Shown: piece by piece, positions 1 to 64,000 of the stretch
How the letters are laid out: each line of letters opens with the position of its first letter
How positions within the stretch are numbered: the stretch's first letter is position 1
DNA from: Novosphingobium sp. IK01
GTDB lineage: Bacteria > Pseudomonadota > Alphaproteobacteria > Sphingomonadales > Sphingomonadaceae
Direction: 5' to 3'
Assembly (NCBI RefSeq): GCF_033242265.1
Contig: NZ_BTFW01000001.1
Location: 620,001 to 684,000, forward strand
Length of the DNA: 64,000 nucleotides
Notes under the pieces: model-generated
What the model saw: only the letters and a program-made list of their open reading frames with translations
Database searches by the model: none
Told to the model about the DNA's origin: nothing
Made by a program: the position numbers and the translations under genes

Positions 1-483
1 TCCACCAATGCACCGCTGATCGCCGAAGTGGTGCACGCCGTGCGCCGGGAGACCGGCGTGGTGGTGCCTGCTGTCCATCTCTGGCGCTCACTCCCGGATG
101 CCGTGTGGGAAGAAGCCCATGGCGACAAGGCTGCGGCGGCACGCGGGCACGGCGCCGATCCGGTAACTTCGGTGATGATGTACCTGGCCCCCGGCCTGGT
201 CGGCCAGGCAAAGTCGGGCGCCACGCCGCGCAAGCCGGTGTTCGGCCTGCCTTCCGACCCGCATTTTGCCAGCGCGCGCTTTGGCGGAACCTCCATCGAC
301 TTCCCGCTGGACGCCGGGGAAGTGGCCGATGATGGCATCGGTTCGGGCGATCCTTCGCTGTCGAGCGCGCGGGCGGGCCAGATCTTCACGCGCTTCCTGA
401 TCGGACATGTCGCCGACTTCCTCCGCCACTTTCAAAAGTCTGATCCTCGCCGGCCAGACCTTGCCCCCGGTGCCCCGAAATGA
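1..483 (+). CDS. Creatininase-family amidohydrolase, C-terminal part
   Basis: Reading frame 1 is open from the first base to the TGA at 481-483, so the start lies outside the window and 160 residues are visible. A GHGADPVTS segment followed by MMYLAPGLV resembles the creatininase-fold motif in which a conserved polar segment precedes TS and a helix; these are metal-dependent cytoplasmic hydrolases of cyclic amides and related substrates. The substrate cannot be read from this fragment. The stop overlaps the next start (ATGA at 480-483), which points to translational coupling and a shared operon with the RraA-like gene. Confidence 0.7.
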   Translation, partial: STNAPLIAEVVHAVRRETGVVVPAVHLWRSLPDAVWEEAHGDKAAAARGHGADPVTSVMMYLAPGLVGQAKSGATPRKPVFGLPSDPHFASARFGGTSIDFPLDAGEVADDGIGSGDPSLSSARAGQIFTRFLIGHVADFLRHFQKSDPRRPDLAPGAPK

Positions 484-1139
484 GCTATGATCGCCAGCCC
501 ATGCCCCCGCAAGTCGCCCCTGACCTCGTGCGGCGGCTTGCCCAAACCGAGACATCGACGCTTGGACATTGGCGTCTTTGGGGTATTTGTGCCCCGGAGC
601 TGCGCCCTCTCAAGCCCACGATGAAGGCCTGCGGAACAGTGGTCACCTTGGCGTTGCCAGGCCCTGACGGCGCACTCTTGCACGAGGCCCTGTCCTGTCT
701 GCGCAAAGGCGACGTACTCGCCATCGACCGGCTCGGAGATACGCTGCACGCAGCGGTGGGGGGCGTGGTCGCCGCGGCTGCGGTGGCCAGGGGGCTTGCC
801 GGGATCGTCGTCGATGGTCCGGTCACGGATCTTTGCGAAATCCTCGAAACGGGACTTCCGGTCTGGTCGCGCGGTGTGTCCGCCAAAACGACACGCCGCC
901 TGGGCCTTGGCGGGCGGTTCAATGCGGCGGTGAATATTGGCGGTGCCGTCGCGCACCCCGGTGACCTTGCCCTGTGTGATGGCGATGGGGTCGTTTTTGT
1001 TTCCACGCAGGAAGCCGAAGACGACATTGATCGTGCAATCCGCAGCGCACATCGCGAACGCACCATTCGGGACGGCCTTGCGCAAGGCAACATGCTCGAA
1101 GGGCTGCTGGAGCAGCCGGTTCTGGCGAGGCTGACCTGA
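480..1139 (+). CDS. RraA-like / HMG-CHA aldolase-fold protein
   Basis: A 219-residue protein of the RraA superfamily, which contains RNase E inhibitors and class II 4-hydroxy-4-methyl-2-oxoglutarate aldolases. The core GDVLAIDRLGDTLHA, the VGG turn near residue 94 and VDGPVTDLCEI near residues 111-121 fit the family. In the aldolases an Arg-Asp pair with a Glu three residues later binds metal and substrate. Here the Asp (about 117) and Glu (about 120) are present, but Thr 116 stands where Arg is expected, so aldolase activity is doubtful. It overlaps the creatininase-family gene and is followed one base later by the Lrp-type regulator, which suggests a small-molecule catabolic operon rather than RNA metabolism. 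Confidence 0.8.
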   Translation: MSYDRQPMPPQVAPDLVRRLAQTETSTLGHWRLWGICAPELRPLKPTMKACGTVVTLALPGPDGALLHEALSCLRKGDVLAIDRLGDTLHAAVGGVVAAAAVARGLAGIVVDGPVTDLCEILETGLPVWSRGVSAKTTRRLGLGGRFNAAVNIGGAVAHPGDLALCDGDGVVFVSTQEAEDDIDRAIRSAHRERTIRDGLAQGNMLEGLLEQPVLARLT

Positions 1140-1140
1140 C

Positions 1141-1632
1141 ATGAACACACGCCTGACCCTTGACGACGCCGATATCCGCATTCTTGCGGCCCTTCAGAAG
1201 GACGGCACCCTTTCGATGGCGGCGCTCTCCGAGCGTGTCCACCTTTCGCACAGCAGTTGCTGGCGCCGTCTCAGGAGACTGGAAGCCGCTGGCACGATCA
1301 CTGGTCGCGTGGCGCTGCTCGATCCGGCGAAGCTGGGACTGGAGCTGACCGCCTATGTCTCGGTCCGCACCAGCGAACACAATGAGGAATGGCTGCGCAG
1401 CTTCGCGCGTGCTGTCGAAGCGATACCCGAAATAGTCGAGTTGTACCGCATGACCGGTGATGTCGATTACCTGATGAAGATCCGGGTCGCCAACATCGCT
1501 GCCTACGACGCGGTGTACAAGAAACTGATCAGCATGGTGAAACTTACAGACGTCAGCTCCGCCTTTGCGATGGAAGAAATGAAGAACACCACGGAGCTTC
1601 CTCTATCCACGTCACCCTGCCGCACCGGATGA
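1141..1632 (+). CDS. Lrp/AsnC-family transcriptional regulator
   Basis: A 163-residue regulator. An N-terminal winged helix-turn-helix (LSMAALSERVHLSHSSCWRR, about residues 23-42, then RLEAAGTITGR) is followed by the ligand-sensing alpha-beta domain that ends with MTGDVDYLMKIRV and AFAMEEMK. These proteins act as octamers or dimers that respond to amino acids and often control neighbouring genes. It starts one base after the RraA-like stop and is followed at about 90 bp by a PLP-dependent lyase, so it probably regulates one or both. Family assignment is firm; the effector is unknown. Confidence 0.92.
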   Translation: MNTRLTLDDADIRILAALQKDGTLSMAALSERVHLSHSSCWRRLRRLEAAGTITGRVALLDPAKLGLELTAYVSVRTSEHNEEWLRSFARAVEAIPEIVELYRMTGDVDYLMKIRVANIAAYDAVYKKLISMVKLTDVSSAFAMEEMKNTTELPLSTSPCRTG

Positions 1633-1723
1633 CGCGCATCATTTTGCAATTCAACATGAAATCATGATGCGATCTTCGAGGCCGCTGCCTGACATTGGAA
1701 ATGACATCACCGAGCAGGCCAAA

Positions 1724-3019
1724 ATGCGGTCGCATGACAGAACAGGAATGCCAATTGTGACTATTGATTATGGCAGAAATAGCGAAGCGACGCGCATGAT
1801 CCACCCGGTTCATGTCGACGATGACGTTCTGCGAACTGCCGCACCTGTTATTCAGCGTGGCACCACGGTTTTGCTCGATGACTACAGCGCATTTGGAAGA
1901 ACCACACCGACCTATGGGCGCGGCGGCCTTGCTTCGCAGGCCGCGCTGCGACAGGCGCTTTGCGAACTCGAAGGCGGCGAGGGGGCTGAACTTTATCCGT
2001 CCGGGCTAGCTGCCGTGACCGGTGCAATCCTCTCAATATGCCGTACCGGCGACGAAATCCTGATCTGTGACACCATCTACGGCCCAACCCGCCGCTTTGC
2101 CACGACCACTCTTGCCGATTACGGCGTTTCGGCGCGCTATTTCCCTGCCGCCATCGCGATGGACGATCTTGCCGCCATGCTTGGCGAAAGGACGCGGCTG
2201 ATCGTGCTGGAGGCGCCAGGTTCCCTGACGCTCGACATGCTCGACGTTCCAGGTGTTGCGGCCCTCGCACGCGAGCGTGGCATCTTCACGCTGATCGACA
2301 ACACTTATGCTGCGGGCGTGCTGTTCAAGCCGCTTGCCCATGGCGTGGATATCTCCGTCCAGGCGCTCACCAAGTACGTGTGCGGTCATTCGGATGTCTT
2401 CCTCGGCAGCGCTGTCGCCAATGGGGAGGCGGCCGCACTGATCAAGCGCGGATCGCGCAGCATGGGCTGGGCTGTGTCGGCCGATGACGCCTACCTGGCC
2501 TTGCGCGGCCTGCGCACCCTGCATGCCCGGCTGGCACGCCACGGCGATGCAGCACTGGAAGTCGCGGCCTGGCTACAGGGACAGCCGATGGTACGCGAGG
2601 TGCTCTGCCCTCAGTTGCCCGGCACACGCGGGCACGAGATATTCAGGCGCCATTTCAGCGCCGGCAACGGCTTGGTCACGATCGTGCTGAATGGTCCTGA
2701 AATGGCCGAACACGCGTTCTTCAATGCGCTGCGCCTGTTCGGCCTCGGCTTTTCCTGGGGCGGATTCGAGAGCCTTGCCATCCCGTGCAACGGCCAGATC
2801 CGCCAGCGCTCTTTCGCGGCGCAAACCGGCAATCCGGCGATCCGCCTCCACGTGGGGCTGGAACACACCGCAGACCTGATTCGTGAACTCGACGGCGCGC
2901 TTTGCGCATTTGCGGCGGCTGCCGACGGGAACACGCACACCGGGACGGGACAACCCGCCGGACAAACAGGCGCCTCTACCCGACCAGGGCGGGGCGCCCA
3001 GGAGGACAGTGCCACTTAA
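1724..3019 (+). CDS. Cystathionine beta-lyase-like PLP enzyme (Cys/Met family)
   Basis: A 431-residue fold-type I PLP enzyme of the Cys/Met metabolism family. Visible features are TPTYGRGGL near the N terminus, YPSGLAAVTGAIL for phosphate binding, the cofactor-binding Asp in LIDNTYAAG, and the Schiff-base Lys in VQALTKYVCGHSD. SWGGFESLAIP and a late IRLHVGLEH fit beta-lyases. Start codons at 1664, 1724, 1748 and 1796 are all possible; 1724 is preferred because GCAGG sits five bases before it. About 30 Gly/Thr-rich residues at the C terminus extend past the usual end of the family. The reaction would be cleavage of cystathionine or a related thioether to a thiol, pyruvate and ammonia; the actual substrate is inferred only. 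Confidence 0.85.
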   Translation: MRSHDRTGMPIVTIDYGRNSEATRMIHPVHVDDDVLRTAAPVIQRGTTVLLDDYSAFGRTTPTYGRGGLASQAALRQALCELEGGEGAELYPSGLAAVTGAILSICRTGDEILICDTIYGPTRRFATTTLADYGVSARYFPAAIAMDDLAAMLGERTRLIVLEAPGSLTLDMLDVPGVAALARERGIFTLIDNTYAAGVLFKPLAHGVDISVQALTKYVCGHSDVFLGSAVANGEAAALIKRGSRSMGWAVSADDAYLALRGLRTLHARLARHGDAALEVAAWLQGQPMVREVLCPQLPGTRGHEIFRRHFSAGNGLVTIVLNGPEMAEHAFFNALRLFGLGFSWGGFESLAIPCNGQIRQRSFAAQTGNPAIRLHVGLEHTADLIRELDGALCAFAAAADGNTHTGTGQPAGQTGASTRPGRGAQEDSAT

Positions 3020-3062
3020 TCCGGCGGCGTCAGAGACGCCGCACAAATATTGGGGGGTTTTA

Positions 3063-5531
3063 ATGCGTAGAATACTTGTTTCTTCGTCCATCCTTGCGAT
3101 GAGCGCTGCTCTTGGTGGCACCGCCTTTGCACAGGCAGCAGACGATCCCGGCACGCAGGGCGGTCAGGACATCGTCGTCACAGGCTCGCGCGGGCAGGCG
3201 CGTACCGTGGCCACGAGCCCTACGCCGATCGACGTCATCAGCGGCGAGCAGATCGCCCAGCTCGGTGGCTCAATGCAGCTGCGCGACGTGCTGTCTCAGC
3301 TCGTGCCTTCGTTCCAGTCGCAGCAGGTTGGTTCCTCGTCGTGGAACTCGGTCACGCGCCCGGCTGGTCTGCGTGGTCTTTCGGGCGTGCACGTCCTGGT
3401 TCTGGTCAACGGCAAGCGCCGCCACAACTCGGCCCTGATCGACCTGAACTCGGGATCGACCTCGATGGGCGGCAACCCGGTCGACCTCGACCAGATCCCC
3501 GCCAGCGCGATCGCACGCATCGAAGTCCTTCGCGACGGCGCTGCGGCACAATATGGCACCGATGCCATCGCCGGGGTCATCAATGTGATCCTCAAGGACA
3601 ACCCCAATGCGGGCAGCGGGGCGATCGAGGCCGGCCGGCGCTACAGCGACAGCGTCAATGGCAGTGACGGCGAGACCGTCTCTGCGCAGCTGTCCAAGGG
3701 CTTCCATCTTGGCGGGAATGGCTCGATCGTCATCTCCGCCGAAGGCAAGCTGCAGAAGCCAACGGTGCGCAACTCTGACTACACCGGCCGCATCTATCCC
3801 CGCATCAACGGCGCCGACGATCCGCGCGAGGCGACCGGCGATCGCCGCCGCTACCAGGGCGGCCTGCCGGACCTGAAGTCGGTCAGCCTCGCCCAGAACA
3901 GTTATGTCGATGTGGGTTCCCTGACGATCTACACCAATGCCACCTTCGGCTATCGCGAAGCGCGCGTGGGGCAGGCGGGCCGCTATCCCAGCACGACCAG
4001 CGACATCGTCCAGATCTATCCGGACGGCTTCACGCCGTACTACACGATGAAGGAAACCGACTGGCAGGCGACCGCCGGGATGAAGCAGAAGGTCGGTGGC
4101 TGGAACCTCGATTTCAGCACCACTTACGGTCGCGACTACGTGCGTTCGGGGGCAGACAACACGCTCAACGCCTCGCTCGGCCCGTCAAGCCCCACCAGAT
4201 TTGACACCTTCAGCGCCGCATTCGACCAGTGGACCACCAACTTCGACATGTCCAAGGGCCTGGAAGTTCTCGGTGGTCGCCACCTGCAGGTCTCGGCAGG
4301 GGCGGAATTCCGGTACGAAAGCTATGTCACCAAGTCGCTCGATACGGCATCGTGGGCCAATGGCGGCTATGTGTACCCGGCGGGCTCGCCGCTCGCGGGC
4401 CAGCCGGGCGCGATCGGCGCGCAGGGCGCGACGGTCATCACTCCGGCGGACGCGGCGAACGCCAAGCGCATGGTCGGCGCGGCCTATATTGACCTGGCGC
4501 TCGATCTCACCGACCGGCTGCTGATTACCGGCGCGGGCCGCTTCGAGACTTACGACGACAGCTCGGGCAACGTGTGGAGCGGCAAGGTCTCGGGGCTGTG
4601 GAAGGCGACCGACTGGCTGAACTTCCGGGGGGCTTTCTCGAATGGCTTCCGGTCGCCGTCACTCTCGCAGCAAGCCTACGCGCAGACCGCCACCCAGGTC
4701 TCGCTCGTCAACGGCTCGTACCAGCTGATCGAGTCCAAGATCCTGCAAACCGGCTCGCCGATTGCGCAGGCGCTGGGCGCGCAGCCACTCAAGCCGGAAC
4801 GGTCGCGCAACTACAGCTTCGGCGTGACCATGACGCCGCTGGCGCGCTTCACGCTGACCGTCGATGCCTACCAGATCAATATCGACGACCGCATCACCCT
4901 GACCGGTCTTCTGTCCAGCGCAGGGGTGCGCCAGATCCTGAGGAACAACGGGTTCTCGGGCAACCAGTACGTGCGCTTTTTCGCCAATGCCATCGACACC
5001 CGCACCCGCGGCATCGACGCGGTGGCAAACTACACCTTCTCACTGGGCCATTTCGGGCAGGTGCGAGCCAGCGCAGCCTACAACTATAACAAAACGACGA
5101 TCACCCACGTCGCCGACAATCCTGCACAGCTGGCCAACCTTGGCCTGACCTTGTTCGACCGCCAGACGCAGGGCTACTTCACGGTCTTCACGCCGCGAGA
5201 CAAGATCATCCTCGGCCTCAACTGGTCGAAGGGCCCGTACTCGATCAATGCCAAGGAAACCCGCTACGGCAGCTGGACGGCCCTCGCCAACCTGGTCAAC
5301 GGTCAACCGACGGCGGACCAGAGCTACGGCGCGAAGTGGATCACCGACCTTGAAGTCGGATACCAGGTCATCCCGGCGATGAAGCTGTCGTTCGGCGCCT
5401 ACAATCTGTTCAACACCTACCCGGACAAGAACACTGTGCCTAACACCATCGGCAGCTCACCTTACGGCAGCAACTCGCCGTTCGGTGCGTATGGCGGATA
5501 TTACTACGGCCGCCTCTCGTTCGACTTCTAA
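3063..5531 (+). CDS. TonB-dependent outer-membrane receptor
   Basis: An 822-residue receptor. ATG 3063 is chosen because it begins a clear signal peptide (MRRILVSSSILAMSAALGG, cleavage after AFA). A plug domain follows at about residues 35-165 (DIVVTGSR, LRGLSGVHVLVLVNGKRR, IARIEVLRDGAAAQYGTDAI), then a beta-barrel ending in LSFDF with the C-terminal Phe used in barrel assembly. It imports a ligand across the outer membrane using TonB energy. The nearby amidohydrolase, RraA-like protein and PLP lyase suggest an organic nitrogen or sulfur compound, but this is inference from position. It starts 43 bp after the lyase stop and may share its transcript. Confidence 0.93.
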   Translation: MRRILVSSSILAMSAALGGTAFAQAADDPGTQGGQDIVVTGSRGQARTVATSPTPIDVISGEQIAQLGGSMQLRDVLSQLVPSFQSQQVGSSSWNSVTRPAGLRGLSGVHVLVLVNGKRRHNSALIDLNSGSTSMGGNPVDLDQIPASAIARIEVLRDGAAAQYGTDAIAGVINVILKDNPNAGSGAIEAGRRYSDSVNGSDGETVSAQLSKGFHLGGNGSIVISAEGKLQKPTVRNSDYTGRIYPRINGADDPREATGDRRRYQGGLPDLKSVSLAQNSYVDVGSLTIYTNATFGYREARVGQAGRYPSTTSDIVQIYPDGFTPYYTMKETDWQATAGMKQKVGGWNLDFSTTYGRDYVRSGADNTLNASLGPSSPTRFDTFSAAFDQWTTNFDMSKGLEVLGGRHLQVSAGAEFRYESYVTKSLDTASWANGGYVYPAGSPLAGQPGAIGAQGATVITPADAANAKRMVGAAYIDLALDLTDRLLITGAGRFETYDDSSGNVWSGKVSGLWKATDWLNFRGAFSNGFRSPSLSQQAYAQTATQVSLVNGSYQLIESKILQTGSPIAQALGAQPLKPERSRNYSFGVTMTPLARFTLTVDAYQINIDDRITLTGLLSSAGVRQILRNNGFSGNQYVRFFANAIDTRTRGIDAVANYTFSLGHFGQVRASAAYNYNKTTITHVADNPAQLANLGLTLFDRQTQGYFTVFTPRDKIILGLNWSKGPYSINAKETRYGSWTALANLVNGQPTADQSYGAKWITDLEVGYQVIPAMKLSFGAYNLFNTYPDKNTVPNTIGSSPYGSNSPFGAYGGYYYGRLSFDF

Positions 5532-5548
5532 GTACCCACCCCCTGCGA

Positions 5549-5580
5549 CCGGCAGGCAGCGCACCAACCCTGCCCGCCGG
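5549..5580 (+). terminator. Hairpin after the TonB receptor gene
   Basis: Eleven-base arms (5549-5559 and 5570-5580) pair with one mismatch around a ten-base loop, 18 bp after the receptor stop. There is no T run after the stem, so termination is plausible but not certain. Confidence 0.35.
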
Positions 5581-5730
5581 CCGCCCTTCTCCGAGAGCCT
5601 GACTTAAAATTTTACTAAATATAGCAATATCTTGCCGCTCCGTCCCTTAGCATGGAAATGGAGGCGATTGTTGCCCATTGAAGCGTCCCGGGTTTCCGGA
5701 GGCTCCGATTGATGAGAAGGAGCTTTCGTT

Positions 5731-6002
5731 ATGAGCAGAACCCGGAACAAGTTTTCACCTGAGATCCGCGATCGTGCGGTGCGTATGGTTGCGCCGATTA
5801 CGGTTCGGAGTGGGAGGCGATGTCTTCGCTGGGCGCCGATGAGAAGGTCCGGATCAGGGCTCTTGAATGTGAAGTGAAGGAACTCCGCCGGGCGAACGGA
5901 ATCCTCCGCAGGGCGTCTGCATATTTTGCGATGGCTGAGCTCGACCGCCACGAGAGATTGTCCGTCGTCAGAACATTCGGCACAACTCACGGCGTAAATT
6001 AG
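5731..6002 (+). pseudogene. IS3-family orfA remnant with internal deletion
   Basis: ATG 5731, preceded by a good ribosome-binding site (AGAAGGAG), starts [20 protein letters not shown], the usual N terminus of an IS3-family OrfA. The frame is then lost: the middle of the helix-turn-helix region is missing. The leucine-zipper part resumes in another frame from about 5820 ([20 protein letters not shown] and then FAMAELD). The sequence after about 5945 no longer matches the family, so the end is also truncated. No matching orfB follows on this strand; the nearest orfB piece is inverted. Confidence 0.75.
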
Positions 6003-6032
6003 CGGAGTGCGGGCCTCGTCTGGGGTTTGATG

Positions 6033-6405
6033 TTAGGCGGCGAGCTTGCGGTGTTGCAAGCGCCGATGCTCGATGGTCTGTCGTTTGATCCTTTCACGCT
6101 GTTTGATGATGGCGGGGGCCCTGCCGAAGTAGGCATCGGCGGACGTCACGTTGTTCAGGCTCTCGTGGTATCGCTGGTGATTGTAGTGCTCGACGAAGGC
6201 CTTGATCTGTGCCTCGAGGTCGCCGGGCAGGAAGTAGTTTTCCAGTAGGATGCGGTTCTTCAGGGTCTGGTGCCAGCGCTCGATCTTGCCCTGGGTCTGA
6301 GGATGACACGGGGCGCCGCGCACGTGGCTCATCTTGTTGGCCTCGATATATTCGGCCAGTTCGCCCGCGATGTAGCTGGGGCCATTATCAGACAGCAGCC
6401 TTGGC
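6033..6405 (-). pseudogene. IS3-family orfB fragment (integrase core C-terminal part)
   Basis: On the - strand the segment codes for RLLSDNGPSYIAGELAEYIE, which holds the second catalytic Asp of the DDE integrase core. It continues with HPQTQGKIERWHQTLKN, which holds the catalytic Glu, and ends in HRRLQHRKLAA. The first Asp and the whole N-terminal half are missing upstream of about 6405. It lies opposite to the orfA remnant at 5731-6002, so the two are separate relics or products of an inversion. Confidence 0.8.
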
Positions 6406-6589
6406 TGTAAACGTTCACGCTATTTGGCGGCGCACCAATCGCGGTGTTTGTCAGTTACCCAGCTCGATAACGAGGCAATCGCGGGCCGTCTGAACTATGG
6501 CGAGCGGTAAATGGAGGTGTCCAGGTGGCTATGGCTGGCTGCCCCTTAATTCTGCCCGAACCGCGTCGCCCTTAGGGCGTTAATGCTGC

Positions 6590-7238
6590 TGACCTGCCCC
6601 CCGTCAGTCCCTCGATCATAACGAGAGTCCAGCAGTTAAATACGATGCCCCCTGCGCCTGCACAAGCGCGTCGTGCGTGATGGCTTCGTCCTGCTCGAAC
6701 GCTCGACGCGCTTGTGCAGGCGTTCGATTTCCCAAAGATGAGTGTGGCCGGACGTGGTTGTAATCGTAGCGCCAGATGGCCAGCTTCCGGCGGGCATCGG
6801 CCAGGCTGTCGAACAGTTCCTCGTTGAGGAATTCATCGCGCAGCGAGCCGTTGAAGCTCTCGATGAACCCGTTCTGCTGAGGCTTGCCCGGGTCGATGTA
6901 ATGCCACTCGATCCCATTCTTGCCGGCCCATTCGAGGATGGCCCGACTGGTGAATTCGGTGCCATTGTCGCTGACAATGCAGGCCGGTTTGCCATAGAGC
7001 CGCACCAGCGTGTCGAGTTCACGCGCCACCCGGGCACCAGAGATGCTGGTATCCGCGATCAGGCACAGGTTCTCGCGGAAGCAGTCATCATTGATGGCCA
7101 AAATCATGAACTTGCGTGATGCGCCGAAGGTGTCGGACACAAAGTCCATCGACCAGCGTGCCCCCGGTGCCAGCGGCACGGGCATCGGCGTGCGGCTGCC
7201 CCGCGCCCGTTTGCGGCCACGCCGCCGCCGCACTGACA
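6590..7238 (-). pseudogene. Second IS3-family orfB, truncated by the IS66 element
   Basis: The - strand codes from 7238 down to the stop at 6616-6618 for the last two thirds of an OrfB transposase with [17 protein letters not shown] and [15 protein letters not shown], the three DDE segments. It is nearly identical to the OrfB of the complete IS3 element at 30450-31693; one visible difference is Met for Arg after ASRKF. The terminal inverted repeat TGACCTGCCCCCCG is kept at 6590. The other end stops abruptly at the left inverted repeat of the IS66 element at 7239. Confidence 0.88.
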
Positions 7239-7346
7239 GTAAGCGCCCGATTGCTACCGCCTCGATTGGATAAGCCATGTCGTTATTGACGTCGTTATGT
7301 ACGTCATGAGCGATGGAGGCCGGCGTGGCGGTGCTCGAGGTTTTGA

Positions 7347-7712
7347 GTGTTGAACGGCGGCGGCGTGATCGGGCCTGGCACCGGCGCGCGGGTCTATCTG
7401 GCGTGCGGTACGACCGATATGCGCAAAAGCATCACCGGCCTTGCCATTCTGGCGCAGGAGCACCTGCGCCAGAACCCCGCCAGCGGCGCGGTCTTTGCGT
7501 TCCGCGGCCGCAAGGGTGACCGGATCAAGTTGTTGTACTGGGATGGGCAGGGTTTTTGCCTCTATTACAAGATCCTGCAGAAGGGCCGGTTTCCCTGGCC
7601 CAGCAGCGGCGATGCGGTGGCGCGGCTGACCTGCGCGCAACTGGCCATGCTGTGGGAAGGGATTGACTGGCGGCGGCCCTCATGGGGAGCGCCACCGGCC
7701 CGCGTCGGGTGA
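7347..7712 (+). CDS. tnpB: IS66 TnpB accessory protein
   Basis: A 121-residue IS66 Orf2-type protein. [20 protein letters not shown] and later [20 protein letters not shown] are the family signatures. The frame opens at GTG 7347, but a slightly later start close to GARVYLACG is also possible. The product is needed for IS66 transposition, though its biochemical role is not settled. It lies 57 bp before tnpC on the same strand. Confidence 0.85.
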
Positions 7713-7769
7713 TTTATCAGGCTGATTTTGGGTGTTTTTCTGTCGAATTGACGACGATTCTGCTATCCC

Positions 7770-9407
7770 GTGGGCATGCCATCGATCACCGCATCACTGC
7801 CCGATGATCCGATCGCGCTCAAGGCGATGGTGGCCGCTTTGCAGGCGCAGAACAGCGCTCTGTCGGCCACCGTACGCGTCTTCGAACAACACATCGCCGA
7901 CCTGCAATTGCGGATCGCCAAACTCAAGCGGCAGGCGTTCGGCAAGAGGTCCGAGAAAGTCGAGCGCGAGATCGAACAACTCGAACTCGCGCTTGAAGGC
8001 CTGCTGATCGCCAGGGCCGAGGCCAGTCCGGCCCCGGCAAGCGATGACGACGACGCGCCAGAACCGGCCCAGCCCGCCGCTGCGCCAGAGCGCGCGCCGC
8101 GCCGCCGGCCCCGCGTCTCGGCCGAGACCCCGCGCGAGCGGCGTGAACTCGATCCCGGTGCGGCCTGCCCCGATTGCGGCGGCACCCTGCGCGTGGTCGG
8201 CGAGGACGTCAGCGAGATGCTGGACCTGATCGCCGCCCGGCTGAAGCTCATCGAGATCGCGCGGATCAAGAAGTCCTGTCGCGCCTGCGAGCGGATGGTG
8301 CAGGCGCCGGCACCGAGCCGGCCGATCCCCGGCAGCATGGCGACCGCCTCGTTGCTGGCGACTATTCTGGTCTCCAAGTTCGACGATCACCTGCCGCTGT
8401 ACCGGTTGAACGAGATATTCGCCCGCATGGGCGCGGACATCCCCGACAGCACGATGGCCGACTGGTGCGGGCGCACCATGAAGCTGCTTCTGCCGTTGAT
8501 CGAGCGGATCGAGGGTCACGTGCTGGCGCACGACCTGCTGCATGCGGATGATACGCCGATACGGGTGCTCAATCGCAGCCTGCGCACCGCCGGGGTTGGC
8601 GGGCAACTCGGCAAAGGCGTGCGCAAGGGGCGCATCTGGGCCTATGTCCTCGACCAGCGGCCGTGGGCCGGGCTGGCTCCGCCAGGCATCGCCTACAAGT
8701 TCGCCGCAGACTGGAAGCAGGAACACGTGCTCGCGCATTTGCGCGATGCCCGCGGCATTCTTCAGGCCGATGCCTACAAGGGCTATGCCAAGCTCTACGC
8801 GCCAGGCCCCGATGGCACCGCACCGTTCCGCGAGGCAGCGTGTTGGGCGCATCTGCGCCGCGATTTCCATGATCTGTGGATCGGCGCCAAGTCGCCGATC
8901 GCCCGCGAGGCCCTCGATCACATCGGCGCGCTCTACGACATCGAGGCCCGGATCAGCGGCAAGAGCGCCGCCGACCGTCTCGCCGCGCGTCAGGCCCAGA
9001 GCAAGCCCAGAGTCGAGGCCTTCCATGCATGGGCCCAGGCACAACTCACCAGGCTCCCCGCCAAGGGCGACCTTGCCAATGCCTTCCGCTATGCGCTCGC
9101 GCGATGGCCGGCGTTCTGCCTGTTCCTCGAGGATGGCCGTGTTGCCATCGACAACAACCCCGCCGAACGGGCGCTCAAACCTATTGGAATCGGGAGAAAA
9201 AATTGGCTGTTCGCGGGATCGGACACCGGCGCTGAAACCCTCGCCCGCGCCATGACCATCATCGAAACCGCCAAGATGAACGGCCTCGATCCGCAGGCTT
9301 ACCTCACCGATGTGATCGGGCGTATCAACGATCACAAGATCAGCCGGATCGACGAGTTGCTCCCTTGGAACTGGACGCCACTCGCTCCAATGGCCGAGGC
9401 CGCCTGA
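7770..9407 (+). CDS. tnpC: IS66 transposase TnpC
   Basis: A 545-residue transposase. A coiled-coil N terminus (about residues 10-80) precedes a zinc-ribbon-like CPDCGGTL and a second Cys pair ([10 protein letters not shown]), then the DDE catalytic core. The likely Asp residues are in [12 protein letters not shown] and [12 protein letters not shown], and the Glu is in [18 protein letters not shown]. Length and order are normal for IS66 and no frameshift is seen, so the element may still be active. The stop overlaps the start of the next ORF (TGATG). Confidence 0.93.
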
Positions 9408-9703
9408 TGGCAGCCGTCAGTCATGTCTTTATGCTCGATTATGTCGCGGAAATCCTCGGCGAGCATCCCGATCTCGTCGACGCCATCGTCAGCAACGACG
9501 ATAACCTCTCCTACGGGGCGATCATCACCGTCAGCGCCGGACCCGATGACCACCGCATCGCAATCACCGACAATGGCATCAGCGAACTGCGTGACCTCAT
9601 CGCTGACCTCCGCCGCTCACCCCATGAATGGGATGACTTCCTCCACTCCGTCATCGATGATCCACAGGCCCTCGAAAGCGTCAAGGCTCATATCCCGCGG
9701 TAG
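9407..9703 (+). CDS. Small ORF inside IS66, after tnpC
   Basis: A 98-residue acidic protein ([20 protein letters not shown] start) whose ATG overlaps the tnpC stop and whose stop lies inside the right inverted repeat. It is therefore a genuine part of the mobile unit and translationally coupled. I do not recognise a domain. The pattern IAITDNGISELRDLIADLRR suggests a small alpha-beta protein. Confidence 0.6.
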   Translation: MAAVSHVFMLDYVAEILGEHPDLVDAIVSNDDNLSYGAIITVSAGPDDHRIAITDNGISELRDLIADLRRSPHEWDDFLHSVIDDPQALESVKAHIPR

Positions 9704-9718
9704 CAATCGGGCGCTTAC

Positions 9719-9944
9719 CCACTACGCGCCCACCTGCACCTCCATGGCCCACAAGGGGTGGTCATCGGCCCGGTGGCATAGGCATTATGCGAAGATCACC
9801 CTGTCCGCAGACCGCGTGCTGATCAGCCTGGGCAGCAATGATGGCCATGGCGACACCGCCAGCCAGATCGCAGCGATCAGAAAGCAGGTGAAGGCAAGGC
9901 AGGTCGTCTGGGTCGTCCCGGCCTGCAATCCACGAGCCGCCATA
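9719..9944 (+). repeat. Duplicated segment of SGNH hydrolase gene (copy 1)
   Basis: These 226 bp match 10913-11138 with only a handful of base changes at a constant offset of 1194 bp. Copy 1 encodes an internal fragment starting HYAPTCTSMAHKGW and including LISLGSND. It lacks the N-terminal GDS block and the C-terminal DHVHP block, so it is a gene fragment without function. Confidence 0.85.
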
Positions 9945-10156
9945 ACGTGCGGGGGGCGGCAGTCAGTCTGGCCTACAACGTGGGCTGGCCGACATACTGC
10001 CGGTCGACCATGCGCCGCCAGATCAACGCGGGCCAGATCGCGGCCAGCTGCACCTCGCTGACCTGGTTCAACAAGGCCGGTGGCCGGGTGGTCGCCGGGC
10101 TCGTGAATCGGCGCAGCCGCGAAAAGGCCCTGTGCCTGAAGGATGCCGCCGCATGA
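9945..10156 (+). pseudogene. Phage lysozyme (endolysin), C-terminal fragment
   Basis: The frame reads RGAAVSLAYNVGWPTYCRST, then INAGQIAASC, LTWFNKAGGRVVAGLVNRR and EKALC, the C-terminal half of T4/lambdoid-type phage lysozymes (GH24). The N-terminal half with the catalytic Glu is missing, because the duplicated SGNH fragment abuts at 9944/9945. It is followed with a 4-bp overlap by spanin-like genes, the usual order of a phage lysis cassette. It belongs to a remnant unlike the GH19-type cassette of prophage A. Confidence 0.75.
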
Positions 10157-10869
10157 GCGCGCTGTTCTTTGAGGCGCTGGCCGCGCTCAAAAAGCGGGCC
10201 GGGCAGATCCTCGCATGGCTGACCGCGGATGCCTGCCGAATGGCCCTGGTTGCCGCCGTGCTGGCCCTGGGCGCGCAGACCGTGCGGATCGAGGGGCTTC
10301 ATCTTGGCGTCAAGGTCGGCCCGATCTCGCTGCACGTCGTCAACCTCACCGGCCTGCGCCAGCGGGCCGCCACCGCCGAATCCGCATTGGCGCAGGTGGA
10401 AAAGGCCCAAGCCCAGGCTGGCCAAGCCCAGGCTGACGCAAATCACGAACCTGCGGCCAGATCAGCCGAAATTGCGAGGACTTCCGATGCCGGTTCTGCC
10501 GATTATCATGCAATCGTTGAACGTGCTGCGGCTGTGCATGCTGTTCCTGTTCTACTCGCTCATGATCATTCTGGAGCGCCCGGCACTTGTGCTGTTTCTG
10601 GCGATCCTCGTCATGATGACGGCAGCCTGCACCCCGGCGCCGCTCAAGGTCCAGGCGGCAGAGCCGCTGTGCCCGGAACCGATCCGGCTGCCCAAGGCGA
10701 TGACGGCCAGGCCGGATCTGCCCTCATGGTTTCCGTTGCCCGCTCCGATTGGGAAAAGCTCAACACCGAAGCCGCTCTCCGCGCCCAACTGTATCAAGTC
10801 GGGCAGGAGTGGATAGCCCAGGGCATCGCCGTGGCAGGCCCCACCGACAACGGGGAAGGGGGCCACTGA
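10153..10869 (+). CDS. Possible inner-membrane spanin (Rz-like)
   Basis: Starts at ATG 10153, overlapping the lysozyme stop (ATGA). The first 100 residues hold a hydrophobic segment (MALVAAVLALGAQTV, about 31-45) and an Ala/Gln-rich coiled-coil stretch (TAESALAQVEKAQAQAGQAQ), as in inner-membrane spanins that join the two membranes at lysis. The second half is low in structure and overlaps another coding frame, so it may be partly non-coding in this frame. Its stop overlaps the SGNH gene start (TGATG). Confidence 0.5.
   Translation: MSALFFEALAALKKRAGQILAWLTADACRMALVAAVLALGAQTVRIEGLHLGVKVGPISLHVVNLTGLRQRAATAESALAQVEKAQAQAGQAQADANHEPAARSAEIARTSDAGSADYHAIVERAAAVHAVPVLLAHDHSGAPGTCAVSGDPRHDDGSLHPGAAQGPGGRAAVPGTDPAAQGDDGQAGSALMVSVARSDWEKLNTEAALRAQLYQVGQEWIAQGIAVAGPTDNGEGGH
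10487..10816 (+). CDS. Possible outer-membrane spanin lipoprotein (Rz1-like), nested
   Basis: This 109-residue frame lies inside the preceding gene in a different register. It contains a long hydrophobic stretch and a lipobox-like LVMMTAAC followed by a Pro-rich tail, matching the short lipoproteins that pair with Rz. The true start may be one of several internal Met codons, nearer the lipobox. Nested Rz/Rz1 genes are known in many phages; this assignment rests on that arrangement and the lipobox. Confidence 0.45.
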   Translation: MPVLPIIMQSLNVLRLCMLFLFYSLMIILERPALVLFLAILVMMTAACTPAPLKVQAAEPLCPEPIRLPKAMTARPDLPSWFPLPAPIGKSSTPKPLSAPNCIKSGRSG

Positions 10870-11267
10870 TGTCGTGCATCACCGCCGGAGACAGCATCGG
10901 TGCCGGCATCCACCACTACGCGCCCGCCTGCACCTCCATGGCCCACAAGGGGTGGTCATCGGCCCGGTGGCATAGGCATTATTCGAAGATCACCCTGTCC
11001 GCAGACCGCGTGCTGATCAGCCTAGGCAGCAATGATGGCCGGGGCGACACCGCCAGCCAGATCGCAGCGATCAGAAAGCAGGTGAAGGCAAGGCAGGTCG
11101 TCTGGGTCGTCCCGGCCTGCAATCCACGGGCCGCCATAGCCGTTGAGGCCGAGGCAGCCCGACATGGCGACGCCCTGGTATGGATCAGGCACACGGGGTC
11201 GGATCACGTCCACCCCACAATGGGCGAGTATCGAGCCCTGGCAAAGCGCGGCGGGTTAGCGAAATAA
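10869..11267 (+). CDS. Small SGNH/GDSL-type hydrolase (phage remnant)
   Basis: A 132-residue protein with the SGNH blocks in order: MSCITAGDSIGAG (nucleophile Ser in GDS), RVLISLGSNDG (block III Asn), and TGSDHVHPTMGEY (Asp and His of block V). It is about half the length of typical GDSL esterases, as in some small phage hydrolases that may act on cell-wall or surface polymers during lysis. Its position directly after spanin-like genes supports a lysis-linked role, which remains inference. Confidence 0.65.
   Translation: MSCITAGDSIGAGIHHYAPACTSMAHKGWSSARWHRHYSKITLSADRVLISLGSNDGRGDTASQIAAIRKQVKARQVVWVVPACNPRAAIAVEAEAARHGDALVWIRHTGSDHVHPTMGEYRALAKRGGLAK
10913..11138 (+). repeat. Duplicated segment of SGNH hydrolase gene (copy 2, in the intact gene)
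   Basis: Source copy of the 226-bp repeat at 9719-9944. Here the segment is embedded in the complete hydrolase frame, so this is probably the original and the upstream copy the duplicate. Confidence 0.85.
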
Positions 11268-11476
11268 TGGGACTGACCATTCAATATGAATGGATCACGA
11301 CGCTCGACATGGATAAGAAAGGCTGATTCGAGGGGCAACGATCTGGGCTGAAAGGTGTAAAATGGTTCCCGAAGTTGAAGATGCATCACCATCAAGAGTC
11401 AGCAAGCTTTTTGACAGTCGAGTGAAATGCTGGTCGGTGATGACTGAGACAACGGTCGAACGCTACCTTGATTTAG

Positions 11477-12791
11477 CAGGCTGCGGAAAAAGGCATGTCA
11501 AAGCTCGCCATTGGTCCCGTTTTCACCGCTTCCAGACCATGCCGACAGTCATTCTGGCAGGCACCCTTCCCAAGGCGGGCCGGGTTTGGCCGTTCTGGGC
11601 GCTGTGAGGCGCAGGGCTAGGCCGCTGCCAGCAGCTTTGGCAGTCTGACGAGGTTGTAGGCGGCGGCGGTCAGCGTGAAGGACCACCCGACGCGTTGCCG
11701 TCCGCGATGGCGTGTCTTGCGCATGGTGCCGCAGGTCTTTGCCCATCCGAACACCTCCTCGATCCGCTTGCGGATTTTCTGCGAGAGGCCGTAGCCGGGA
11801 TGGCGCGTCGTGCGCCGATCGATAGCCGAGCGCCGGTTGGTGTTGTTCTGCGCGACATGCGGGGTGACATCCATTTCGCGCAAGGCCGCGACGAAGGCGG
11901 CCGTGTCATAGTTCTTGTCCGCCCCCAGCGTGATCCGGTGGCGCCCCTCCATGCGCTCGAGCATGGTCAACGCGGCCTCGCGCTCTGCGGTGCCGGTGGC
12001 ATGGGTGAGTTCTGTATCGACCACCAGGCCATTGCGGTTTTCCATGAGGACGTGGGCCATGTGGCACAGCTTGGCCGCTTGGCCGCGCGCCTTCTTGAAC
12101 AGCCGGGCATCGGGATCGGTCGTCGAGGCATGGGTGGCATTGCTGCGCTTCTCGCCGCGAAAATCGCGTTCGGCATTGCGGCCGCTCGGCCCATCGCCAC
12201 CGTCATTCCCGGGGCCGCCTTCCTCTTTGGGGCGGAAGCTTTTCACGCTGGCCCAGGCCTCGATCAACGTGCCGTCCACGGAGAAATGATCATCAGAAAT
12301 AAGCGCCTGCACGCGCGGATGCCGAATGATCGCTGACAGAAATCTGGCCGCAATGTCGCCGGCCAGCAGCCTCTCGCGGTTCTTGGTGAAGACCGTGACA
12401 TCCCAGATCGGCGCATCCATCGCCAGGCCGACGAACCAGCGGAACAGCAGGTTGTAATCCATCTGCTCCATCAACTGGCGCTCCGAGCGGACCGAATAAA
12501 AGGCTTGCAAAAGCAAGGCGCGCAGGAGCTTCTCAGGCGGGATCGAGGGCCTGCCGATGCGGGAATACAGGCCGTCGAAATCTGCCGACAGCACATCCAG
12601 CGCCTCATCGACAATGGCCCGGATCGCGCGCAGCGGATGATTGGGCGGTACCCGGGCTTCGCAACTCACGTAAGAAAACAGCCCCTCGCTCCGTTCGTCC
12701 CCGCCCCGCATCACCGTCCCTTCAACATCACGCTACGCGATCCTGGAATCAGCAATAGTGCCTGCGCGCAAGGGCCTTTTTCCGCAGCCTG
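11477..12791 (-). mobile_element. IS5-group insertion sequence with TTAG target duplication
   Basis: Perfect inverted ends CAGGCTGCGGAAAAAGGC at 11477-11494 and its complement at 12774-12791 enclose a single transposase gene. Both flanks carry TTAG (11473-11476 and 12792-12795), a 4-bp duplication of the YTAR type expected for this group. The right-hand TTAG is made partly of host bases and partly of the first base of an IS427-type left end, so this element inserted after that one. Confidence 0.88.
11617..12714 (-). CDS. IS5-family DDE transposase
   Basis: A 365-residue transposase with the N-terminal VPPNHPLRAIRAIVDEAL and RPSIPPEKLLRALLLQAFY region of IS5 transposases. The catalytic Asp is in DDHFSVDGTLIEAWAS, a second Asp in ITLGADKNYDTAAF, and the Glu in KIRKRIEEVFGWAK. 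Length is normal and the frame is intact, so the element may be mobile. The linker between the first Asp and the second half is Gly/Arg-rich, as is usual for these proteins. Confidence 0.92.
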   Translation of the reverse strand: MMRGGDERSEGLFSYVSCEARVPPNHPLRAIRAIVDEALDVLSADFDGLYSRIGRPSIPPEKLLRALLLQAFYSVRSERQLMEQMDYNLLFRWFVGLAMDAPIWDVTVFTKNRERLLAGDIAARFLSAIIRHPRVQALISDDHFSVDGTLIEAWASVKSFRPKEEGGPGNDGGDGPSGRNAERDFRGEKRSNATHASTTDPDARLFKKARGQAAKLCHMAHVLMENRNGLVVDTELTHATGTAEREAALTMLERMEGRHRITLGADKNYDTAAFVAALREMDVTPHVAQNNTNRRSAIDRRTTRHPGYGLSQKIRKRIEEVFGWAKTCGTMRKTRHRGRQRVGWSFTLTAAAYNLVRLPKLLAAA

Positions 12792-12794
12792 TTA

Positions 12795-12820
12795 GGCCGT
12801 GAACCCATAAATCTGTGATG
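12795..12820 (+). repeat. Orphan left end of an IS427-type element
   Basis: The sequence beginning GGCCGTGAACCCATAAAT matches the first 26 bases of the element at 35018 and is followed at CTA by the complete element at 12824. The rest of the outer copy is not found after 14024. This is the trace of an earlier insertion that served as target for the later one. Confidence 0.75.
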
Positions 12821-12823
12821 CTA

Positions 12824-14024
12824 GGCCGTGAACCCATAAAATTGATGGGACGAAACCGCTTTAGCGAGGCGCTTGTTCGCTGAGCTCTCCGCCAGAATGC
12901 AACTGGAGAAACAGAGCCGCTTTCTTTGCGAGATCAGCCGATTCTGAACGAATTGCGAGCACAAGCGGCTCGTTGTCGTCGATAGGATCGACATCGACGC
13001 GGTTCTCACATTCTGGGCGGAGAGCAACGGTCAGTTCCGTCCAGCCACCAACCGGCGCTTCATCATCATTTCCATCTGAATCGAAGTCGGAGTCGTTACC
13101 CCAGAGGTGGCGTGCGACAGAGATGGATTTTGGCCGCTCACCCGGCGAGATCAGATAGTAATAGAACATGCCGCTTATCCTGTAGTGGAAGGTGTCGGAC
13201 TGCAACTACCCACCGCAAGTTGCCCTTTCGTATCGCTCTGATTTCTGATTCAAGCTCATCATGAGCCGATACGACCTGACCGACTTCGAGTGGCGCGTGA
13301 TTGAGCCGCTCTTGCCCAATAAGCCGCGAGGTGTGCCGCGCGTCGATGATCGCCGTGTTCTAAACGGCATCTTTTGGGTGCTGCGCTCTGGTGCGCCATG
13401 GCGTGATCTGCCTGAGCGTTACGGCCCGCGCACCACCTGCTACAACCGCTTCGCTCGCTGGCGAACAGCTGGGGTGTGGGATCGGATGATGGACGCCATC
13501 ACCGCTGCCCACGATGGCGACATCCAGATGATCGACAGCACTTCCGTTCGCGTCCACCAACAGGCCGCGACGGCAAAAAGGGGGATCGAGATCATTGTCT
13601 CGGTCGTTCCCGAGGCGGGCTCACGACCAAAATCCACGCGGTTGTCGATGGGCAAGGCCTCCCGATCCGGCTGAGCCTAACCGTCGGACAAAGCCATGAC
13701 GGACAGCCCGCTGACGAACTACTTGATCATGTTGGTGCCGGAACAATCGTGCTGGCGGACAAAGCCTACGATGCCGACCGCATCCGCGCATCCCTCCGCG
13801 ACAGAGGCGCGTTCGCCAATATCCCTCCCAAGACCAACCGGCGGTCGAAACCCTACTTCAGTACATGGCTCTATCGCGAGCGGAACCTGATCGAGCGGTT
13901 CTTCTCGAAGCTGAAGCACTTCCGCCGCGTCGCGACCCGCTATGACAAGTTAGCCGAAAACTTCCTTGCCATGGTGCAACTGGCTTCCATGCGCCTCTGG
14001 CTCCGTGTTTATGAGTCTACGGCC
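12824..14024 (+). mobile_element. IS427-type (IS5 family) element with passenger gene, copy 1
   Basis: The left end GGCCGTGAACCCATAAA at 12824 pairs imperfectly with the right end TTTATGAGTCTACGGCC ending at 14024; TA flanks both sides. The 1201-bp element holds a leftward passenger gene next to the left end and a rightward transposase made from two overlapping frames. The transposase half closely matches copy 2 at 35018-36348, while the passenger half is unrelated between the copies. Confidence 0.8.
12861..13169 (-). CDS. Passenger gene of IS427-type element: small acidic protein of unknown function
   Basis: A protein of about 102 residues if started at ATG 13169 (MFYYYLISPGERPKSISVAR); an upstream start at 13205 would add 12. 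It contains HLWGNDSDFDSDGNDDEAP, a strongly acidic loop, and a regular alpha-beta pattern afterwards. I do not recognise the family. It lies divergently from the transposase, between the left inverted repeat and tnp, where a standard IS5 element has nothing. Its size and acidity are compatible with an immunity-type protein, but there is no direct evidence. Confidence 0.6.
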   Translation of the reverse strand: MFYYYLISPGERPKSISVARHLWGNDSDFDSDGNDDEAPVGGWTELTVALRPECENRVDVDPIDDNEPLVLAIRSESADLAKKAALFLQLHSGGELSEQAPR

Positions 14025-14027
14025 TAA
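13261..14027 (+). CDS. IS427-type transposase, made by -1 frameshift
   Basis: Frame 1 runs from ATG 13261 (MSRYDLTDFEWRVIEPLLPN) to 13674 and frame 2 continues to 14027. They join where GCAAAAAGGGGG allows a -1 slip: the shifted product reads ATAKKGDRDHCLGRSRGGL, the continuous motif seen in single-frame IS5 relatives. Catalytic residues are Asp in IQMIDSTSV, Asp in LADKAYDAD and Glu in RERNLIERFFSKLKHFRR. The last codon is followed by TAA, in which TA comes from the duplicated target, so the stop is created by insertion. Confidence 0.88.
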
Positions 14028-14367
14028 AAGGGGGTGCCCCCAGCGGAAGGTATCAGGGTCAACCTGATACCCTTGCTGAGAACAGGATGGTTCGTACCCG
14101 CTCGGACTGCGTTCTTCAGGCGTGTTAAGATGCTGCTTTACCCTGGAATCGGTGTGCTCTATGGGTTGAAGGGCACACGCACCCTGACCAGGGCCGAACG
14201 GCAATACGCGATGCCTGCCAGCTAGCTGATCCCGTGCAGCGAACCGGCGGCCTTAACCTGCTATCATCGTAGAAATCGAAGGCGTATGTGAGCCACGCAC
14301 CGCCCCATGCACTTTTACTGCGCGACCTTCTATCTCATGTGGGTCGTACCGGAAAAAATGTAACCTG

Positions 14368-14420
14368 CGTAACATCGGCGGAAATCCGCCGTTTTTGACG
14401 TAACCGCTCACGTAACATCG
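14368..14420. repeat. Direct repeat CGTAACATCG, two copies
   Basis: CGTAACATCG occurs at 14368-14377 and 14411-14420, each preceded within 12 bp by GTAACC. The spacing of 43 bp is close to four helical turns, so a DNA-binding protein could use both. The function is unknown. Confidence 0.5.
14376..14396 (+). terminator. Intrinsic terminator
   Basis: Stem CGGCGG / CCGCCG with a four-base loop is followed directly by TTTTT. It would stop transcription entering prophage A from the IS region. Confidence 0.75.
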
Positions 14421-14993
14421 AGATGATGAGATTATATCAGAGAAGTGTAATTTTTTCAGAGAGAGAACCCTAGGATTTCCGGGCGGATTACATTTTTCGG
14501 GCGCTGGGGTTGCGTCGGATTACGTCCGTGCGACTACGCCAAAATAGCGTGCAATTTCATATAAATAGCGTGGATTTGACGGCTCAGCCCGGCAGAAGTT
14601 ACATGCTTCCGCCTATCCCCTGGGCAACTTTGAGCGGATTGTTTGCGATTTTGCGCGTCGGGCGTTCGCGAAACGGGCGTTCCGGGTGCATCAAAATGCA
14701 TCAGCGCCTCGCTCTATATCACGCCCGCGCGGCCAAGGAAGCCCGCCATTTTTCGCAGGGTTGGTGGATGCATCAAAACCGACACGAAAAGCGCGCGGGC
14801 GAGGCGGGGGGAAAAGCGCGTTTTGAGGGGTGGCAGCGCCGAGGGCCCGGCCGGGGGCGGCGGGCCTGCGGATTTGCTGGGGTTCCGTCAAGCGAGAGGG
14901 CCGGTCGGTGGCGGGCGGTGGACTGGCAAGGCGCGCAATAAAGTTGTGCGATTTCGAGCACCTGTTCCCCGCGACGGGAATGTCTCTTTTATG

Positions 14994-15023
14994 TTGACAG
15001 AATTACCCATAGTCACATATAAA
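14994..15023 (+). promoter_or_regulatory. Promoter of the toxin-antitoxin pair
   Basis: TTGACA at 14994-14999 and TATAAA at 15018-15023 are separated by 18 bp. The predicted transcription start falls at about 15029-15031, on the ATG at 15030, so the toxin message would have little or no leader. No ribosome-binding site is seen before that ATG. Confidence 0.65.
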
Positions 15024-15029
15024 TGACGC

Positions 15030-15320
15030 ATGGAAACGCAGCAGACGCCCGCTTTCAAAGACTGGTTCAACGCGCTTCGCGATGTGAAAGCCCAGTCGAA
15101 GATCGCGGGCCGCATTGCTCGCTTCGAACTTGGCCTCATGGGTGACGTGAAGTCGGTTGGCGATGGAGTGTCAGAAGCCCGGATCGACTTCGGCCCCGGC
15201 TATCGCCTCTATTTCACGCGCCGGGGCACGCAGTTGATCATCCTGCTGATCGGCGGGGACAAGTCCAGCCAGCAGCGGGACATCGCGAAGGCAAAGGAAA
15301 TGGCGGCTCAGATACCCTGA
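15030..15320 (+). CDS. RelE/ParE-type toxin (addiction-module killer protein)
   Basis: A 96-residue protein of the group often annotated as a putative addiction-module killer protein. FKDWFNALRDVKAQSKIAGR, then VGDGVSEARIDFGPGYRLYF and LIILLIGGDKSSQQRDIAKA are typical. Such toxins usually cleave mRNA at the ribosome. The antitoxin follows 47 bp later, and the toxin-first order is the one usual for this group. It sits at the left edge of prophage A next to the portal gene and may stabilise the prophage. Confidence 0.88.
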   Translation: METQQTPAFKDWFNALRDVKAQSKIAGRIARFELGLMGDVKSVGDGVSEARIDFGPGYRLYFTRRGTQLIILLIGGDKSSQQRDIAKAKEMAAQIP

Positions 15321-15367
15321 ACCGCCATCATGGAAATGTGACCATCTCTGCATAGCCCGAGAAGGGA

Positions 15368-15661
15368 ATGGATATGACTATCGAACTCACGCCTTTCGAC
15401 GCTGCCGAGTATCTCACCGAACCGGAAGACCAGGCCGAACTGCTCGCGGATGCTCTGGAAACCTGCGACGTACACGTCATTGCCAAGGCGATTGGCATTG
15501 TCGCCCGCGCGCATGGGATGACGGAACTGGCGAAGGAAACCGGGATCAAGCGCCAGCAACTCTACCGTTCGCTTGGCCCAGACGGAAATCCGACGCTGGA
15601 AACCATGCTGAAGGTGCTGCCGGCGCTCGGCCTCAAGATGCGGATTGAAGCGGCGGCCTAA
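15368..15661 (+). CDS. Antitoxin with helix-turn-helix (addiction-module antidote)
   Basis: A 97-residue antitoxin. The N terminus (FDAAEYLTEPEDQAELLADA) is the toxin-binding part of this family and the C-terminal half is a helix-turn-helix (ARAHGMTELAKETGIKRQQL, then GNPTLETMLKVLPALGLKM) that usually represses the operon. The preceding sequence GAGAAGGGA provides a ribosome-binding site. The stop overlaps that of the convergent portal gene by two bases. Confidence 0.88.
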   Translation: MDMTIELTPFDAAEYLTEPEDQAELLADALETCDVHVIAKAIGIVARAHGMTELAKETGIKRQQLYRSLGPDGNPTLETMLKVLPALGLKMRIEAAA

Positions 15662-16680
15662 GCGGCCGCCTTCACCCGCTCGCGGAAGCGGACGACGTTC
15701 CTGCCCAGGGCTTCGTTCAGTTCGAGGAACACGGACTGGAGCGGGGCGATCTCCAGTTCGAAGAAGGCGTCGGTGGCCTTGGTCACGTCGCCAAATCCGC
15801 CTGCGTTGGCGGGCACGATGCCCAGCAGCTGGGGCGGGACGCGGTGGGCGGCGAGCACGTCGTCGCGGGTGGTGTTCTTGATCCCGAGGAACTCGTCCTT
15901 GGCGCCCACCTCGGCGATCGGCAGGATCCTGATGCCGCTTTCCTTGCCATCGGGGGCATGGACGAAGAGGTTGCGGAAGTTGCCCGGTCCCTTCGAGCGC
16001 TTGAGCGCCTCGCGCATGGCGTCCACGTCGCCATCGGCGAAGGCCCCGGTTGCATAGAGGATATAGCCCGCGTGGCTGCCGTTCTCGAAATAGCGGCGGC
16101 GGAACAGGGTGGCGTTCTCGTTGAGCAGGGCCGATTGCAGCGCCGAGAGATACTCGGGCAGGCCATAGATTTCCTGATTGATGTCGGGGGCCATGATCTG
16201 GTGGACGGTGCCGGGCTCGAAGGCCACCTCGTTGCGGAAGCCGGGCACCCACCAGAACTGGCCCGGCTCCAGCCCGCGCCGGGTGAACTTGGCCAGCGCA
16301 TGGTCGAGGCGCAGCAACTGGCCGAGGCGATTGCGCACTTCCTGCACATAGGCGTTCCCGAGGACGAGGTAGTCCTGCACCATCCCGGCAAAGGCCCGGC
16401 GCGAGAGCTGGGGTGTGGGATCAAGGCTGGACGCCAGCATGTTGCGCTTGAGGATGATCGCGCTCGAATGGTGGGGCGAGGCGCGGAACGAGCGCGAGAG
16501 CCCTTCGAGCGAGATCGGCGGTTCGTACCAGCGCTGGTTGTGCCAGCATTCGAGCATGTCGAGCATCGTGGCGCGGCTGTTCACCGGCTCGGGATCGCCG
16601 AAGGTGAAGGCCGAGACGCCCGCGCGGGTCTCGTTGGCGACGGCCAGATCGGTGCGGCGTGCCCGTTTTCGCTTGCTCAT
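15658..16680 (-). CDS. Q: Phage portal protein (P2 gpQ family)
   Basis: A 340-residue PBSX/P2-type portal protein. It forms the dodecameric channel at one vertex of the head for DNA entry and tail joining. Recognisable parts are YEPPISLEGLSRSFRASPHH, LLRLDHALAKFTRRG, YGLPEYLSALQSALLNENAT and LAAHRVPPQLLGIVPANAGG. Its start overlaps the stop of the terminase gene (ATGA), so P and Q are one transcript running opposite to the rest of the head genes, as in P2. Confidence 0.95.
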   Translation of the reverse strand: MSKRKRARRTDLAVANETRAGVSAFTFGDPEPVNSRATMLDMLECWHNQRWYEPPISLEGLSRSFRASPHHSSAIILKRNMLASSLDPTPQLSRRAFAGMVQDYLVLGNAYVQEVRNRLGQLLRLDHALAKFTRRGLEPGQFWWVPGFRNEVAFEPGTVHQIMAPDINQEIYGLPEYLSALQSALLNENATLFRRRYFENGSHAGYILYATGAFADGDVDAMREALKRSKGPGNFRNLFVHAPDGKESGIRILPIAEVGAKDEFLGIKNTTRDDVLAAHRVPPQLLGIVPANAGGFGDVTKATDAFFELEIAPLQSVFLELNEALGRNVVRFRERVKAAA

Positions 16681-18563
16681 TCGATAATCTCCATCGTGCC
16701 CCTGGGCTTTTCCTTGCCGTCGAGCGGTTCGTTCATGAGGATGTGCATGGTTGCCCAGGCGAGGTCGGCATGGCCGTCGTTGCCGCCGCGCCCGGCCTTG
16801 AAGGTCACGTTGCGGCCGCTGGTGGTCAGGGTCTTCTTGATCGAGACGAAGGCCGAGACGATGTCGAGGAAGCTGCTGTCGAAGGCGAGGCGCGCGCGGC
16901 GCACCACGTTCTGGGCCTTCATGATCATCTGGGCCTTGAGTTCGAGCGAATATTCGATCCTGGCCACCGCGCAGCCGGGCATCGCGCCGGGCTTGGCAAG
17001 CAGCTGGTAGACGCCCGAGCCCACGCCCTTGGCGTCGATGCCCAGATAGGTGCAGGTATAGCGGGCGAGGACCGCCCTGATGAACTCGGCCTGCTGTTCG
17101 AAGTCGAGCCCGCGCAGCTGGTGGCGTTCAAGGATGCGGAAGGGCGCACCCTCGCGCAGCGGGGGCGCGGCGATCACCAGTGCGGCGTTGTCGCCGGTCT
17201 CGCTCTCCTGCGGGTCATATCCGGCCCAGACTGCGCGGGCGCCATAGGGCCGCGCAGCTTCGGGGGTGAAGTCCTCCCACTCGATCAGGCTGTCGCAGCC
17301 GCAGGCGATCAGGTCGTTGAACTTGAACGCGGACAGGCTGTCGTCGACGAACTCGCACATGTAGAGGTTCGCAAACTCGTCGGCCGGGTACTCGTCCTCA
17401 AGCTCCTCGATATCGAACAGGTCGCAGCCCGCGAGATCCGCATCGCGGATGTTGACGATGTTCCGCCACACCCGATCCGGCCCGAGGCTGCCAGCGGCAA
17501 GCGCCTCGTGGCTGACATCGATTTCGACCCGGTCTTCCTTCTTGCGCCGCCGGTTGCGCCGCTCGCCCGTCCAGTACGGGTAGGCGGGATGCGCGATGGT
17601 GGATGGGGTCGAGAAGTAGGTTTTGCGCCACTTCTTGTGCGTGGCCATGCCCGAGGCGACCTTGTTCAGCTCCTCGAACGAGTGGACCCAGAAGAACTCG
17701 TCGAAGTAGAAGTTGCCGCTGCGGCCCTGCGCGGTGCGGAAGTTGGTGCCCAGAAAATGCAGTTCGGCCCCGGCTTCCTCCGGTGGGCGCAAGTCCGAGG
17801 TGATCAGCATCGGATCGCCGGCCAGCGCCACGCCGACCAGCTTGGCAAAGCCCACGATGTAGGACCGGAACTGGTGGGCCTGCGCCTTGGAGGCGGACAG
17901 GAAAATCTGGTTCCGCCCGGTCTCGATCGCGTCCATCAGCGCTTCGAAGGCGAAGAAATAGGTCGCGCCGATCTGGCGCGACTTCAGGATCATGCGGGTG
18001 CGCCGATCCTTCTCTTCCCACCAGCGCACCTGATAATCGAAGCATCCGTCGAGGAAGATCCGCTTCAGCTCGGCGGCCTGGTCCGCGGTGAAGTGGTTTT
18101 TCTTCGCCTTCTTGCGGGGCCCGGCGTTGCGATTGCCGACCTTGTCGTTGAGATCGCCGCTGTGGCCGCCGGGCTGTTCGAAGCGCCGCACGCGCGCGAG
18201 GCTCTCGATCTGGCGGGCGAGGGCGTCCATCTCAACCAGATCGGCCGGGGTCTTCTTCTCCTTGGCGATCAGGGTAAGCAGGCGGATCTCCAGCCCGTCC
18301 TCGATTTTACGGATCGAGGGGGCCTCGTCCCACTTGTCGCGCTGGCGCCACGATTCAATTGTCGGGCGCGGGATCGGCGTGCCCTTGTCGCCGGTCACGG
18401 CGTGCAGGGCGAACTCGTCTGCAATCTGGGTCACGCCCCATCCGCGCCAGTAGAGGCTGCGGGCATGGCGGCGGGGATCGAACTTCCACGCCGCGCTCAC
18501 GGCATCGGGATGGGGCATCGGGGGCGTGGGGCGCTGCGTGGGGACCGGCATGATCGGCACCAT
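16677..18563 (-). CDS. P: Terminase large subunit (P2 gpP family)
   Basis: A 628-residue packaging motor. An N-terminal helix-turn-helix (LYWRGWGVTQIADEFALHAV, about residues 38-57) precedes the ATPase with KSRQIGATYFFAFEAL as Walker A and FYFDEFFWVHSF as Walker B. A C-terminal nuclease domain follows, with Asp residues in WAGYDPQESETGDNAALVI and LGIDAKGVGSGVY. It cuts and packages DNA together with the gpM subunit. It diverges from the scaffold gene across about 150 bp that should hold promoters for both directions. Confidence 0.95.
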   Translation of the reverse strand: MVPIMPVPTQRPTPPMPHPDAVSAAWKFDPRRHARSLYWRGWGVTQIADEFALHAVTGDKGTPIPRPTIESWRQRDKWDEAPSIRKIEDGLEIRLLTLIAKEKKTPADLVEMDALARQIESLARVRRFEQPGGHSGDLNDKVGNRNAGPRKKAKKNHFTADQAAELKRIFLDGCFDYQVRWWEEKDRRTRMILKSRQIGATYFFAFEALMDAIETGRNQIFLSASKAQAHQFRSYIVGFAKLVGVALAGDPMLITSDLRPPEEAGAELHFLGTNFRTAQGRSGNFYFDEFFWVHSFEELNKVASGMATHKKWRKTYFSTPSTIAHPAYPYWTGERRNRRRKKEDRVEIDVSHEALAAGSLGPDRVWRNIVNIRDADLAGCDLFDIEELEDEYPADEFANLYMCEFVDDSLSAFKFNDLIACGCDSLIEWEDFTPEAARPYGARAVWAGYDPQESETGDNAALVIAAPPLREGAPFRILERHQLRGLDFEQQAEFIRAVLARYTCTYLGIDAKGVGSGVYQLLAKPGAMPGCAVARIEYSLELKAQMIMKAQNVVRRARLAFDSSFLDIVSAFVSIKKTLTTSGRNVTFKAGRGGNDGHADLAWATMHILMNEPLDGKEKPRGTMEIIE

Positions 18564-18712
18564 GGCCCGCGTTTTTGCCGCCGATCACGCCCGCGCATTT
18601 GGCCGGGGGGCCAGCCAAGTGCGCCCCCTTGAGAAGAGCGGGCCGAGCGTCCCTTTTGGCCTGCGACACCCCCGCTTCACTCCCCCGCAGCCCCAAGGGA
18701 ACCGGACCGATC

Positions 18713-19546
18713 ATGGCCAAGAGCAAGTTTTTCCGCGTTGCCGTCGAAGGCCCCACTGTCGATGGCCGCGTGATCGAGCGCCAGATGCTCGTCGAGGCCG
18801 CCGACGGCTACGAGCCCGACACCTACACCGCGCGCATCAACTGCGAACACATTGCCGGCTACAGCCCGGACCGCCCGTTCAACTGCTATGGCACGGTGCG
18901 CTCGCTGCGCACCGAAGAGATCGAGCTGACCGTCAACGGCGCGAAGAAGAAGCTGCTGAGCCTTGTCGCCGAGATCGAGGCCAACGACCAGCTGGTCGAG
19001 CTGAACAAGGCCGGGCAGAAGCTGTTCACCAGTTGCGAGCTGCATCCCAATTTCGCGGGCGAGGGCAAGGCCTATCTCGTGGGTCTGGCGATCACCGACA
19101 CGCCCGCCTCGCTGGGCACCGAGCCGCTCAAGTTCGCGGTCAGATCGCGGGGCAACCTGTTCTCGTCGGCCTGCGAGACCGTGGTGGAGCTTGACGCCGC
19201 GCTCGATGGCCCGGCGCTGGCCGAGGCCACGAAGTCGGGCTTTCTGGCGGCCTTCACCGCGCTGTTCAAGGCGGACAAGAGCGGCGACGGGGTGCCGCAG
19301 CCCGTGGAACCGGCCCCCGCGTCCATCCCCGCGCCCGCCAACGACAACACCCTCGACATCGCGCGCTTCGCCTCGCTCATGGGCGAGCAGGTCGCCCTGG
19401 CCCTGAAGCCGGGCAACGAGGCGATCACCGCGCTGGGCGCGCGCCTCGATGTGATCGAGACGAAGCTGGCCACCGAAGAAAGCCCGCAGACCTTCCGGCG
19501 TTCCCCGGCCACCGGCGGCAACCACGCGATCGTCACCGACTGCTGA
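18713..19546 (+). CDS. O: Capsid scaffolding protein / protease (P2 gpO family)
   Basis: A 277-residue protein starting MAKSKFFRVAVEGPTVDGRV. P2 gpO is both internal scaffold and maturation protease; the family His (INCEHIAGY) and Ser (ITDTPASLGTE) positions are visible. A Pro-rich linker then precedes a helical C terminus that would bind the capsid protein. The upstream frame is open to 18575, but the family start and a purine-rich site favour 18713. It is followed 55 bp later by the capsid gene. Confidence 0.92.
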   Translation: MAKSKFFRVAVEGPTVDGRVIERQMLVEAADGYEPDTYTARINCEHIAGYSPDRPFNCYGTVRSLRTEEIELTVNGAKKKLLSLVAEIEANDQLVELNKAGQKLFTSCELHPNFAGEGKAYLVGLAITDTPASLGTEPLKFAVRSRGNLFSSACETVVELDAALDGPALAEATKSGFLAAFTALFKADKSGDGVPQPVEPAPASIPAPANDNTLDIARFASLMGEQVALALKPGNEAITALGARLDVIETKLATEESPQTFRRSPATGGNHAIVTDC

Positions 19547-19601
19547 GCCCCGCGCCCTTCCGCTTCCCCCCGATCCGCGTCCTTTCTGGAGCCTTCCGCC
19601 C

Positions 19602-20693
19602 ATGCGCAAAGAAACCCGCCAGCAGTTCAAGTCCTATGTCAGCCAGATCGCCCTCCTGAACGGGATCGATCCCGAAGACACGGTGGCCAAGTTCAGCGTG
19701 GCCCCGGTGGTCGAGCAGACGCTGGAAGAAAAAATTCAGGAATCGAGCGACTTCCTCCAGCAGATCAACGTCGTGGGCGTGCCCCAGCAGCAGGGCGCCA
19801 AAGTGGGGGTGACCGTCACCCGCCCGCTGGCCGGGCGCACCAACACCGCTGCGGGCAACCGCCGCACGCCCGCCGACCCGACCGACACCACCGACGATGG
19901 CGGCTATTTCTGCCGCCAGACCAATTTCGACCACGCCATCGGCTATGCCAAGCTCGACGCGTGGCGACACAAGCCGGAATTCCAGACGCTGCTGCGCGAC
20001 GTGATCCTCAAGCAGCAGGGCCGCGACCGGATCATGATCGGCTTCAACGGCACCTCGGTCGCCGCGCAGACCGACCGCGTCGCCAATCCGCTGCTTCAGG
20101 ATGTCAACGAGGGCTGGCTGCACAAGATCCGCACCCATGCCCCGGAGCGCGTCCTGTCCGATGGCGAGATCAGCGCGCAAGGAACCAGCGCGGTCTATGT
20201 TGCCGCCGGGGTCGAGGTGGTCGATAGCGATGCCACCAATGTCGCGACCGCGCAGGCCGACTATGCCAACCTCGACGCGCTGGCCTTCGACGTGCTCGAC
20301 CTGCTCGATCCCTGGCACCGCAGCGATACCGACCTTGTGGTCATCGTCGGGTGGAAGCTGGTCAAGGACAAGTACCTGAACCTGCTTCAGGCCGCCGGCG
20401 ACACCGCGACCGAGCGCGAGGCCGCGCACCGCATCCTCACGCTGCCCAAGCAGCTGGCGGGCAAGCGCGCGGTCATCGTGCCCTTCTTCCCCGAGACCTC
20501 GCTGCTGATCACCAGCCTCGATAACCTCTCGGTCTACTGGCAGGAAGAAACCCGCCGCCGCCAGATCCGCGACGAGCCCGCGCTCGACCAGATCGAGAAC
20601 TATGAATCGGTCAACGAGGACTACGTGGTCGAGGACTATGGCCGCACCGCCCTCGTCGAGAACGTGGTGATGGGCAAGAAGCCCGGCGCCTGA
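19602..20693 (+). CDS. N: Major capsid protein (P2 gpN family)
   Basis: A 363-residue capsid protein. The N terminus MRKETRQQFKSYVSQIALLN, FSVAPVVEQTLEEKIQESSD and FLQQINVVGV closely follow P2 gpN; RDRIMIGFNGTSVA and LDNLSVYWQEETRRR are later landmarks. It forms the icosahedral shell and is cut by gpO during maturation. Confidence 0.96.
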   Translation: MRKETRQQFKSYVSQIALLNGIDPEDTVAKFSVAPVVEQTLEEKIQESSDFLQQINVVGVPQQQGAKVGVTVTRPLAGRTNTAAGNRRTPADPTDTTDDGGYFCRQTNFDHAIGYAKLDAWRHKPEFQTLLRDVILKQQGRDRIMIGFNGTSVAAQTDRVANPLLQDVNEGWLHKIRTHAPERVLSDGEISAQGTSAVYVAAGVEVVDSDATNVATAQADYANLDALAFDVLDLLDPWHRSDTDLVVIVGWKLVKDKYLNLLQAAGDTATEREAAHRILTLPKQLAGKRAVIVPFFPETSLLITSLDNLSVYWQEETRRRQIRDEPALDQIENYESVNEDYVVEDYGRTALVENVVMGKKPGA

Positions 20694-20742
20694 TCCGAGC
20701 GCCCCACCTCCTGACTTCCCCCGCCGAAGGATACGTTCCCCC

Positions 20743-21552
20743 ATGAGCCTTGCTCGTCGCAAACGGGATCGCACGCTCGCTGCCCAGACCATCACCGCAG
20801 CGCCTGTCCTTTCGTGCGGGGGGGCCCCTGCTGCCACCAGCCATCCCGCCCCGGCAGCAGGGGCCTCCATTCGCCCGGCCTCTGTTCGCGCCACCCCGGC
20901 GCAGCGCGCCGCCGCGCAGATCGCGCTGCGCCTCACCCACGACTTGCGCCGCCTGAAAGAAATCCGCTCGATCGACCGCAAGATCGAGGCCAAGCGCACC
21001 ATGCTGCCCGAGTACAGGGCCTGGGTCGAAGGCGTGGTCGCCGCCGACGCGGGCGTGGGCAGCGGCACCGCCGCCGATGTCGTGCCCACCTGCATGGTCT
21101 GGCTGATCGATGTCGGCGCCTATGGCGAGGCGCTCGACCTCGTGCCCTTCCTGCTGCGCCACCGGGTCGAGATGCCCCGCCGCTATGAGCGCGACGTGGC
21201 CACGATCGTCGTCGAGGAAATCGCCGATGCCGCCGCCAGAGCGCAAAACGCGGGCGAGCGGTTCGACCAGGCCGTGCTCGACACCGCCGACGCCCTGACA
21301 TCCGGCCTCGACATCCACGATCAGGTCCGCGCCAAGCTGCTCAAGGCCATCGGCATCGAGCAGTTGCGCACCGCCGAAGACATGCCGGCCGAGGACAGCG
21401 CCATCGTCCTGCGCAGCGCGCTCGTCCATCTGCGCGAGGCCCAGCGCCTGCATGACCGCATCGGCGTGAAGGACCGCGTCAAACGCGCCGAGAAGCTGCT
21501 GGCCGCCGTCGAAGCTGCCGAACCGAACACCGGCGGTCCCTCGACCGCCTGA
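20743..21552 (+). CDS. M: Terminase small/endonuclease subunit (P2 gpM family)
   Basis: A 269-residue protein. After a low-complexity N terminus of about 60 residues, the gpM domain begins with AQIALRLTHDLRRLKEIRSI and continues through LPEYRAWVEGVVAADAGVGS and TCMVWLIDVGAYGEALDLVP. It works with gpP to recognise and cut cos DNA. The Ala/Pro-rich N-terminal extension is longer than in P2. Confidence 0.9.
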   Translation: MSLARRKRDRTLAAQTITAAPVLSCGGAPAATSHPAPAAGASIRPASVRATPAQRAAAQIALRLTHDLRRLKEIRSIDRKIEAKRTMLPEYRAWVEGVVAADAGVGSGTAADVVPTCMVWLIDVGAYGEALDLVPFLLRHRVEMPRRYERDVATIVVEEIADAAARAQNAGERFDQAVLDTADALTSGLDIHDQVRAKLLKAIGIEQLRTAEDMPAEDSAIVLRSALVHLREAQRLHDRIGVKDRVKRAEKLLAAVEAAEPNTGGPSTA

Positions 21553-21640
21553 CCCGCTCGCCCCCGGCGCTCAGGGGCGGATCGCGCGATGCGGGAGGCC
21601 TTGGGCCGCAGGGCCGCATCGGTCCCGATCCTCACCCCTG

Positions 21641-22156
21641 TTGGCCGGCGGGCCGAAAAGGAGAAGCCCCTTGTCGACGTTCCTGTCCTTGCCGACCCCA
21701 TCCGACCTCGCGCAGCCTGCCGAGCCGGAAAGCCCGGTGACCAATGACGGCTTCTTCCCCGATATCGACCCGGCCCATCTGCGCGAAGCCGCGCGCATCC
21801 CCACCAGCATCACATGGCCGCGCCTGCGCGCCGCGATCCTGGGCGCGATCATGACCGTCGAGCTGGACTTGCGCGCCTATGCCGCCGCGCAGATCGCGGC
21901 GGGCCATGCCACGCTGGCCGCCGTGCCCGCGCCGCAGCTCGACGGGCAGAGCGTCCAGATCCTGCGCTACACGCGCGCGGTTGCGCTCTATGCCAAGGCC
22001 GAGCTGATCGAGCGCCACCGCGATTACGACCTGACCTCGGCGGGCACCCATCAGGCCGAGGATCTCGCCCCGGCCATCGACGAGCTGCGCCGCGATGCCC
22101 AGCACGCCGTGCGCGACCTGACTGGGCGCACGCGCACCGTGGTCGACCTGATCTGA
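21641..22156 (+). CDS. L: Head completion protein (P2 gpL family)
   Basis: A 171-residue protein with DGFFPDIDPAHLREAARIPT and VTWPRL-like context (SITWPRLRAAILGAIMTVEL), typical of gpL. It closes the filled head before tail joining. The stop overlaps the start of the gpX gene (TGATGG). Confidence 0.9.
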   Translation: MAGGPKRRSPLSTFLSLPTPSDLAQPAEPESPVTNDGFFPDIDPAHLREAARIPTSITWPRLRAAILGAIMTVELDLRAYAAAQIAAGHATLAAVPAPQLDGQSVQILRYTRAVALYAKAELIERHRDYDLTSAGTHQAEDLAPAIDELRRDAQHAVRDLTGRTRTVVDLI

Positions 22157-22380
22157 TGGCCGCCGCGCAAACCCTCACCGCCCGGCAGGGGGACAAGCTC
22201 GACCAGCTGCTCTGGCGCGAGAGCGGGCTGGGGCCGCGCGATCTGACCCGCGTGCTCGATGCCAATCCCGGCCTTGCCGATCTGGGCGTGATCCTGCCGC
22301 TCGGCACCCGCGTCCTCGTGCCGGCAGCGCCCGAAGCGACCGGCACGCCCGTCCTTCCCCTTGTCCAACTCTGGAGCTGA
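22156..22380 (+). CDS. X: Tail protein X (P2 gpX, LysM-like)
   Basis: A 74-residue protein overlapping the L stop. GDKLDQLLWRESGL, VLDANPGLADLGVILPLGTR and VLVP are the compact LysM-like pattern of P2 gpX, a small tail protein that may bind peptidoglycan. Confidence 0.9.
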   Translation: MAAAQTLTARQGDKLDQLLWRESGLGPRDLTRVLDANPGLADLGVILPLGTRVLVPAAPEATGTPVLPLVQLWS

Positions 22381-22386
22381 TCCCCC

Positions 22387-22719
22387 ATGGACTTTCGCAC
22401 TTTTGTTGACGCGAGCGCCGACCTGATCGGGTCGATCTCGCCCTCGCTGATCGGCTCGGCCGCTGCCCAGGCGTGGAAGCCGCACCTCTCGTGGCGGCAA
22501 CGCTTCGTGCAGTGGGCGGTGGGCTCGGTCGTCAGCTACTACGCCACGCTCGCCATCGTCGCGGTCACCCACTGGAGCGGCTTTGTCGCGCAGTCGATTG
22601 CCTTTGGCATCGCGCTGCTGGCCTTCGATGCCACCCCGCGCGTCCTCAGGGCCGCGACCGATGCGCTCGCCAGCCTGCCCGGTCGCCTTGCCGACCGCTT
22701 TCTCCCGAAGAAGGACTGA
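22387..22719 (+). CDS. Probable holin
   Basis: A 110-residue protein with at least two hydrophobic segments (VVSYYATLAIVAVTHWSGFV and SIAFGIALLAFDA, about residues 45-82) and a basic C terminus (RFLPKKD). Its place between gpX and an endolysin gene is the standard position of a holin, which opens the inner membrane to start lysis. The family assignment rests mainly on position and topology. Confidence 0.75.
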   Translation: MDFRTFVDASADLIGSISPSLIGSAAAQAWKPHLSWRQRFVQWAVGSVVSYYATLAIVAVTHWSGFVAQSIAFGIALLAFDATPRVLRAATDALASLPGRLADRFLPKKD

Positions 22720-22725
22720 CCGGTC

Positions 22726-23286
22726 ATGGCCCATACTCTGGCCGATCCCGCGCGCTTCTTCGCGCGCCTGCGCCGCCTGACCGGCTCGCTCGATCAGGGG
22801 CAGGTCGGGATCGTCAACGCCCTGCTCACCGCCGCCGCGCTCTGGCCGGTGGGGTGGCTGGCCTATGCGCTGGCCACCGCCTGGCACGAGGCGCGCTTCA
22901 CCCCGCAGGCCGAATGGGGCCGGGGTCGGGGCAGGGCCTATGCGCAGCCGGGCCGCTATGGTCAGGCGCAATATGGCCGGGGCCTCGTCCAGCTGACGTG
23001 GGACCGCAATTACGAATGGGCCGACCGCACGCTTGGCCTGAAGGGCGCGCTGCTCAGGAACTTCGACCTCGCGCTGAAGCCCGATCTGGCCGTCGCCATT
23101 CTGGTCAAGGGCATGGAGCAGGGGGCCTTCACCGGGCTCGCCTTGGCCGACTGCATCACCGGCACGGGCACCCACGCCCAGTTCGTGAAGGCCCGCAGGA
23201 TCATCAACGGCACCGACCGGGCCGAGGATATCGCCACCCATGCCGATGCGATTGCCGCGGCGCTGGGCGAGGGGGGCTGGGCCTGA
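22726..23286 (+). CDS. Endolysin, GH19 chitinase-like
   Basis: A 186-residue protein with ALATAWHEARFTPQAEWGRG and then QYGRGLVQLTWDRNYEWADR, the conserved core of glycoside hydrolase 19 endolysins; the Glu in WHEARF is a likely catalytic acid. It degrades peptidoglycan after the holin opens the membrane. No signal peptide is seen, so it depends on the holin. The stop overlaps the spanin start (TGATGG). Confidence 0.85.
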   Translation: MAHTLADPARFFARLRRLTGSLDQGQVGIVNALLTAAALWPVGWLAYALATAWHEARFTPQAEWGRGRGRAYAQPGRYGQAQYGRGLVQLTWDRNYEWADRTLGLKGALLRNFDLALKPDLAVAILVKGMEQGAFTGLALADCITGTGTHAQFVKARRIINGTDRAEDIATHADAIAAALGEGGWA

Positions 23287-23681
23287 TGGCGGGCTTGCCT
23301 TCTCTCGCGCTTGCCAGCGCGCTGGCCGCCTGCCTCACCGGGATCGGCGGCTATGCCTATGGCGTCCACGTCGGCACCGCGCAGGAACAGGCCGCGCAAA
23401 AGGCGCGCGACGATGCCCGCGAAACCCTGCGCCAGCAGGCACAGGGCCACATCGACACTTCGGCGCAGGCCCATCAGGCCCGCGAATATGCCCGCCAGAC
23501 CACCGTCAGGGACATCTATCATGAAAGCGAAAAGATCATCGATCGCCCGGTCTATGGCGCTGCCTGCATTGACGCTGATGGCGTGCGCCTGCTCGACCGC
23601 GCCGCCGCCACGGCCAACGGCCAGCGTGAACCCGACCCTGCTGGCCCCGCCGCCCAGCCTTCCGCAGCCCCGGCGCGATAG
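23286..23681 (+). CDS. Inner-membrane spanin (Rz-like)
   Basis: A 131-residue protein with an N-terminal membrane anchor (LALASALAACLTGIGGYAYG) and a charged helical periplasmic part (TAQEQAAQKARDDARETLRQ, then REYARQTTVRDIYHESEKI). YGAACIDADGVRLLDRAAA near the end is common in Rz-type proteins. It links to the outer-membrane partner encoded in the overlapping frame to fuse the membranes at lysis. Confidence 0.8.
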   Translation: MAGLPSLALASALAACLTGIGGYAYGVHVGTAQEQAAQKARDDARETLRQQAQGHIDTSAQAHQAREYARQTTVRDIYHESEKIIDRPVYGAACIDADGVRLLDRAAATANGQREPDPAGPAAQPSAAPAR

Positions 23682-23823
23682 CAGCGGGCAGATGACCGGA
23701 CGCGAGGCGCTCGCCAGCCTCACCGCGCTCTACGACATCGCCGGCCAGATCCGCGCGACCCTCGTTGAACTGCAAGCCGAACTGCGCCTGACACAGGATC
23801 CCGCCCATGCGCAAAGCCGATAG
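23521..23823 (+). CDS. Outer-membrane spanin lipoprotein (Rz1-like), overlapping
   Basis: Starts at ATG 23521 inside the Rz-like gene in another frame. After a short basic start it has LPALTLMACACS, a lipobox with the lipidated Cys, then a Pro-rich stretch (TAPPPRPTASVNPTLLAPPP), as expected for Rz1. The C-terminal half (ALASLTALYDIAGQIRATLV) is longer than in lambda Rz1. It overlaps the start of the R gene by 17 bp. Confidence 0.75.
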   Translation: MKAKRSSIARSMALPALTLMACACSTAPPPRPTASVNPTLLAPPPSLPQPRRDSSGQMTGREALASLTALYDIAGQIRATLVELQAELRLTQDPAHAQSR

Positions 23824-24304
23824 CCTGCGCCGCTGGCTCACCGCCTTTCTGCCCGACTTGCGCAAGCAGGCCGACCGCCTTCAGGTCTATCTCGAAGGCG
23901 GCCGGATCAGCGCGCGGCGGTCGGCCACGCTGTCCTTCGCCTATGCCTACACGGTCAAGGCGCTCATCACCGACTTTGCGGGCGATCCCGACACGGTCAT
24001 GGTGGCGACGCTCGCATGGATCGAGAAAGAGCAGCCCCAGCTGCTCCAGACCGCAGACAACACGCCCTTCCAGTTCGAGGCCGAACTGCTCGACAGCGAC
24101 ACTTACGACCTCCAGCTGTCGATTGAGCTGACCGAACCGGTCCTCGTCCTCCCCCGCGCGGACGGATCGGGCTTCGACATCGAGCACCCGCCCGAGCCGA
24201 CGTTTCCGCCGATGTTCACCCAGGGCACGGCCACGTTCCTGCAAGGCTTCGGCAATGCCGACAAGCTCGTGCAGTCGCCCAGTCTCGGGTCGCCAGAAGC
24301 ATGA
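23807..24304 (+). CDS. R: Tail completion protein (P2 gpR family)
   Basis: A 165-residue protein starting MRKADSLRRWLTAFLPDLRK. AYTVKALITDFAGDPDTVMV, then ENGF-like NTPFQFEAELLDSDTYDLQL and the LTEPVLV segment are typical of gpR. It finishes the tail tube for joining to heads. Its stop overlaps the S start (ATGA). Confidence 0.9.
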   Translation: MRKADSLRRWLTAFLPDLRKQADRLQVYLEGGRISARRSATLSFAYAYTVKALITDFAGDPDTVMVATLAWIEKEQPQLLQTADNTPFQFEAELLDSDTYDLQLSIELTEPVLVLPRADGSGFDIEHPPEPTFPPMFTQGTATFLQGFGNADKLVQSPSLGSPEA

Positions 24305-24975
24305 CCGGCGACGATCTGGCCGAAATCGAGCGTCTGGCCGGTGCCCTGCTGCGCAACTTGTCTGCGGGCCAGCGCCGCAAGCTCCTGCGCAAGATGGCGC
24401 GCGACCTTGCCGCCAGCCAGCGCCAGCGCATCGCCGCCCAGCACCAGCCCGACGGCAGCGCCTTCGCGCCGCGCAAGCAAAAGGCGCAGCCGGTAACGGG
24501 CAGGGGCGCCGCCTGCTTCCTCTACCCCGCCGGCGGCAGCGGCCCGCCGCGCCGGGTGATCATGAAAAGCTTCACATGGGGTACGGGCCGCTCGATGACC
24601 GGCTTCGACATCGAGGCCGGTGGCATCCGCACCTTCGAGTTCGCCAAAGTGGTCCAATGGCTCCCGGTCCCGCCCGAATACCGCAACCGCACCAGTGGCC
24701 GTTTGCGCCGCCGGGGAAGCCTGCGCCGCAAGGCCATGTTCCGCAAACTCGCCAGCGCCCGCTACCTCAAGGCCCAGGCCGACGACCAGGGCTTCTGGGT
24801 GGGCTTCTCGGGCAAAGTCTCGCAGATCGCCAGCATCCACCAGAACGGCCTGCGCGACAAACCCTCCCTGCGCACCAGGGCCATCGAATATCCCCGCCGC
24901 GAACTGCTCGGCACAACCCCCACCGACCGCGAACACCTGCTCGACCTGCTCTACGAGCAACTGGCCGACACCTGA
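24301..24975 (+). CDS. S: Tail completion / virion morphogenesis protein (P2 gpS family)
   Basis: A 224-residue protein. ALLRNLSAGQRRKLLRKMAR, then RIAAQHQPDGSAFAPRKQK and TRAIEYPRRELLGTTPTDRE at the end match the gpS / phage virion morphogenesis family. It is the last gene before the HPP cargo segment; in P2 the next gene would be V. Confidence 0.9.
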   Translation: MTGDDLAEIERLAGALLRNLSAGQRRKLLRKMARDLAASQRQRIAAQHQPDGSAFAPRKQKAQPVTGRGAACFLYPAGGSGPPRRVIMKSFTWGTGRSMTGFDIEAGGIRTFEFAKVVQWLPVPPEYRNRTSGRLRRRGSLRRKAMFRKLASARYLKAQADDQGFWVGFSGKVSQIASIHQNGLRDKPSLRTRAIEYPRRELLGTTPTDREHLLDLLYEQLADT

Positions 24976-25000
24976 CCCCACCGGCGGGAACCGGCAGGCG

Positions 25001-25172
25001 TCACGCAGCCTTGGCGATCGGCTGCCCCCTGATCTCGTCTTTATGCGCGCGGGCGCAGGCCAGTTCATAGGCCGCCTGCGTCCGCATCAGGGTATACGCC
25101 GAAATTCCGAAGGTCTTCTCAAAGCGGATCGCCATGTTGGACGATAATTCAGCTCGACCATTCAATATACAA
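25001..25172 (-). pseudogene. HigA-type antitoxin remnant, C-terminal part
   Basis: On the - strand the frame reads ILNGRAELSSNMAIRFEKTF and GISAYTLMRTQAAYELACAR, then stops at 25001-25003. This is the C-terminal half of the XRE-type HigA antitoxins (LNGR...S..MA.R.EK.FG). The N-terminal half is missing, because the 3' end of the HPP gene is joined at about 25174. No toxin gene is left nearby. It suggests that this position once held a toxin-antitoxin pair that was displaced. Confidence 0.65.
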
Positions 25173-25173
25173 A

Positions 25174-25836
25174 TTATTTTCGGCGAATAAGGATGGAGCG
25201 AATTATCTCGTCGAGGTCTTCGATAGATATGTCCGGGCGATCAACGCATTTATCAAGCGCGGCTTCGAGGTCTCGACGATCATATTCGTACGCAATGGGC
25301 GTGCTGTTTTTGTGTAAAATTTCATGACGATGCGGGTATCTGCTTCCAGTCATATTGTTGAATAACCAACCTATAACTAAAAGCGTCAAGGAGTTTACCC
25401 CGACGGGGAATAGCAAGAAACTCCAAGGCCAAGCCCCAGATTGCGCGCCTATCGCTACAGATAAGGCCACAGCCCCCCCTGGAGGATGCAGGCAACGCAA
25501 CAAGTGCATCATCATGATCGCCAGCCCAACAGCCATAACGTCCATGGCAAATGGCGATAGCCCCGTTCTTGACAGCAGCACCCCGACGATCGCCGAGACC
25601 AGATTTCCCCCCAAGACCGCACGGGGCTGCGCCAGAGGACTGGCAGGCACAGCGAATACCAACACCGCTGATGCCCCGATAGGTGCGATTAAGGCTGGAG
25701 AAAGGCCCGTTCTGTGTGCAATCCATAATCCTACGACAAGGCTTAACCCAATGGCCAAGCCCGCTCCAATCGATGATCGGATCGGATGAGTGCCATTCGT
25801 CTGATGTGGCAGCAGCTTTGCGAGTAAGAAACGCAT
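25174..25836 (-). CDS. HPP-family integral membrane protein (cargo)
   Basis: A 220-residue membrane protein; ATG 25836 is preferred over a TTG at 25854. It has four or five hydrophobic helices (SIGAGLAIGLSLVVGLWIAH, LIAPIGASAVLVFAVPASPL, DVMAVGLAIMMMHLL, FLLFPVGVNSLTLLVIGWLF) and the diagnostic LHPPGGAVAL. A charged C-terminal tail of about 60 residues follows. Some HPP proteins of cyanobacteria and plants have been linked to nitrite transport in plastids; a role here is unknown. It lies opposite to the tail genes, between S and J, with lower GC than its surroundings, all signs of acquired cargo. Confidence 0.85.
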   Translation of the reverse strand: MRFLLAKLLPHQTNGTHPIRSSIGAGLAIGLSLVVGLWIAHRTGLSPALIAPIGASAVLVFAVPASPLAQPRAVLGGNLVSAIVGVLLSRTGLSPFAMDVMAVGLAIMMMHLLRCLHPPGGAVALSVAIGAQSGAWPWSFLLFPVGVNSLTLLVIGWLFNNMTGSRYPHRHEILHKNSTPIAYEYDRRDLEAALDKCVDRPDISIEDLDEIIRSILIRRK

Positions 25837-26159
25837 CTGTGGATCCGGGAGCAATTTCGTTAATAGATTTGGGGAGAGGCGAAAGGATGAACGACCTGCG
25901 CCATCCTTTCCTTGAGATACCGCTCAATCGAGTGTTTCATGGCTGAGGACGGAGGGCGTGGCAGATGAGGGCACCTTTCCGACTCATAATGATGCATCTG
26001 AAATGCCGAATATTGCGCGGCAGATGATGATGCAAGTAATATGCATCTTTAAAAGTTCAGAAAATGCAGGTTACCCGTTTTCCCGACATGCCGTTCGGGC
26101 ATATGGCCAGCCCGCCATCCCAATGCGGGCCATAGCCTTGGGCCGGTGGTCGCGGCGAG
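25837..26159. other. Spacer between HPP gene and gpJ
   Basis: About 320 bp without a supported gene. The left part is AT-richer and belongs with the HPP segment, and the last 100 bp return to the GC content of the phage. I see no clear promoter or terminator. Confidence 0.4.
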
Positions 26160-27176
26160 ATGGCGGGCATGGCCGATGCTACCTTCACCGCTGTCGATCT
26201 CTCGCGCCTGCCCGCGCCTGACATCATCGAGGCTCTCGACTTCGAGACGATCCTGGCCGGGGCTGTCGCGCAGATGCGCGACGAGATGGCCAAAAGCGGC
26301 CTGACCTTCGAGACCCGCGACAGCGATCCGGCCACCAAGCTCCTTCAGGTCTTCGCCTATTACGCCCAGATGCTGCGCCAGCGCATCAACGATGCCGCGC
26401 GCGCGGTCATGCCCGCCTATGCCGTCAAGGCCGACCTCGACCATATCGCTGCCCTGTTCGGCATCACCCGCCTGACCATCACCCCGGCCAACCCCGCCAC
26501 CGGCACGCCCGCCGTGATGGAGGACGACACCGATTTCCGCCGCCGCATGGTCCTCGCGCCCGAGGGCTATTCGGTGGCCGGGCCGGAAGGGGCCTATATC
26601 TCCCACACGCTGTCCGCCGATGCGAACGTGCTCGATGCCAGCGCCACCGGCCCGCAGCCCGACGATATCAAGGCCCTCGTGCTGGGCGTTTTGGCCGACC
26701 ATGCGGCTCCGGCCGATCTGGTCGCGGCCATGACCAGCGCGCTCGACACCGCGCGCTGGCCCGGATCGGTCGTGGTCTCGGTCCTCGCGCGCACGGGCGA
26801 CGGAACCGCCCCGGCCGCGCTGATCGACACCGTCGCCGCCTATGTCTCCGACGAGACGCGCCGCCCGCTGACCGACTGGGTTACGGTCCAATCGGCCCGG
26901 ATCGTCCCCTATGTGGTCGATGCCACGCTCACTACGTTCAGCGGCCCGGATGGCGGCGTGGTGCTGGCGGCGGCGCAGGCCAGTCTCGACGCCTATACCA
27001 AAGCCAGCCATCGCCTCGGCCGCGACATCACCCGCTCGGCGATCTTCGCCGCGCTGAGCGTCGAGGGCGTGCAGAACGTCATCCTGCGCGAGCCGGCGCA
27101 GGACATCGTGATCTCCCGCCAGCAGGCCCCCTATTGCACGGGCATGTCGGTCGCCTATGCTGGGGTAGGGGAGTGA
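26160..27176 (+). CDS. J: Baseplate assembly protein (P2 gpJ family)
   Basis: A 338-residue baseplate wedge protein. DATFTAVDLSRLPAPDIIEA, LEFETI-like ALDFETILAGAVAQMRDEMA, DSDPATKLLQVFAYYAQMLR and YAVKADLDHIAALFGITRL follow the gpJ pattern, with FRRRMVLAPEGYSVAGPEGA in the middle. It normally follows W in P2; here V and W are 12 kb downstream. Its stop overlaps a GTG start of the I gene. Confidence 0.93.
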   Translation: MAGMADATFTAVDLSRLPAPDIIEALDFETILAGAVAQMRDEMAKSGLTFETRDSDPATKLLQVFAYYAQMLRQRINDAARAVMPAYAVKADLDHIAALFGITRLTITPANPATGTPAVMEDDTDFRRRMVLAPEGYSVAGPEGAYISHTLSADANVLDASATGPQPDDIKALVLGVLADHAAPADLVAAMTSALDTARWPGSVVVSVLARTGDGTAPAALIDTVAAYVSDETRRPLTDWVTVQSARIVPYVVDATLTTFSGPDGGVVLAAAQASLDAYTKASHRLGRDITRSAIFAALSVEGVQNVILREPAQDIVISRQQAPYCTGMSVAYAGVGE

Positions 27177-27727
27177 CCGTCCGTTCGATCCTGCCCCCCG
27201 GCTCCACGGCTCTGGAAAAGGCGCTCGAACAGGTTGCCGCGCGGCTGCTCGATGTCGAGGTGGCGATCCGCGCTGTCTGGTCGCCCGACGATTGCCCGCT
27301 CGAACTGCTGCCCTGGCTGGCCTGGGGGCTGAGCCTCGACAACTGGTCGACCGACTGGCCCGAGAACATCAAGCGCGAACGCGTGCGCAAGGCCATCGCC
27401 ATCGCGCGGCGCAAGGGCACGGCAGAATCGGTGCGCTCGGTCGTCGCCAGCTTCGGCGGCTCGGTGGCGATCCGCGAATGGTGGCAGAGCGAGCCGAGGG
27501 GCCTGCCGCACACCTTCAGCCTGATCCTCAACCTCGACAGCGCGGGCGCGCCCGCCTCGGCCGCCTTCGTCGATCAGGTCATCGCCGAAGTGAACCGCGC
27601 CAAGCCCGCGCGCAGCACGTTCACCTTCACCCAGGGCCTCACCGCGCAGGCGGGCATCCGCCTTGCCGCCGCCCTGCGCCCCACCATCTACGCGCGCCTG
27701 TCCTGCACGGCGCCCGGCATTTCCTGA
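27173..27727 (+). CDS. I: Tail protein I (P2 gpI family)
   Basis: A 184-residue protein starting at GTG 27173 (VRSILPPGSTALEKALEQVA after the initiator), overlapping the J stop. LPWLAWGLSLDNWSTDWPEN and KRERVRKAIAIARRKGTAES are clear gpI signatures. It is a baseplate component needed to attach the tail fibres. Confidence 0.93.
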   Translation: MTVRSILPPGSTALEKALEQVAARLLDVEVAIRAVWSPDDCPLELLPWLAWGLSLDNWSTDWPENIKRERVRKAIAIARRKGTAESVRSVVASFGGSVAIREWWQSEPRGLPHTFSLILNLDSAGAPASAAFVDQVIAEVNRAKPARSTFTFTQGLTAQAGIRLAAALRPTIYARLSCTAPGIS

Positions 27728-27739
27728 GCAGAGGAACCC

Positions 27740-29359
27740 ATGGGCCTTACCGCCATCGTCACCAATGCGGGCCGCGCCGCGCTGGTCAATGCCGCCAACA
27801 CCGGCACCCGCGCCGTCACTATTGCGCAAGTCGGGCTGAGCGGCACCGCCCTCACGCCCAAGGCTGGCGCCACCGTCCTGCCCGGCCAGTTCAAGACCAT
27901 CGCCACGCTCTCGGGCGATGTCGTGGCCGACGACACGATCCACCTGATCGTGCGCGACGAGAGCGCCGACGTTTTCACCGTGCGCAGCCTCGCGCTCTAC
28001 CTTGCCGACGGCACGCTTTTCGCGATCTACGGTCAGGCCGACGTGCTGCTCGAAAAGTCCGCCCAGGCGCTCATGCTGCTGGCGATCGACATCCGCTTCG
28101 AGGACGTGGACGCGACCACCATCACCTTTGGCGACACGAACTTCCTCAACCCGCCCGCGACGACCGAGCGGCAGGGTGTGGTCGAACTGGCGACCGTGGC
28201 CGAAGCACAGGCCGGGATCGACGCCTTGCGCGCCCTCACGCCGCAGGCCGCGCGCTCGGCCATCCTCGGGTGGCTGCTGGCGCAGGATGGCGCCGGGTCT
28301 GGTGTCGATGCGGATCTGCTCGATGGCCAGCACGGCTCCTATTACACCAACATCGCCGCGCGCCTCGGCTATGTGCCGTGGGGGCCGACCAACGATGGGG
28401 CCGGAAGCGGGCTCGACGCTGACCTGCTCGATGGTCTGGACAGCAGCTATTTCGTGAACATCCCGGCGCGTCTGGGATACACCCCGGTCAACAAGGCGGG
28501 GGACAACGTTACCGGCACCTTTGTTTTCGGAACGGCAGGTGGGAACCGGGCGGAGGCACGCGCCAGCGGCGACTTGCACACCCGTACAGGACCCGATCGC
28601 GGCATATTGCGCTTCGGTGACAGCAATGCGCGTTACATAGAATACAATGGGTCACGGTTTTACTTCAACGAATGCGAGATATACAGTGGTCCCAGCAATT
28701 CGCTGACGTGGAACGCGGGTAACGACGGCGCCGGTTCCGGCCTGGATGCCGATCTGCTCGATGGGCAGCAGGGCAGCTGGTACGCGGACATTGCGGCTCG
28801 CCTCGGCTTTACCCCGGTGCAACAGGGCACCGGTATCGGCCAACTGCCCAATGCTATCAAGATGGGCTGGAACGGCAGCAAGTTACAGCTGACTGTCGAC
28901 GCCACCGACCAGGGCAACATCGTCACCGAGCCCAATCTGGCGAATTCGACCCTGAACGTGAATGCCGCCTATGTGCAGCGCAACAACAACCACTTGTGGG
29001 GCCCGGACAATGATGGTTCCGGTTCAGGCCTCGACGCGGATCTACTCGACGGTTTTCAGGCCGATGCCTTCGCGCGCATCACCGCCCAGTCGATTGGCAG
29101 CACCGGGTATATGGTCCTGAGCAACGGCTTGAAGATCGTCTACGGGACCGTTCCGCTGACGCAGGACGCCTACAGCTACGCGACCTTTCCGATTTCCTTC
29201 GAAAATGCCCCGGCGGTTGTTTTTCCGACGATTGCGACGGTCTCCAACAGTTCTGAACAGAACACGATACTGACAGCCCGGACCGCAAACGGCTTCACCG
29301 TCTTTCAGGCCGCCGACATCTCCAATGTCACGCTCCCCTACATCGCAATCGGAAATTGA
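27740..29359 (+). CDS. H: Tail fibre protein (P2 gpH-like)
   Basis: A 539-residue fibre. The N-terminal 150 residues (VTNAGRAALVNAANTGTRAV, then LARNL-type features such as TVRSLALYLADGTLFAIYGQ) resemble the gpH attachment domain. The shaft has four copies of a repeat with core DGAGSGLDADLLDG (third position and others vary), at roughly residues 185, 216, 332 and 430. Three of them are followed by an aromatic pair and an ARLG(Y/F) segment. The C-terminal 90 residues are the likely receptor-binding tip. The GC content drops in the last third, a sign of fibre-tip exchange. Confidence 0.85.
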   Translation: MGLTAIVTNAGRAALVNAANTGTRAVTIAQVGLSGTALTPKAGATVLPGQFKTIATLSGDVVADDTIHLIVRDESADVFTVRSLALYLADGTLFAIYGQADVLLEKSAQALMLLAIDIRFEDVDATTITFGDTNFLNPPATTERQGVVELATVAEAQAGIDALRALTPQAARSAILGWLLAQDGAGSGVDADLLDGQHGSYYTNIAARLGYVPWGPTNDGAGSGLDADLLDGLDSSYFVNIPARLGYTPVNKAGDNVTGTFVFGTAGGNRAEARASGDLHTRTGPDRGILRFGDSNARYIEYNGSRFYFNECEIYSGPSNSLTWNAGNDGAGSGLDADLLDGQQGSWYADIAARLGFTPVQQGTGIGQLPNAIKMGWNGSKLQLTVDATDQGNIVTEPNLANSTLNVNAAYVQRNNNHLWGPDNDGSGSGLDADLLDGFQADAFARITAQSIGSTGYMVLSNGLKIVYGTVPLTQDAYSYATFPISFENAPAVVFPTIATVSNSSEQNTILTARTANGFTVFQAADISNVTLPYIAIGN

Positions 29360-29362
29360 ACG

Positions 29363-29755
29363 ATGATCTACTTCAGCCCCTCGACATGCGGTTTCTACGA
29401 GGACGGACAGGGCGCCGCGCCCCCGCCCGATGCCATCGCGATCACCGCCGACGAGCGCGACCGCGCGCTGGCCGATCTGCGCCCCGGTCACCGGATCGTC
29501 GCCGGGGAGGGCGGAAGGCCGGTGGTCGCGCCCGCCACGCTCGCGCGGGACGAGGCGCTGGCCGTGGTCCGCCGTCGCCGCAATGCCCTGCTGGCCGCCT
29601 GCGACTGGACGCAGGCCAGCGACAGCCCGATCTCCACCACCGACCGCAGCGCCTGGGCGGAATACCGTCAGGCCCTGCGGACCCTCCCCGAAACCATCAC
29701 CGACCCGGCCAGCATCGCCTGGCCGGTCTCCCCCAGTCCAAAGGATCCGGCATGA
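29363..29755 (+). CDS. Probable tail fibre assembly protein (gpG-like position)
   Basis: A 130-residue protein four bases after the fibre gene. FSPSTCGFYEDGQG at the start and RRNALLAACDWTQASDSPIS followed by WAEYRQALRTLPETITDP are the hallmarks of phage tail fibre assembly chaperones. It should help fold or trimerise the fibre. The stop overlaps the next start (ATGA). Confidence 0.8.
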   Translation: MIYFSPSTCGFYEDGQGAAPPPDAIAITADERDRALADLRPGHRIVAGEGGRPVVAPATLARDEALAVVRRRRNALLAACDWTQASDSPISTTDRSAWAEYRQALRTLPETITDPASIAWPVSPSPKDPA

Positions 29756-30009
29756 CCGAACTGACCACCACGATCGGCGCTTACGATGCCGAAAAGCGCA
29801 CGGTGCCCGTCACCTTCACCAGCGGCGCGATCCGCCACACGCGCGAGGTCAACGCGGTGCTGGACGAGGGCAGGGCCTACGACAAGGCCGCGACCAGGGC
29901 GCGTGTCGAGCAGGTCGCCCTTGGCGTCGCCCACAAGATCGCGCTGGGCGTGATCGCCGAGTCGGTGCCCGAACCGGCGCCCGATCCGGCAGGCCCCGCT
30001 GCTGTGTAA
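29752..30009 (+). CDS. Small phage protein after the fibre chaperone
   Basis: An 85-residue protein overlapping the previous stop. It starts MTELTTTIGAYDAEKRTVPV and has a conserved-looking core HTREVNAVLDEGRAYDKAAT. I do not recognise a named family. Its coupling with the fibre chaperone gene suggests a role in fibre assembly. Confidence 0.65.
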   Translation: MTELTTTIGAYDAEKRTVPVTFTSGAIRHTREVNAVLDEGRAYDKAATRARVEQVALGVAHKIALGVIAESVPEPAPDPAGPAAV

Positions 30010-30513
30010 GATTGCGGCGGCCCTTCACGCCGCCCTGTTCCCCCTTTACGGAAGGGGGTCTCGGATGTTCCCGCATCTCGAAACCAGCGAGCCTGCACTC
30101 GCACTCTCCGGGCAGCGCGCCTGTCCCTTCGAGCACCCTTCCGCGTCTCAGGCGCGGAAGGGACATCGTGCAGGATACCCTCCATGTCTACCCCTTTTGT
30201 TCTCGTTCGCCCCGTTTCTCCCCCGGCCGGTTATATCGGTGGAAAACGTAATCTTTCCCGCCGCATCTGCGCCATCATCGAGGCCACGCCCCACACCAGC
30301 TATGCCGAGCCCTTCGTGGGCATGGGCGGCATCTTCCTGCGCCGTGCGCGGCGCCCCAGGGCAGAGGCGATCAACGACATTTCCGGCGACGTCGTCACCC
30401 TGTTCCGCTGCCTTGCCGAACACTATCCCTACCTGATCGACATGCTGCGTGACCTGCCCCCCGAAAGATCCCTCATTCTGATGTAGAGTCTGCCAACTGC
30501 AAGGAGCAGACGC

Positions 30514-30777
30514 ATGAGGAAGAGCCGTTTCACCGAGGCGCAGATTATCGGGATGATCAAGGAGCAGGAGGCCGGGCTGCCGACTGTGGAGGTTTGCCGC
30601 AAACATGGGCTGAGCACGGCCACGTTCTACAAGCTGAAGGCCAAATACGGCGGATTGGAGGTATCCGACGCCCGCCGCCTGCGCCAGCTTGAGGACGAGA
30701 ACGGCAAGTTGAAGCGCCTGCTGGCCGACAGCATGCTCGACAACGCGATCCTGAAGGACTTGCTGGGAAAAGTCTGA
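30514..30777 (+). CDS. IS3-family OrfA
   Basis: An 87-residue protein with a helix-turn-helix ([40 protein letters not shown]) and a leucine-zipper-like stretch ([20 protein letters not shown]) ending in LLGKV. OrfB lies in the -1 frame, and a slip at GGGAAAAG just before the stop would give the fused transposase. Confidence 0.93.
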
Positions 30778-30803
30778 CGACACCGGGCCAGCGGCGGGAC
30801 GCA

Positions 30804-31667
30804 GTGCGGCGGGTGTTGCGGGACTATGATATCTCGCAACGCCGGGCCTGCGTGCTGATTGGTGTCGATCCCAAGACGGTTCGGCGCGAACGCCCGCCTG
30901 ACCATAGCGCCATCCGTGCCGCCATGAAGGAGGTTGCGGGCAAGCGCCGCCGGTTTGGCTACCGGCGGATCGGCATCATGCTCGAACGCAAGGGGATGAT
31001 CATGAACCACAAGAAGCTCTACCGGCTCTATCGGGAGGAAGGCTTGTCAGTGGGGCGGCGGCGTGGCCGCAAACGGGCGCGGGGCAGCCGCACGCCGATG
31101 CCCGTGCCGCTGGCACCGGGGGCACGCTGGTCGATGGACTTTGTGTCCGACACCTTCGGCGCATCACGCAAGTTCAGGATTTTGGCCATCAATGATGACT
31201 GCTTCCGCGAGAACCTGTGCCTGATCGCGGATACCAGCATCTCTGGTGCCCGGGTGGCGCGTGAACTCGACACGCTGGTGCGGCTCTATGGCAAACCGGC
31301 CTGCATTGTCAGCGACAATGGCACCGAATTCACCAGTCGGGCCATCCTCGAATGGGCCGGCAAGAATGGGATCGAGTGGCATTACATCGACCCGGGCAAG
31401 CCTCAGCAGAACGGGTTCATCGAGAGCTTCAACGGCTCGCTGCGCGATGAATTCCTCAACGAGGAACTGTTCGACAGCCTGGCCGATGCCCGCCGGAAGC
31501 TGGCCATCTGGCGCTACGATTACAACCACGTCCGGCCACACTCATCTTTGGGAAATCGAACGCCTGCACAAGCGCGTCGAGCGTTCGAGCAGGACGAAGC
31601 CATCACGCACGACGCGCTTGTGCAGGCGCAGGGGGCATCGTATTTAACTGCTGGACTCTCGTTATGA
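30804..31667 (+). CDS. IS3-family OrfB integrase-type transposase
   Basis: A 287-residue DDE integrase read from GTG 30804 if translated alone, or by -1 frameshift from OrfA. The HTH_21 region ([19 protein letters not shown]) precedes the core with Asp in WSMDFVSD, Asp in SDNGTEFTS and Glu in [28 protein letters not shown] is the typical C terminus. The frame is intact. Confidence 0.94.
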
Positions 31668-32337
31668 TCGAGGGACTGACGGGGGGCAGGTCATGCGCTT
31701 CCGCGTGGCAAGCCGGGCCGAGTTCGAGCGCCTGCTGGCCCAGCCTCCCGAACGCCTGACCGACCTGCAACGCGCGGTACGCTTCCTTTACGTCCAGCGC
31801 CTGGCCTTCGGCGGAAGGGTCTCGGGCCGCACTTTCGGTGTCGACGCCTCCTCGCCCGCGCGCTTCGACGTGGGCAAGCTCGAACCGATGCTGGCCGAGA
31901 TCCACGAGCGCCTGCAATCCGTGGTGATCGAGCGCCTGCCCTATGCCGAGTTCATCCGCCGCTACGACCGCGTCGGCGCCCTGTTCTACCTCGACCCGCC
32001 CTACTGGGCCTGCGAGCGCGACTACGGCCCCGACGTCTTCACCCGCGAGGACTTCGCCGCGCTCGCCAGCCAGCTCGCCACCATCAAGGGCAAGTTCCTG
32101 GTCTCCCTCAACGACACCCAGGGCGTGCGCGAAACCTTCGCCCCCTTCAACCTCACCCCCATCACCACGACCTACACCGTTGGCGCCAAGTCCCGCCCGG
32201 CCCGAGAACTGCTCATCAGCAACTTCCCGCTCCCCGGAAACGATAACTGAGGCAGGGCTCCCGCGCGCTTGGGAACGGGCGCGCGGGGGGGGCAGGTATC
32301 GACCAGAATGCGCCGTTCCAGCGCACTTCGAGGAATG

Positions 32338-33267
32338 TCAGTTTAAGCCATCACCCGTCGTTAGTAACGCCCTGTGCAATAGACGGATCAGTCCCAGACC
32401 TGCGGCTTCAGGTTCTACGGCCCGTTCAAACAGTGCCGATCGGGGGGTAACTTCATCCCCGATGACCAGCGTTGCGATGGTGTAGCCCTCGGCGGCGAGA
32501 CGCCGCTCCGTCTCTTCCAGATGCTGGGCCAATAGGGATCTATCTTCGTTCGCATGGAGCGTGGAGTCATCCACAGGGCAACCATCGGAGACAAGGCAGA
32601 TGACACGGCGAGACCATGCCTGTCTATCAAGCCTGCCGGCAGCCCAAGCAAGTGCTTCGCCATCGATGTTCTCGTGCAGCAGATCCTGACGCAAAGCCAT
32701 GCGCAGCTGCCATGGCCGACTGTCAATCCGCTCGGCCTCGCCGTAAACAATATGCCGCAAGTCACAAAGGCGGCCAGGGTTGCGCGGCCTTCCTGCCCAA
32801 CGCCAAGCTTTACGCGACTTACCTCCCCGCCAGCTTGCGGTGGTAAAGCCGAGAATTTCCGTGGTGACCCCAGCATGCGCCAACGCGTCTACAGCCCCTT
32901 CGACCGCCAGCACTGCGGCCATCATCCGCAGCCCCCGCATTGAGCCGGAATGGTCGATCAGGAAGGAAACTACCGTTTCCAAGCGGTTCTCTTCGGTCAG
33001 CCCCTGTCGAAGCTCGCGAACAAGCGCAGCGCCAGCGGCGCTGATCTCGACCCTCTCAGCCATGAACAGGGTGTCAAACCGCTGATTGGCCTCTTGGAAA
33101 CTGCGCTTCTGGTCAGACGGCATAGCTTTGTTCAAAGCGGATAGCTCGTCCTTCCCCAGCACCTCATCGAATGCCGTCGTGAAAACCCGGTAACTGCCAG
33201 CATCGCGTTCGGGCCCAATGAACCTGCGCTTCAACCCAAGGATGACCGACGATAAGTCCCCGAACAT
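32338..33267 (-). CDS. CobT-like von Willebrand A domain protein (cargo)
   Basis: A 309-residue protein closely resembling the C-terminal VWA part of aerobic cobaltochelatase subunit CobT. VVSFLIDHSGSMRGLRMMAA has the metal-binding DxSxS motif, and EILGFTTASWRGGKSRKAW, NPGRLCDLRHIVYGEAERID, NIDGEALAWAAGRL and LVSDGCPVDDSTLHANEDRS follow the CobT order. The usual acidic N-terminal half is missing and no CobN or CobS gene is near, so cobalamin synthesis is unlikely. ATG 33267 has GGAG seven bases upstream, so the short form looks genuine. It lies between the dam gene and the TIR gene in the cargo segment; a defence role is possible but unproven. Confidence 0.85.
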   Translation of the reverse strand: MFGDLSSVILGLKRRFIGPERDAGSYRVFTTAFDEVLGKDELSALNKAMPSDQKRSFQEANQRFDTLFMAERVEISAAGAALVRELRQGLTEENRLETVVSFLIDHSGSMRGLRMMAAVLAVEGAVDALAHAGVTTEILGFTTASWRGGKSRKAWRWAGRPRNPGRLCDLRHIVYGEAERIDSRPWQLRMALRQDLLHENIDGEALAWAAGRLDRQAWSRRVICLVSDGCPVDDSTLHANEDRSLLAQHLEETERRLAAEGYTIATLVIGDEVTPRSALFERAVEPEAAGLGLIRLLHRALLTTGDGLN

Positions 33268-33722
33268 GTAGAACTCCGAATTAGAGTTCGTAGATTTGGC
33301 CTATTATCAAACGACAAGCAATCGAGCACATCCCGCGCAACGTCTCCCTCATTCCTGACGTTTCCAAGGCCGAATGCGACCAGACATTGCCGTTCAGGCG
33401 TAGTGCCGGGAAGGTCAGCTTACGCCAACATCGGCCATTCCACGCGCCGGGCTTCGTTGTTCGCTGCCGCCGAAAACTACCCATTCAGCGCCTCTGTCCG
33501 CCTCCTCAGGGGCAGTCCGTCATTCATCTGTTTCGAAAAGCCCTCCAGCAAACCCCGCCCAGTTCTGGACTACACCTTTCTGCCATGACGCCCCGCACAG
33601 GCATGTGAAAACGACAACCGGCAGGCAATCCACTTATCCATAGCCAAATGCCGTTTAGGATAACCGGGCCACTTCTCCTGGCCACCGGCCGATTGGTCGT
33701 AGCTAACGCATGTGATTTTCGC
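33268..33722. other. Intergenic segment in the cargo region
   Basis: About 455 bp between two leftward genes. It holds an inverted repeat GAACTC / GAGTTC (33271-33276 and 33284-33289) that includes the ribosome-binding site of the CobT-like gene. I see no convincing gene; a 67-codon frame at 33281-33484 lacks support. Confidence 0.4.
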
Positions 33723-35017
33723 TTAAAGCCTTCTCTTCCGAACTTTGGTTATGATTGATGCAATTTCTGCGGTAGAAAGCTGTGGGGCAAACGTATTTAA
33801 TGCGTTGAAAGAGCTCCCTAAAATTAACAATGCGATACCGTAGGTTTCAGCCAACCCTGGAAGAAATGCCAACCAATTGCTTTGATAATCTTGATTCACA
33901 CGGGCGGCATCTAGCTCGGAAATTGCTTTCATAACTAGATCCGGGATCCTTGAACGTGCCAAAAATCTCCATCGTTCGGCTCTCAGCTCGAACCGTGGAT
34001 CGACACCGATTGCCCTGTCCATATATTCAATAGCGCTGGTGTAGTCCCCCGTAAGCTCGGCCTCTTCCGCCCTTAATTCAAACGCAGCACTTCCAACGCC
34101 CGGGTCATTCTCGAGAGTTGCTCTCGCTGCTTCCAGTCGAGCATCGATATCGCTCGGTGCAGAATTTCTGGGGTCTGCCCTATACTTCCAATTCAAATAG
34201 ACCCGCGGCAGCGCCATCAAACTGAAAACGGTATGTCTCAGTTCCAGCCACTTCTTTGCATAAATTTCAGCTAGCCGAAAATCTGGGCGTGGAGACAAGA
34301 TTATACATTGAATGAGTGGTCGATAGGTGCGCTCGATACGGCTATTTTTTCCCTTATTTAAATCAAGAGAAATCTCATACTGTTCGATTGCATCGCGAAA
34401 TGCACCTTGGTGATGAAGTAAATCAGCCTTCAAGAATGCCGCTATTCCCTTGTTATTATAGACGCCATCTAACAATTTAATGCACGCATCAGCTTCATCA
34501 TATTTGTGATTTCGAATAGCGCTAAGGCAAAAATATCGCGTCAACTCCACACGTGATTCTGCTCTAAACTCATCGCGCGCCTGGTACGCCTTCCTTAAGA
34601 CACGATACGCCGGTCCTCGACGTCGTGCGTGGTACAGGCGAACACCCGCTTGGAACCAATGCGAAGCCGACACAAATTCCAATACCCCTTTAGGGATATG
34701 CTCTGTTTCACCAAGCAAAGAAGCCTGAATTCGAGACTCAATGCGAATATACTCGTGTTGAGATGTTTCAAATTCGATGGGTTCTCGAACAAATCCGTAA
34801 AGAGCCTTGCGAAGCCAGGTCAACAAATCGACTCTAATAAGGTCCCTGCTCAGGCGATTCGCAAGCAGCGGCGTCAGCCTGTACAGACTATCCCCCTCGC
34901 GCTCGATCACTCCAAGCTCTAAGAGCTTTCCAATGACACGAAGAATTGGCTTTTGTGGCTTTACGACAGATTCGATATCAACCAGATCGCAGGGGGAAAC
35001 ATCATTTAGGAAAATTA

Positions 35018-36348
35018 GGCCGTGAACCCATAAATCTGTGATGCTAGATTACCAGCGGCCACCGTGTGGACAGGCACGCCCTTCGAGCGCAAAGTGCAGG
35101 CATGAAGAAGCTGGCCGCCATCTATGAACGCAAGGGGCAACTGTTTGTGACGGCGTCGCACAAGACGGCGGCGGGTTTTTGGATCGACGATGAGCAAGTG
35201 GCTTGCCTCAGCCAGCCTTCGCATGATGAGTTGGGTCGCGCCATCGAACAGGCTTTGGCTCGATCGCAGGAAGGCGTCCCGACGCCGCCGCCCGATGCAC
35301 ACATCGACAAGCCATTGCTGGCGGCCGCCGGCGTTCGTTCGTGGACCACGTTCATGAAATTGTCCAAGCATGTCAGTGTCGTGAGCGACGGGAGTTTGCT
35401 CAAAGTCACCCCCTATCGCAATTTGGGTAGCAAAGAGGGCTTTGAGCCGGAGCCGGATATAGCGGTTCCATCTGCTAATTCGGCCTCGGCTTTGGGGCAG
35501 ATCGTTGCAGACCTGCTCAGCCGAGCGGCATAGCGGCATTGGCTCGAACTTTCTTCTTCCGTCAAAATCTGATTCAGGCTTGGCATGAGCCGATATGACT
35601 TGACCGACTTCGAGTGGCGCGTGATCGAACCGCTGTTACCGAATAAGCCCCGAGGTGTGCCGCGCGTCGATGACCGCCGCGTGCTGAACGGCATCTTCTG
35701 GGTGTTGCGGTCCGGCGCGCCTTGGCGCGATCTGCCCGAGCGCTATGGCCCGCGCACCACCTGCTACAACCGCTTTGTAAGATGGCGGAAAGCAGGAGTG
35801 TGGGATCGGATGATGGACGCCATTACCGCCGCCCACGACGGCGACATTCAGATGATCGACAGCACATCTATCCGGGCGCACCAGCAGGCTGCGACGGCAA
35901 AAAGGGGGATCGAGATCATTGTCTCGGTCGCTCCAGGGGTGGACTCACAACCAAAATCCACGCGGTCGTCGACGGGCAAGGCCTCCCGATCCGGCTGAGC
36001 CTGACCGCAGGACAAAGCCATGACGGCCAAGCTGCCGACCATCTGCTCAAACATGTCGGTGCCGGAACAATCGTGCTGGCGGACAAGGCCTACGATGCTG
36101 ATCGCATCCGGGCGTCACTGCGTGAGAAGGGAGCGTTTGCCAACATTCCGCCCAAGGCCAATCGGAGGTCGAAACCGTACTTCAGCACGTGGCTGTACCG
36201 CGAGCGGAACCTGATTGAGCGCTTCTTCTCCAAGCTGAAGCACTTCCGCCGTGTCGCAACGCGCTATGACAAGTTGGCAGAAAACTTCCTCGCCATGGTC
36301 CAACTGGCCTCAATGCGGCTGTGGCTCCGTGTTTATGAGTCTACGGCC
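35018..36348 (+). mobile_element. IS427-type (IS5 family) element with passenger gene, copy 2
   Basis: The left end GGCCGTGAACCCATAAAT at 35018 and right end TTTATGAGTCTACGGCC ending 36348 are flanked by TA on both sides. The element is 1331 bp and sits inside the TIR gene. Its transposase half matches copy 1 (12824-14024), but the left 560 bp carry a different passenger gene, oriented like the transposase. Confidence 0.88.
35102..35533 (+). CDS. Passenger gene of IS427-type element: possible contact-inhibition immunity protein
   Basis: A 143-residue protein beginning MKKLAAIYERKGQLFVTASH. The central part (SWTTFMKLSKHVSVVSDG) and the end (KVTPYRNLGSKEGFEPEPDI) recall proteins annotated as immunity proteins of contact-dependent growth inhibition, but I recall this only by resemblance and cannot confirm it here. 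No CdiA toxin gene is near, so it would act as an orphan immunity factor. It occupies the site filled by an unrelated gene in copy 1. Confidence 0.55.
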   Translation: MKKLAAIYERKGQLFVTASHKTAAGFWIDDEQVACLSQPSHDELGRAIEQALARSQEGVPTPPPDAHIDKPLLAAAGVRSWTTFMKLSKHVSVVSDGSLLKVTPYRNLGSKEGFEPEPDIAVPSANSASALGQIVADLLSRAA

Positions 36349-36351
36349 TAG
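35585..36351 (+). CDS. IS427-type transposase, made by -1 frameshift (copy 2)
   Basis: Frame 1 from ATG 35585 ends at 35998 and the -1 frame continues to 36351, joined at the same GCAAAAAGGGGG slip site as in copy 1. DDE residues are in IQMIDSTSI, LADKAYDAD and RERNLIERFF. The stop is TAG, in which TA is the target duplication and G comes from the TIR gene. Compared with copy 1 there are scattered silent and a few amino-acid changes, so the copies are related but not recent twins. Confidence 0.88.
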
Positions 36352-37599
36352 AACTCGTTGCTCGTCTTCATCGCCGCGCAACTGATTGAATGCCCAGCGC
36401 GCATAGGCGGTGATAGAAGTCGACATTGAGCGGGTATCGCGCGCAATAAGCTGATCTATTGTATCGAAATCCTCGACATTTGCAGATGAACGCACCAGAG
36501 AAACAAGAAATCCTATAGTACCTCCAGCAGACTTAACTAAACCTTGAACATCTTGATCAGACCAACGTGCTGGATTTTTATCGAAATATCCAATCAATTG
36601 ATAACAAAATTCATTTAGCTCATATTCCGATATAGTAGGAACTCGCTGAACTGCTGCAGAATCAGATATCCCGATTCGACGCTCTCCCAATACCGGTGTC
36701 TGAGAAATAACAAACATCTTTGGGCGGCGAGAGGGGGCCAGCAGGTTGGACAGGTCATCCAGCCAGCGAGGGAGCTCTTCATTTTCTTCAATCACTCTGG
36801 CATGCTTGAGAATAACATAGTCTCCGGCGGCAAAAACTCGCTCAATAGCATCAGCCAATGCCTTAATTTCCGTCTCAGACGTCGAAACCTTGATATCCTT
36901 GAGGTCGTCTCGGGACAGCCCAAATGCTTCGCTCTCAACTCTTAGAAGAACCTGATTAGGTAGAGAAGTTTCATTGATCTCAACAAGAACACCTCGTCCG
37001 TTGGGAACGAATGCTCGATTGAAATTTCTGACCAAAGTCTCTCGACCGACGCCGTTGAAGCCAGTGATCCACATTACAGGTAGGCAGTCAAAACGCCCCT
37101 TCTGAATGGCGGTCCGCCAAACTGGGTCAAGGTCAAGTCTAGGAAATTGCGGATGATCTGCACGGAGAAGGGGCTCAACGGCACGCTGAACTAGGTCTGT
37201 CGCATGGATGAAATCGATTGATGCGGGGGAAGTGCGGTATCCCAGCATTGCCTTCAAAGCTTCAAATACGGGCTCAAGCTTGGGGTCCATGGTCTCGTCG
37301 AAGATGATGGGATAATCATCAAGCCTTAAAACCAGTGGTCTAATACGTTCTTGTTGAACCAATTCCCGAGCTTGCAAAATTTCTTGTACACATCCTTGAG
37401 CATGGACGTATCGCTCGGACCAAAAAATGATCAGTAGGCGTGATTTAGGGAGCTCTTCCTTAGAAATTTCATCCCAAAGGTGGGCACCATCTACTCCTGT
37501 CTTAGAGTACAAGTATGTATGCCCATCTGGAATCCTGTCGAAAATTTTTTCGGCGAAAGAGATATCGCTTGATGCAACTGAAAAGAAGACGGGGTACAT

Positions 37600-38108
37600 A
37601 AAAGGCGATTCCTCTAGCGCGCCATCCGATAGATAGCTCAAACACCTATCTGTTACTCGACCAGTGCGAAAGAGTTTTGACGTTCAATAATCTGAAAAAT
37701 TGTAAAAAACGGTCTGTAGCGAGCTCAAAGAAAGTGAGCTGCCATCACCTTTGAGCACTACGTCTCGCCGCAGGCCTGGTGTCGTTAGGCTTCTCGCAAC
37801 AGATCCTTGAGGATCAATTGTCGAGCATGCTGTCGGCCAGCATTGACGCAATCGAATGTTCGCTATCTCGCTTACGCGGCCGTGAAGCCGCCGTTCCGGA
37901 GTGTCCTCCGACCTAGCCGAAGGTGAGCGGGCAACCAAGGTTGGATAAATGACGGATTTAGGCGCAGTCTGACGCTACCTGCCGCCGTTCCGATCGGCAG
38001 GAACGTCCCAGACTCGGTCGCCCCTCGCTCGGCTACCAGCACTTGGCCAGCCAGCCAACCCGATACACCCCCCGCGTAACCTGAGCGAACCCGCGCCATG
38101 GTCTGGCC
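37600..38108. other. Intergenic segment between the TIR gene and gpV
   Basis: About 500 bp without a supported gene. The left part should hold the promoter of the leftward TIR gene. A hairpin CCTGCCG / CGGCAGG at 37978-38001 lacks a T run. A leftward 84-codon frame at 37684-37938 has no convincing protein pattern. Confidence 0.4.
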
Positions 38109-38645
38109 ATGGCGACCACTTCCGATCCTGAACACCTTACTGGTGACATCCTGCGCCTTGGCGTGGTGGCGGCTGTTGATGCGGCCGGGGCGACCTGCAT
38201 GGTGGAGGGCGGGGGTGTGGTGGCCGGGCCTTTGCCGTGGGTGGCGTGGCGGGCCGGGGGCTTGCGGGTCTGGGCGCCGCCTTCGGTGGGCGAGCAGTGC
38301 CTGGTGCTTTCGCCCGAGGGGGATCTGGGCAACGGGATTGTATTGCCGGGGCTCTATTGCGATGCTTTCCCGGCGCCGTCCGATCAGCCTGATCTTGTCT
38401 GTTTTGCTTTCGCCGACGGGGCTTGGATCGGCTATGATCCGGTGCGCCATGCGCTGGCTGTCACGCTGCCCGCTGGGGGCACGGCTGCGCTCGATGCGCC
38501 CGGCGGGCTGACCATCCATGGCGATGTTACCGTCAACGGCACCCTGACTGCCAGCGGCGATGTCGTGGGGGAGGGGGTTTCCCTCAAGGGGCACCGGCAT
38601 TCCGGCGTACAGGGCGGCAGCGGCCAGACCGGGGCGCCGGTATGA
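38109..38645 (+). CDS. V: Baseplate spike protein (P2 gpV family)
   Basis: A 178-residue tail spike. The N-terminal OB fold (LGVVAAVDAAGATCMVEGGG, LPWVAWRAGGLRVWAPPSVG, EQCLVLSPEGDLGNGIVLPG) precedes a beta-helical part (LTIHGDVTVNGTLTASGDVV). The metal-binding tip HRHSGVQGGSGQTGAPV is at the end, where the two His bind iron in P2. It pierces the outer membrane. Confidence 0.95.
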   Translation: MATTSDPEHLTGDILRLGVVAAVDAAGATCMVEGGGVVAGPLPWVAWRAGGLRVWAPPSVGEQCLVLSPEGDLGNGIVLPGLYCDAFPAPSDQPDLVCFAFADGAWIGYDPVRHALAVTLPAGGTAALDAPGGLTIHGDVTVNGTLTASGDVVGEGVSLKGHRHSGVQGGSGQTGAPV

Positions 38646-38806
38646 GCAGCCTTTACAAAATCAGCTGGACCAAGCGCGTCTGCTACTGCCGCTTGTTCGT
38701 CTGGGCGGCCTATTCCGTTCGCAACCGCCGATATGGTGGCCTGATCTGGATACTGAGACATCCGCGTGAGTGGTTCAAATTCGGCTCCGGGCTGGATTGC
38801 GACTGA
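38642..38806 (+). CDS. 54-residue basic protein between V and W
   Basis: The ATG overlaps the V stop (ATGA) and the stop overlaps the W start (TGATGG), so it is coupled on both sides. The product is rich in Arg, Tyr and Trp (MSSLYKISWTKRVCYCRLFV, then GGLIWILRHPREWFKFG) with one short hydrophobic patch. I do not recognise it. Coupling to two structural genes argues that it is real. Confidence 0.55.
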   Translation: MSSLYKISWTKRVCYCRLFVWAAYSVRNRRYGGLIWILRHPREWFKFGSGLDCD

Positions 38807-39156
38807 TGGCGGGCATGGCACGCACCACTGGCGCATCACTCGATGGCCTCGACCATATTCGCCAGTCGGTTGCCGACATTCTCTCGACGCCCATGGGCAC
38901 GCGCGTTGGGCGCCGCGACTATGGTTCGCTGGTGCCCGAGCTGATCGACCAGCCCATGACGCCCGCCAATATCCTGCGCCTCTATGCCGCCACCGCTGTC
39001 GCGCTCACCCGCTGGGAAGACCGCTTGCGCCTGCGCCGTGTCGGCCTGGTCGTCGGGGAGCGGCCCGGTTCCGCGCAAGTCGTGCTCGATGCCCGGCGCA
39101 CCGACACCGCCTCGGCCAATGCCCTCGTGCGCCTGTCCATCCCGCTCACCCTGTAA
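38806..39156 (+). CDS. W: Baseplate wedge protein (P2 gpW, gp25-like)
   Basis: A 116-residue protein with LDHIRQSVADILSTPMGTRV, RRDYGSLVPELIDQPMTP and VGLVVGERPGSAQVVLDAR, the gp25/gpW lysozyme-like fold without catalytic residues. It links the baseplate hub and wedges. It follows the 54-residue ORF with a one-base overlap. Confidence 0.94.
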   Translation: MAGMARTTGASLDGLDHIRQSVADILSTPMGTRVGRRDYGSLVPELIDQPMTPANILRLYAATAVALTRWEDRLRLRRVGLVVGERPGSAQVVLDARRTDTASANALVRLSIPLTL

Positions 39157-39194
39157 CGCCAATTCCGCTCCCGGCCCGTTCAAGGAACCCGTTC

Positions 39195-40367
39195 ATGCCC
39201 TTCAAACATGGTATCACCCTGACCGAGATCAGCACCGGCGCCCGGACGCTGACCGCTGTTTCCACCGCGATCCTCGGCCTTGTCGCCACCGCGCCCGACG
39301 CCGATGCCGATACGTTCCCGCTCGACCGCCCGGTGCTCGTGACCGACATCGAGACCGCCATCGGCAAGGCCGGGCTTGCTGGCACGCTGGCCCGCTCGCT
39401 GCGCGCGATTGCCGACCAGACCCGCCCGGTCCTGGTCGTGGTGCGCGTGGCCGAAGGGGCCGACGATGCGGCCACCGCCAGCAACGTGATCGGCACGACC
39501 ACCGCCGAGGGCACGAAGACCGGCATGCAGGCCCTGCTCGCCGCGCAGGCGCAGCTGGGCGTCAAGCCGAAGATCCTGGGCACGCCCGGCCTTGAGACAC
39601 AGGCCGTCACCGCCGCGCTCGCGGTGATCGCCAAGAAGCTGCGCGGGTTTGTCTATGCCCGCGCGCTGGGCGCGACGATCACCGAAGCGACCGCCTATCG
39701 CGCCAATTTCAGCGAGCGCGAGCTGATGCTGCTGATGCCCGACTTCCTCGCCTGGGACACCGCCGCCAATGCCAACGTGACCAGCTATGCCGCCGCCCGC
39801 GCCATGGGCCTGCGCGCACTGATCGACGAGCAGACCGGCCCGCACAAGACCCTGTCGTACGTCGCCGTCTCGGGCGTGGTCGGCCTTACGCAGGACATCC
39901 ACTGGGACATCGAGGACATGACCAGCGATGCCGGCGTGCTCAACGCCGCGCAAGTCACCGCGCTGATCCGCTCGGACAGCGGCTTCCGCTTCTGGGGCAA
40001 CCGCACCTGTGCCGACGATCCGCTGTTCGTGTTCGAGAGCACCGTGCGCGTGGCCCAGTTGCTGGCCGATACCGTGGCGCGCGGCATGGTCTGGGCGATG
40101 GACAAGGATCTCACGCCCTCGCTCGCGCGCGACATCGTCGAGACGGTCAACGGCTTCTTCCTCGATCTCAAGACTGCGGGCGTGATCCTGGGCGCGAAGG
40201 CCTGGTTCGACGAGACCGACAACCCCGTCGACAGCCTCAAGGCGGGCAAGCTGCGGATCGACTACGATTATGCGGTGCCCCCGCCGCTCGAAGACCTCGG
40301 CTTCAACCAGCGCATCACCGACAGCTACTTCGCCGATTTTGCCAGCCAGCTCTCGCAGGCGGGCTGA
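39195..40367 (+). CDS. FI: Tail sheath protein (P2 gpFI family)
   Basis: A 390-residue contractile sheath subunit starting MPFKHGITLTEISTGARTL. FVYARALGATITEATAYRAN, MLLMPDFLAWDTAANANV, FRFWGNRTCADDPLFVFEST and the ending PLEDLGFNQRITDSYFADFA follow P2 gpFI. Contraction drives the tube through the envelope. Confidence 0.96.
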   Translation: MPFKHGITLTEISTGARTLTAVSTAILGLVATAPDADADTFPLDRPVLVTDIETAIGKAGLAGTLARSLRAIADQTRPVLVVVRVAEGADDAATASNVIGTTTAEGTKTGMQALLAAQAQLGVKPKILGTPGLETQAVTAALAVIAKKLRGFVYARALGATITEATAYRANFSERELMLLMPDFLAWDTAANANVTSYAAARAMGLRALIDEQTGPHKTLSYVAVSGVVGLTQDIHWDIEDMTSDAGVLNAAQVTALIRSDSGFRFWGNRTCADDPLFVFESTVRVAQLLADTVARGMVWAMDKDLTPSLARDIVETVNGFFLDLKTAGVILGAKAWFDETDNPVDSLKAGKLRIDYDYAVPPPLEDLGFNQRITDSYFADFASQLSQAG

Positions 40368-40414
40368 GGCCCGCCGCCGCGTTTTCTTCCCTCCCCATTG
40401 CATAGGAACCCCCG

Positions 40415-40927
40415 ATGGGATTGCCCCGCACGCTCCAGAACCTGATGCTGTTCAACGAAGGCCAGTCCTATGTGGGCGAGGTCAAGACGGTCACCCTGCC
40501 TACGCTCACCCGCAAGCTCGAAGAATACCGGGGCGGGGGCATGTCCGCCCCGGTCAAGCTCGACATGGGCATGGAGGCGCTGGAGATGAAATCCGTCTTC
40601 GGCGGCCCCGAGCGCGCGATGCTGCGCCAGTTCGGCGTGGTGCGCGTCAACGGTGTCTACCTGCGGTTCGTCGGCTTCTACCAGCAGCAGGACACCGGCC
40701 AGAGCGACTCGATCGAGATCGTCGTGCGCGGCCGCCATTCCGAGATCGAGATGGGCGATCAGGAACTGGGCTCGGCGGCCGATTTCACGGTCACCTCGGC
40801 GCTCGCCTACTACAAGCTCATCTGGAACGGCCGCACGGAAATCGAGATCGACCCGCTCAACATGGTCCAGATCGTCGATGGCGTCGACCTCATGGCGCAG
40901 CAGCGCAGCGCGCTCGGCCTGTTCTGA
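40415..40927 (+). CDS. FII: Tail tube protein (P2 gpFII family)
   Basis: A 170-residue protein with MGLPRTLQNLMLFNEGQSYV, VTLPTLTRKLEEYRGGGMSA and DLGMEALEMKSVFGG-like text (MGMEALEMKSVFGG). It forms the inner tail tube. It follows the sheath gene by 47 bp. Confidence 0.96.
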   Translation: MGLPRTLQNLMLFNEGQSYVGEVKTVTLPTLTRKLEEYRGGGMSAPVKLDMGMEALEMKSVFGGPERAMLRQFGVVRVNGVYLRFVGFYQQQDTGQSDSIEIVVRGRHSEIEMGDQELGSAADFTVTSALAYYKLIWNGRTEIEIDPLNMVQIVDGVDLMAQQRSALGLF

Positions 40928-40959
40928 TTTCTCCCTTTCTCGCCTGACAGGATACCCCG

Positions 40960-41262
40960 ATGACCGATACCCCCCAGCTCCGCACCGTCACGCTCGACAC
41001 CCCGATCCAGCGCGGCGAACAGACCATCGAGACCGTTCAGATCCGCAAGCCCAGGGCGGGCGAGTTGCGCGGGCTGGCCCTGGTCGATCTGGGCCAGCTC
41101 AAGGTCGATGCGCTCGGCGTGCTGTTGCCGCGCATCACGCTGCCCCCGCTCAGCCCGGCCGAGGTGGCCAACATGGACCCGGCGGACCTGCTCGCCTGCG
41201 GGGCCGAGATCGGCAGTTTTTTGTTGCAGAAAGCGCGGCGCACGGATGCCCTCGCACAGTAG
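40960..41262 (+). CDS. E: Tail protein gpE
   Basis: A 100-residue protein starting MTDTPQLRTVTLDTPIQRGE, with KPRAGELRGLALVDLGQLKV and ITLPPLSPAEVANMDPADLL, typical of P2 gpE. Near its end the codons AGT TTT TTG form the slip site T-TTT-TTG used for the longer E+E' product. Confidence 0.94.
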   Translation: MTDTPQLRTVTLDTPIQRGEQTIETVQIRKPRAGELRGLALVDLGQLKVDALGVLLPRITLPPLSPAEVANMDPADLLACGAEIGSFLLQKARRTDALAQ

Positions 41263-41402
41263 ACGATGCCATGGCCGACGTGGCGGTCGTCTTCCACTGG
41301 CCGCCCGCCGCCATGGAGGCGATGGCCCTGTCCGACCTGATGGGCTGGCGTGATCATGCCGCCCGTCGGTCTCGCTCCCCGGAAACCCGAACGAGACGCT
41401 GA
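40960..41402 (+). CDS. E': gpE+E' fusion by -1 frameshift
   Basis: At 41217-41223 the sequence T-TTT-TTG allows a -1 slip; reading from 41223 is then open to the TGA at 41400-41402. The extension ends in MADVAVVFHWPPAAMEAMAL and SDLMGWRDHA, the conserved E' signature. Slippage on T6G is established for P2 and related tail phages, where a fixed ratio of E to E+E' is needed for tail assembly. The stop overlaps the T start (TGATGG). Confidence 0.9.
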
Positions 41403-43873
41403 TGGCCGACCGTAACCTTCGCCTGCAAGTCATCCTCGAAGGGCTGGACAGGCTGACCAGCCCGCTCCGGTCGATCACCGGCGCCTCGGCCGCCGCGCGT
41501 CAGGATCTGGCGCGCACGCACGAGCAGCTCAAGGCGCTCGATGCGCAGCAGCAGCAGGTGGGCCGCTACAAGGCCGCCGAAACCCGCTATGCGGAGGACG
41601 CGCGCCAGTACGAGGCCTTGCAGGCAAGGCTCGCCGCCCTGCGCCAGCAATTGGACGCGACCGAAGCCCCCACGAAGAAGCTGCGGGCCGAGTTCGAGAA
41701 AGTCGAGCGCCAGACCGGCCAGACCGCGCAGAGGCTGGAGCAGGGCGGGGCCGCGCTGCAAAAGCTGTCCGCCGGGCTCGGCGCCGCCGGGATCGACGTG
41801 CTTGACCTTGCCCGGCACGAGGAACGCCTCGCCTCCCAGACGCAGGAGGCGAACGCCACCTTGCGCCAGCAGACCGCCCAGCTCGACAAGGTCAACGCCG
41901 CCCGCCGCGCGTCGGAGAAGATGGGCGAGATCAGTTCGAAGGCCACCGGCATGGGCCTGTCGGCCATCGCCGCCGGCACGGCCACTGCCGCGCCGCTGGT
42001 GGTGGCGACCAAACAGGCGATGACGCTGGAGAGCGCGATGGCCGACGTGCGCAAGGTCGTCAATTTCCCCACGCCCCAGGCCTTTGCCCAGATGTCCGAC
42101 GACATTCTGGAGATGAGCACGCGCATCCCGATGTCGGCCGAGGGGATCGCCCAGATCGTGGCCGCCGCCGGGCGGGCCGCCGTGCCGCGCAAGGAACTGC
42201 TGGGCTTTGCCGAGGATGCCGCCAAGATGGGCGTCGCCTTCGACAGCACCGCCGAAGAGGCCGGGACGACCATGGCCAAGTGGCGCACCGCCTTCCAGCT
42301 GCCCCAGTCCGGCGTGGTCGCGCTGGCCGACCAGATCAACGCGCTCACCAACAGCTTCGGCGGCGATGTCGGCGCGGTGACCGACATGGTCACGCGGATC
42401 GGCCCGCTGGGCAAGGTCGGCGGGCTGGCCGCCTCGCAGATCGCGGCGATGAGTCAGGTTCTGTCGAGCGTGGGCGTGGAATCCGAAGTAGGCGCCACGG
42501 GCATCAAGAACATGATGCTGGCGCTCACCAAGGGCACGGCGGCGACCAGATCGCAGCGCGATGCCTTCAAATCGCTGGGCCTCGATGCGCAGCAGGTGGC
42601 CAAGGACATGCAGCGCGACGCGGGCGGCACGATCACCGATGTGATGAAGCGCCTTCAGGCCCTGCCCAAGGAGGCACAGGCCGGGGCGCTGACCGACCTG
42701 TTCGGGTCGGAGAGCGTCGCGGCCATCGCACCGATGCTCACCAGCCTCGACCAGTTGCAAAAGAACTTCGCGCTGGTGGGCGACAAGAGCCAGTACGCCG
42801 GGTCGATGAATCAGGAATACCTGTCGGCGGTCTCCACCACGCAAGGGGCGACCGGCCTTGCCGCCAATGCGCTCTCGGGCCTCAACATCACCATGGGGCA
42901 GGCGCTGCTGCCTACGGTCGTTGCCGTGTCGGGAAAAGTGACCGAGGCGGCCAATGTCATGCGCCACTGGGCGCAGGAACACCCGGCGATGACCAAGGCG
43001 ATCATGCTGTTTCTGGGGGTGGGGGCCGGGCTGCTGGTCCTGCTGGGCGGGCTGGCGCTGGCCTTTGGGGCGCTGACGGCTGCTGCCGCGCCGCTGGGCA
43101 TTGCGCTGGGGCCGCTGCTGCTGATCGTGGCGGGCATCGCGGCCCTCGCGGCGGCGGCCTATCTGGTCTACGACAACTGGGGGCCGATCAGCGCGTGGTT
43201 CGGCGGGATCTGGCAGGGCATCAAGGACATGGCCTCGGGCGCGCTGGCGTTTCTGGTCAATGCCTTCCTGACCTTCACGCCGCTCGGCCTGCTGGTTCAG
43301 GCCTTCGCGCCCGCGCTGGCCTATCTGCAATCGCTCAATTTTACCGAGATCGGGCGCAACCTCATTCAGGGGCTGATCAACGGCATCACCTCGATGCTCG
43401 GCGCGGTGGCGGCGACGATTACGGGCGTGGGCAGTTCGCTGGTCACCCTGCTCAAGGCGAAGCTCGGCATTCATTCGCCCTCGCGGGTCTTTGCCGGGCT
43501 GGGCGGCTTTGTGATGGCCGGGCTCGATCAGGGGCTGGCCGACAACACCGCCGGGCCGCTCCAGCGCATCGCCAGCCTGTCCGACGCGATGACCGCGGGC
43601 TTCCGCGCCGATGGCGGGGCCATGCTGGGCCGCATCGGCGATGCCTCGGGCCAGATTGCCAGCGCGGTGGCCCTCGGCGCGGCTGTGCCTGCCGCCGCGA
43701 TGCCCGCGCCCGCACCGGGGCCGGGCGCGCCCACCGCCAGTGCCGCCCCGGCCAGCTACACGATCACCATCAACGCCGGAACCGCCCCGGCGCCCGACAT
43801 CGCCCGCGAAGTGCGCAAGGCCATCGAGGACATCGAGCGCGAGCGGCGCGGGCGCGGGTTTGGTGATGGATAA
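41402..43873 (+). CDS. T: Tail tape measure protein (P2 gpT family)
   Basis: An 823-residue protein with a coiled-coil N-terminal third (LARTHEQLKALDAQQQQVGR to about residue 180) and a tape-measure domain with KQAMTLESAMADVRKVVNFP. Hydrophobic helices in the middle (LFLGVGAGLLVLLGGLALAF) and a C-terminal LGIHSPSRVFAGLGGFVMAG complete it. Its length sets tail length. Confidence 0.96.
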   Translation: MADRNLRLQVILEGLDRLTSPLRSITGASAAARQDLARTHEQLKALDAQQQQVGRYKAAETRYAEDARQYEALQARLAALRQQLDATEAPTKKLRAEFEKVERQTGQTAQRLEQGGAALQKLSAGLGAAGIDVLDLARHEERLASQTQEANATLRQQTAQLDKVNAARRASEKMGEISSKATGMGLSAIAAGTATAAPLVVATKQAMTLESAMADVRKVVNFPTPQAFAQMSDDILEMSTRIPMSAEGIAQIVAAAGRAAVPRKELLGFAEDAAKMGVAFDSTAEEAGTTMAKWRTAFQLPQSGVVALADQINALTNSFGGDVGAVTDMVTRIGPLGKVGGLAASQIAAMSQVLSSVGVESEVGATGIKNMMLALTKGTAATRSQRDAFKSLGLDAQQVAKDMQRDAGGTITDVMKRLQALPKEAQAGALTDLFGSESVAAIAPMLTSLDQLQKNFALVGDKSQYAGSMNQEYLSAVSTTQGATGLAANALSGLNITMGQALLPTVVAVSGKVTEAANVMRHWAQEHPAMTKAIMLFLGVGAGLLVLLGGLALAFGALTAAAAPLGIALGPLLLIVAGIAALAAAAYLVYDNWGPISAWFGGIWQGIKDMASGALAFLVNAFLTFTPLGLLVQAFAPALAYLQSLNFTEIGRNLIQGLINGITSMLGAVAATITGVGSSLVTLLKAKLGIHSPSRVFAGLGGFVMAGLDQGLADNTAGPLQRIASLSDAMTAGFRADGGAMLGRIGDASGQIASAVALGAAVPAAAMPAPAPGPGAPTASAAPASYTITINAGTAPAPDIAREVRKAIEDIERERRGRGFGDG

Positions 43874-43885
43874 GGAGGCCCCGCG

Positions 43886-44284
43886 ATGCACCTGATGGCC
43901 CTTGGCCTGTTCCTCTTCCAGATCCCCACGCTCGCCCACGACGAATTGCAGCGCAAGACCGACTGGCGCTTTGCCCGCTCGGCCCGCGTGGGCGCGCGCG
44001 ATGCGGTGCAGTTTCTGGGGGCAGGGGACGAGAAAATCAGCCTCTCGGGCTCGGTCTATGCCGAGATTACCGATGGCCGCGTCTCGCTCGACCAGTTGCG
44101 CGAAATGGCCGATCAGGGCGAGGCGCTGCCCCTGCTCGATGGCAGCGGGCTGGTCTTCGGCAGCTTCGTGATCGAGGCGATCGACGAGCGCCACGCCGGG
44201 CTCATGGCCGATGGCCGCCCGCTGCGGATCGACTTTGCCATCGACCTTCTGCGCGTCGATGATCCCGCCGGAAGCATGGCATGA
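43886..44284 (+). CDS. U: Tail protein gpU
   Basis: A 132-residue protein with FLFQIPTLAHDELQRKTDWR, FLGAGDEKISLSGSVYAEIT and VFGSFVIEAIDERHAGLMAD, the gpU tail-terminator pattern. The stop overlaps the D start (ATGA). Confidence 0.95.
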   Translation: MHLMALGLFLFQIPTLAHDELQRKTDWRFARSARVGARDAVQFLGAGDEKISLSGSVYAEITDGRVSLDQLREMADQGEALPLLDGSGLVFGSFVIEAIDERHAGLMADGRPLRIDFAIDLLRVDDPAGSMA

Positions 44285-45291
44285 TCCAAGCCCTCACCAA
44301 CATCCCCGACTGGCGCGTCACCCTCGACGGCATCGACCTGACCGAACGCATGCGCCCGCGCCTGGTCTCGCTGGCCATCTCGGAAAAGCGCGGCGACGAG
44401 GCCGACCAGCTCGACATCGTGCTCGACGATGCCGATGGCCTGCTGGCGATCCCGCCCGAGGGCGCGCGCCTGCTGGTCATGCTGGGGTGGAAACAGGGGC
44501 GCGACGTGGCCCCCGGCCTCGTCCACAAGGGCAGCTTCAAGGTCGACGAGGTGAACCACAGCGGCCCGCCCGACCAGATCCGCATCCGCGCGCGCGCCGC
44601 CGATTTTACCAGCGCGATCCGCAACCGCCGCGAACAGAGTTGGGCGAACACCACGCTGGGCACCGTCTTGCAGGACATCGCCGGGCGCAACGCCCTGGCC
44701 TTGCGCATCGCGCCCGATCTGGCCGCCATCGCCTTGCCCGCGCTCCACCAGAGCCGCGAGAGCGACACCGCCTTCCTGCGCCGTCTCGGCCGCGAGAACG
44801 ATGCCGTCGCCACCATCAAGACCGGCACCCTGATCTTCGCGCGCAAGGGCGCGGGCACCACCAGCACGGGCCAGCCCCTGCCGACCCTCGCGCTCACCCG
44901 CTGCAGCGGCGATGGGCATTCATGGCAGCGCCAGACGCGCGACGGGCAGGCCGGTGTCACCGCCCACTGGCACGACCGCAAGGCCGCCCGCCACCGGGCC
45001 GTTACCATGGGCAAGGCCGAAGGCGCGAAAACCCTGCGCAAGACCTATCCCGACGAAGCCACCGCCCGCCGCGCCGCCACCGCCGAACACACCCGCCTCA
45101 AACGCGCCCCCGCCACCCTCGACATGCGCCTCGCCCTGGGCCGCCCCGACGCCATCCCCGAAGCCCGCGTCACCCTCACCGGCTTCAAACCCGAGATCGA
45201 CGCCACCCCATGGCTGATCACCGAAGTAACCCACCGCCTCGACAACGCAGGCGGCTTCATCACCGAGTTGAAGATGGAGGTGGCGGGGTAG
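44281..45291 (+). CDS. D: Baseplate hub protein gpD
   Basis: A 336-residue late protein D. TNIPDWRVTLDGIDLTERMR, LVSLAISEKRGDEADQLDIV, LLVMLGWKQG and the C-terminal ITEVTHRLDNAGGFITELKM fit the gpD family, the baseplate hub on which the V spike sits. It is the last gene of the tail operon; leftward cargo genes follow. Confidence 0.95.
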   Translation: MIQALTNIPDWRVTLDGIDLTERMRPRLVSLAISEKRGDEADQLDIVLDDADGLLAIPPEGARLLVMLGWKQGRDVAPGLVHKGSFKVDEVNHSGPPDQIRIRARAADFTSAIRNRREQSWANTTLGTVLQDIAGRNALALRIAPDLAAIALPALHQSRESDTAFLRRLGRENDAVATIKTGTLIFARKGAGTTSTGQPLPTLALTRCSGDGHSWQRQTRDGQAGVTAHWHDRKAARHRAVTMGKAEGAKTLRKTYPDEATARRAATAEHTRLKRAPATLDMRLALGRPDAIPEARVTLTGFKPEIDATPWLITEVTHRLDNAGGFITELKMEVAG

Positions 45292-45407
45292 GGGGGGACG
45301 AGCCAATTTTGGTGGTTAGCTGCCCTTCCGGGCTCTCATGTACAAAGGGTGGCTATCGACCTTCCCGCGTGACAGTCACTGTGGCAGAAAGGGCGGGTGA
45401 GCGGACG

Positions 45408-45845
45408 TCAGACTTGGTGAAACGAAACACCGAAGTCATCCCCCCCCATAGCAAACGCAGAGAAGCGGCGGTCAGGAAACTCACGAGCCAGCTTCGCCGC
45501 GAGCATTTCGGCCATGATGCCGGCAAGGCGTTCGCATTGCGCCTGTTTCAATTCGCCATTGGTTTGATCTTGAGGGAACACGTCGTCCAGAAGGTATGCG
45601 TTCATCGCGGTCTCTATGTCTCCGCGAGAAATGTCGCTGACCTTCTCCCAACCACGCAGTCGCTCAACGTCAACCGGCGCACGAAGGACATAATCCCCGA
45701 ATACCTCGAAATTCGGCCATAGAAAGGAGCAGAATCCCAATGCGTGGTCGGCCCGGCCTTCGCTGAAAATCCAGCCATCGGGAGAAATGCCCGCGCCGTT
45801 GTTCCATAGGCTAAGCTCAGGGATGAGGTCCGCGATGCTGGTCAT
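45408..45845 (-). CDS. Unknown 145-residue cargo protein
   Basis: Starts MTSIADLIPELSLWNNGAGI and includes WIFSEGRADHALGFCSFLWP, a pattern of an acidic alpha-beta protein that ends in FAMGGDDFGVSFHQV. No named domain is recognised; it could be an immunity-type protein. It lies between D and the repressor, opposite to the tail genes, where P2 has non-essential cargo. Confidence 0.65.
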   Translation of the reverse strand: MTSIADLIPELSLWNNGAGISPDGWIFSEGRADHALGFCSFLWPNFEVFGDYVLRAPVDVERLRGWEKVSDISRGDIETAMNAYLLDDVFPQDQTNGELKQAQCERLAGIMAEMLAAKLAREFPDRRFSAFAMGGDDFGVSFHQV

Positions 45846-45948
45846 TCACCCAATCTAGCGCCACGCCGAATGTCCGCAATGAGGTCGTGTCCGGATGGGC
45901 GCTTATCGTCGAAATTTGGTGGAAAGCGGACGTTCTCTCGCTTCAGGG

Positions 45949-46278
45949 TCAGTGGGCACCGGTAGAAGAGAACAAGTTCATCACGAGAACACCGCAGACT
46001 ATGAGGGCCATGCCTGCGAGCGCAGCGGCGTCCAGCTTTTGCCCCTGAACGACCCATGCGATCATGGTGACCAGAACGATGCCAACCCCGGACCAGATAG
46101 CATAAGCGATACCAGTGGGAATGGTGCGCAGAGCGAGGGACATACAGTAGAAAGTGCATACATACCCTGCGGCCATAATCAGCGTAGGGACAGGGCGCGT
46201 GAAGCCTTCGGATTGTTTCAGAAACGAGGTGGCGATGACCTCACCAATGATCGCAACTACGAGGAACATGTAATTCAT
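45949..46278 (-). CDS. SMR-family small multidrug transporter (cargo)
   Basis: A 109-residue protein with four hydrophobic helices. VVAIIGEVIATSFLKQSEGF holds the proton- and drug-binding Glu (about residue 13) of EmrE/QacE transporters, and RTIPTGIAYAIWSGVGIVLV is the conserved third segment. It would export cationic compounds by proton antiport as a dimer. It sits in the phage region between D and the repressor, so it may give the lysogen a resistance trait. Confidence 0.93.
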   Translation of the reverse strand: MNYMFLVVAIIGEVIATSFLKQSEGFTRPVPTLIMAAGYVCTFYCMSLALRTIPTGIAYAIWSGVGIVLVTMIAWVVQGQKLDAAALAGMALIVCGVLVMNLFSSTGAH

Positions 46279-46596
46279 GTTCTTGGCCTAGCAGCCTGCC
46301 AAATTTAGGCAACGGCATCTATTGGGCGGAAGCTGCCGATATGCACCACAGGGAAGAATGGCTGCCAATGCCCCATAGCCCACTATGCAGGCGGGAGATT
46401 TGTTTGGCTGGCCATGCTCGGGACCGGGTCTTCACAATGATTTACGCTTTAGGAATTTTTTCCCTTTCCTACAGTCGCATATTGCGCCAGATAGAACATA
46501 ATGTGAACGAATCGAGGTGAGACAGAGTGGGTGCGGCTGAGGTTCGGCTTATGCCTGGGTGTGCGTGTGGGTGTCCGGTTTGTACTGTGGGGTGCG
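46279..46596. other. Spacer between SMR gene and repressor
   Basis: About 320 bp without a supported gene. The right end is G/T-rich on the + strand just beyond the repressor stop. The promoter of the leftward SMR gene should lie in the left part. I see no clear terminator. Confidence 0.4.
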
Positions 46597-47133
46597 CTAC
46601 GCTTGTGGCGATGCGTGATCGTTTGCGGGGGCTGCTGGAGGCCGAAATTCGGGCACAGTCGGGGCGTTTGCCGAAGGATCGGGGAGATAGGGGCCGATCC
46701 CTGCGAAGCCAGTTGGCAGCCATCGAGCTAGAATTTCGGCGATTTCGGCCCGCGATGCGCCCTCTGGAACCAGAGCCAGCAGGCTATGGAACATATCGCG
46801 CAGCGCACCTTCACTAGGCAGGGCGACCTGCAACGGAACATATTGAATCGTCGGGCGGGCAGCTTCGACGGCGGCAGCTTCGGGGGCGACTTCCTCTCCG
46901 ACAAGGCCCGCAAGCTTCATAACCTCCGCAGGCTCAATGCCATGATCCGCAAAAATTGCCGCCAGCTTACGGGCAAGATCGATCGGGAGGTGGGGTTTCT
47001 TGTACAGGTTCGCGTTTTCGTAGACCGCGTAGGTCGATGGCCCAACGCCAAGCTTTTCGGCCGTCTTTCGCAGCGAAATCGACGGAACGGCGGTGAGTCG
47101 CAGTTGCTTCAAGAGAGGGGCTACGGATGACAT
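46597..47133 (-). CDS. Prophage A repressor (XRE-type)
   Basis: A 178-residue DNA-binding protein. ATG 47133 is preferred (MSSVAPLLKQLRLTAVPSIS); the helix-turn-helix covers about residues 18-45 (LRKTAEKLGVGPSTYAVYEN). The C-terminal half has helices ending in EIAEILARWLPTGFAGIGPY and a Pro-rich tail, with no S24 peptidase motifs. It is divergent from the early operon with 83 bp between, so it probably maintains lysogeny. Confidence 0.8.
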   Translation of the reverse strand: MSSVAPLLKQLRLTAVPSISLRKTAEKLGVGPSTYAVYENANLYKKPHLPIDLARKLAAIFADHGIEPAEVMKLAGLVGEEVAPEAAAVEAARPTIQYVPLQVALPSEGALRDMFHSLLALVPEGASRAEIAEILARWLPTGFAGIGPYLPDPSANAPTVPEFRPPAAPANDHASPQA

Positions 47134-47155
47134 ACCCCTTGCGTACATGTTTTCT

Positions 47156-47170
47156 GGACACCTTATGTCC
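47156..47170. promoter_or_regulatory. Candidate operator GGACA-N5-TGTCC
   Basis: A perfect 5-bp inverted repeat with a 5-bp centre between the divergent repressor and early genes. A TTGACA at 47181 (possible -35 for the early operon) lies 10 bp away. Likely binding site for the repressor or the Cro-like protein. Confidence 0.45.
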
Positions 47171-47207
47171 GTTTTAAATGTTGACATGTGTACATTAATC
47201 TTAGACA

Positions 47208-47228
47208 AAGCTGTCCATGGAACAGCTT
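47208..47228 (+). promoter_or_regulatory. Inverted repeat spanning the first early start codon
   Basis: AAGCTGT (47208-47214) and ACAGCTT (47222-47228) flank the ATG at 47217. It can be read either as an operator or as an mRNA hairpin that hides the start codon. Confidence 0.45.
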
Positions 47229-47501
47229 TGCTCAATCTTCACCCTGTTCGGCGGCATCCGCCCCATGGCGCGGGCGCTCGGCGAGAGCCCCAGCAAGGTC
47301 ATGGCGTGGAAGCGCGCGGGGCATATTCCGGCGCAAACGCAGGCCAAAGTTCTGGAGAAGGGGCTGGCCCAAGGTCTCCCGCTCACCGCCGAACACGTCG
47401 TCTTTCCCCTTGGTCGCCCTGCGCCTGATGTAGCGAACGGGGGCGCTGCCGTCGTTTGCGATCAGCCCGGCAAAGCGCAACGCGCGAAGGTGGCGGCATG
47501 A
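47217..47501 (+). CDS. Cro/YdaS-like early regulator
   Basis: A 94-residue protein with a helix-turn-helix (FTLFGGIRPMARALGESPSK, then VMAWKRAGHIPAQTQAKVLE) of the Cro/YdaS type found next to phage repressors. It is the first gene of the early operon and overlaps the next start (ATGA at 47498). It likely opposes the repressor. Confidence 0.8.
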   Translation: MEQLCSIFTLFGGIRPMARALGESPSKVMAWKRAGHIPAQTQAKVLEKGLAQGLPLTAEHVVFPLGRPAPDVANGGAAVVCDQPGKAQRAKVAA

Positions 47502-47989
47502 CCAAGCTGCGCACGCCGCTCTCGTTTTCGCGGGCCATCACCACGATTGCCGCCGCCATCGGGTGGGAGGCTGCGGCCAAAGTCACCGGGCGCTCGGTCC
47601 GCACCGTGCGCCACTGGAGCGAGAGCGACCGCCATGGCACGCCCACGCTCGATCAGGCGCTGGCGCTCGACCGCGCGTTCATCGCCGCCGGGGGCGATCA
47701 TGGCCCGATCCTGTCCAGCTATGGCCTGCAACTCGATGTCGCGCTGGTCGATGCCGTGGCCTGCCGCACCGCGCTGGCCGAAGACATCGCCGCGACCACC
47801 CGCGAGACGGGCGACGCCATCAGCCATTGCATCCAGGCGCTGCATCCCGGCGCCACGCCCGCGCAGATCTATCGCGCGATTGCCGAGACCGAAGAAGCCG
47901 ACGCGCTGTTCCCGCGCCTTCTCGGTCGGCTCAAAGCCCTTCTGCCCGGCACTGGGGCCGGACGCGAAGCCACTGGGGAAATGCGATAA
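47498..47989 (+). CDS. Early phage regulator (CII-like position)
   Basis: A 163-residue protein with a possible helix-turn-helix (AAAIGWEAAAKVTGRSVRTV, RHWSESDRHGTPTLDQ). The C-terminal half is helical (DALFPRLLGRLKALLPGTGA). Its place after a Cro-like gene is that of CII or Cox proteins. It overlaps the Ogr-like gene (TAATG). Confidence 0.6.
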   Translation: MTKLRTPLSFSRAITTIAAAIGWEAAAKVTGRSVRTVRHWSESDRHGTPTLDQALALDRAFIAAGGDHGPILSSYGLQLDVALVDAVACRTALAEDIAATTRETGDAISHCIQALHPGATPAQIYRAIAETEEADALFPRLLGRLKALLPGTGAGREATGEMR

Positions 47990-48294
47990 TGTCCGGGCGT
48001 CCTGTCCAACTTCCACACGTTTGCTGTCCGGCCTGCGGCGGGCGCGCCTTTGCCCGCTCGGTCGGCAAAAAAAGCCTCGTCTACCGCGAGGTCTACTATC
48101 ACTGCCGCAACCCGGATGCCTGCGGGCACCAGTTCGTGGTGTCGATGGAGGCCATCCGCACGACCCGGCCCTCCCGCTTCCCCATGCCCCGCCACAAGCT
48201 GCCCCTGACCCAATGGCACAGCGCCGCCAACGACCGCGCCGCCAACGACGACGGCCCCCCCAGCGAACCCGACACCGCCGCCATCACCCCCTGA
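47989..48294 (+). CDS. Ogr/Delta-like zinc-finger activator
   Basis: A 101-residue protein with CCPACGGRAFARSV and then YYHCRNPDACGHQFVVSMEA, the Cys pattern of the Ogr/Delta family, and a Pro-rich C terminus. In P2 and P4 these proteins switch on the late promoters of the head and tail operons. Here it lies in the early operon rather than at the end of the tail genes. Confidence 0.85.
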   Translation: MSGRPVQLPHVCCPACGGRAFARSVGKKSLVYREVYYHCRNPDACGHQFVVSMEAIRTTRPSRFPMPRHKLPLTQWHSAANDRAANDDGPPSEPDTAAITP

Positions 48295-48418
48295 TCCGGC
48301 CCGAACATCAGGCCGCCCGCGCGGCCTGACACCCTCCCGCCTGCTCACCTCAGACCCGGTTCGCTTCCGGGCACGCCCCCGCTTTGCCTTTTTCCGCCCC
48401 TTCGACCGGAGCATCCCC

Positions 48419-48592
48419 ATGCTGCCCACCCCATCCAGTCCATTCCGGGCCCCGCCTTCTGCCTTCGCCGCATGGTGGGGCTTCTGGCGGGCCCTGCCGC
48501 GTGCCGAGCGAGCCGAGTTTTTCGTGCTCGTGGCCGCCCTGCCAGCCCTGTTCGCCCTCTTCGCCGCCTTGTGGATCATGCTGCCGGCATAA
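48419..48592 (+). CDS. Small membrane protein, 57 residues
   Basis: Starts MLPTPSSPFRAPPSAFAAWW and ends in a clear single transmembrane helix (FVLVAALPALFALFAALWIM). It lies between the Ogr-like gene and the primase. The function is unknown; small membrane proteins in this place may affect superinfection or host physiology. Confidence 0.55.
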   Translation: MLPTPSSPFRAPPSAFAAWWGFWRALPRAERAEFFVLVAALPALFALFAALWIMLPA

Positions 48593-48634
48593 GCGCGCGC
48601 CGCGCCCGATCCCTCCAGAAAGACCAGAATTTCC

Positions 48635-51361
48635 ATGCAGATGCGAGACGACATTCGCCGCGAACTGATGCCCCTCCTGAAGACCGACTTCCAGTGGAAG
48701 AAGGACCAGGGCGAGTGGCTTCAGGGCGGCAAGTGCCCCGAATGCGACGGGCGCGAGGTCTATGCCCGCGCAGAAAGCCCGTGGGTGCTCAAGTGTGGCC
48801 GGGCCAACCGCTGTGGCTGGGAGGCCTCCATTCGCGACCTCTATCCCGAGGTCTTCGACACATGGTCCAAGCGCTTCAAGAAAACGCCTGAAAACCCCCA
48901 TGCCGCCGCCGATGCCTATCTGACCGATGCGCGCGGCCTCAACCTCATGGGCATGCGCGATGCCTATTCTCAGGAATATTTCCGCGACGAGGGGCGGGGC
49001 ATCGGCTCGGCCACCGTCCGCTTCCCGCTGCCGGGCGGAAGCTGGTGGGAACGCCTGATCGACCAGCCAGGCCGGTTTGACCGCAAGGCCCATTTCGCCC
49101 CGCGCAAGTCCTACAAGGGGCAGGCGTGGTTCCGGCCCGACCTCACCATGGAAGACTTCGCCAACGCGGCCAGCATCTGGTTTGCCGAGGGCATCTTCAA
49201 TGCCTGGGCGCTCGAACAGGCGGGCCAGCGCGCGGCCTCGACGATGTCGTCGAACAACTATCCGTCCGAGTTCCTGCGCCAGTTGCGCACGCATATCGCC
49301 GCCTCGGACAAGCCGCACCGCAGCCCGAAGATCATCTTTGCCTTCGACGTTGGCCCCGCCGGCACCAAGGGCAACCGCGACTTCGTCAAGCAGGCCCGCA
49401 ACGACCGCTGGGACGCCAGCGCCGCGCTGCCCATGGGCGAGGACGAGACAGGCAAGGAACTGGACTGGAACGACCTGCTCCGGCTCGACCGCCTGGGCGA
49501 GGGCCACCGTGCCGACTACCTGTGGCACGGGCAGGTGCTGCTGGCCCGGAGCGCGCAGGAAAAGGCCTACCTGATCTGGGAAAAGCACCGCTGGAACAGC
49601 TTCCACTTCAATTTCGGAAACCGGACCTACTGGTGCTCGATCGACATTTCGGTCGTGCAGGAAAAGATCGACGAATACCGGCGCGGGCGCACCCGCGAGC
49701 TGAAGGACATCGACAGCCGGGAAGAGGCGATCATCCGCATGGAGGCCTCGCGCGAGGCGCTGGGCGTCGAGGAAATCGCCAATTGCGCGTTCCGCGTCCT
49801 CTATCGCCAGCGTGACGAGGCGACCGACGAGACCAAGTTCTTCCTCGATATCCGCTATCCGAGCAGCAAGCGCGCGCCGGTCAAGGGCGATTTTACCGCC
49901 GCCCAGCTGCGCAAGTCCTCGAACTTCGAAGACCGGCTGTTCGCCTTTGGCGGGGTGTGGACCGGCAACGTCGCCCAGTTGACCCGCATCCTCCAGCACC
50001 AGACCCCCGATCTGCCCGACGTGCGCCCGCTCGGCTTCACCGGCTATTGCCGCGAGGCCAAGGCCTATGTCTTCGGGCAACTGGCGGTCGCCAATGGCCG
50101 CGTGTTCCGGCCCAACGACGACGATTTCTTCCAGATCGGCAAGCAGGCGATCAAGCTGGGCACCTCGGAACGGCTGCTCGACATCGAGTATGACGCCGAC
50201 CGGCTCGACACCAGCTGGCTGGCCGATCTGTGGACCGCCTATGGCGCCAAGGGGCTGGTGTGCCTGAGCTTCTTCTTCGGATCGCTGTTTGCCGAGCAGG
50301 TCCGCACCGAAATGAAGAGCTTCCCGTTCCTCGAAATGCACGGGCTGCCCGGCACCGGCAAGACCACGCTGGTCGAGTTCCTCTGGAAGCTGCTGGGCCG
50401 CGAGAACTACGAAGGCTTTGACCCGGCCAAGGCCACGCCCGCCGCCATGGCGCGCAACCTGGGCAAAGTGGGCAACCTGCCGGTCGTGCTGATCGAGGGC
50501 GACCGCCGCGAGGAAGCCAGCCACGCCCGCAAGTTCGAGTGGGAAGAACTCAAGACCGCCTACAACGGGCGCACCGTGCGCGCACGCGGGGTGCGCAACG
50601 GGGGCATGGAAACCTTCGAGCCGCCGTTCCGGGGCGCGATCGTCATCGAACAGAACGAGCCGGTCAATGCGAGCCGGGCCGTGCTCGAACGCATCATGTC
50701 GCTCGGCTTCGACATGACGGGCTGGTCGGCCCAGACCAAGGCCTCGGCCGAGCGGCTTGAGCAGTGGCCGATCGAGACCGTCTCGGGCTTCATCGTCCAC
50801 GCCGCCAAGCGCGAGAACGAGGTCATGGCCCGCTTCCGGCAGGCCTTTGCGCAATACGAGGAGGAGCTGCTCGCCATGCCGGGCATCCGCACCAACCGCC
50901 TCGCCAAGACCCACGGGCAGTTGCTCGCCTTCCTCGATGCGCTGCGCGCGCTGCTCCCGATCACCGACGAGCAGCAGGCCGCCACGGCCAGGTTCATCGT
51001 CGAGATGGCGACCGAGCGGCAACTGGCCGTGAACAGCGAAGACCCCATCGTCACCCTGTTCTGGGAGCGGTTCGACTACCTCGAGGAGAACGAGGATCCG
51101 ACAGCGGCGAGCGGCCACATCAACCACCACCGCCGCCATGCCGAGGGCATCATCGCGGTCCGCCTCAACGAAATGGAGGCCCGCTGCGCCGAAAAGCGCC
51201 TCGAGCTGCCCACCCATGCCGAGCTGATCCGCGCCCTCAAGACCTCCAAAAACCGCCGCTTCGTCGAGCAGACCGCCGTCAATTCGCGGAACGAGGGCGT
51301 GCCCCCGGTCCGCTGCTGGGTCTTCCACGATCGCTCGCGCGCGACGGCCTCCCATTCCTGA
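48635..51361 (+). CDS. Phage primase-helicase
   Basis: A 908-residue replication protein. A zinc ribbon at about residues 34-62 (CPECDGREV, then CGRANRCGW) precedes a Toprim-like primase region (WFAEGIFNAWALEQAG, IIFAFDVGPAG, KELDWNDLL). The C-terminal half has a Walker A motif MHGLPGTGKTTLVEFLWKLL near 570 and VVLIEGDRREEA as Walker B. It would make primers and unwind DNA at the phage origin. It is the largest early gene; the origin has not been located. Confidence 0.9.
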   Translation: MQMRDDIRRELMPLLKTDFQWKKDQGEWLQGGKCPECDGREVYARAESPWVLKCGRANRCGWEASIRDLYPEVFDTWSKRFKKTPENPHAAADAYLTDARGLNLMGMRDAYSQEYFRDEGRGIGSATVRFPLPGGSWWERLIDQPGRFDRKAHFAPRKSYKGQAWFRPDLTMEDFANAASIWFAEGIFNAWALEQAGQRAASTMSSNNYPSEFLRQLRTHIAASDKPHRSPKIIFAFDVGPAGTKGNRDFVKQARNDRWDASAALPMGEDETGKELDWNDLLRLDRLGEGHRADYLWHGQVLLARSAQEKAYLIWEKHRWNSFHFNFGNRTYWCSIDISVVQEKIDEYRRGRTRELKDIDSREEAIIRMEASREALGVEEIANCAFRVLYRQRDEATDETKFFLDIRYPSSKRAPVKGDFTAAQLRKSSNFEDRLFAFGGVWTGNVAQLTRILQHQTPDLPDVRPLGFTGYCREAKAYVFGQLAVANGRVFRPNDDDFFQIGKQAIKLGTSERLLDIEYDADRLDTSWLADLWTAYGAKGLVCLSFFFGSLFAEQVRTEMKSFPFLEMHGLPGTGKTTLVEFLWKLLGRENYEGFDPAKATPAAMARNLGKVGNLPVVLIEGDRREEASHARKFEWEELKTAYNGRTVRARGVRNGGMETFEPPFRGAIVIEQNEPVNASRAVLERIMSLGFDMTGWSAQTKASAERLEQWPIETVSGFIVHAAKRENEVMARFRQAFAQYEEELLAMPGIRTNRLAKTHGQLLAFLDALRALLPITDEQQAATARFIVEMATERQLAVNSEDPIVTLFWERFDYLEENEDPTAASGHINHHRRHAEGIIAVRLNEMEARCAEKRLELPTHAELIRALKTSKNRRFVEQTAVNSRNEGVPPVRCWVFHDRSRATASHS

Positions 51362-51377
51362 AAGCGAAAGGACGACC

Positions 51378-51863
51378 ATGCGCAGCGTTCCCTCCCTTCT
51401 GTCCATGATCGGTGATCCCGATCCCGTTTGGGCGGCGGTCATGCCCTGGGACTATATCCGCATGCGCCGCGAGGCCGCCGGGCTCTCGATCGCGCAGGCC
51501 GCCCGGCCATTCTGGCACCATGGCGAGCACCAGGCCGATGTCGAGCGCAATTTCCGCCGCATCGAGACGGTCGGCATCCGCATGAAGCGGCTGTGGTCCA
51601 TGACCCGCGCGTTCCCGCTCAGCCTGACGGTCTACCGCCAGCTTTGCGACACCCCGGCCGACCGGCACCCGCGCCTGTGCCGGGCCTGCGGGTGGGACGA
51701 ATGGACCCCGCAGCTCGATGTCGAGGGCTTCGACTGCACATGGGCGCAGGCCGATCCGCGGATCTGCTCCCTCTGCGCGCAGACCGGCCGCCGCGTGTTC
51801 ACGCCGCGCCTGCCCGATCACTCCACCCAGACACCCCATCGCGGCCACCAGATCGCCGCCTGA
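51378..51863 (+). CDS. Unknown early protein with two Cys pairs
   Basis: A 161-residue protein. The N-terminal half resembles a helix-turn-helix (IRMRREAAGLSIAQAARPFW), and the second half has CRACGWDEW and CSLCAQTGRR, two CxxC pairs that could bind zinc. It is 16 bp after the primase gene and probably regulatory or replication-linked. Confidence 0.65.
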   Translation: MRSVPSLLSMIGDPDPVWAAVMPWDYIRMRREAAGLSIAQAARPFWHHGEHQADVERNFRRIETVGIRMKRLWSMTRAFPLSLTVYRQLCDTPADRHPRLCRACGWDEWTPQLDVEGFDCTWAQADPRICSLCAQTGRRVFTPRLPDHSTQTPHRGHQIAA

Positions 51864-51881
51864 CCTTCCAAGGAGCATCCC

Positions 51882-52124
51882 ATGTCCCAGCCAAACGCCA
51901 CCGAAGAGCAACTGCGCCACCTGATCGAGCGCATCGAAAGGCTTGAAGAAGAAAAGAAAGGGATCAGCGACGACATCCGCGACGTCTACAACGAGGCCAA
52001 GGCCACCGGCTACGACACCAAGGTCATGCGGCTCATCGTCCGCCTGCGCAAGATGCGCCCCGACGACCGCCGCGAAATGGAAAGCATCACCGATATCTAC
52101 AAGAACGCGCTGGGGCTCGACTGA
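51882..52124 (+). CDS. GapR-like DNA-binding protein (DUF2312)
   Basis: An 80-residue protein with EEQLRHLIERIERLEEEKKG, ISDDIRDVYNEAKATGYDTK and MRLIVRLRKM, the whole DUF2312 fold. In Caulobacter, GapR binds overtwisted DNA and helps replication. A phage copy next to a primase gene may serve phage DNA replication; that is inference. Confidence 0.9.
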   Translation: MSQPNATEEQLRHLIERIERLEEEKKGISDDIRDVYNEAKATGYDTKVMRLIVRLRKMRPDDRREMESITDIYKNALGLD

Positions 52125-52126
52125 CC

Positions 52127-52324
52127 ATGGCCGCTCGCCCCTCGAACGCCGTCCATCCGTTCGGCTGCGCATGCCGGGCCTGCGCGCCCGTCGCCCCCCA
52201 CAGGCACCGCGCCGGCCTCACGATCAGGAGCGCCTCGCGCGCCCTGATCCTGCTCGCCTCGCTGATCGCGATCCCGTTCCTCGTCGCCCAGGCGCTGGCT
52301 GGCCTGAAAGGAGGGCGGGTATGA
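52127..52324 (+). CDS. Small membrane protein, 65 residues
   Basis: Starts two bases after the GapR-like stop. FGCACRACAPVAPHRHRAGL holds two Cys and two His, and one transmembrane helix follows (ALILLASLIAIPFLVAQAL). The stop overlaps the lipoprotein start (GTATGA). Function unknown. Confidence 0.55.
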   Translation: MAARPSNAVHPFGCACRACAPVAPHRHRAGLTIRSASRALILLASLIAIPFLVAQALAGLKGGRV

Positions 52325-52494
52325 TCCACCGTCCGGCCCATCAGCACTGGCGCGCGGCCCGCATGGCCGTGCTGTGCCTGCTCCTGTCCGGCTGCATCGA
52401 GCGCTACAGCGCCCTCGCGCAGTGCCAGAAGCACATGCCCCCATGGGACACTGCCGAATGCAGCCACCTCAAGGGGCGGGGGAAGGGCACATGA
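52321..52494 (+). CDS. Small lipoprotein, 57 residues
   Basis: MIHRPAHQHWRAARMAVLCL is followed by LLSGC, a good lipobox, and a mature part of 33 residues with three further Cys. It overlaps the AlpA-like gene start (ATGA). Small phage lipoproteins often work in superinfection exclusion, but there is no direct sign of that here. Confidence 0.6.
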   Translation: MIHRPAHQHWRAARMAVLCLLLSGCIERYSALAQCQKHMPPWDTAECSHLKGRGKGT

Positions 52495-52679
52495 GCGCCC
52501 CGCCGCCCGAAAGGCTCCTGACCATCCGCGAGGTGATGGCCCGCACGTCGCTGTCGCGCTCCTATATCTATGCCCTGATGCGCAAAGGGGAGTTCCCCGA
52601 TCAGCGCAAGCTGGGCCACAAGTGCGCCCGGTGGCGGGAAAGCGAGGTCGACGCCTGGGCGCGCGGCAGCGTCACGTAA
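52491..52679 (+). CDS. AlpA-family regulator / excisionase-like
   Basis: A 62-residue winged-helix protein: LLTIREVMARTSLSRSYIYA, LMRKGEFPDQRKLG and RWRESEVDAWARG are the AlpA pattern. It is the last gene of the early operon and converges on the integrase with a 4-bp gap, fitting a role in excision or integrase control. Confidence 0.9.
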   Translation: MSAPPPERLLTIREVMARTSLSRSYIYALMRKGEFPDQRKLGHKCARWRESEVDAWARGSVT

Positions 52680-52683
52680 CGGA

Positions 52684-54021
52684 TCAGTGGCCGGGGCGTC
52701 CTGCCCCGGCCACACCATAGCGCATGGGCTGGCCGATATGGATCGCCGGCGGCCACATGTCTGCCAGCAGGATGTCGGCCCATTCCTGCGCCAGTTCTCT
52801 CCGACGCGGCATGTAGGCCGCGCGGTTATAGGCGCCTTCCACCCGGTTCGTGGGCACATGGGCCAGCATCAGGTCGATGATCGCGCGGTCGGGGGAGGCG
52901 GTCGCATGCCCGGCCTCACGCCATGCGCGCTCCACCCTCTCGTTCATGATCGTCGAGAACGCCGAGCGGAACCCGTGGGGAACGTGGCGCTGGTAGTATC
53001 CGGCCCGGATCAGCAGGGCGCGCAGCGTGTTCTCGCTCATGGGCCGATGCACATGGCGGTCGGACGGGAAAATCAGTTCAAGGTCGCCGGTCAGCGGCAT
53101 CATGGCCTTCAGCACGTCTACCGCCTGAGGCGCCAGCGGGACGAGGTGGTCGCCATCTTCTTCCGCCTTGCGGTCCACGTCGCCCTTCATCCGGTGCGCG
53201 GGGATCCGCCACAAGGGTTCCTCGCCATCGAGATCCTCGAACTCATCCCACCGGGCGCCGTGGATCTCGTTCGGCCTGACCGCTGTCAGGGCCAGCAGGC
53301 GCAGCGCCAGCTTGGTGTGCGCGCGGCACCGTTCCGCCTCGCAGTCGACGAGCATCTGGCGAAGCGCCGGCAGGTCGGTGATGGCCGGCTGTGGCTTGGC
53401 CTTGGGTTTGCGGGGCAGGGCGATGGCCAGACTGGCCGCCGGATCGCGCACGGTCTGATTCGTGGCGATACCATAGACGAATATGGCACTGATCCGCTGG
53501 CGCGTCCGGTGTGCGGTCTCGATCGCGCCGCCATCCACGATCTTCTGAAGCAGCCTGAGCACCTCGGGCGACTGGATATCCTCGATGGCGAGATCGCCGA
53601 TTACCGGAAACACAAGCTTTTCAAGGCAGTCGAGGACATCCTTGGCATGCACCTTCGACCACCGCTGCATCTGGAGCTTGTGCCATGCCATGGCAACACC
53701 CTTGAACGTGGGCCGCGTATCATGCCCCGCGCCCCGTTCGAACAGATCCCCAGGCCTGGGCTCGATCCCCTTGGCCAGCATCGACTTGGCCAGATCGCGG
53801 GCGTCCCGCGCGTCCTTCAGCGAAATGGCAGGGTAGGGGCCGATCGTCAGCGTCTTCTGCGCCGGCTTGCCTTGAGCATTGCGGCCGAACTGGTAGTTCA
53901 TGCGCCAGACCCGGCCGCCGACAGCCGAAACATGCAGGTAAAGCTGCTCGCCGTCCGAAAGCTTGTAGGCCTTGCCTGTGCCCTTGGCCCCGCGAACCTT
54001 GGTGTCGCTCAGCATGCCCAT
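52684..54021 (-). CDS. int: Tyrosine-type integrase (P4-like, DUF4102 N-terminal domain)
   Basis: A 445-residue site-specific recombinase. The arm-binding N terminus (LSDGEQLYLHVSAVGGRVWR) is of the DUF4102 type. Catalytic residues are Arg in LTAVRPNEIHGARW, His and Arg in HVPHGFRSAFSTIMNE, a later His in LMLAHVP and Tyr in VEGAYNRAAYM. It lies exactly between the early modules of the two prophages, so it may serve either one; no second integrase is visible. Confidence 0.95.
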   Translation of the reverse strand: MGMLSDTKVRGAKGTGKAYKLSDGEQLYLHVSAVGGRVWRMNYQFGRNAQGKPAQKTLTIGPYPAISLKDARDARDLAKSMLAKGIEPRPGDLFERGAGHDTRPTFKGVAMAWHKLQMQRWSKVHAKDVLDCLEKLVFPVIGDLAIEDIQSPEVLRLLQKIVDGGAIETAHRTRQRISAIFVYGIATNQTVRDPAASLAIALPRKPKAKPQPAITDLPALRQMLVDCEAERCRAHTKLALRLLALTAVRPNEIHGARWDEFEDLDGEEPLWRIPAHRMKGDVDRKAEEDGDHLVPLAPQAVDVLKAMMPLTGDLELIFPSDRHVHRPMSENTLRALLIRAGYYQRHVPHGFRSAFSTIMNERVERAWREAGHATASPDRAIIDLMLAHVPTNRVEGAYNRAAYMPRRRELAQEWADILLADMWPPAIHIGQPMRYGVAGAGRPGH

Positions 54022-54048
54022 ACCATATCCTCAGAATCACATACCATA
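54019..54048. repeat. Direct repeat CATACCATA at the integrase start
   Basis: CATACCATA occurs at 54019-54027 (overlapping the int start codon) and 54040-54048, 21 bp apart, two helical turns. Such repeats can be integrase arm sites or an operator for int. Confidence 0.45.
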
Positions 54049-54239
54049 GGCTAAGCCATATGGCAGAGGCGATGCATGAGAACAAACAGTGACAACTGTG
54101 GACGCAAAACCGGAAAAACTGGCCGCAAGCATCTGTAAATAAGACATTTGCAGATTAACTGGCACGGCTTGTTGGCGGAAGAGGTGTCCGACAACCTTCT
54201 GAACCTTTTAAGCGAAAAACCGGGCGTTTTGAAAAAGTG

Positions 54240-54260
54240 GTGGGGGCATGACGCCCCCAC
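54240..54260 (-). terminator. Intrinsic terminator of the prophage B early operon
   Basis: An 8-bp stem GTGGGGGC / GCCCCCAC with a five-base loop lies 16 bp beyond the last leftward gene, and on the - strand CTTTTTC follows four bases later. Confidence 0.7.
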
Positions 54261-54275
54261 AAAAGCCACCTGAAG

Positions 54276-54470
54276 TTACGTCTGAACCTTCGGTCGCGTG
54301 GATACCCACTCGAAGACTTCGGCGGCGAGCCAGCCCACGGCGCCCACGCTGATCAAACGCTGGCGCGGGAACTTGTCCTGGCTCATCAGGCGGTAGATCG
54401 ACGTGGTGCTAAGACCGGAAACGCGGCGCACTTCGGGCAAGCGAATGATCTTTGGCGTGGGCTGTGTCAT
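54276..54470 (-). CDS. AlpA-family regulator (prophage B)
   Basis: A 64-residue protein with IIRLPEVRRVSGLSTTSIYR and LMSQDKFPRQRLI, then AVGWLAAEVFEWVSTRP, the AlpA winged-helix pattern. It is the last gene of the leftward early operon and overlaps the preceding stop (ATGA). Confidence 0.88.
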   Translation of the reverse strand: MTQPTPKIIRLPEVRRVSGLSTTSIYRLMSQDKFPRQRLISVGAVGWLAAEVFEWVSTRPKVQT

Positions 54471-54739
54471 GCCGATTTCCGGGTGAATTCGAGGTGGGCA
54501 TCGGTCATCAGGCGCTTGCCCAGATCGGCGAAGGCACTGAAGATCGGCGCGAATTCCGCCGCTTCGTGTTCGGTGCCGCGATCCTCTTCGGGAACGCTGG
54601 TGATGGTGGCCATCACGTCGAGCGCCTCGAACAGGTTATCGAGCGAAAGCTTCGTCGATTCAGGCATGCTGACTTTTGAGGATACGGCCAGTTCGAGCGT
54701 CTGTTCGCTCGTGAACGGCTCATTATTCATCGTGGTCAT
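54467..54739 (-). CDS. Unknown early protein (prophage B)
   Basis: A 90-residue acidic protein from ATG 54739 (MTTMNNEPFTSEQTLELAVS), with LSLDNLFEALDVMATITSVP in the centre. It is coupled to the AlpA-like gene. No family is recognised. Confidence 0.6.
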   Translation of the reverse strand: MTTMNNEPFTSEQTLELAVSSKVSMPESTKLSLDNLFEALDVMATITSVPEEDRGTEHEAAEFAPIFSAFADLGKRLMTDAHLEFTRKSA

Positions 54740-55034
54740 CGGCTCGTGCCCCCAGCAAAAGCCCGACAATCAAAGGATTTTTTGGCGGTCGGGCGATACC
54801 GGGTTCGAAGACCGGGAGTCACAGCTTTACCGGCGGGCTCAACGCCCCCGCGGTACGCCCGACCATAAAAAAGCGCACCAGAATCGGACTGGTGGCGCGG
54901 GTAGGCGCTGGAAAAACTCTTGCGGCTTCGAACCCGCAGCGTCACCTTTTTCGTGACGACGGGATTAGCGTTATCGGGATTCGATTGCACAGGCAAGGGG
55001 GGACATGCACACGCCCCCAGAAGGGTCTTGAAAA
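54740..55034 (-). other. Structured intergenic region with internal terminator
   Basis: The region holds a set of strong hairpins. A 9-bp stem GGTCGGGCG / CGCCCGACC (54787-54795 with 54856-54864) closes a unit with two inner hairpins, one with TTCGAA in the loop. A terminator follows at 54867-54898, then a second TTCGAA hairpin (TGCGG / CCGCA near 54920-54938), and CGTCAC / GTGACG at 54939-54957. The fold looks tRNA-like but has no tRNA arms. It may be a regulatory RNA that controls read-through into the last two early genes. Confidence 0.55.
54867..54898 (-). terminator. Intrinsic terminator inside the prophage B early operon
   Basis: On the - strand CACCAG / CTGGTG, extended by GCG / CGC with one bulged base, is followed by TTTTTT. 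It would stop transcription before the last two genes unless read-through is allowed. Confidence 0.75.
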
Positions 55035-55463
55035 TCAACGATCCGTCCTTTCGATTTGCTCGATATTCAGCCGCCTGCAAAGCTTCACGGCAGCCGCGCT
55101 GTTGAGCACCAGCGCATCCATCACCACCGTCCAGGCTGGCCGCTTCCCCCCTGAGAGCAGGGCCAGCACCGCACGGCGCAATAAGTCTTCATCTGTCAGA
55201 TCCGCCCATGCCGCCCGGCGCAGGCCGGGCACTGCGCCCGGCCTGATCGGTTGGGGGCCTTCCGGCCAGGGTTCGATTTCCAGATGGCCCAGATGGCCAC
55301 TGGCTTTGATCTGGCGCGCCTCTTCGCGCGTCACGCGCGCCGCATGCGTCAGGCGCCGCGTGAAGCCTTCACCGCCACGGCGCAGGTAGGCGCCCGCACG
55401 GGGATGCCAGAGCAGGACGCTTGCGCTCGATTGCGGTGGCGGGAAGGGCGCGCCCGGCATCAT
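55035..55463 (-). CDS. Unknown early protein (prophage B), 142 residues
   Basis: SASVLLWHPRAGAYLRRGGE, then RLTHAARVTREEARQIKASG and AVLALLSGGKRPAWTVVMDA are visible. The end VLNSAAAVKLCRRLNIEQIE looks like a helix-turn-helix. Its start overlaps the methyltransferase stop. Not recognised. Confidence 0.6.
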   Translation of the reverse strand: MMPGAPFPPPQSSASVLLWHPRAGAYLRRGGEGFTRRLTHAARVTREEARQIKASGHLGHLEIEPWPEGPQPIRPGAVPGLRRAAWADLTDEDLLRRAVLALLSGGKRPAWTVVMDALVLNSAAAVKLCRRLNIEQIERTDR

Positions 55464-56314
55464 GCGGCCAGTGCCTCCACGGTCAGGCCCTGCGCCTCCG
55501 CGATCCGCTGGCGGGCGACCTCGAAATAGTCCGGGTTCATTTCAATGCCGATGAACCGGCGGCCCGTCTTCACCGCAGCGATACCGGTGGTTCCGCTGCC
55601 CATGAACGGATCGAGGACCAGATCGCCGCAGATCGACAGCAGGTCTTCGAGCAGACCGACAGGCTTGCCCGCGATATGGTGCTTCTTTTCGCTCTGGGTG
55701 GCGCGGCGGAAGACGCCCGGCGCGCAGTGGCCTTCCTTGCCCATCGCGCCGTTGCTGCACCAGACCAGATATTCGCACTGGTTGCGATAGCCCCCACGGC
55801 GCGGGCGGGTGGCTTCGGTCTTGTCCCAGACAGTGATCCCGCGCCAGGTCCATCCCCCGGACTGGACCGCATCGGTCGAAACCGGCAACTGGCGCCAGTC
55901 GGTGAACATGCCGAGCAGGCCGCCGGGCTTCACCGCATCGCGGGCTTCCCCGAGCCAGAGCGTCGACCAATAGGCATAAGAGCGTTGATCGCGGTTATCG
56001 CCCGAGAATTCGGGATAGAGGCCGCGACCGCTGGGCGACTGGTACTTGAGTGAGGGCGCTGCCGAACGGGCGGACTGATGAAGGCCGCCGCTCGAATAGG
56101 GCGGGTCCGCCATGACAGCGTCGACCCCGCCCAGAAGCGGCATGATATGCAGGCAATCCGCCGACAGGAGAAGGGCGTTCCCGACCAGCTCCATGCGGCA
56201 TCCCATGGCGACAAGCGCGTGCATGTTCACATCGGGGAACAGGGCCGCAGCCTCATCAAACCACGGGCAGTCCTTCTTCAGCAGATCAACCAGATTAACG
56301 AATTCGCCAAGCAT
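55460..56314 (-). CDS. Site-specific DNA methyltransferase (N6-adenine or N4-cytosine)
   Basis: A 284-residue methyltransferase with the catalytic motif first (VDAVMADPPYSSGGLHQSAR, DPPY at about 95) and the SAM-binding motif last (DLVLDPFMGSGTTGIAAVKT), followed by FIGIEMNPDYFEVARQRI. This is the beta-class order. ATG 56314 is preferred; an open upstream frame belongs to the preceding gene's region. No restriction enzyme gene is next to it, so it is probably a solitary phage methylase that protects DNA or changes gene expression. Confidence 0.9.
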   Translation of the reverse strand: MLGEFVNLVDLLKKDCPWFDEAAALFPDVNMHALVAMGCRMELVGNALLLSADCLHIMPLLGGVDAVMADPPYSSGGLHQSARSAAPSLKYQSPSGRGLYPEFSGDNRDQRSYAYWSTLWLGEARDAVKPGGLLGMFTDWRQLPVSTDAVQSGGWTWRGITVWDKTEATRPRRGGYRNQCEYLVWCSNGAMGKEGHCAPGVFRRATQSEKKHHIAGKPVGLLEDLLSICGDLVLDPFMGSGTTGIAAVKTGRRFIGIEMNPDYFEVARQRIAEAQGLTVEALAA

Positions 56315-56324
56315 TGCGGCTTCC

Positions 56325-56816
56325 TTATTCAGCAATTTCAACGTGCTGATGGACACAGCCCCAATCCGATCGAGTCCCGCAACGAGGGCAGGATGTACGC
56401 GGCGCGGCCACATGGCGTGTATCCGGCGCGCCGATGGCCGACCGGCGCAAGGCGCTGGCCTGGGCAAAGCGCGGATGCACGGTGGCCGGTGCATCGGGGT
56501 TGCCGTGGTCCTTGCCGGAAAGGCGCAGCGAGGCGGCAAGGCCCTCGCTGCCGATGCGGATCGCATCCTCGAAATCGAGCAGCCCCAGCGCGACCATATC
56601 GCGCTTGACCATGGCCAGCGCGGCAAGGCGCCGGACCATATCGGGGGGCACGCCGATCTCTTCGGCAGTCGCGGACGCACTGAAGGCCGCGCCGTACCGG
56701 GCGAGATCCTGGGCTACGGTTTCGTAAGCCAGTTCCCATGGCGTCATGCCCGACTTGCGGGCACGGTGAGGAGGGGCTGGCATCTGGCGGGAGGGCAGGG
56801 AGGCTTGCGCGCGCAT
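56325..56816 (-). CDS. Unknown early protein (prophage B), 163 residues
   Basis: From ATG 56816, MRAQASLPSRQMPAPPHRAR precedes a helical part (MTPWELAYETVAQDLARYGA, ATAEEIGVPPDMVRRLAALA) that could bind DNA. The C terminus has CPRCGTRSDWGCVHQH, a Cys/His cluster. It is 10 bp before the methyltransferase gene. Not recognised. Confidence 0.6.
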   Translation of the reverse strand: MRAQASLPSRQMPAPPHRARKSGMTPWELAYETVAQDLARYGAAFSASATAEEIGVPPDMVRRLAALAMVKRDMVALGLLDFEDAIRIGSEGLAASLRLSGKDHGNPDAPATVHPRFAQASALRRSAIGAPDTRHVAAPRTSCPRCGTRSDWGCVHQHVEIAE

Positions 56817-56827
56817 GATCGATCCTT

Positions 56828-57169
56828 TCAGGCGGCGAACATTTCGAACTGGTTCGGGTCGGGGGCTTCCCGGCGCATCGCCACGCGCACGGCGGCCATC
56901 ACGTCTTCCCGGCGCGGCGTGCGCAGTTCGAGGCCCGCCATTTCCGGGTCGGGCACGCACGAGGGGGAAATGCCGTAATCGTAGGACAGCGACGCGCGCC
57001 ATGTATGCCCGCAATGCGGGTTCGAGCAGGCGAACAGCATCGAGCGCAGGGTGATCGAGACTTCTTCACTGGTGCGCCGATGCCCCGGCATTTTGCAGTG
57101 CGGGCAGCGCAAATTGCCATCGCGCGTGGGGGCAAGCGGGATGACAATATCGGACGGCAAACGATTCAT
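56828..57169 (-). CDS. Ogr/Delta-like zinc-finger activator (prophage B)
   Basis: A 113-residue protein. CPHCKMPGHRRTSEEVSITL, RSMLFACSNPHCGHTWRASL and the following YGISPSCVPDP match P2 Ogr and P4 Delta very well, with the Cys residues for one zinc. It should activate the late promoters of prophage B. Unlike in P2, it is the first gene of the early operon. Confidence 0.92.
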   Translation of the reverse strand: MNRLPSDIVIPLAPTRDGNLRCPHCKMPGHRRTSEEVSITLRSMLFACSNPHCGHTWRASLSYDYGISPSCVPDPEMAGLELRTPRREDVMAAVRVAMRREAPDPNQFEMFAA

Positions 57170-57491
57170 GGTAAACCCTCAAGCGGATGAAGATTTAAAT
57201 CCGTGATAATTTTGGGACCAATCTGGCTAATGGCCTGTGCATAGACGGCACTGAAACCGTCGCCGCATTGGTCGGAAACAGGCGCCACTGAATTATTAAG
57301 GCGGAAACCTGAGTCTGATTTCAGTGAGATTAGACTGTGCTGTGCCCATCCGGGCGATTATGCCGTGCCCAAGCCAGTGCCGAATCGGCTTTCGCCAAAC
57401 AGTTGGCGCGTGACGGGAGGATAAGTCGCGTAAAAACATGGCGAAATCTGCATGGCGCTTTTTAATTAATACCACAAGGCGGATTGGAACC
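57170..57491. promoter_or_regulatory. Divergent switch region of prophage B
   Basis: About 320 bp between the leftward early operon and the rightward repressor gene. It must hold both promoters and the operators. I found only weak promoter matches, and short inverted pairs such as CTGAA...TTCAG around 57288-57324. An alternative repressor start at 57438 with GGGAGGA upstream lies inside. Confidence 0.5.
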
Positions 57492-58310
57492 ATGGGAACG
57501 GAAAATGTCATAAAGTTGCAAACGGCTCGCAAGGCCGTGAAGGCGAAGGCACTGGAAATCACTGTCGAGCGGCTGACGCGCATCAAGGCGCGCATGTCCG
57601 ACCTGGGCTTTGGCCAAACCGATCTGGCGAACGGCATCGGGGCGTCGGTCAGCCTGATTAACCAGATGATGAGCCGCAAAATCCGCCGCACGCAGCACTT
57701 CGGGGCCATCGCGCGGGTGCTTCAGGTCAATCTGCCCTGGCTGCTGGCCGAGACAAACGAGCGCATCGATATGCGCGATCTCGACGGAAACCCGATTTCT
57801 GAAGAAATCCTGCCGGAAATGATGGCGTCAGAGGAATTTCGGAAGGCCCGCGTGTCCCTCGTCGTCATCGAGGACGACGACGTCCAGAAGGAACTATCCC
57901 GGCATGACATGGTATGCTTGCGGGAAATCGACCTGGGAGCATCGCAGGGGATCATGTACAACGAGATCCCGGCCAAGGTCCGGCCTCATTTCTTCAGCCG
58001 GGCGATGCTAGCCGCCTATACCCCGACCGACCCGAAGGCGATCATGGTCGTGCAACGGATCGGGGACACGATGCAGCCCACCCTGCTGGACAGCGACCTG
58101 TTGCTGGTCGACACGACCCGGACCACGCTGGACCGCGCCGACAAGATATGGACGATCCTGTATTGCGGGGCGGGCATGATTGCCCGGCTTCGGCCGACCT
58201 CGAAAGGTGTCCGCATCATCTGCGACAACCCCACGATTGCCGACGAGGTGGTCGAGCCCGGCGAATTGCGCATCCTGGGCGAAGTCATCGGGATGTTGCG
58301 CAGGTTCTGA
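57492..58310 (+). CDS. Prophage B repressor, LexA/CI-like but lacking peptidase residues
   Basis: A 272-residue protein. The helix-turn-helix is at about residues 35-65 (LGFGQTDLANGIGASVSLIN, QMMSRKIRRTQHFGAIARVL). The C-terminal S24-type domain has VVQRIGDTMQPTLLDSDLLL and IWTILYCGAGMIARLRPTSK. In active LexA/CI proteins the first motif is GDSM with the Ser nucleophile and the second has a Lys before RL; here Thr and Ala stand there. Self-cleavage is therefore unlikely. A start at 57438 would add 18 residues. Confidence 0.85.
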   Translation: MGTENVIKLQTARKAVKAKALEITVERLTRIKARMSDLGFGQTDLANGIGASVSLINQMMSRKIRRTQHFGAIARVLQVNLPWLLAETNERIDMRDLDGNPISEEILPEMMASEEFRKARVSLVVIEDDDVQKELSRHDMVCLREIDLGASQGIMYNEIPAKVRPHFFSRAMLAAYTPTDPKAIMVVQRIGDTMQPTLLDSDLLLVDTTRTTLDRADKIWTILYCGAGMIARLRPTSKGVRIICDNPTIADEVVEPGELRILGEVIGMLRRF

Positions 58311-58340
58311 CACGTATACACCCATACACGTATGGGTGTA

Positions 58341-59351
58341 TTACACCCCTTCCATTTCGAGCGCGGTGGTAAAGCCGCGCTGCCCATCGAGTTCATGCCG
58401 CACCGAGGTCACCCGCCAGGCGCGCTTGTTGATTTCCGACTTGCACCCTGTGACGGTGACCGAGGTGTTCGCGCCGATCCTGGCATCCCCCAGCGCGAGC
58501 GTGAAGCTCATGGTGGCCGCCGCGCGAGCCAGACGGTTGCGTTCGGAATTGGCCGCCGCGCGGGCGTCGGCCTGGCTGGCATAGACCTTTTTCAGCCTCT
58601 TGCGATGCGTTCCGGGTGTCGACACCGTTTTGCGGGCGGCGCTGTCCTGGTCGTAATATTGCGCCTCTGCGCCGTCCTGGGCGCCATCGCGCGCGGCGCG
58701 GTGATAGTCCACGTGATCGGCCTTGCGCCGTGTCAGCGTGAAGGAAGGAATGGCCTTGCCGCTGGCCGTCGTCCGGGCGTTGACGGGGGCAAAGATCAGT
58801 GTCCCGGCCTTCACGGTTGCAATCGCGTCATAGCGGCGCCCCAGATCGCGCAGAAACTCCATGTCGCTCTTGTGGGCCTGTTCCGCTGCGGTGACGACGA
58901 CCGCGGCCAGATCGGCGTGGCATGAGGCCTTGAGGCCATTGTCCCTGGCAACGAGCGCGACAATGGCGCCGAGCGTCTGGCCGTGATGGCTGCGGTTCTT
59001 CCGCTTGCGGTAGGCACCCGCGAAATCGGCGGATCGGGCCGAAATGGTCACCGTATCCGGCGGCCCGGAAAACCGCACTTCATCAACGACAAAGGAGCCC
59101 TTGTTAACAAGGCCCAGCGTCACGCCCGCGCCCTTTGCCCACCCGAATGCGACCGTCAGGCGGGCGCCTTCGGGCGGCAGCACCATGGCGCCGTCGTCGT
59201 CATGCAAGGTAAGTTCGAGCGTGTCGGCCTTCTCTGCACGGTCTTCGGCAAGGGACAGGCTCAACAGGCGCGGCGCAAGCTTTGCCGTCAGGTCTTTGCC
59301 ATCGAGCATGACCTGCCAGGCCGGGGTGGGCTGCATGATGGTCTGGCTCAT
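58341..59351 (-). CDS. D: Baseplate hub protein gpD (prophage B)
   Basis: A 336-residue protein, same length as gpD of prophage A: TPAWQVMLDGKDLTAKLAPR, LLSLSLAEDRAEKADTLELT and WRVTSVRHELDGQRGFTTAL. It lies 30 bp from the repressor stop, convergent. Its start overlaps the U stop. Confidence 0.95.
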   Translation of the reverse strand: MSQTIMQPTPAWQVMLDGKDLTAKLAPRLLSLSLAEDRAEKADTLELTLHDDDGAMVLPPEGARLTVAFGWAKGAGVTLGLVNKGSFVVDEVRFSGPPDTVTISARSADFAGAYRKRKNRSHHGQTLGAIVALVARDNGLKASCHADLAAVVVTAAEQAHKSDMEFLRDLGRRYDAIATVKAGTLIFAPVNARTTASGKAIPSFTLTRRKADHVDYHRAARDGAQDGAEAQYYDQDSAARKTVSTPGTHRKRLKKVYASQADARAAANSERNRLARAAATMSFTLALGDARIGANTSVTVTGCKSEINKRAWRVTSVRHELDGQRGFTTALEMEGV

Positions 59352-59728
59352 TCGTCGGCCACCCGCATCAGTTCGATCTGGAATTCCACCATGCGGGCAT
59401 AGCCGTCAAAAATCAGGTTGGAATGCCGCTCGTTGAGGGCTTCAATCGTGTAATACCCGAGGATGAAACCGGCCCCGTTGACCAGAGGATAGGCATCCCC
59501 CGCATCGGCCATCTCGGCCAGGGTGTCGAGGCTGGAATAGCTGCCACAGATCTCCGGGACCAGTGTTCCGGGGAGCGAGATCCGGTCATCGCCGGGGCCG
59601 ACGAACTGCGCCGACGCGCGGGCGCCGAGGCGATCCATGCGCGGGTGCCGCCATGAGCGCTGGCGCTCCATGCTGTCGAACAGGACGGTGTCGGTATCGA
59701 ATACGAAGAGGCCGAGAGCGGCAAGCAT
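59348..59728 (-). CDS. U: Tail protein gpU (prophage B)
   Basis: A 126-residue protein with GLFVFDTDTVLFDSMERQRS, AQFVGPGDDRISLPGTLVPE and ILGYYTIEALNERHSNLIFD, the gpU pattern. It is 12 bp after the T stop. Confidence 0.94.
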   Translation of the reverse strand: MLAALGLFVFDTDTVLFDSMERQRSWRHPRMDRLGARASAQFVGPGDDRISLPGTLVPEICGSYSSLDTLAEMADAGDAYPLVNGAGFILGYYTIEALNERHSNLIFDGYARMVEFQIELMRVADE

Positions 59729-59740
59729 CAGCGGTTCCGA

Positions 59741-62227
59741 TCAGAAGTAGCTATCGGTGAATTCGGCGCGGCCATCCTTGCGCTTGGCCCGGCGCAGTTC
59801 GGCCATGACGCGCCGGGTGAGCGCCTGGGCGTCTTCACCGGGCTGCTGGTGGATATGGATTTCGATCTTCGCGGGGCCTCCCGCGTGTGACATGCGCGAA
59901 CGCGCGCCAGCGGCGGGCGCCAGTTGCAGATGGCCAGCGCGCGTGATCGGGGAGCTTGCGCCAACCACAGCGGTTGCCATGCGCTGCATCGAGCGGACAG
60001 GGGCATGGCTGGTGCGCGCAATGCCAATCGCAAAGCCATTGCTGACATGCCCGCCCATTTCCATCATGAGGCGCGACGGACTGCGGATTCCCATATGATC
60101 GCGTAGCGCCTGAACACCGACTTTCCCGACCTGAATAAGCCGTGAGGCAAGGCTCAAAATCGGGATGCCATTAATCAGGCCCTGCACCATCATTGATCCG
60201 ATGCTTTTCAGCCAGGCGGGCAGGGCGCTGAACTTGGCCTTGATCCAGGCAATGCCTTGCGCAAAGGCACCGCGTATCTTGTCCCAGTTGCGATAGATTA
60301 CATAGCCAAGCACGCCGACCACTACGATGATGCCGGTGATGATCGCCACCATGGGATTGGCCATCATCAGCATTCCAGCCCGGAACAGACCCTGGGCAAG
60401 AAGCATCCCGGCACGACCAATCAGACCAAAACCCCAGGCCATGCCTCGTCCAAGAATCATTGTGGCCGAGCGGACCAAGCCAAATGAGCGGACCAGGCCA
60501 CGAGCGAAAACACCAGTCCACCCACGCATGAGACCGAAGGCTTGGGCAAGCCCGCGCCCCAGCAAACCGGCTGCACCACGGACCAGACCAAATGCCCGTG
60601 CGATACGCGGAAATGCCAGGGCGATAGATCCCGCCGCACGGTATTTGCTCCACACGCCCCACAGCTGGGCCACCGGCCCGAGCAGATTGCCAAAGGCCAG
60701 CTTCCCCGCCGATATGGCGAGGTTCATCCCCAGCAGCGAGGTCAGGCCGATGCTGATCCACTTGAACGCGGTCGGGTGGGCATTTGCCGCATCGGTCAGC
60801 GTGCGAAGGGCACCCGTTGCCACATGCAGGCCGCTGGTGAGGCCCTCAAGAAGCCCCCCCTTGGACCCGGCGGTGACCAGAAAATCCTTCCACGCAGCGC
60901 GCAGCTGCCCCTGTTCCCCGAAAAACCCGTTCTTTGTCTGGTTATAGGCCTGATCCAGCCCTTGCGTGCGCTGGTATGCCTCGCGCGAGCGCAAGATGGT
61001 CGGCAGCTGTTTGTCGATCAGATTGAAGAGCTTGCCGCCAGAATTGCCGAACAGCATCATGTTCTCGCGCTGCACGTCCTTCACGCCATTGGCCTGATAG
61101 GAAGGCAGAACGAACTTGCGGTAAAATTCGACCGGATCGCTGGCCATCAGGGCGGCAGCATTGGCGTTCAACGGGTTTTGCCCGTTCTTGAACTGCTTGA
61201 CGCCACCGACCGAATTGAACTCGATCTTCGATTGATCCCACAGCCCGAGCCGGATCGACTCGCGCATGGCCGCCTGGTTCTTGACCATGCCGTTCATGCG
61301 CGAATAGGCCCCCATGAGCCCGACGCCCGCCTGATCGTGCATTTCCGCGATCAGGGGCTCGAAATCGGCGAACATCGCACGCGATGACAGCCGCATCCCG
61401 GACGTGCCGGCTCGCGCGAGGAACGCTTGATAGGCCGCCGGGTCGACCGTCCCGCCCGAGGACTGAAGCGCGCGGAAAAGGCCATCGGTCAGGGCTGAAG
61501 CACGGCGCGGATCTGTGGTTCCGCCTGCCTGCTCGACAAAGCGCAGGAAATACCGCTCCTGCTCTTCGTCCATCGCGTGCCCGCTGGCCTGCAACGTGGC
61601 GGCCATCTTGGCCATGAGCGGGGCCATGGTCTTCGCGCCGCGCAGCTGATCGGCCACGCTATGCTCGCCGCTTTCGCGGAATGCGCCCTGGGCTTCGAGC
61701 AGATAGCGCAGGTTGTCCTTGGCGCTCGATCCGGCGACGTTCATCGCCTTGGAATAGGCCGTCAGATCGGACACCGCCCGGTCGCCCAGGCCGAGTATCC
61801 GCAGCTGGTTGACCATGGCCTGATATTCGCCCGCCTCGCGCGCCATCGCGTAGGCAGGGACCGCCGCCGCCATGCCCCACATGAGGCCCGACTGCCCTTC
61901 CTGCTTGTAGCGGTCGGCCTGGGCGCGGATCGTCGCGGTGCGGCGGTCAATCGCCATAAACCGCTTTTGGCGCTGAAGGGCGCGGGTGGTTTCCTCGATC
62001 CCGGCGCGAAGCTCGCGCTGGGCCATCAGCAACCCGCCCTGCATGCTTCCGCTCGACAGACGCCTTTCCACGTCGACGAGCTGGCCCTCCATATCCTTCA
62101 GCTCTTTGTGCAGGGTTCCGATGACCTTCGTGCCATCGCGCCCCAGCCCAATCATGCCTTTCAGCGCGCCTGACAGGCCGTCAAGCGCGCTGAATTGGAC
62201 CACCAGATTGAGCTTGTTGTCGGCCAC
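59741..62227 (-). CDS. T: Tail tape measure protein gpT (prophage B)
   Basis: An 828-residue protein read from GTG 62227, which overlaps the E' stop by one base. The N-terminal part is helical (LKELKDMEGQLVDVERRLSS). The middle has repeated amphipathic segments starting ARAFGLVRGAAGLLGRGLAQ, and the C-terminal region has MGIRSPSRLMMEMGGHVSNG, equivalent to the HSPSR motif of prophage A. The length is close to that of prophage A gpT, so the tails should have similar length. Confidence 0.95.
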   Translation of the reverse strand: MADNKLNLVVQFSALDGLSGALKGMIGLGRDGTKVIGTLHKELKDMEGQLVDVERRLSSGSMQGGLLMAQRELRAGIEETTRALQRQKRFMAIDRRTATIRAQADRYKQEGQSGLMWGMAAAVPAYAMAREAGEYQAMVNQLRILGLGDRAVSDLTAYSKAMNVAGSSAKDNLRYLLEAQGAFRESGEHSVADQLRGAKTMAPLMAKMAATLQASGHAMDEEQERYFLRFVEQAGGTTDPRRASALTDGLFRALQSSGGTVDPAAYQAFLARAGTSGMRLSSRAMFADFEPLIAEMHDQAGVGLMGAYSRMNGMVKNQAAMRESIRLGLWDQSKIEFNSVGGVKQFKNGQNPLNANAAALMASDPVEFYRKFVLPSYQANGVKDVQRENMMLFGNSGGKLFNLIDKQLPTILRSREAYQRTQGLDQAYNQTKNGFFGEQGQLRAAWKDFLVTAGSKGGLLEGLTSGLHVATGALRTLTDAANAHPTAFKWISIGLTSLLGMNLAISAGKLAFGNLLGPVAQLWGVWSKYRAAGSIALAFPRIARAFGLVRGAAGLLGRGLAQAFGLMRGWTGVFARGLVRSFGLVRSATMILGRGMAWGFGLIGRAGMLLAQGLFRAGMLMMANPMVAIITGIIVVVGVLGYVIYRNWDKIRGAFAQGIAWIKAKFSALPAWLKSIGSMMVQGLINGIPILSLASRLIQVGKVGVQALRDHMGIRSPSRLMMEMGGHVSNGFAIGIARTSHAPVRSMQRMATAVVGASSPITRAGHLQLAPAAGARSRMSHAGGPAKIEIHIHQQPGEDAQALTRRVMAELRRAKRKDGRAEFTDSYF

Positions 62228-62717
62228 TATTCTTGCCCCTGCATAGCGTTCCAGCGCGACACCGCGCGCTCGCGCCAGGCCAACAGTTCATCGAGCGGCA
62301 TGGCTTCGAGTTCCGACAGCGGCCACTGGAACACGGCGGCCACGTCGGCGATCAGGTCTTCGGTGGTCAGCCGCCCATCATCTTCTCGATCTGCGCCCGC
62401 GCCGCCTGGTTCATAAAAAAACCGACGACGGCGCCAGCGATCTCGGCCAGGTCTTCCACGTCGAGTTTTTCAGCTTCATGGACCGACACGACCGGCGACG
62501 AGATGCGGGGCAACAGCGTGATGATCGTGTTCACATCGCCGTTGATCAGATCGGGCACCTTGAGCCCGCGCAGTTCACCGGCATTCGGCTTGCGCAGGGT
62601 GATCTGGTCGATATCGACACCGCCATCGCGCTTGAGCGGGCTGGCCAGCGGGATCATCACCGACTTGGCGGGATCGGGCGCGAAGGCGGCGTTGATTTCG
62701 GTCTTGCGAGAAGTCAT
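62227..62717 (-). CDS. E': gpE+E' fusion by -1 frameshift (prophage B)
   Basis: On the - strand seven T (complement of 62415-62421) form the codons GGT TTT TTT ATG. A -1 slip continues from 62415 without stop to TAG at 62227-62229. The extension ends LIADVAAVFQWPLSELEAMP and LDELLAWRERAV, the E' signature, so the shifted reading is certainly coding. Confidence 0.9.
62367..62717 (-). CDS. E: Tail protein gpE (prophage B)
   Basis: A 116-residue protein with LKRDGGVDIDQITLRKPNAG, ELRGLKVPDLINGDVNTIIT and PRISSPVVSVHEAEKLDVED. The slip run of T lies 18 codons before its stop. Confidence 0.92.
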   Translation of the reverse strand: MTSRKTEINAAFAPDPAKSVMIPLASPLKRDGGVDIDQITLRKPNAGELRGLKVPDLINGDVNTIITLLPRISSPVVSVHEAEKLDVEDLAEIAGAVVGFFMNQAARAQIEKMMGG

Positions 62718-62807
62718 CGGAAAAGCTCCTGAATTTTGCGGGGAGGGTCGCCCCGGCGTGACCGCAATTCACGCCAGGGCGAAGGTCGTCAGAGGTGGGG
62801 AAGGGCG

Positions 62808-63317
62808 TCAGTCAGCCACGGCAGCGCGGATTTCGGCCATGCGGTCGATGCCGAAGACTTCGAAGACACCGGCCATGATATCGATGGTGACCCAGTTCAC
62901 GCCATCGACGTCCATCTGGTAGTAGATGCACGAAATCTTGGCCTTGTGCTGGGTGTCGTCGCCGACCTTGGCGTTGCCCATGTCGATTTCGGTGTACTTG
63001 CCCATCACGGTGATTTCGACGGCGCGGACAGAGCCATAGCCGTCTTCCTGATAGGCGCCCGAGAACCGGGCCGTCACAGCATCATAGGCCGCCGCGCCGA
63101 AGTCCGGCAGGACCGTTTCCAGGAGGCCGCCCATCGTGAAATCCAGCTCGATCTTTTCGAGCCCCATATCGGCCTGAAGCGCGCCGATCATGCCGCCATT
63201 GCGGAACTCGTTCAGCTTCAGGGTGAGTTTCGGCACCGTCACTTCGGAGACGACGCCCTTGTGACCCTGCCCCTGAAGATGCAGGTTCATGTCCTTGAGT
63301 TTTGCGGGAAATGCCAT
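62808..63317 (-). CDS. FII: Tail tube protein gpFII (prophage B)
   Basis: A 169-residue protein with MAFPAKLKDMNLHLQGQGHK, VTVPKLTLKLNEFRNGGMIG and MGLEKIELDFTMGGLLETVL, the gpFII pattern. It is followed by E after 90 bp. Confidence 0.95.
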   Translation of the reverse strand: MAFPAKLKDMNLHLQGQGHKGVVSEVTVPKLTLKLNEFRNGGMIGALQADMGLEKIELDFTMGGLLETVLPDFGAAAYDAVTARFSGAYQEDGYGSVRAVEITVMGKYTEIDMGNAKVGDDTQHKAKISCIYYQMDVDGVNWVTIDIMAGVFEVFGIDRMAEIRAAVAD

Positions 63318-63359
63318 GTCTGGCTCCTAGCGATGCTGTTGAAGGGAACCGTGATCCGG

Positions 63360-64000
63360 TCAGGTGCCCGACGTGGCGCCGGTGCTGCTGATCTGGCTGG
63401 ACAGATCCGCGTAATAGGTGTCGGTGATGGTCTGGTTTTCGGTCAGGCCTTCGAGCGGCGCGCAGGCCGTGAAGTCGTAGTCGAGGGCCAGCTGACCGGC
63501 GGCCAGATCGCTGGACGCATTCTTGTCGGGATCATACCAACAACGCCCGCCGATCAGCTGGTTGTTGACGACCAGCTTGCGCAGCCGGGCGTTGACCGTC
63601 GAGATCATGTCCTTGATCAGGCCCGCCGTGATCGGCTTGTCCATGGCCCAGAAGAGGCCGCGCTGGAATTCGTCCTGAAGAACCTGACTGGTACGCACCG
63701 CGCTTTCGAACAGCCAGGAGGGCTCCGAGGACGTGGTGTGGTTGCCCCAGAAGCGATAGCCGCTGTAGCAGATGATCGTGGTGATATCCGCCGCGTTGAG
63801 CAGCGCCGCGTCGGTGGTGTCGTCATCCATCGACCACGACACGTCGTGACTCATGCCGGTGATGCCGGTGACGACGACATTCGAAATCGTCTTCTGCCAG
63901 CCCTGGGCCTGATCGATATAGGCGCGCTGGGCGAGGGCGCGGGCGATGGTGTCGGTGGGGCCCTTGCTCGTGGCAGGCCAGAACAGCATCAACTCGCGGT
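63360..64000 (-). CDS. FI: Tail sheath protein gpFI (prophage B), C-terminal part
   Basis: The frame is open to the window edge, so the N-terminal part is missing. About 213 residues remain: WSMDDDTTDAALLNAADITT, YSGYRFWGNHTTSSEPSWLF and LEGLTENQTITDTYYADLSS match the end of gpFI. The rest of prophage B continues to the right. Confidence 0.95.
   Translation of the reverse strand, partial: RELMLFWPATSKGPTDTIARALAQRAYIDQAQGWQKTISNVVVTGITGMSHDVSWSMDDDTTDAALLNAADITTIICYSGYRFWGNHTTSSEPSWLFESAVRTSQVLQDEFQRGLFWAMDKPITAGLIKDMISTVNARLRKLVVNNQLIGGRCWYDPDKNASSDLAAGQLALDYDFTACAPLEGLTENQTITDTYYADLSSQISSTGATSGT

What the first reader, a model, noticed from the sequence alone, without database searches (positions are those of the whole stretch)
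33723..37599. NLR-like TIR / P-loop / helical-repeat protein in a P2-type cargo slot
Removing the IS427-type element and one TA gives an unbroken 847-residue frame: a TIR domain with an NADase-type Glu (about residue 73), a P-loop with the unusual GFNGVGRET, a winged-helix-like linker and about 330 residues of helical repeats. This is the layout of bacterial TIR-STAND antiphage proteins (sensor repeats at the C terminus, ATPase in the middle, NAD-degrading effector at the N terminus). It lies beside a methylase and a CobT-like VWA protein in the segment after the tail-fibre genes. The modified P-loop and the pairing with the VWA gene may mark an undescribed subtype.
Basis: partly seen in the sequence, partly recalled or inferred. 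Interest (0 to 1): 0.78.

Follow-up and report, generated by a model that had tools for sequence, protein, structure and literature searches.

The report
Phage-carried immune-receptor gene, broken by transposon
A virus dormant in a bacterial genome carries a transposon-split gene related to a known bacterial immune receptor (TIR-NLR), and all 16 proteins of this kind compared here have an altered ATP-binding site, degraded further in this gene's branch.

Summary
Confirmed: two halves of one gene (window 37599-36351 and 35015-33723, minus strand) flank a 1,335-bp IS with four copies in the genome. Both halves align in order to the same intact proteins (45/48% to an 843-aa relative). Layout: TIR, STAND-like P-loop module, weak winged helix, TPR. 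It lies in a cargo slot of a P2-like prophage; a second, closely similar prophage in the same genome has other cargo there.

It is a divergent relative of E. coli TIR-NLR, an antiphage protein (Rousset 2022) with solved structures (9m0n, 9umd); PADLOC's model misses it and its two closest kin. A more distant relative sits in another P2-like prophage beside the same kind of methylase.

The "modified P-loop" is no subtype mark: Arg replaces the Walker-A Lys in 16 of 16 proteins compared, E. coli included. Loss of the Walker-B acid (7 of 16) does set branches apart. The VWA pairing is not borne out (0 of 16 receptor loci; 0 of 2 VWA loci).

Most likely role when intact: TPRs sense phage, subunits assemble, TIR cleaves NAD, the cell shuts down. 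Activity is inferred, not measured. New variant of a known kind.

The parts
36351..37599 (-). N-terminal half of the split TIR-NLR-like gene (416 native codons; frame runs 13 codons on into the IS to a TGA)
37318..37590 (-). TIR domain (TIR_2, residues 4-94), catalytic-type Glu at residue 73 (37381-37383)
   Evidence: E=5.5e-7; Glu conserved 16 of 16
37036..37062 (-). P-loop GFNGVGRET (residues 180-188), Arg in place of the Walker-A Lys
36793..36819 (-). Walker-B strand YVILKHARV (residues 261-269) without the acidic residue
35016..36350 (.). insertion element of the IS4/5 kind (DUF4096 transposase; 'IS427-type' by eye), 19-nt imperfect inverted ends, transposase in two overlapping frames (35585-36351), plus a 155-aa extra ORF (35066-35533)
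33723..35015 (-). C-terminal half: winged-helix-like stretch and TPR repeats
   Evidence: HTH hint from profile A1 to 2dbb (E=0.0098)
32338..33267 (-). CobT-type VWA protein, 309 aa (matches only residues 260-509 of the genome's own CobT); same slot, not linked elsewhere
32323..38004 (.). variable cargo slot of the P2-like prophage (adjoining flanks 97.6% over 629 bp and 95-96.6% identical to a second prophage, G000:C1 309252-315579)
30184..32250 (+). D12-class DNA methyltransferase gene bordering the slot, interrupted by an element (about 30451-31693, IS3-type by eye); uninterrupted in the second prophage
38109..38645 (+). gpV-type baseplate gene at the other side of the slot

Best explanation
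The split gene is the recently inactivated remains of a single-gene antiphage receptor of the TIR-NLR kind, carried as cargo by a P2-like prophage. When intact, its TPR repeats most likely sense an infecting phage, the central STAND-like module then lets subunits assemble, and the clustered TIR domains destroy NAD+ (or make a signal from it), so that the infected cell stops before phage are made. The STAND-like module probably does not cycle ATP: the Walker-A Lys is Arg in all relatives compared, and this branch also lacks the Walker-B acid, so it may work as a one-way or nucleotide-independent switch. Shown: domain order, homology to E. coli TIR-NLR, conserved TIR Glu, residue changes, slot, disruption. 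Inferred: sensing, assembly, NAD loss, absence of ATP hydrolysis. In this lysogen the gene should not work; at most a TIR plus P-loop fragment of about 429 residues could be made.
For: Halves co-linear with intact 843- and 870-aa proteins. Profile of the two nearest kin (A4) aligns to a profile of five E. coli-type TIR-NLRs (A5) over 643 columns, hhalign probability 98.4, E=4.3e-15. A profile of seven intact relatives (A1) finds the solved E. coli protein 9m0n, profile positions 3-812, E=1.3e-70; the KL53 protein matches 9m0n over all 824 residues. PADLOC TIR-NLR PDLC03015 matches L027 (5.8e-44, full length), L028 (1.6e-20, to residue 626) and, over the first 140-190 residues only, L025, L026 and L013. 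Rousset et al. 2022 (PMC9122126, passages read) report the E. coli protein as TIR+STAND+TPR and protective against phages, including P2-like ones. Setting: E. coli copy between a polarity-suppression (psu) gene and an integrase, i.e. a P4-like element; relative L043 in a prophage related to the window's, beside a D12 methylase; L026 and L041 near restriction or methylase genes, L042 beside a CAP12-type TIR gene. TIR Glu 16 of 16. Both low-confidence models rank plant TIR-NLR RPP1 first in the PDB.
Against: Neither window half nor the two closest relatives (L022, P0003) reach PADLOC's TIR-NLR model at E<=0.1. A1 holds L027 and L028, which match that model themselves, so they may carry the 9m0n hit; L022 alone finds no PDB chain at E<=1 and A4 finds only the TIR protein Cat1 at E<=0.1, not 9m0n. 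L022 and P0003 lie beside genes that by eye are lepA and glnA, not in an obvious defence island. Structure predictions are poor (mean pLDDT 46), TM-scores to RPP1 are 0.26 or less, and 9m0n is not among the 50 rows listed for either model. Most mobile-element settings come from collections of plasmids and viral contigs, so they are biased by where I searched. No activity has been measured in this branch. Conserved acidic residues just after the Walker-B strand (EE in window, L022, P0003) might replace the lost acid.
Confidence: 0.7

Rival explanations
1. It is the third component of a vWA-MoxR-inactive-STAND ternary conflict system: the neighbouring CobT-type VWA protein is its partner and the degenerate NTPase is an 'iSTAND'.
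For: An inactive STAND with N-terminal TIR and a vWA partner is described in print (PMC7159879, PMC8195603, passages read); here a VWA gene lies 455 bp downstream on the same strand.
Against: No MoxR-type gene among the slot's ORFs. VWA absent from 16 homologue loci; the short or divergent VWA relatives followed in two genomes have no TIR-NLR near. The protein aligns over most of its length with single-gene TIR-NLR. Homology to iSTAND itself was not tested.
Confidence: 0.06
2. The TIR is not an NADase effector but an adaptor, and the protein regulates something other than phage defence in its hosts.
For: The two nearest intact relatives lie beside genes that by eye are lepA and glnA; NTPase motifs are degraded.
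Against: Glu73 kept in 16 of 16; patchy distribution (2 of the other 396 genomes of the family searched); gene G+C 47% in a 63.5% window; plasmid, satellite or viral-contig settings of many other relatives, with the search bias named above.
Confidence: 0.15
3. The branch has lost function altogether: the eroded NTPase motifs show a decaying gene lineage.
For: Walker-B acid, Sensor-1 Arg and GR-box Gly are gone in this branch; this copy is interrupted.
Against: Two intact frames of 843 and 870 aa at 31-48% identity to the window halves, and frames of 856-860 aa in the second branch, two of them 88% identical, show that long frames were kept; TIR Glu, GR-box Arg and Walker-A Arg do not vary in 16.
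Confidence: 0.07

Closest known systems
TIR-NLR of E. coli P4-like satellites (Rousset et al. 2022, PMC9122126, passages; KL53 copy WP_085381489.1; PADLOC PDLC03015; PDB 9m0n, 9umd)
   Same: Single gene, TIR + STAND + TPR, similar length (824 against about 847 residues), TIR Glu, Arg in Walker A, carried by a P2/P4-type element.
   Different: 14% identity of L022 to it in A3; E. coli keeps the Walker-B Asp (FFLDDG) and Sensor-1 SR, the window has ILKHA and SQ; the PADLOC model does not reach the window's branch.
TIR-NLR-like proteins L013, L043 (prophage-borne or beside an integrase), L025 (Komagataeibacter), L026 (Acetobacter)
   Same: Same layout, Arg P-loop, Walker-B acid lost; L043 in a prophage with terminase, integrase and methylase related to the window prophage.
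   Different: Separate branch on the tree; whether both branches lost the acid once or twice is open (p-AU 0.458).
AVAST type 5 (Avs5) STAND proteins (PMC12931631, passages read)
   Same: N-terminal NAD-degrading effector, central STAND, C-terminal repeats; Walker-B there is also unusual (IIFIE), and E410Q keeps protection, so its authors see it as serving binding rather than hydrolysis.
   Different: Avs5 has GPAGSGKT, and replacing its Lys363 by Ala abolishes immunity; here the Lys is Arg. The effector there is Sir2.
iSTAND / iSTAND2 of vWA-MoxR ternary systems (PMC7159879, PMC8195603, passages)
   Same: STAND with eroded NTP motifs, sometimes with TIR.
   Different: Those go with vWA and MoxR genes; here a single gene, no MoxR, VWA not linked elsewhere.

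Membership tests
TIR-NLR (Rousset 2022 / PADLOC) | Single-gene TIR + STAND NTPase + TPR | tested here: met
   window halves and intact relatives; STAND part by homology only (no Pfam NTPase hit over cut-off), TPR hits of window, P0003 and others below cut-off
TIR-NLR (Rousset 2022 / PADLOC) | Match to PADLOC model PDLC03015 | tested here: not met
   window halves, L022, P0003: none at E<=0.1; L027 full length, L028 to residue 626, L013, L025, L026 N-terminal part only; five E. coli-type proteins
TIR-NLR (Rousset 2022 / PADLOC) | Homology over most of the length to E. coli-type proteins | tested here: met
   643 columns, prob 98.4; 9m0n, A1, perhaps carried by L027/L028; not found by L022 alone or A4
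TIR-NLR (Rousset 2022 / PADLOC) | TIR Glu and Arg-type P-loop as in E. coli | tested here: met
TIR-NLR (Rousset 2022 / PADLOC) | Walker-B acid as in E. coli | tested here: not met
   D in 9 of 16, absent in window and 6 others
TIR-NLR (Rousset 2022 / PADLOC) | Phage protection, NAD loss | not testable with these tools
   -
vWA-MoxR-iSTAND ternary system | Adjacent MoxR AAA+ gene | tested here: not met
   slot 32323-38004 holds VWA, TIR-NLR halves and IS genes; rest of the window not scanned for MoxR
vWA-MoxR-iSTAND ternary system | Conserved linkage with vWA | tested here: not met
   0 of 16 homologue loci (three of them only 4.7-7.1 kb); 0 of 2 VWA loci followed
vWA-MoxR-iSTAND ternary system | Homology to iSTAND domain | not tested
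   no iSTAND sequence fetched
AVAST (Avs) | Canonical Walker A GxxxxGK[ST] | tested here: not met
   Arg in 16 of 16; no Avs model among PADLOC hits of window halves or seven relatives

The most novel reading that the evidence does not exclude
TIR-NLRs are a family of immune receptors with a naturally converted P-loop (Lys to Arg throughout), and some branches, the window's among them, have gone on to lose the Mg-binding Walker-B acid: receptors that assemble and fire without ATP turnover, as one-shot or nucleotide-free switches.
Probability: 0.35. Interest if true: 0.65.

Novelty: new variant of a known kind. Interest (0 to 1): 0.47.

Why it matters
The ATP cycle is generally held to be the switch of NLR-type receptors. 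A family with Arg where the Walker Lys is called invariant, and with branches that also lack the Walker-B acid, offers natural variants to ask whether an NLR can work without ATP hydrolysis. The finding also suggests that carriage of TIR-NLR-type genes by P2-type elements, known from E. coli, recurs in another bacterial family.

Tried and rejected
Rejected: P-loop as a subtype mark (Arg in 16 of 16). VWA as partner. The weak hits G773 and G583, which fall in frames that by eye read as NtrC and PriA. Close kin of the window halves, L022 or P0003 in viral contigs, plasmids, phages or named genomes: none found (window halves; P0003 or A4: 39, 41, 99; L022 in phages: 68). The scans of viral and genome contigs need exact short peptide words, so they reach close kin only. 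Structure prediction: mean pLDDT 46.4 and 45.8, too low to rest on; its PDB matches are weak support only. Papers: none holds 9M0N or 9UMD. In the searches no listed title or abstract start, and no passage that I opened (PMC9122126, PMC8195603, PMC7159879, PMC10952713, PMC12931631), speaks of an Arg P-loop in TIR-NLR; most listed papers were not opened, and the library holds open-licence papers only, so it may well be in print. Host species not established: contig C2 (first 12 kb) matches 24 plasmid records, mostly Sphingobium, Novosphingobium and Sphingomonas, the eight listed at 76-79% over 28-40%.
Full report
WHAT IS THERE. On the minus strand, 37599-36351 and 35015-33723 are two halves of one gene, split by an element at 35016-36350 with 19-nt imperfect inverted ends. 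The element has four full-length copies in the genome, each reported as 100% identical, so the disruption is probably recent. Each half is open up to the insertion. From the ATG at 37599 the N half reads on for 13 codons into the element, giving 429 residues.

RARITY. With the N half, the genome search matched 2 of 98 relatives (own genome, and a weak hit in G002 that led to L013), 1 of 385 of the class (own, E<=1e-5), and 4 of 398 of the phylum (own, G670, and two weak hits rejected by eye). With P0003, 3 of 397 of the family: own, G670, G1034. The C half matched only its own genome among 98.

DOMAINS. The TIR domain is TIR_2, E=5.5e-7 in the N half, and above cut-off in all seven relatives scanned. 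The middle region has no NTPase family hit above cut-off in any of these. The C half has TPR hits below cut-offs. A profile of seven relatives (A1) hints at a helix-turn-helix at positions 407-457 (2dbb, E=0.0098).

WHAT IT IS RELATED TO. The L013 protein finds four plasmid relatives, annotated as TIR or TPR proteins, in Komagataeibacter, Acetobacter, Zymomonas and Enterococcus. PADLOC's TIR-NLR model matches L027 over its length (5.8e-44) and L028 to residue 626 (1.6e-20); L025, L026 and L013 match in the first 140-190 residues only (1.7e-8, 5.6e-7, 1.1e-6); the window halves, L022 and P0003 do not match. A distant DNA search with the Photobacterium gene gave partial matches (16% of the query in the rows listed) in 26 of 5,426 E. 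coli genomes, the ten listed rows annotated as TIR proteins. The gene was fetched from strain KL53, where it sits between a polarity-suppression gene and an integrase. It matches PDLC03015 over its full length and the solved chain 9m0n. Profile to profile, the window's two nearest kin align with five E. coli-type proteins over 643 columns (prob 98.4). A1 finds 9m0n with E=1.3e-70, but A1 includes L027 and L028, which may carry that hit; L022 alone and the two nearest kin as a profile did not find 9m0n.

MOTIFS. I compared 16 proteins (window N half, L022, L015/P0003, L013, L043, L025, L026, L027, L028, L034, L032, L030, L031, L033, L041, L042); L013 and L043 are 88% identical. The split E. coli copy L035 and the E. 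coli copy L040 (not one open frame) were left out. Walker-A: Gly184 and Arg185 in 16 of 16. TIR Glu73 16 of 16; GR-box Arg153 16 of 16. Walker-B Asp in 9 of 16, missing in window, L022, L015, L013, L043, L025, L026; Zymomonas (L027) and L031 (same class as the window's host) keep it. Sensor-1 Arg in 5 of 16. On a tree of the N-terminal parts, window, L022 and L015 form a clade with 100/100 support; the seven without the acid need two changes (one in 41% of bootstrap trees), and a single origin is not rejected (p-AU 0.458). For contrast, the Avs5 paper calls the Walker-A Lys invariant and reports that K363A abolishes immunity; it also reports that its Walker-B mutant E410Q still protects and reads that motif as serving binding rather than hydrolysis (PMC12931631, passages). 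So an NLR-type protein that may not need Walker-B catalysis is not without precedent; for that I lowered interest-if-true from 0.68 to 0.65. That Arg at the Walker Lys usually spares binding and impairs hydrolysis is recalled knowledge, not tested here. Conserved EE just beyond the Walker-B strand in window, L022 and P0003 could substitute.

WHERE IT LIES. Neighbouring genes are P2-type tail genes (tail fibre, tail fibre assembly, baseplate gpV-type, baseplate wedge, a head-closure family match, tape measure, tail protein). The own genome holds a second prophage: aligned segments around the slot are 95-98% identical, one 644-bp segment far upstream 89%. The two differ between window 32323 and 38004 (5,682 bp) against G000:C1 309252-315579 (6,328 bp). 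The second slot holds a 304-aa protein with Mrr_cat (2.3e-9) and weak TIR-like hits below cut-off, a 181-aa protein with a weak Mrr hit, a 317-aa protein without hit, and others that by eye are an AraC-type regulator, two SDR enzymes and an AhpD-like protein. So the region is a cargo slot. TIR-NLR G+C is 47% against 63.5% for the window. In viral contig L043 an 88% homologue of the L013 protein starts about 250 bp after a D12 methylase of the same PHROG as the window's, with terminase (50%), integrase (42%) and methylase (50-55%) related to the window prophage. The place in the phage map differs, so I claim recurrence of the association (two prophages), not of the slot.

OTHER SETTINGS. L025 near UvrD-helicase and PD-(D/E)XK genes, L026 after a type I restriction operon, L041 near HSDR_N and DNA-methylase genes, L042 beside a CAP12-type TIR gene, L013 near an integrase. 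L027, L028, L032 and L033 lie on plasmids without a clear defence neighbour in what I looked at. L022 and P0003 are beside genes that by eye are lepA and glnA. L030 and L031 were seen only in stretches of about 5 kb or less. The plasmid and viral settings are biased by the collections searched.

VWA. The 309-aa VWA (CobT_C, E=4.8e-38) matches residues 260-509 of the genome's own CobT at 38%. It is absent from 13 homologue loci and three more; three of the 16 are short (L030 4.7 kb, L031 5.0 kb, L013 7.1 kb). In the genus, 86 of 94 genomes match, most by frames of about 600-640 aa, the size of CobT; I followed the two best other copies (G1237 75%, G035 39%), and neither has TIR-NLR or window phage genes near.

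STRUCTURE. Window N half with three viral relatives: mean pLDDT 46.4. L043 protein: 45.8, with 11 of the first 13 blocks of ten residues between 66 and 80. Both rank plant TIR-NLR RPP1 first (7crc, 7dfv; E 3e-4 to 2e-3, TM-scores 0.26 or less), then TIR proteins among others; 9m0n is not among the 50 rows listed for either. This is weak support.

MECHANISM. Rousset et al. suggest that the TPRs may sense infection, the STAND domain oligomerises with ATP or GTP, and TIR degrades NAD (passages); they tested protection, including against P2-like phages. I carry sensing and NAD loss over to this family by homology, and question the ATP step from the motifs.

Noticed in passing
30451-31693: An element (IS3-type by eye) lies inside the D12 methylase gene; the second prophage of the same genome has the gene uninterrupted (272 aa), with a 5-base overlap at the junction that looks like a target duplication.
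   Followed up: partly
35066-35533: 155-aa ORF of unknown kind inside the IS that splits the gene, carried by all four genomic copies (99-100% identical); no Pfam or PADLOC hit at E<=0.1: an IS with a possible passenger gene.
   Followed up: partly
L014:9385-10841: Second prophage's slot carries a 304-aa protein with an Mrr nuclease domain and weak, below-cut-off TIR and deoxyribosyltransferase hits, followed by a small Mrr-like protein (E=0.008); no PADLOC hit at E<=1e-5: a possible defence pair.
   Followed up: partly
L035:8001-10476: E. coli CS5L TIR-NLR is annotated as two overlapping genes (TIR part and TPR part), i.e. split.
   Followed up: no
L042:4943-5791: A CAP12/Pycsar-type TIR gene stands directly before a TIR-NLR relative in a viral contig.
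   Followed up: no
32338-33267: Stand-alone short form of the CobT VWA domain in a phage slot, with a 75% identical copy outside phage context in another genome of the genus.
   Followed up: partly
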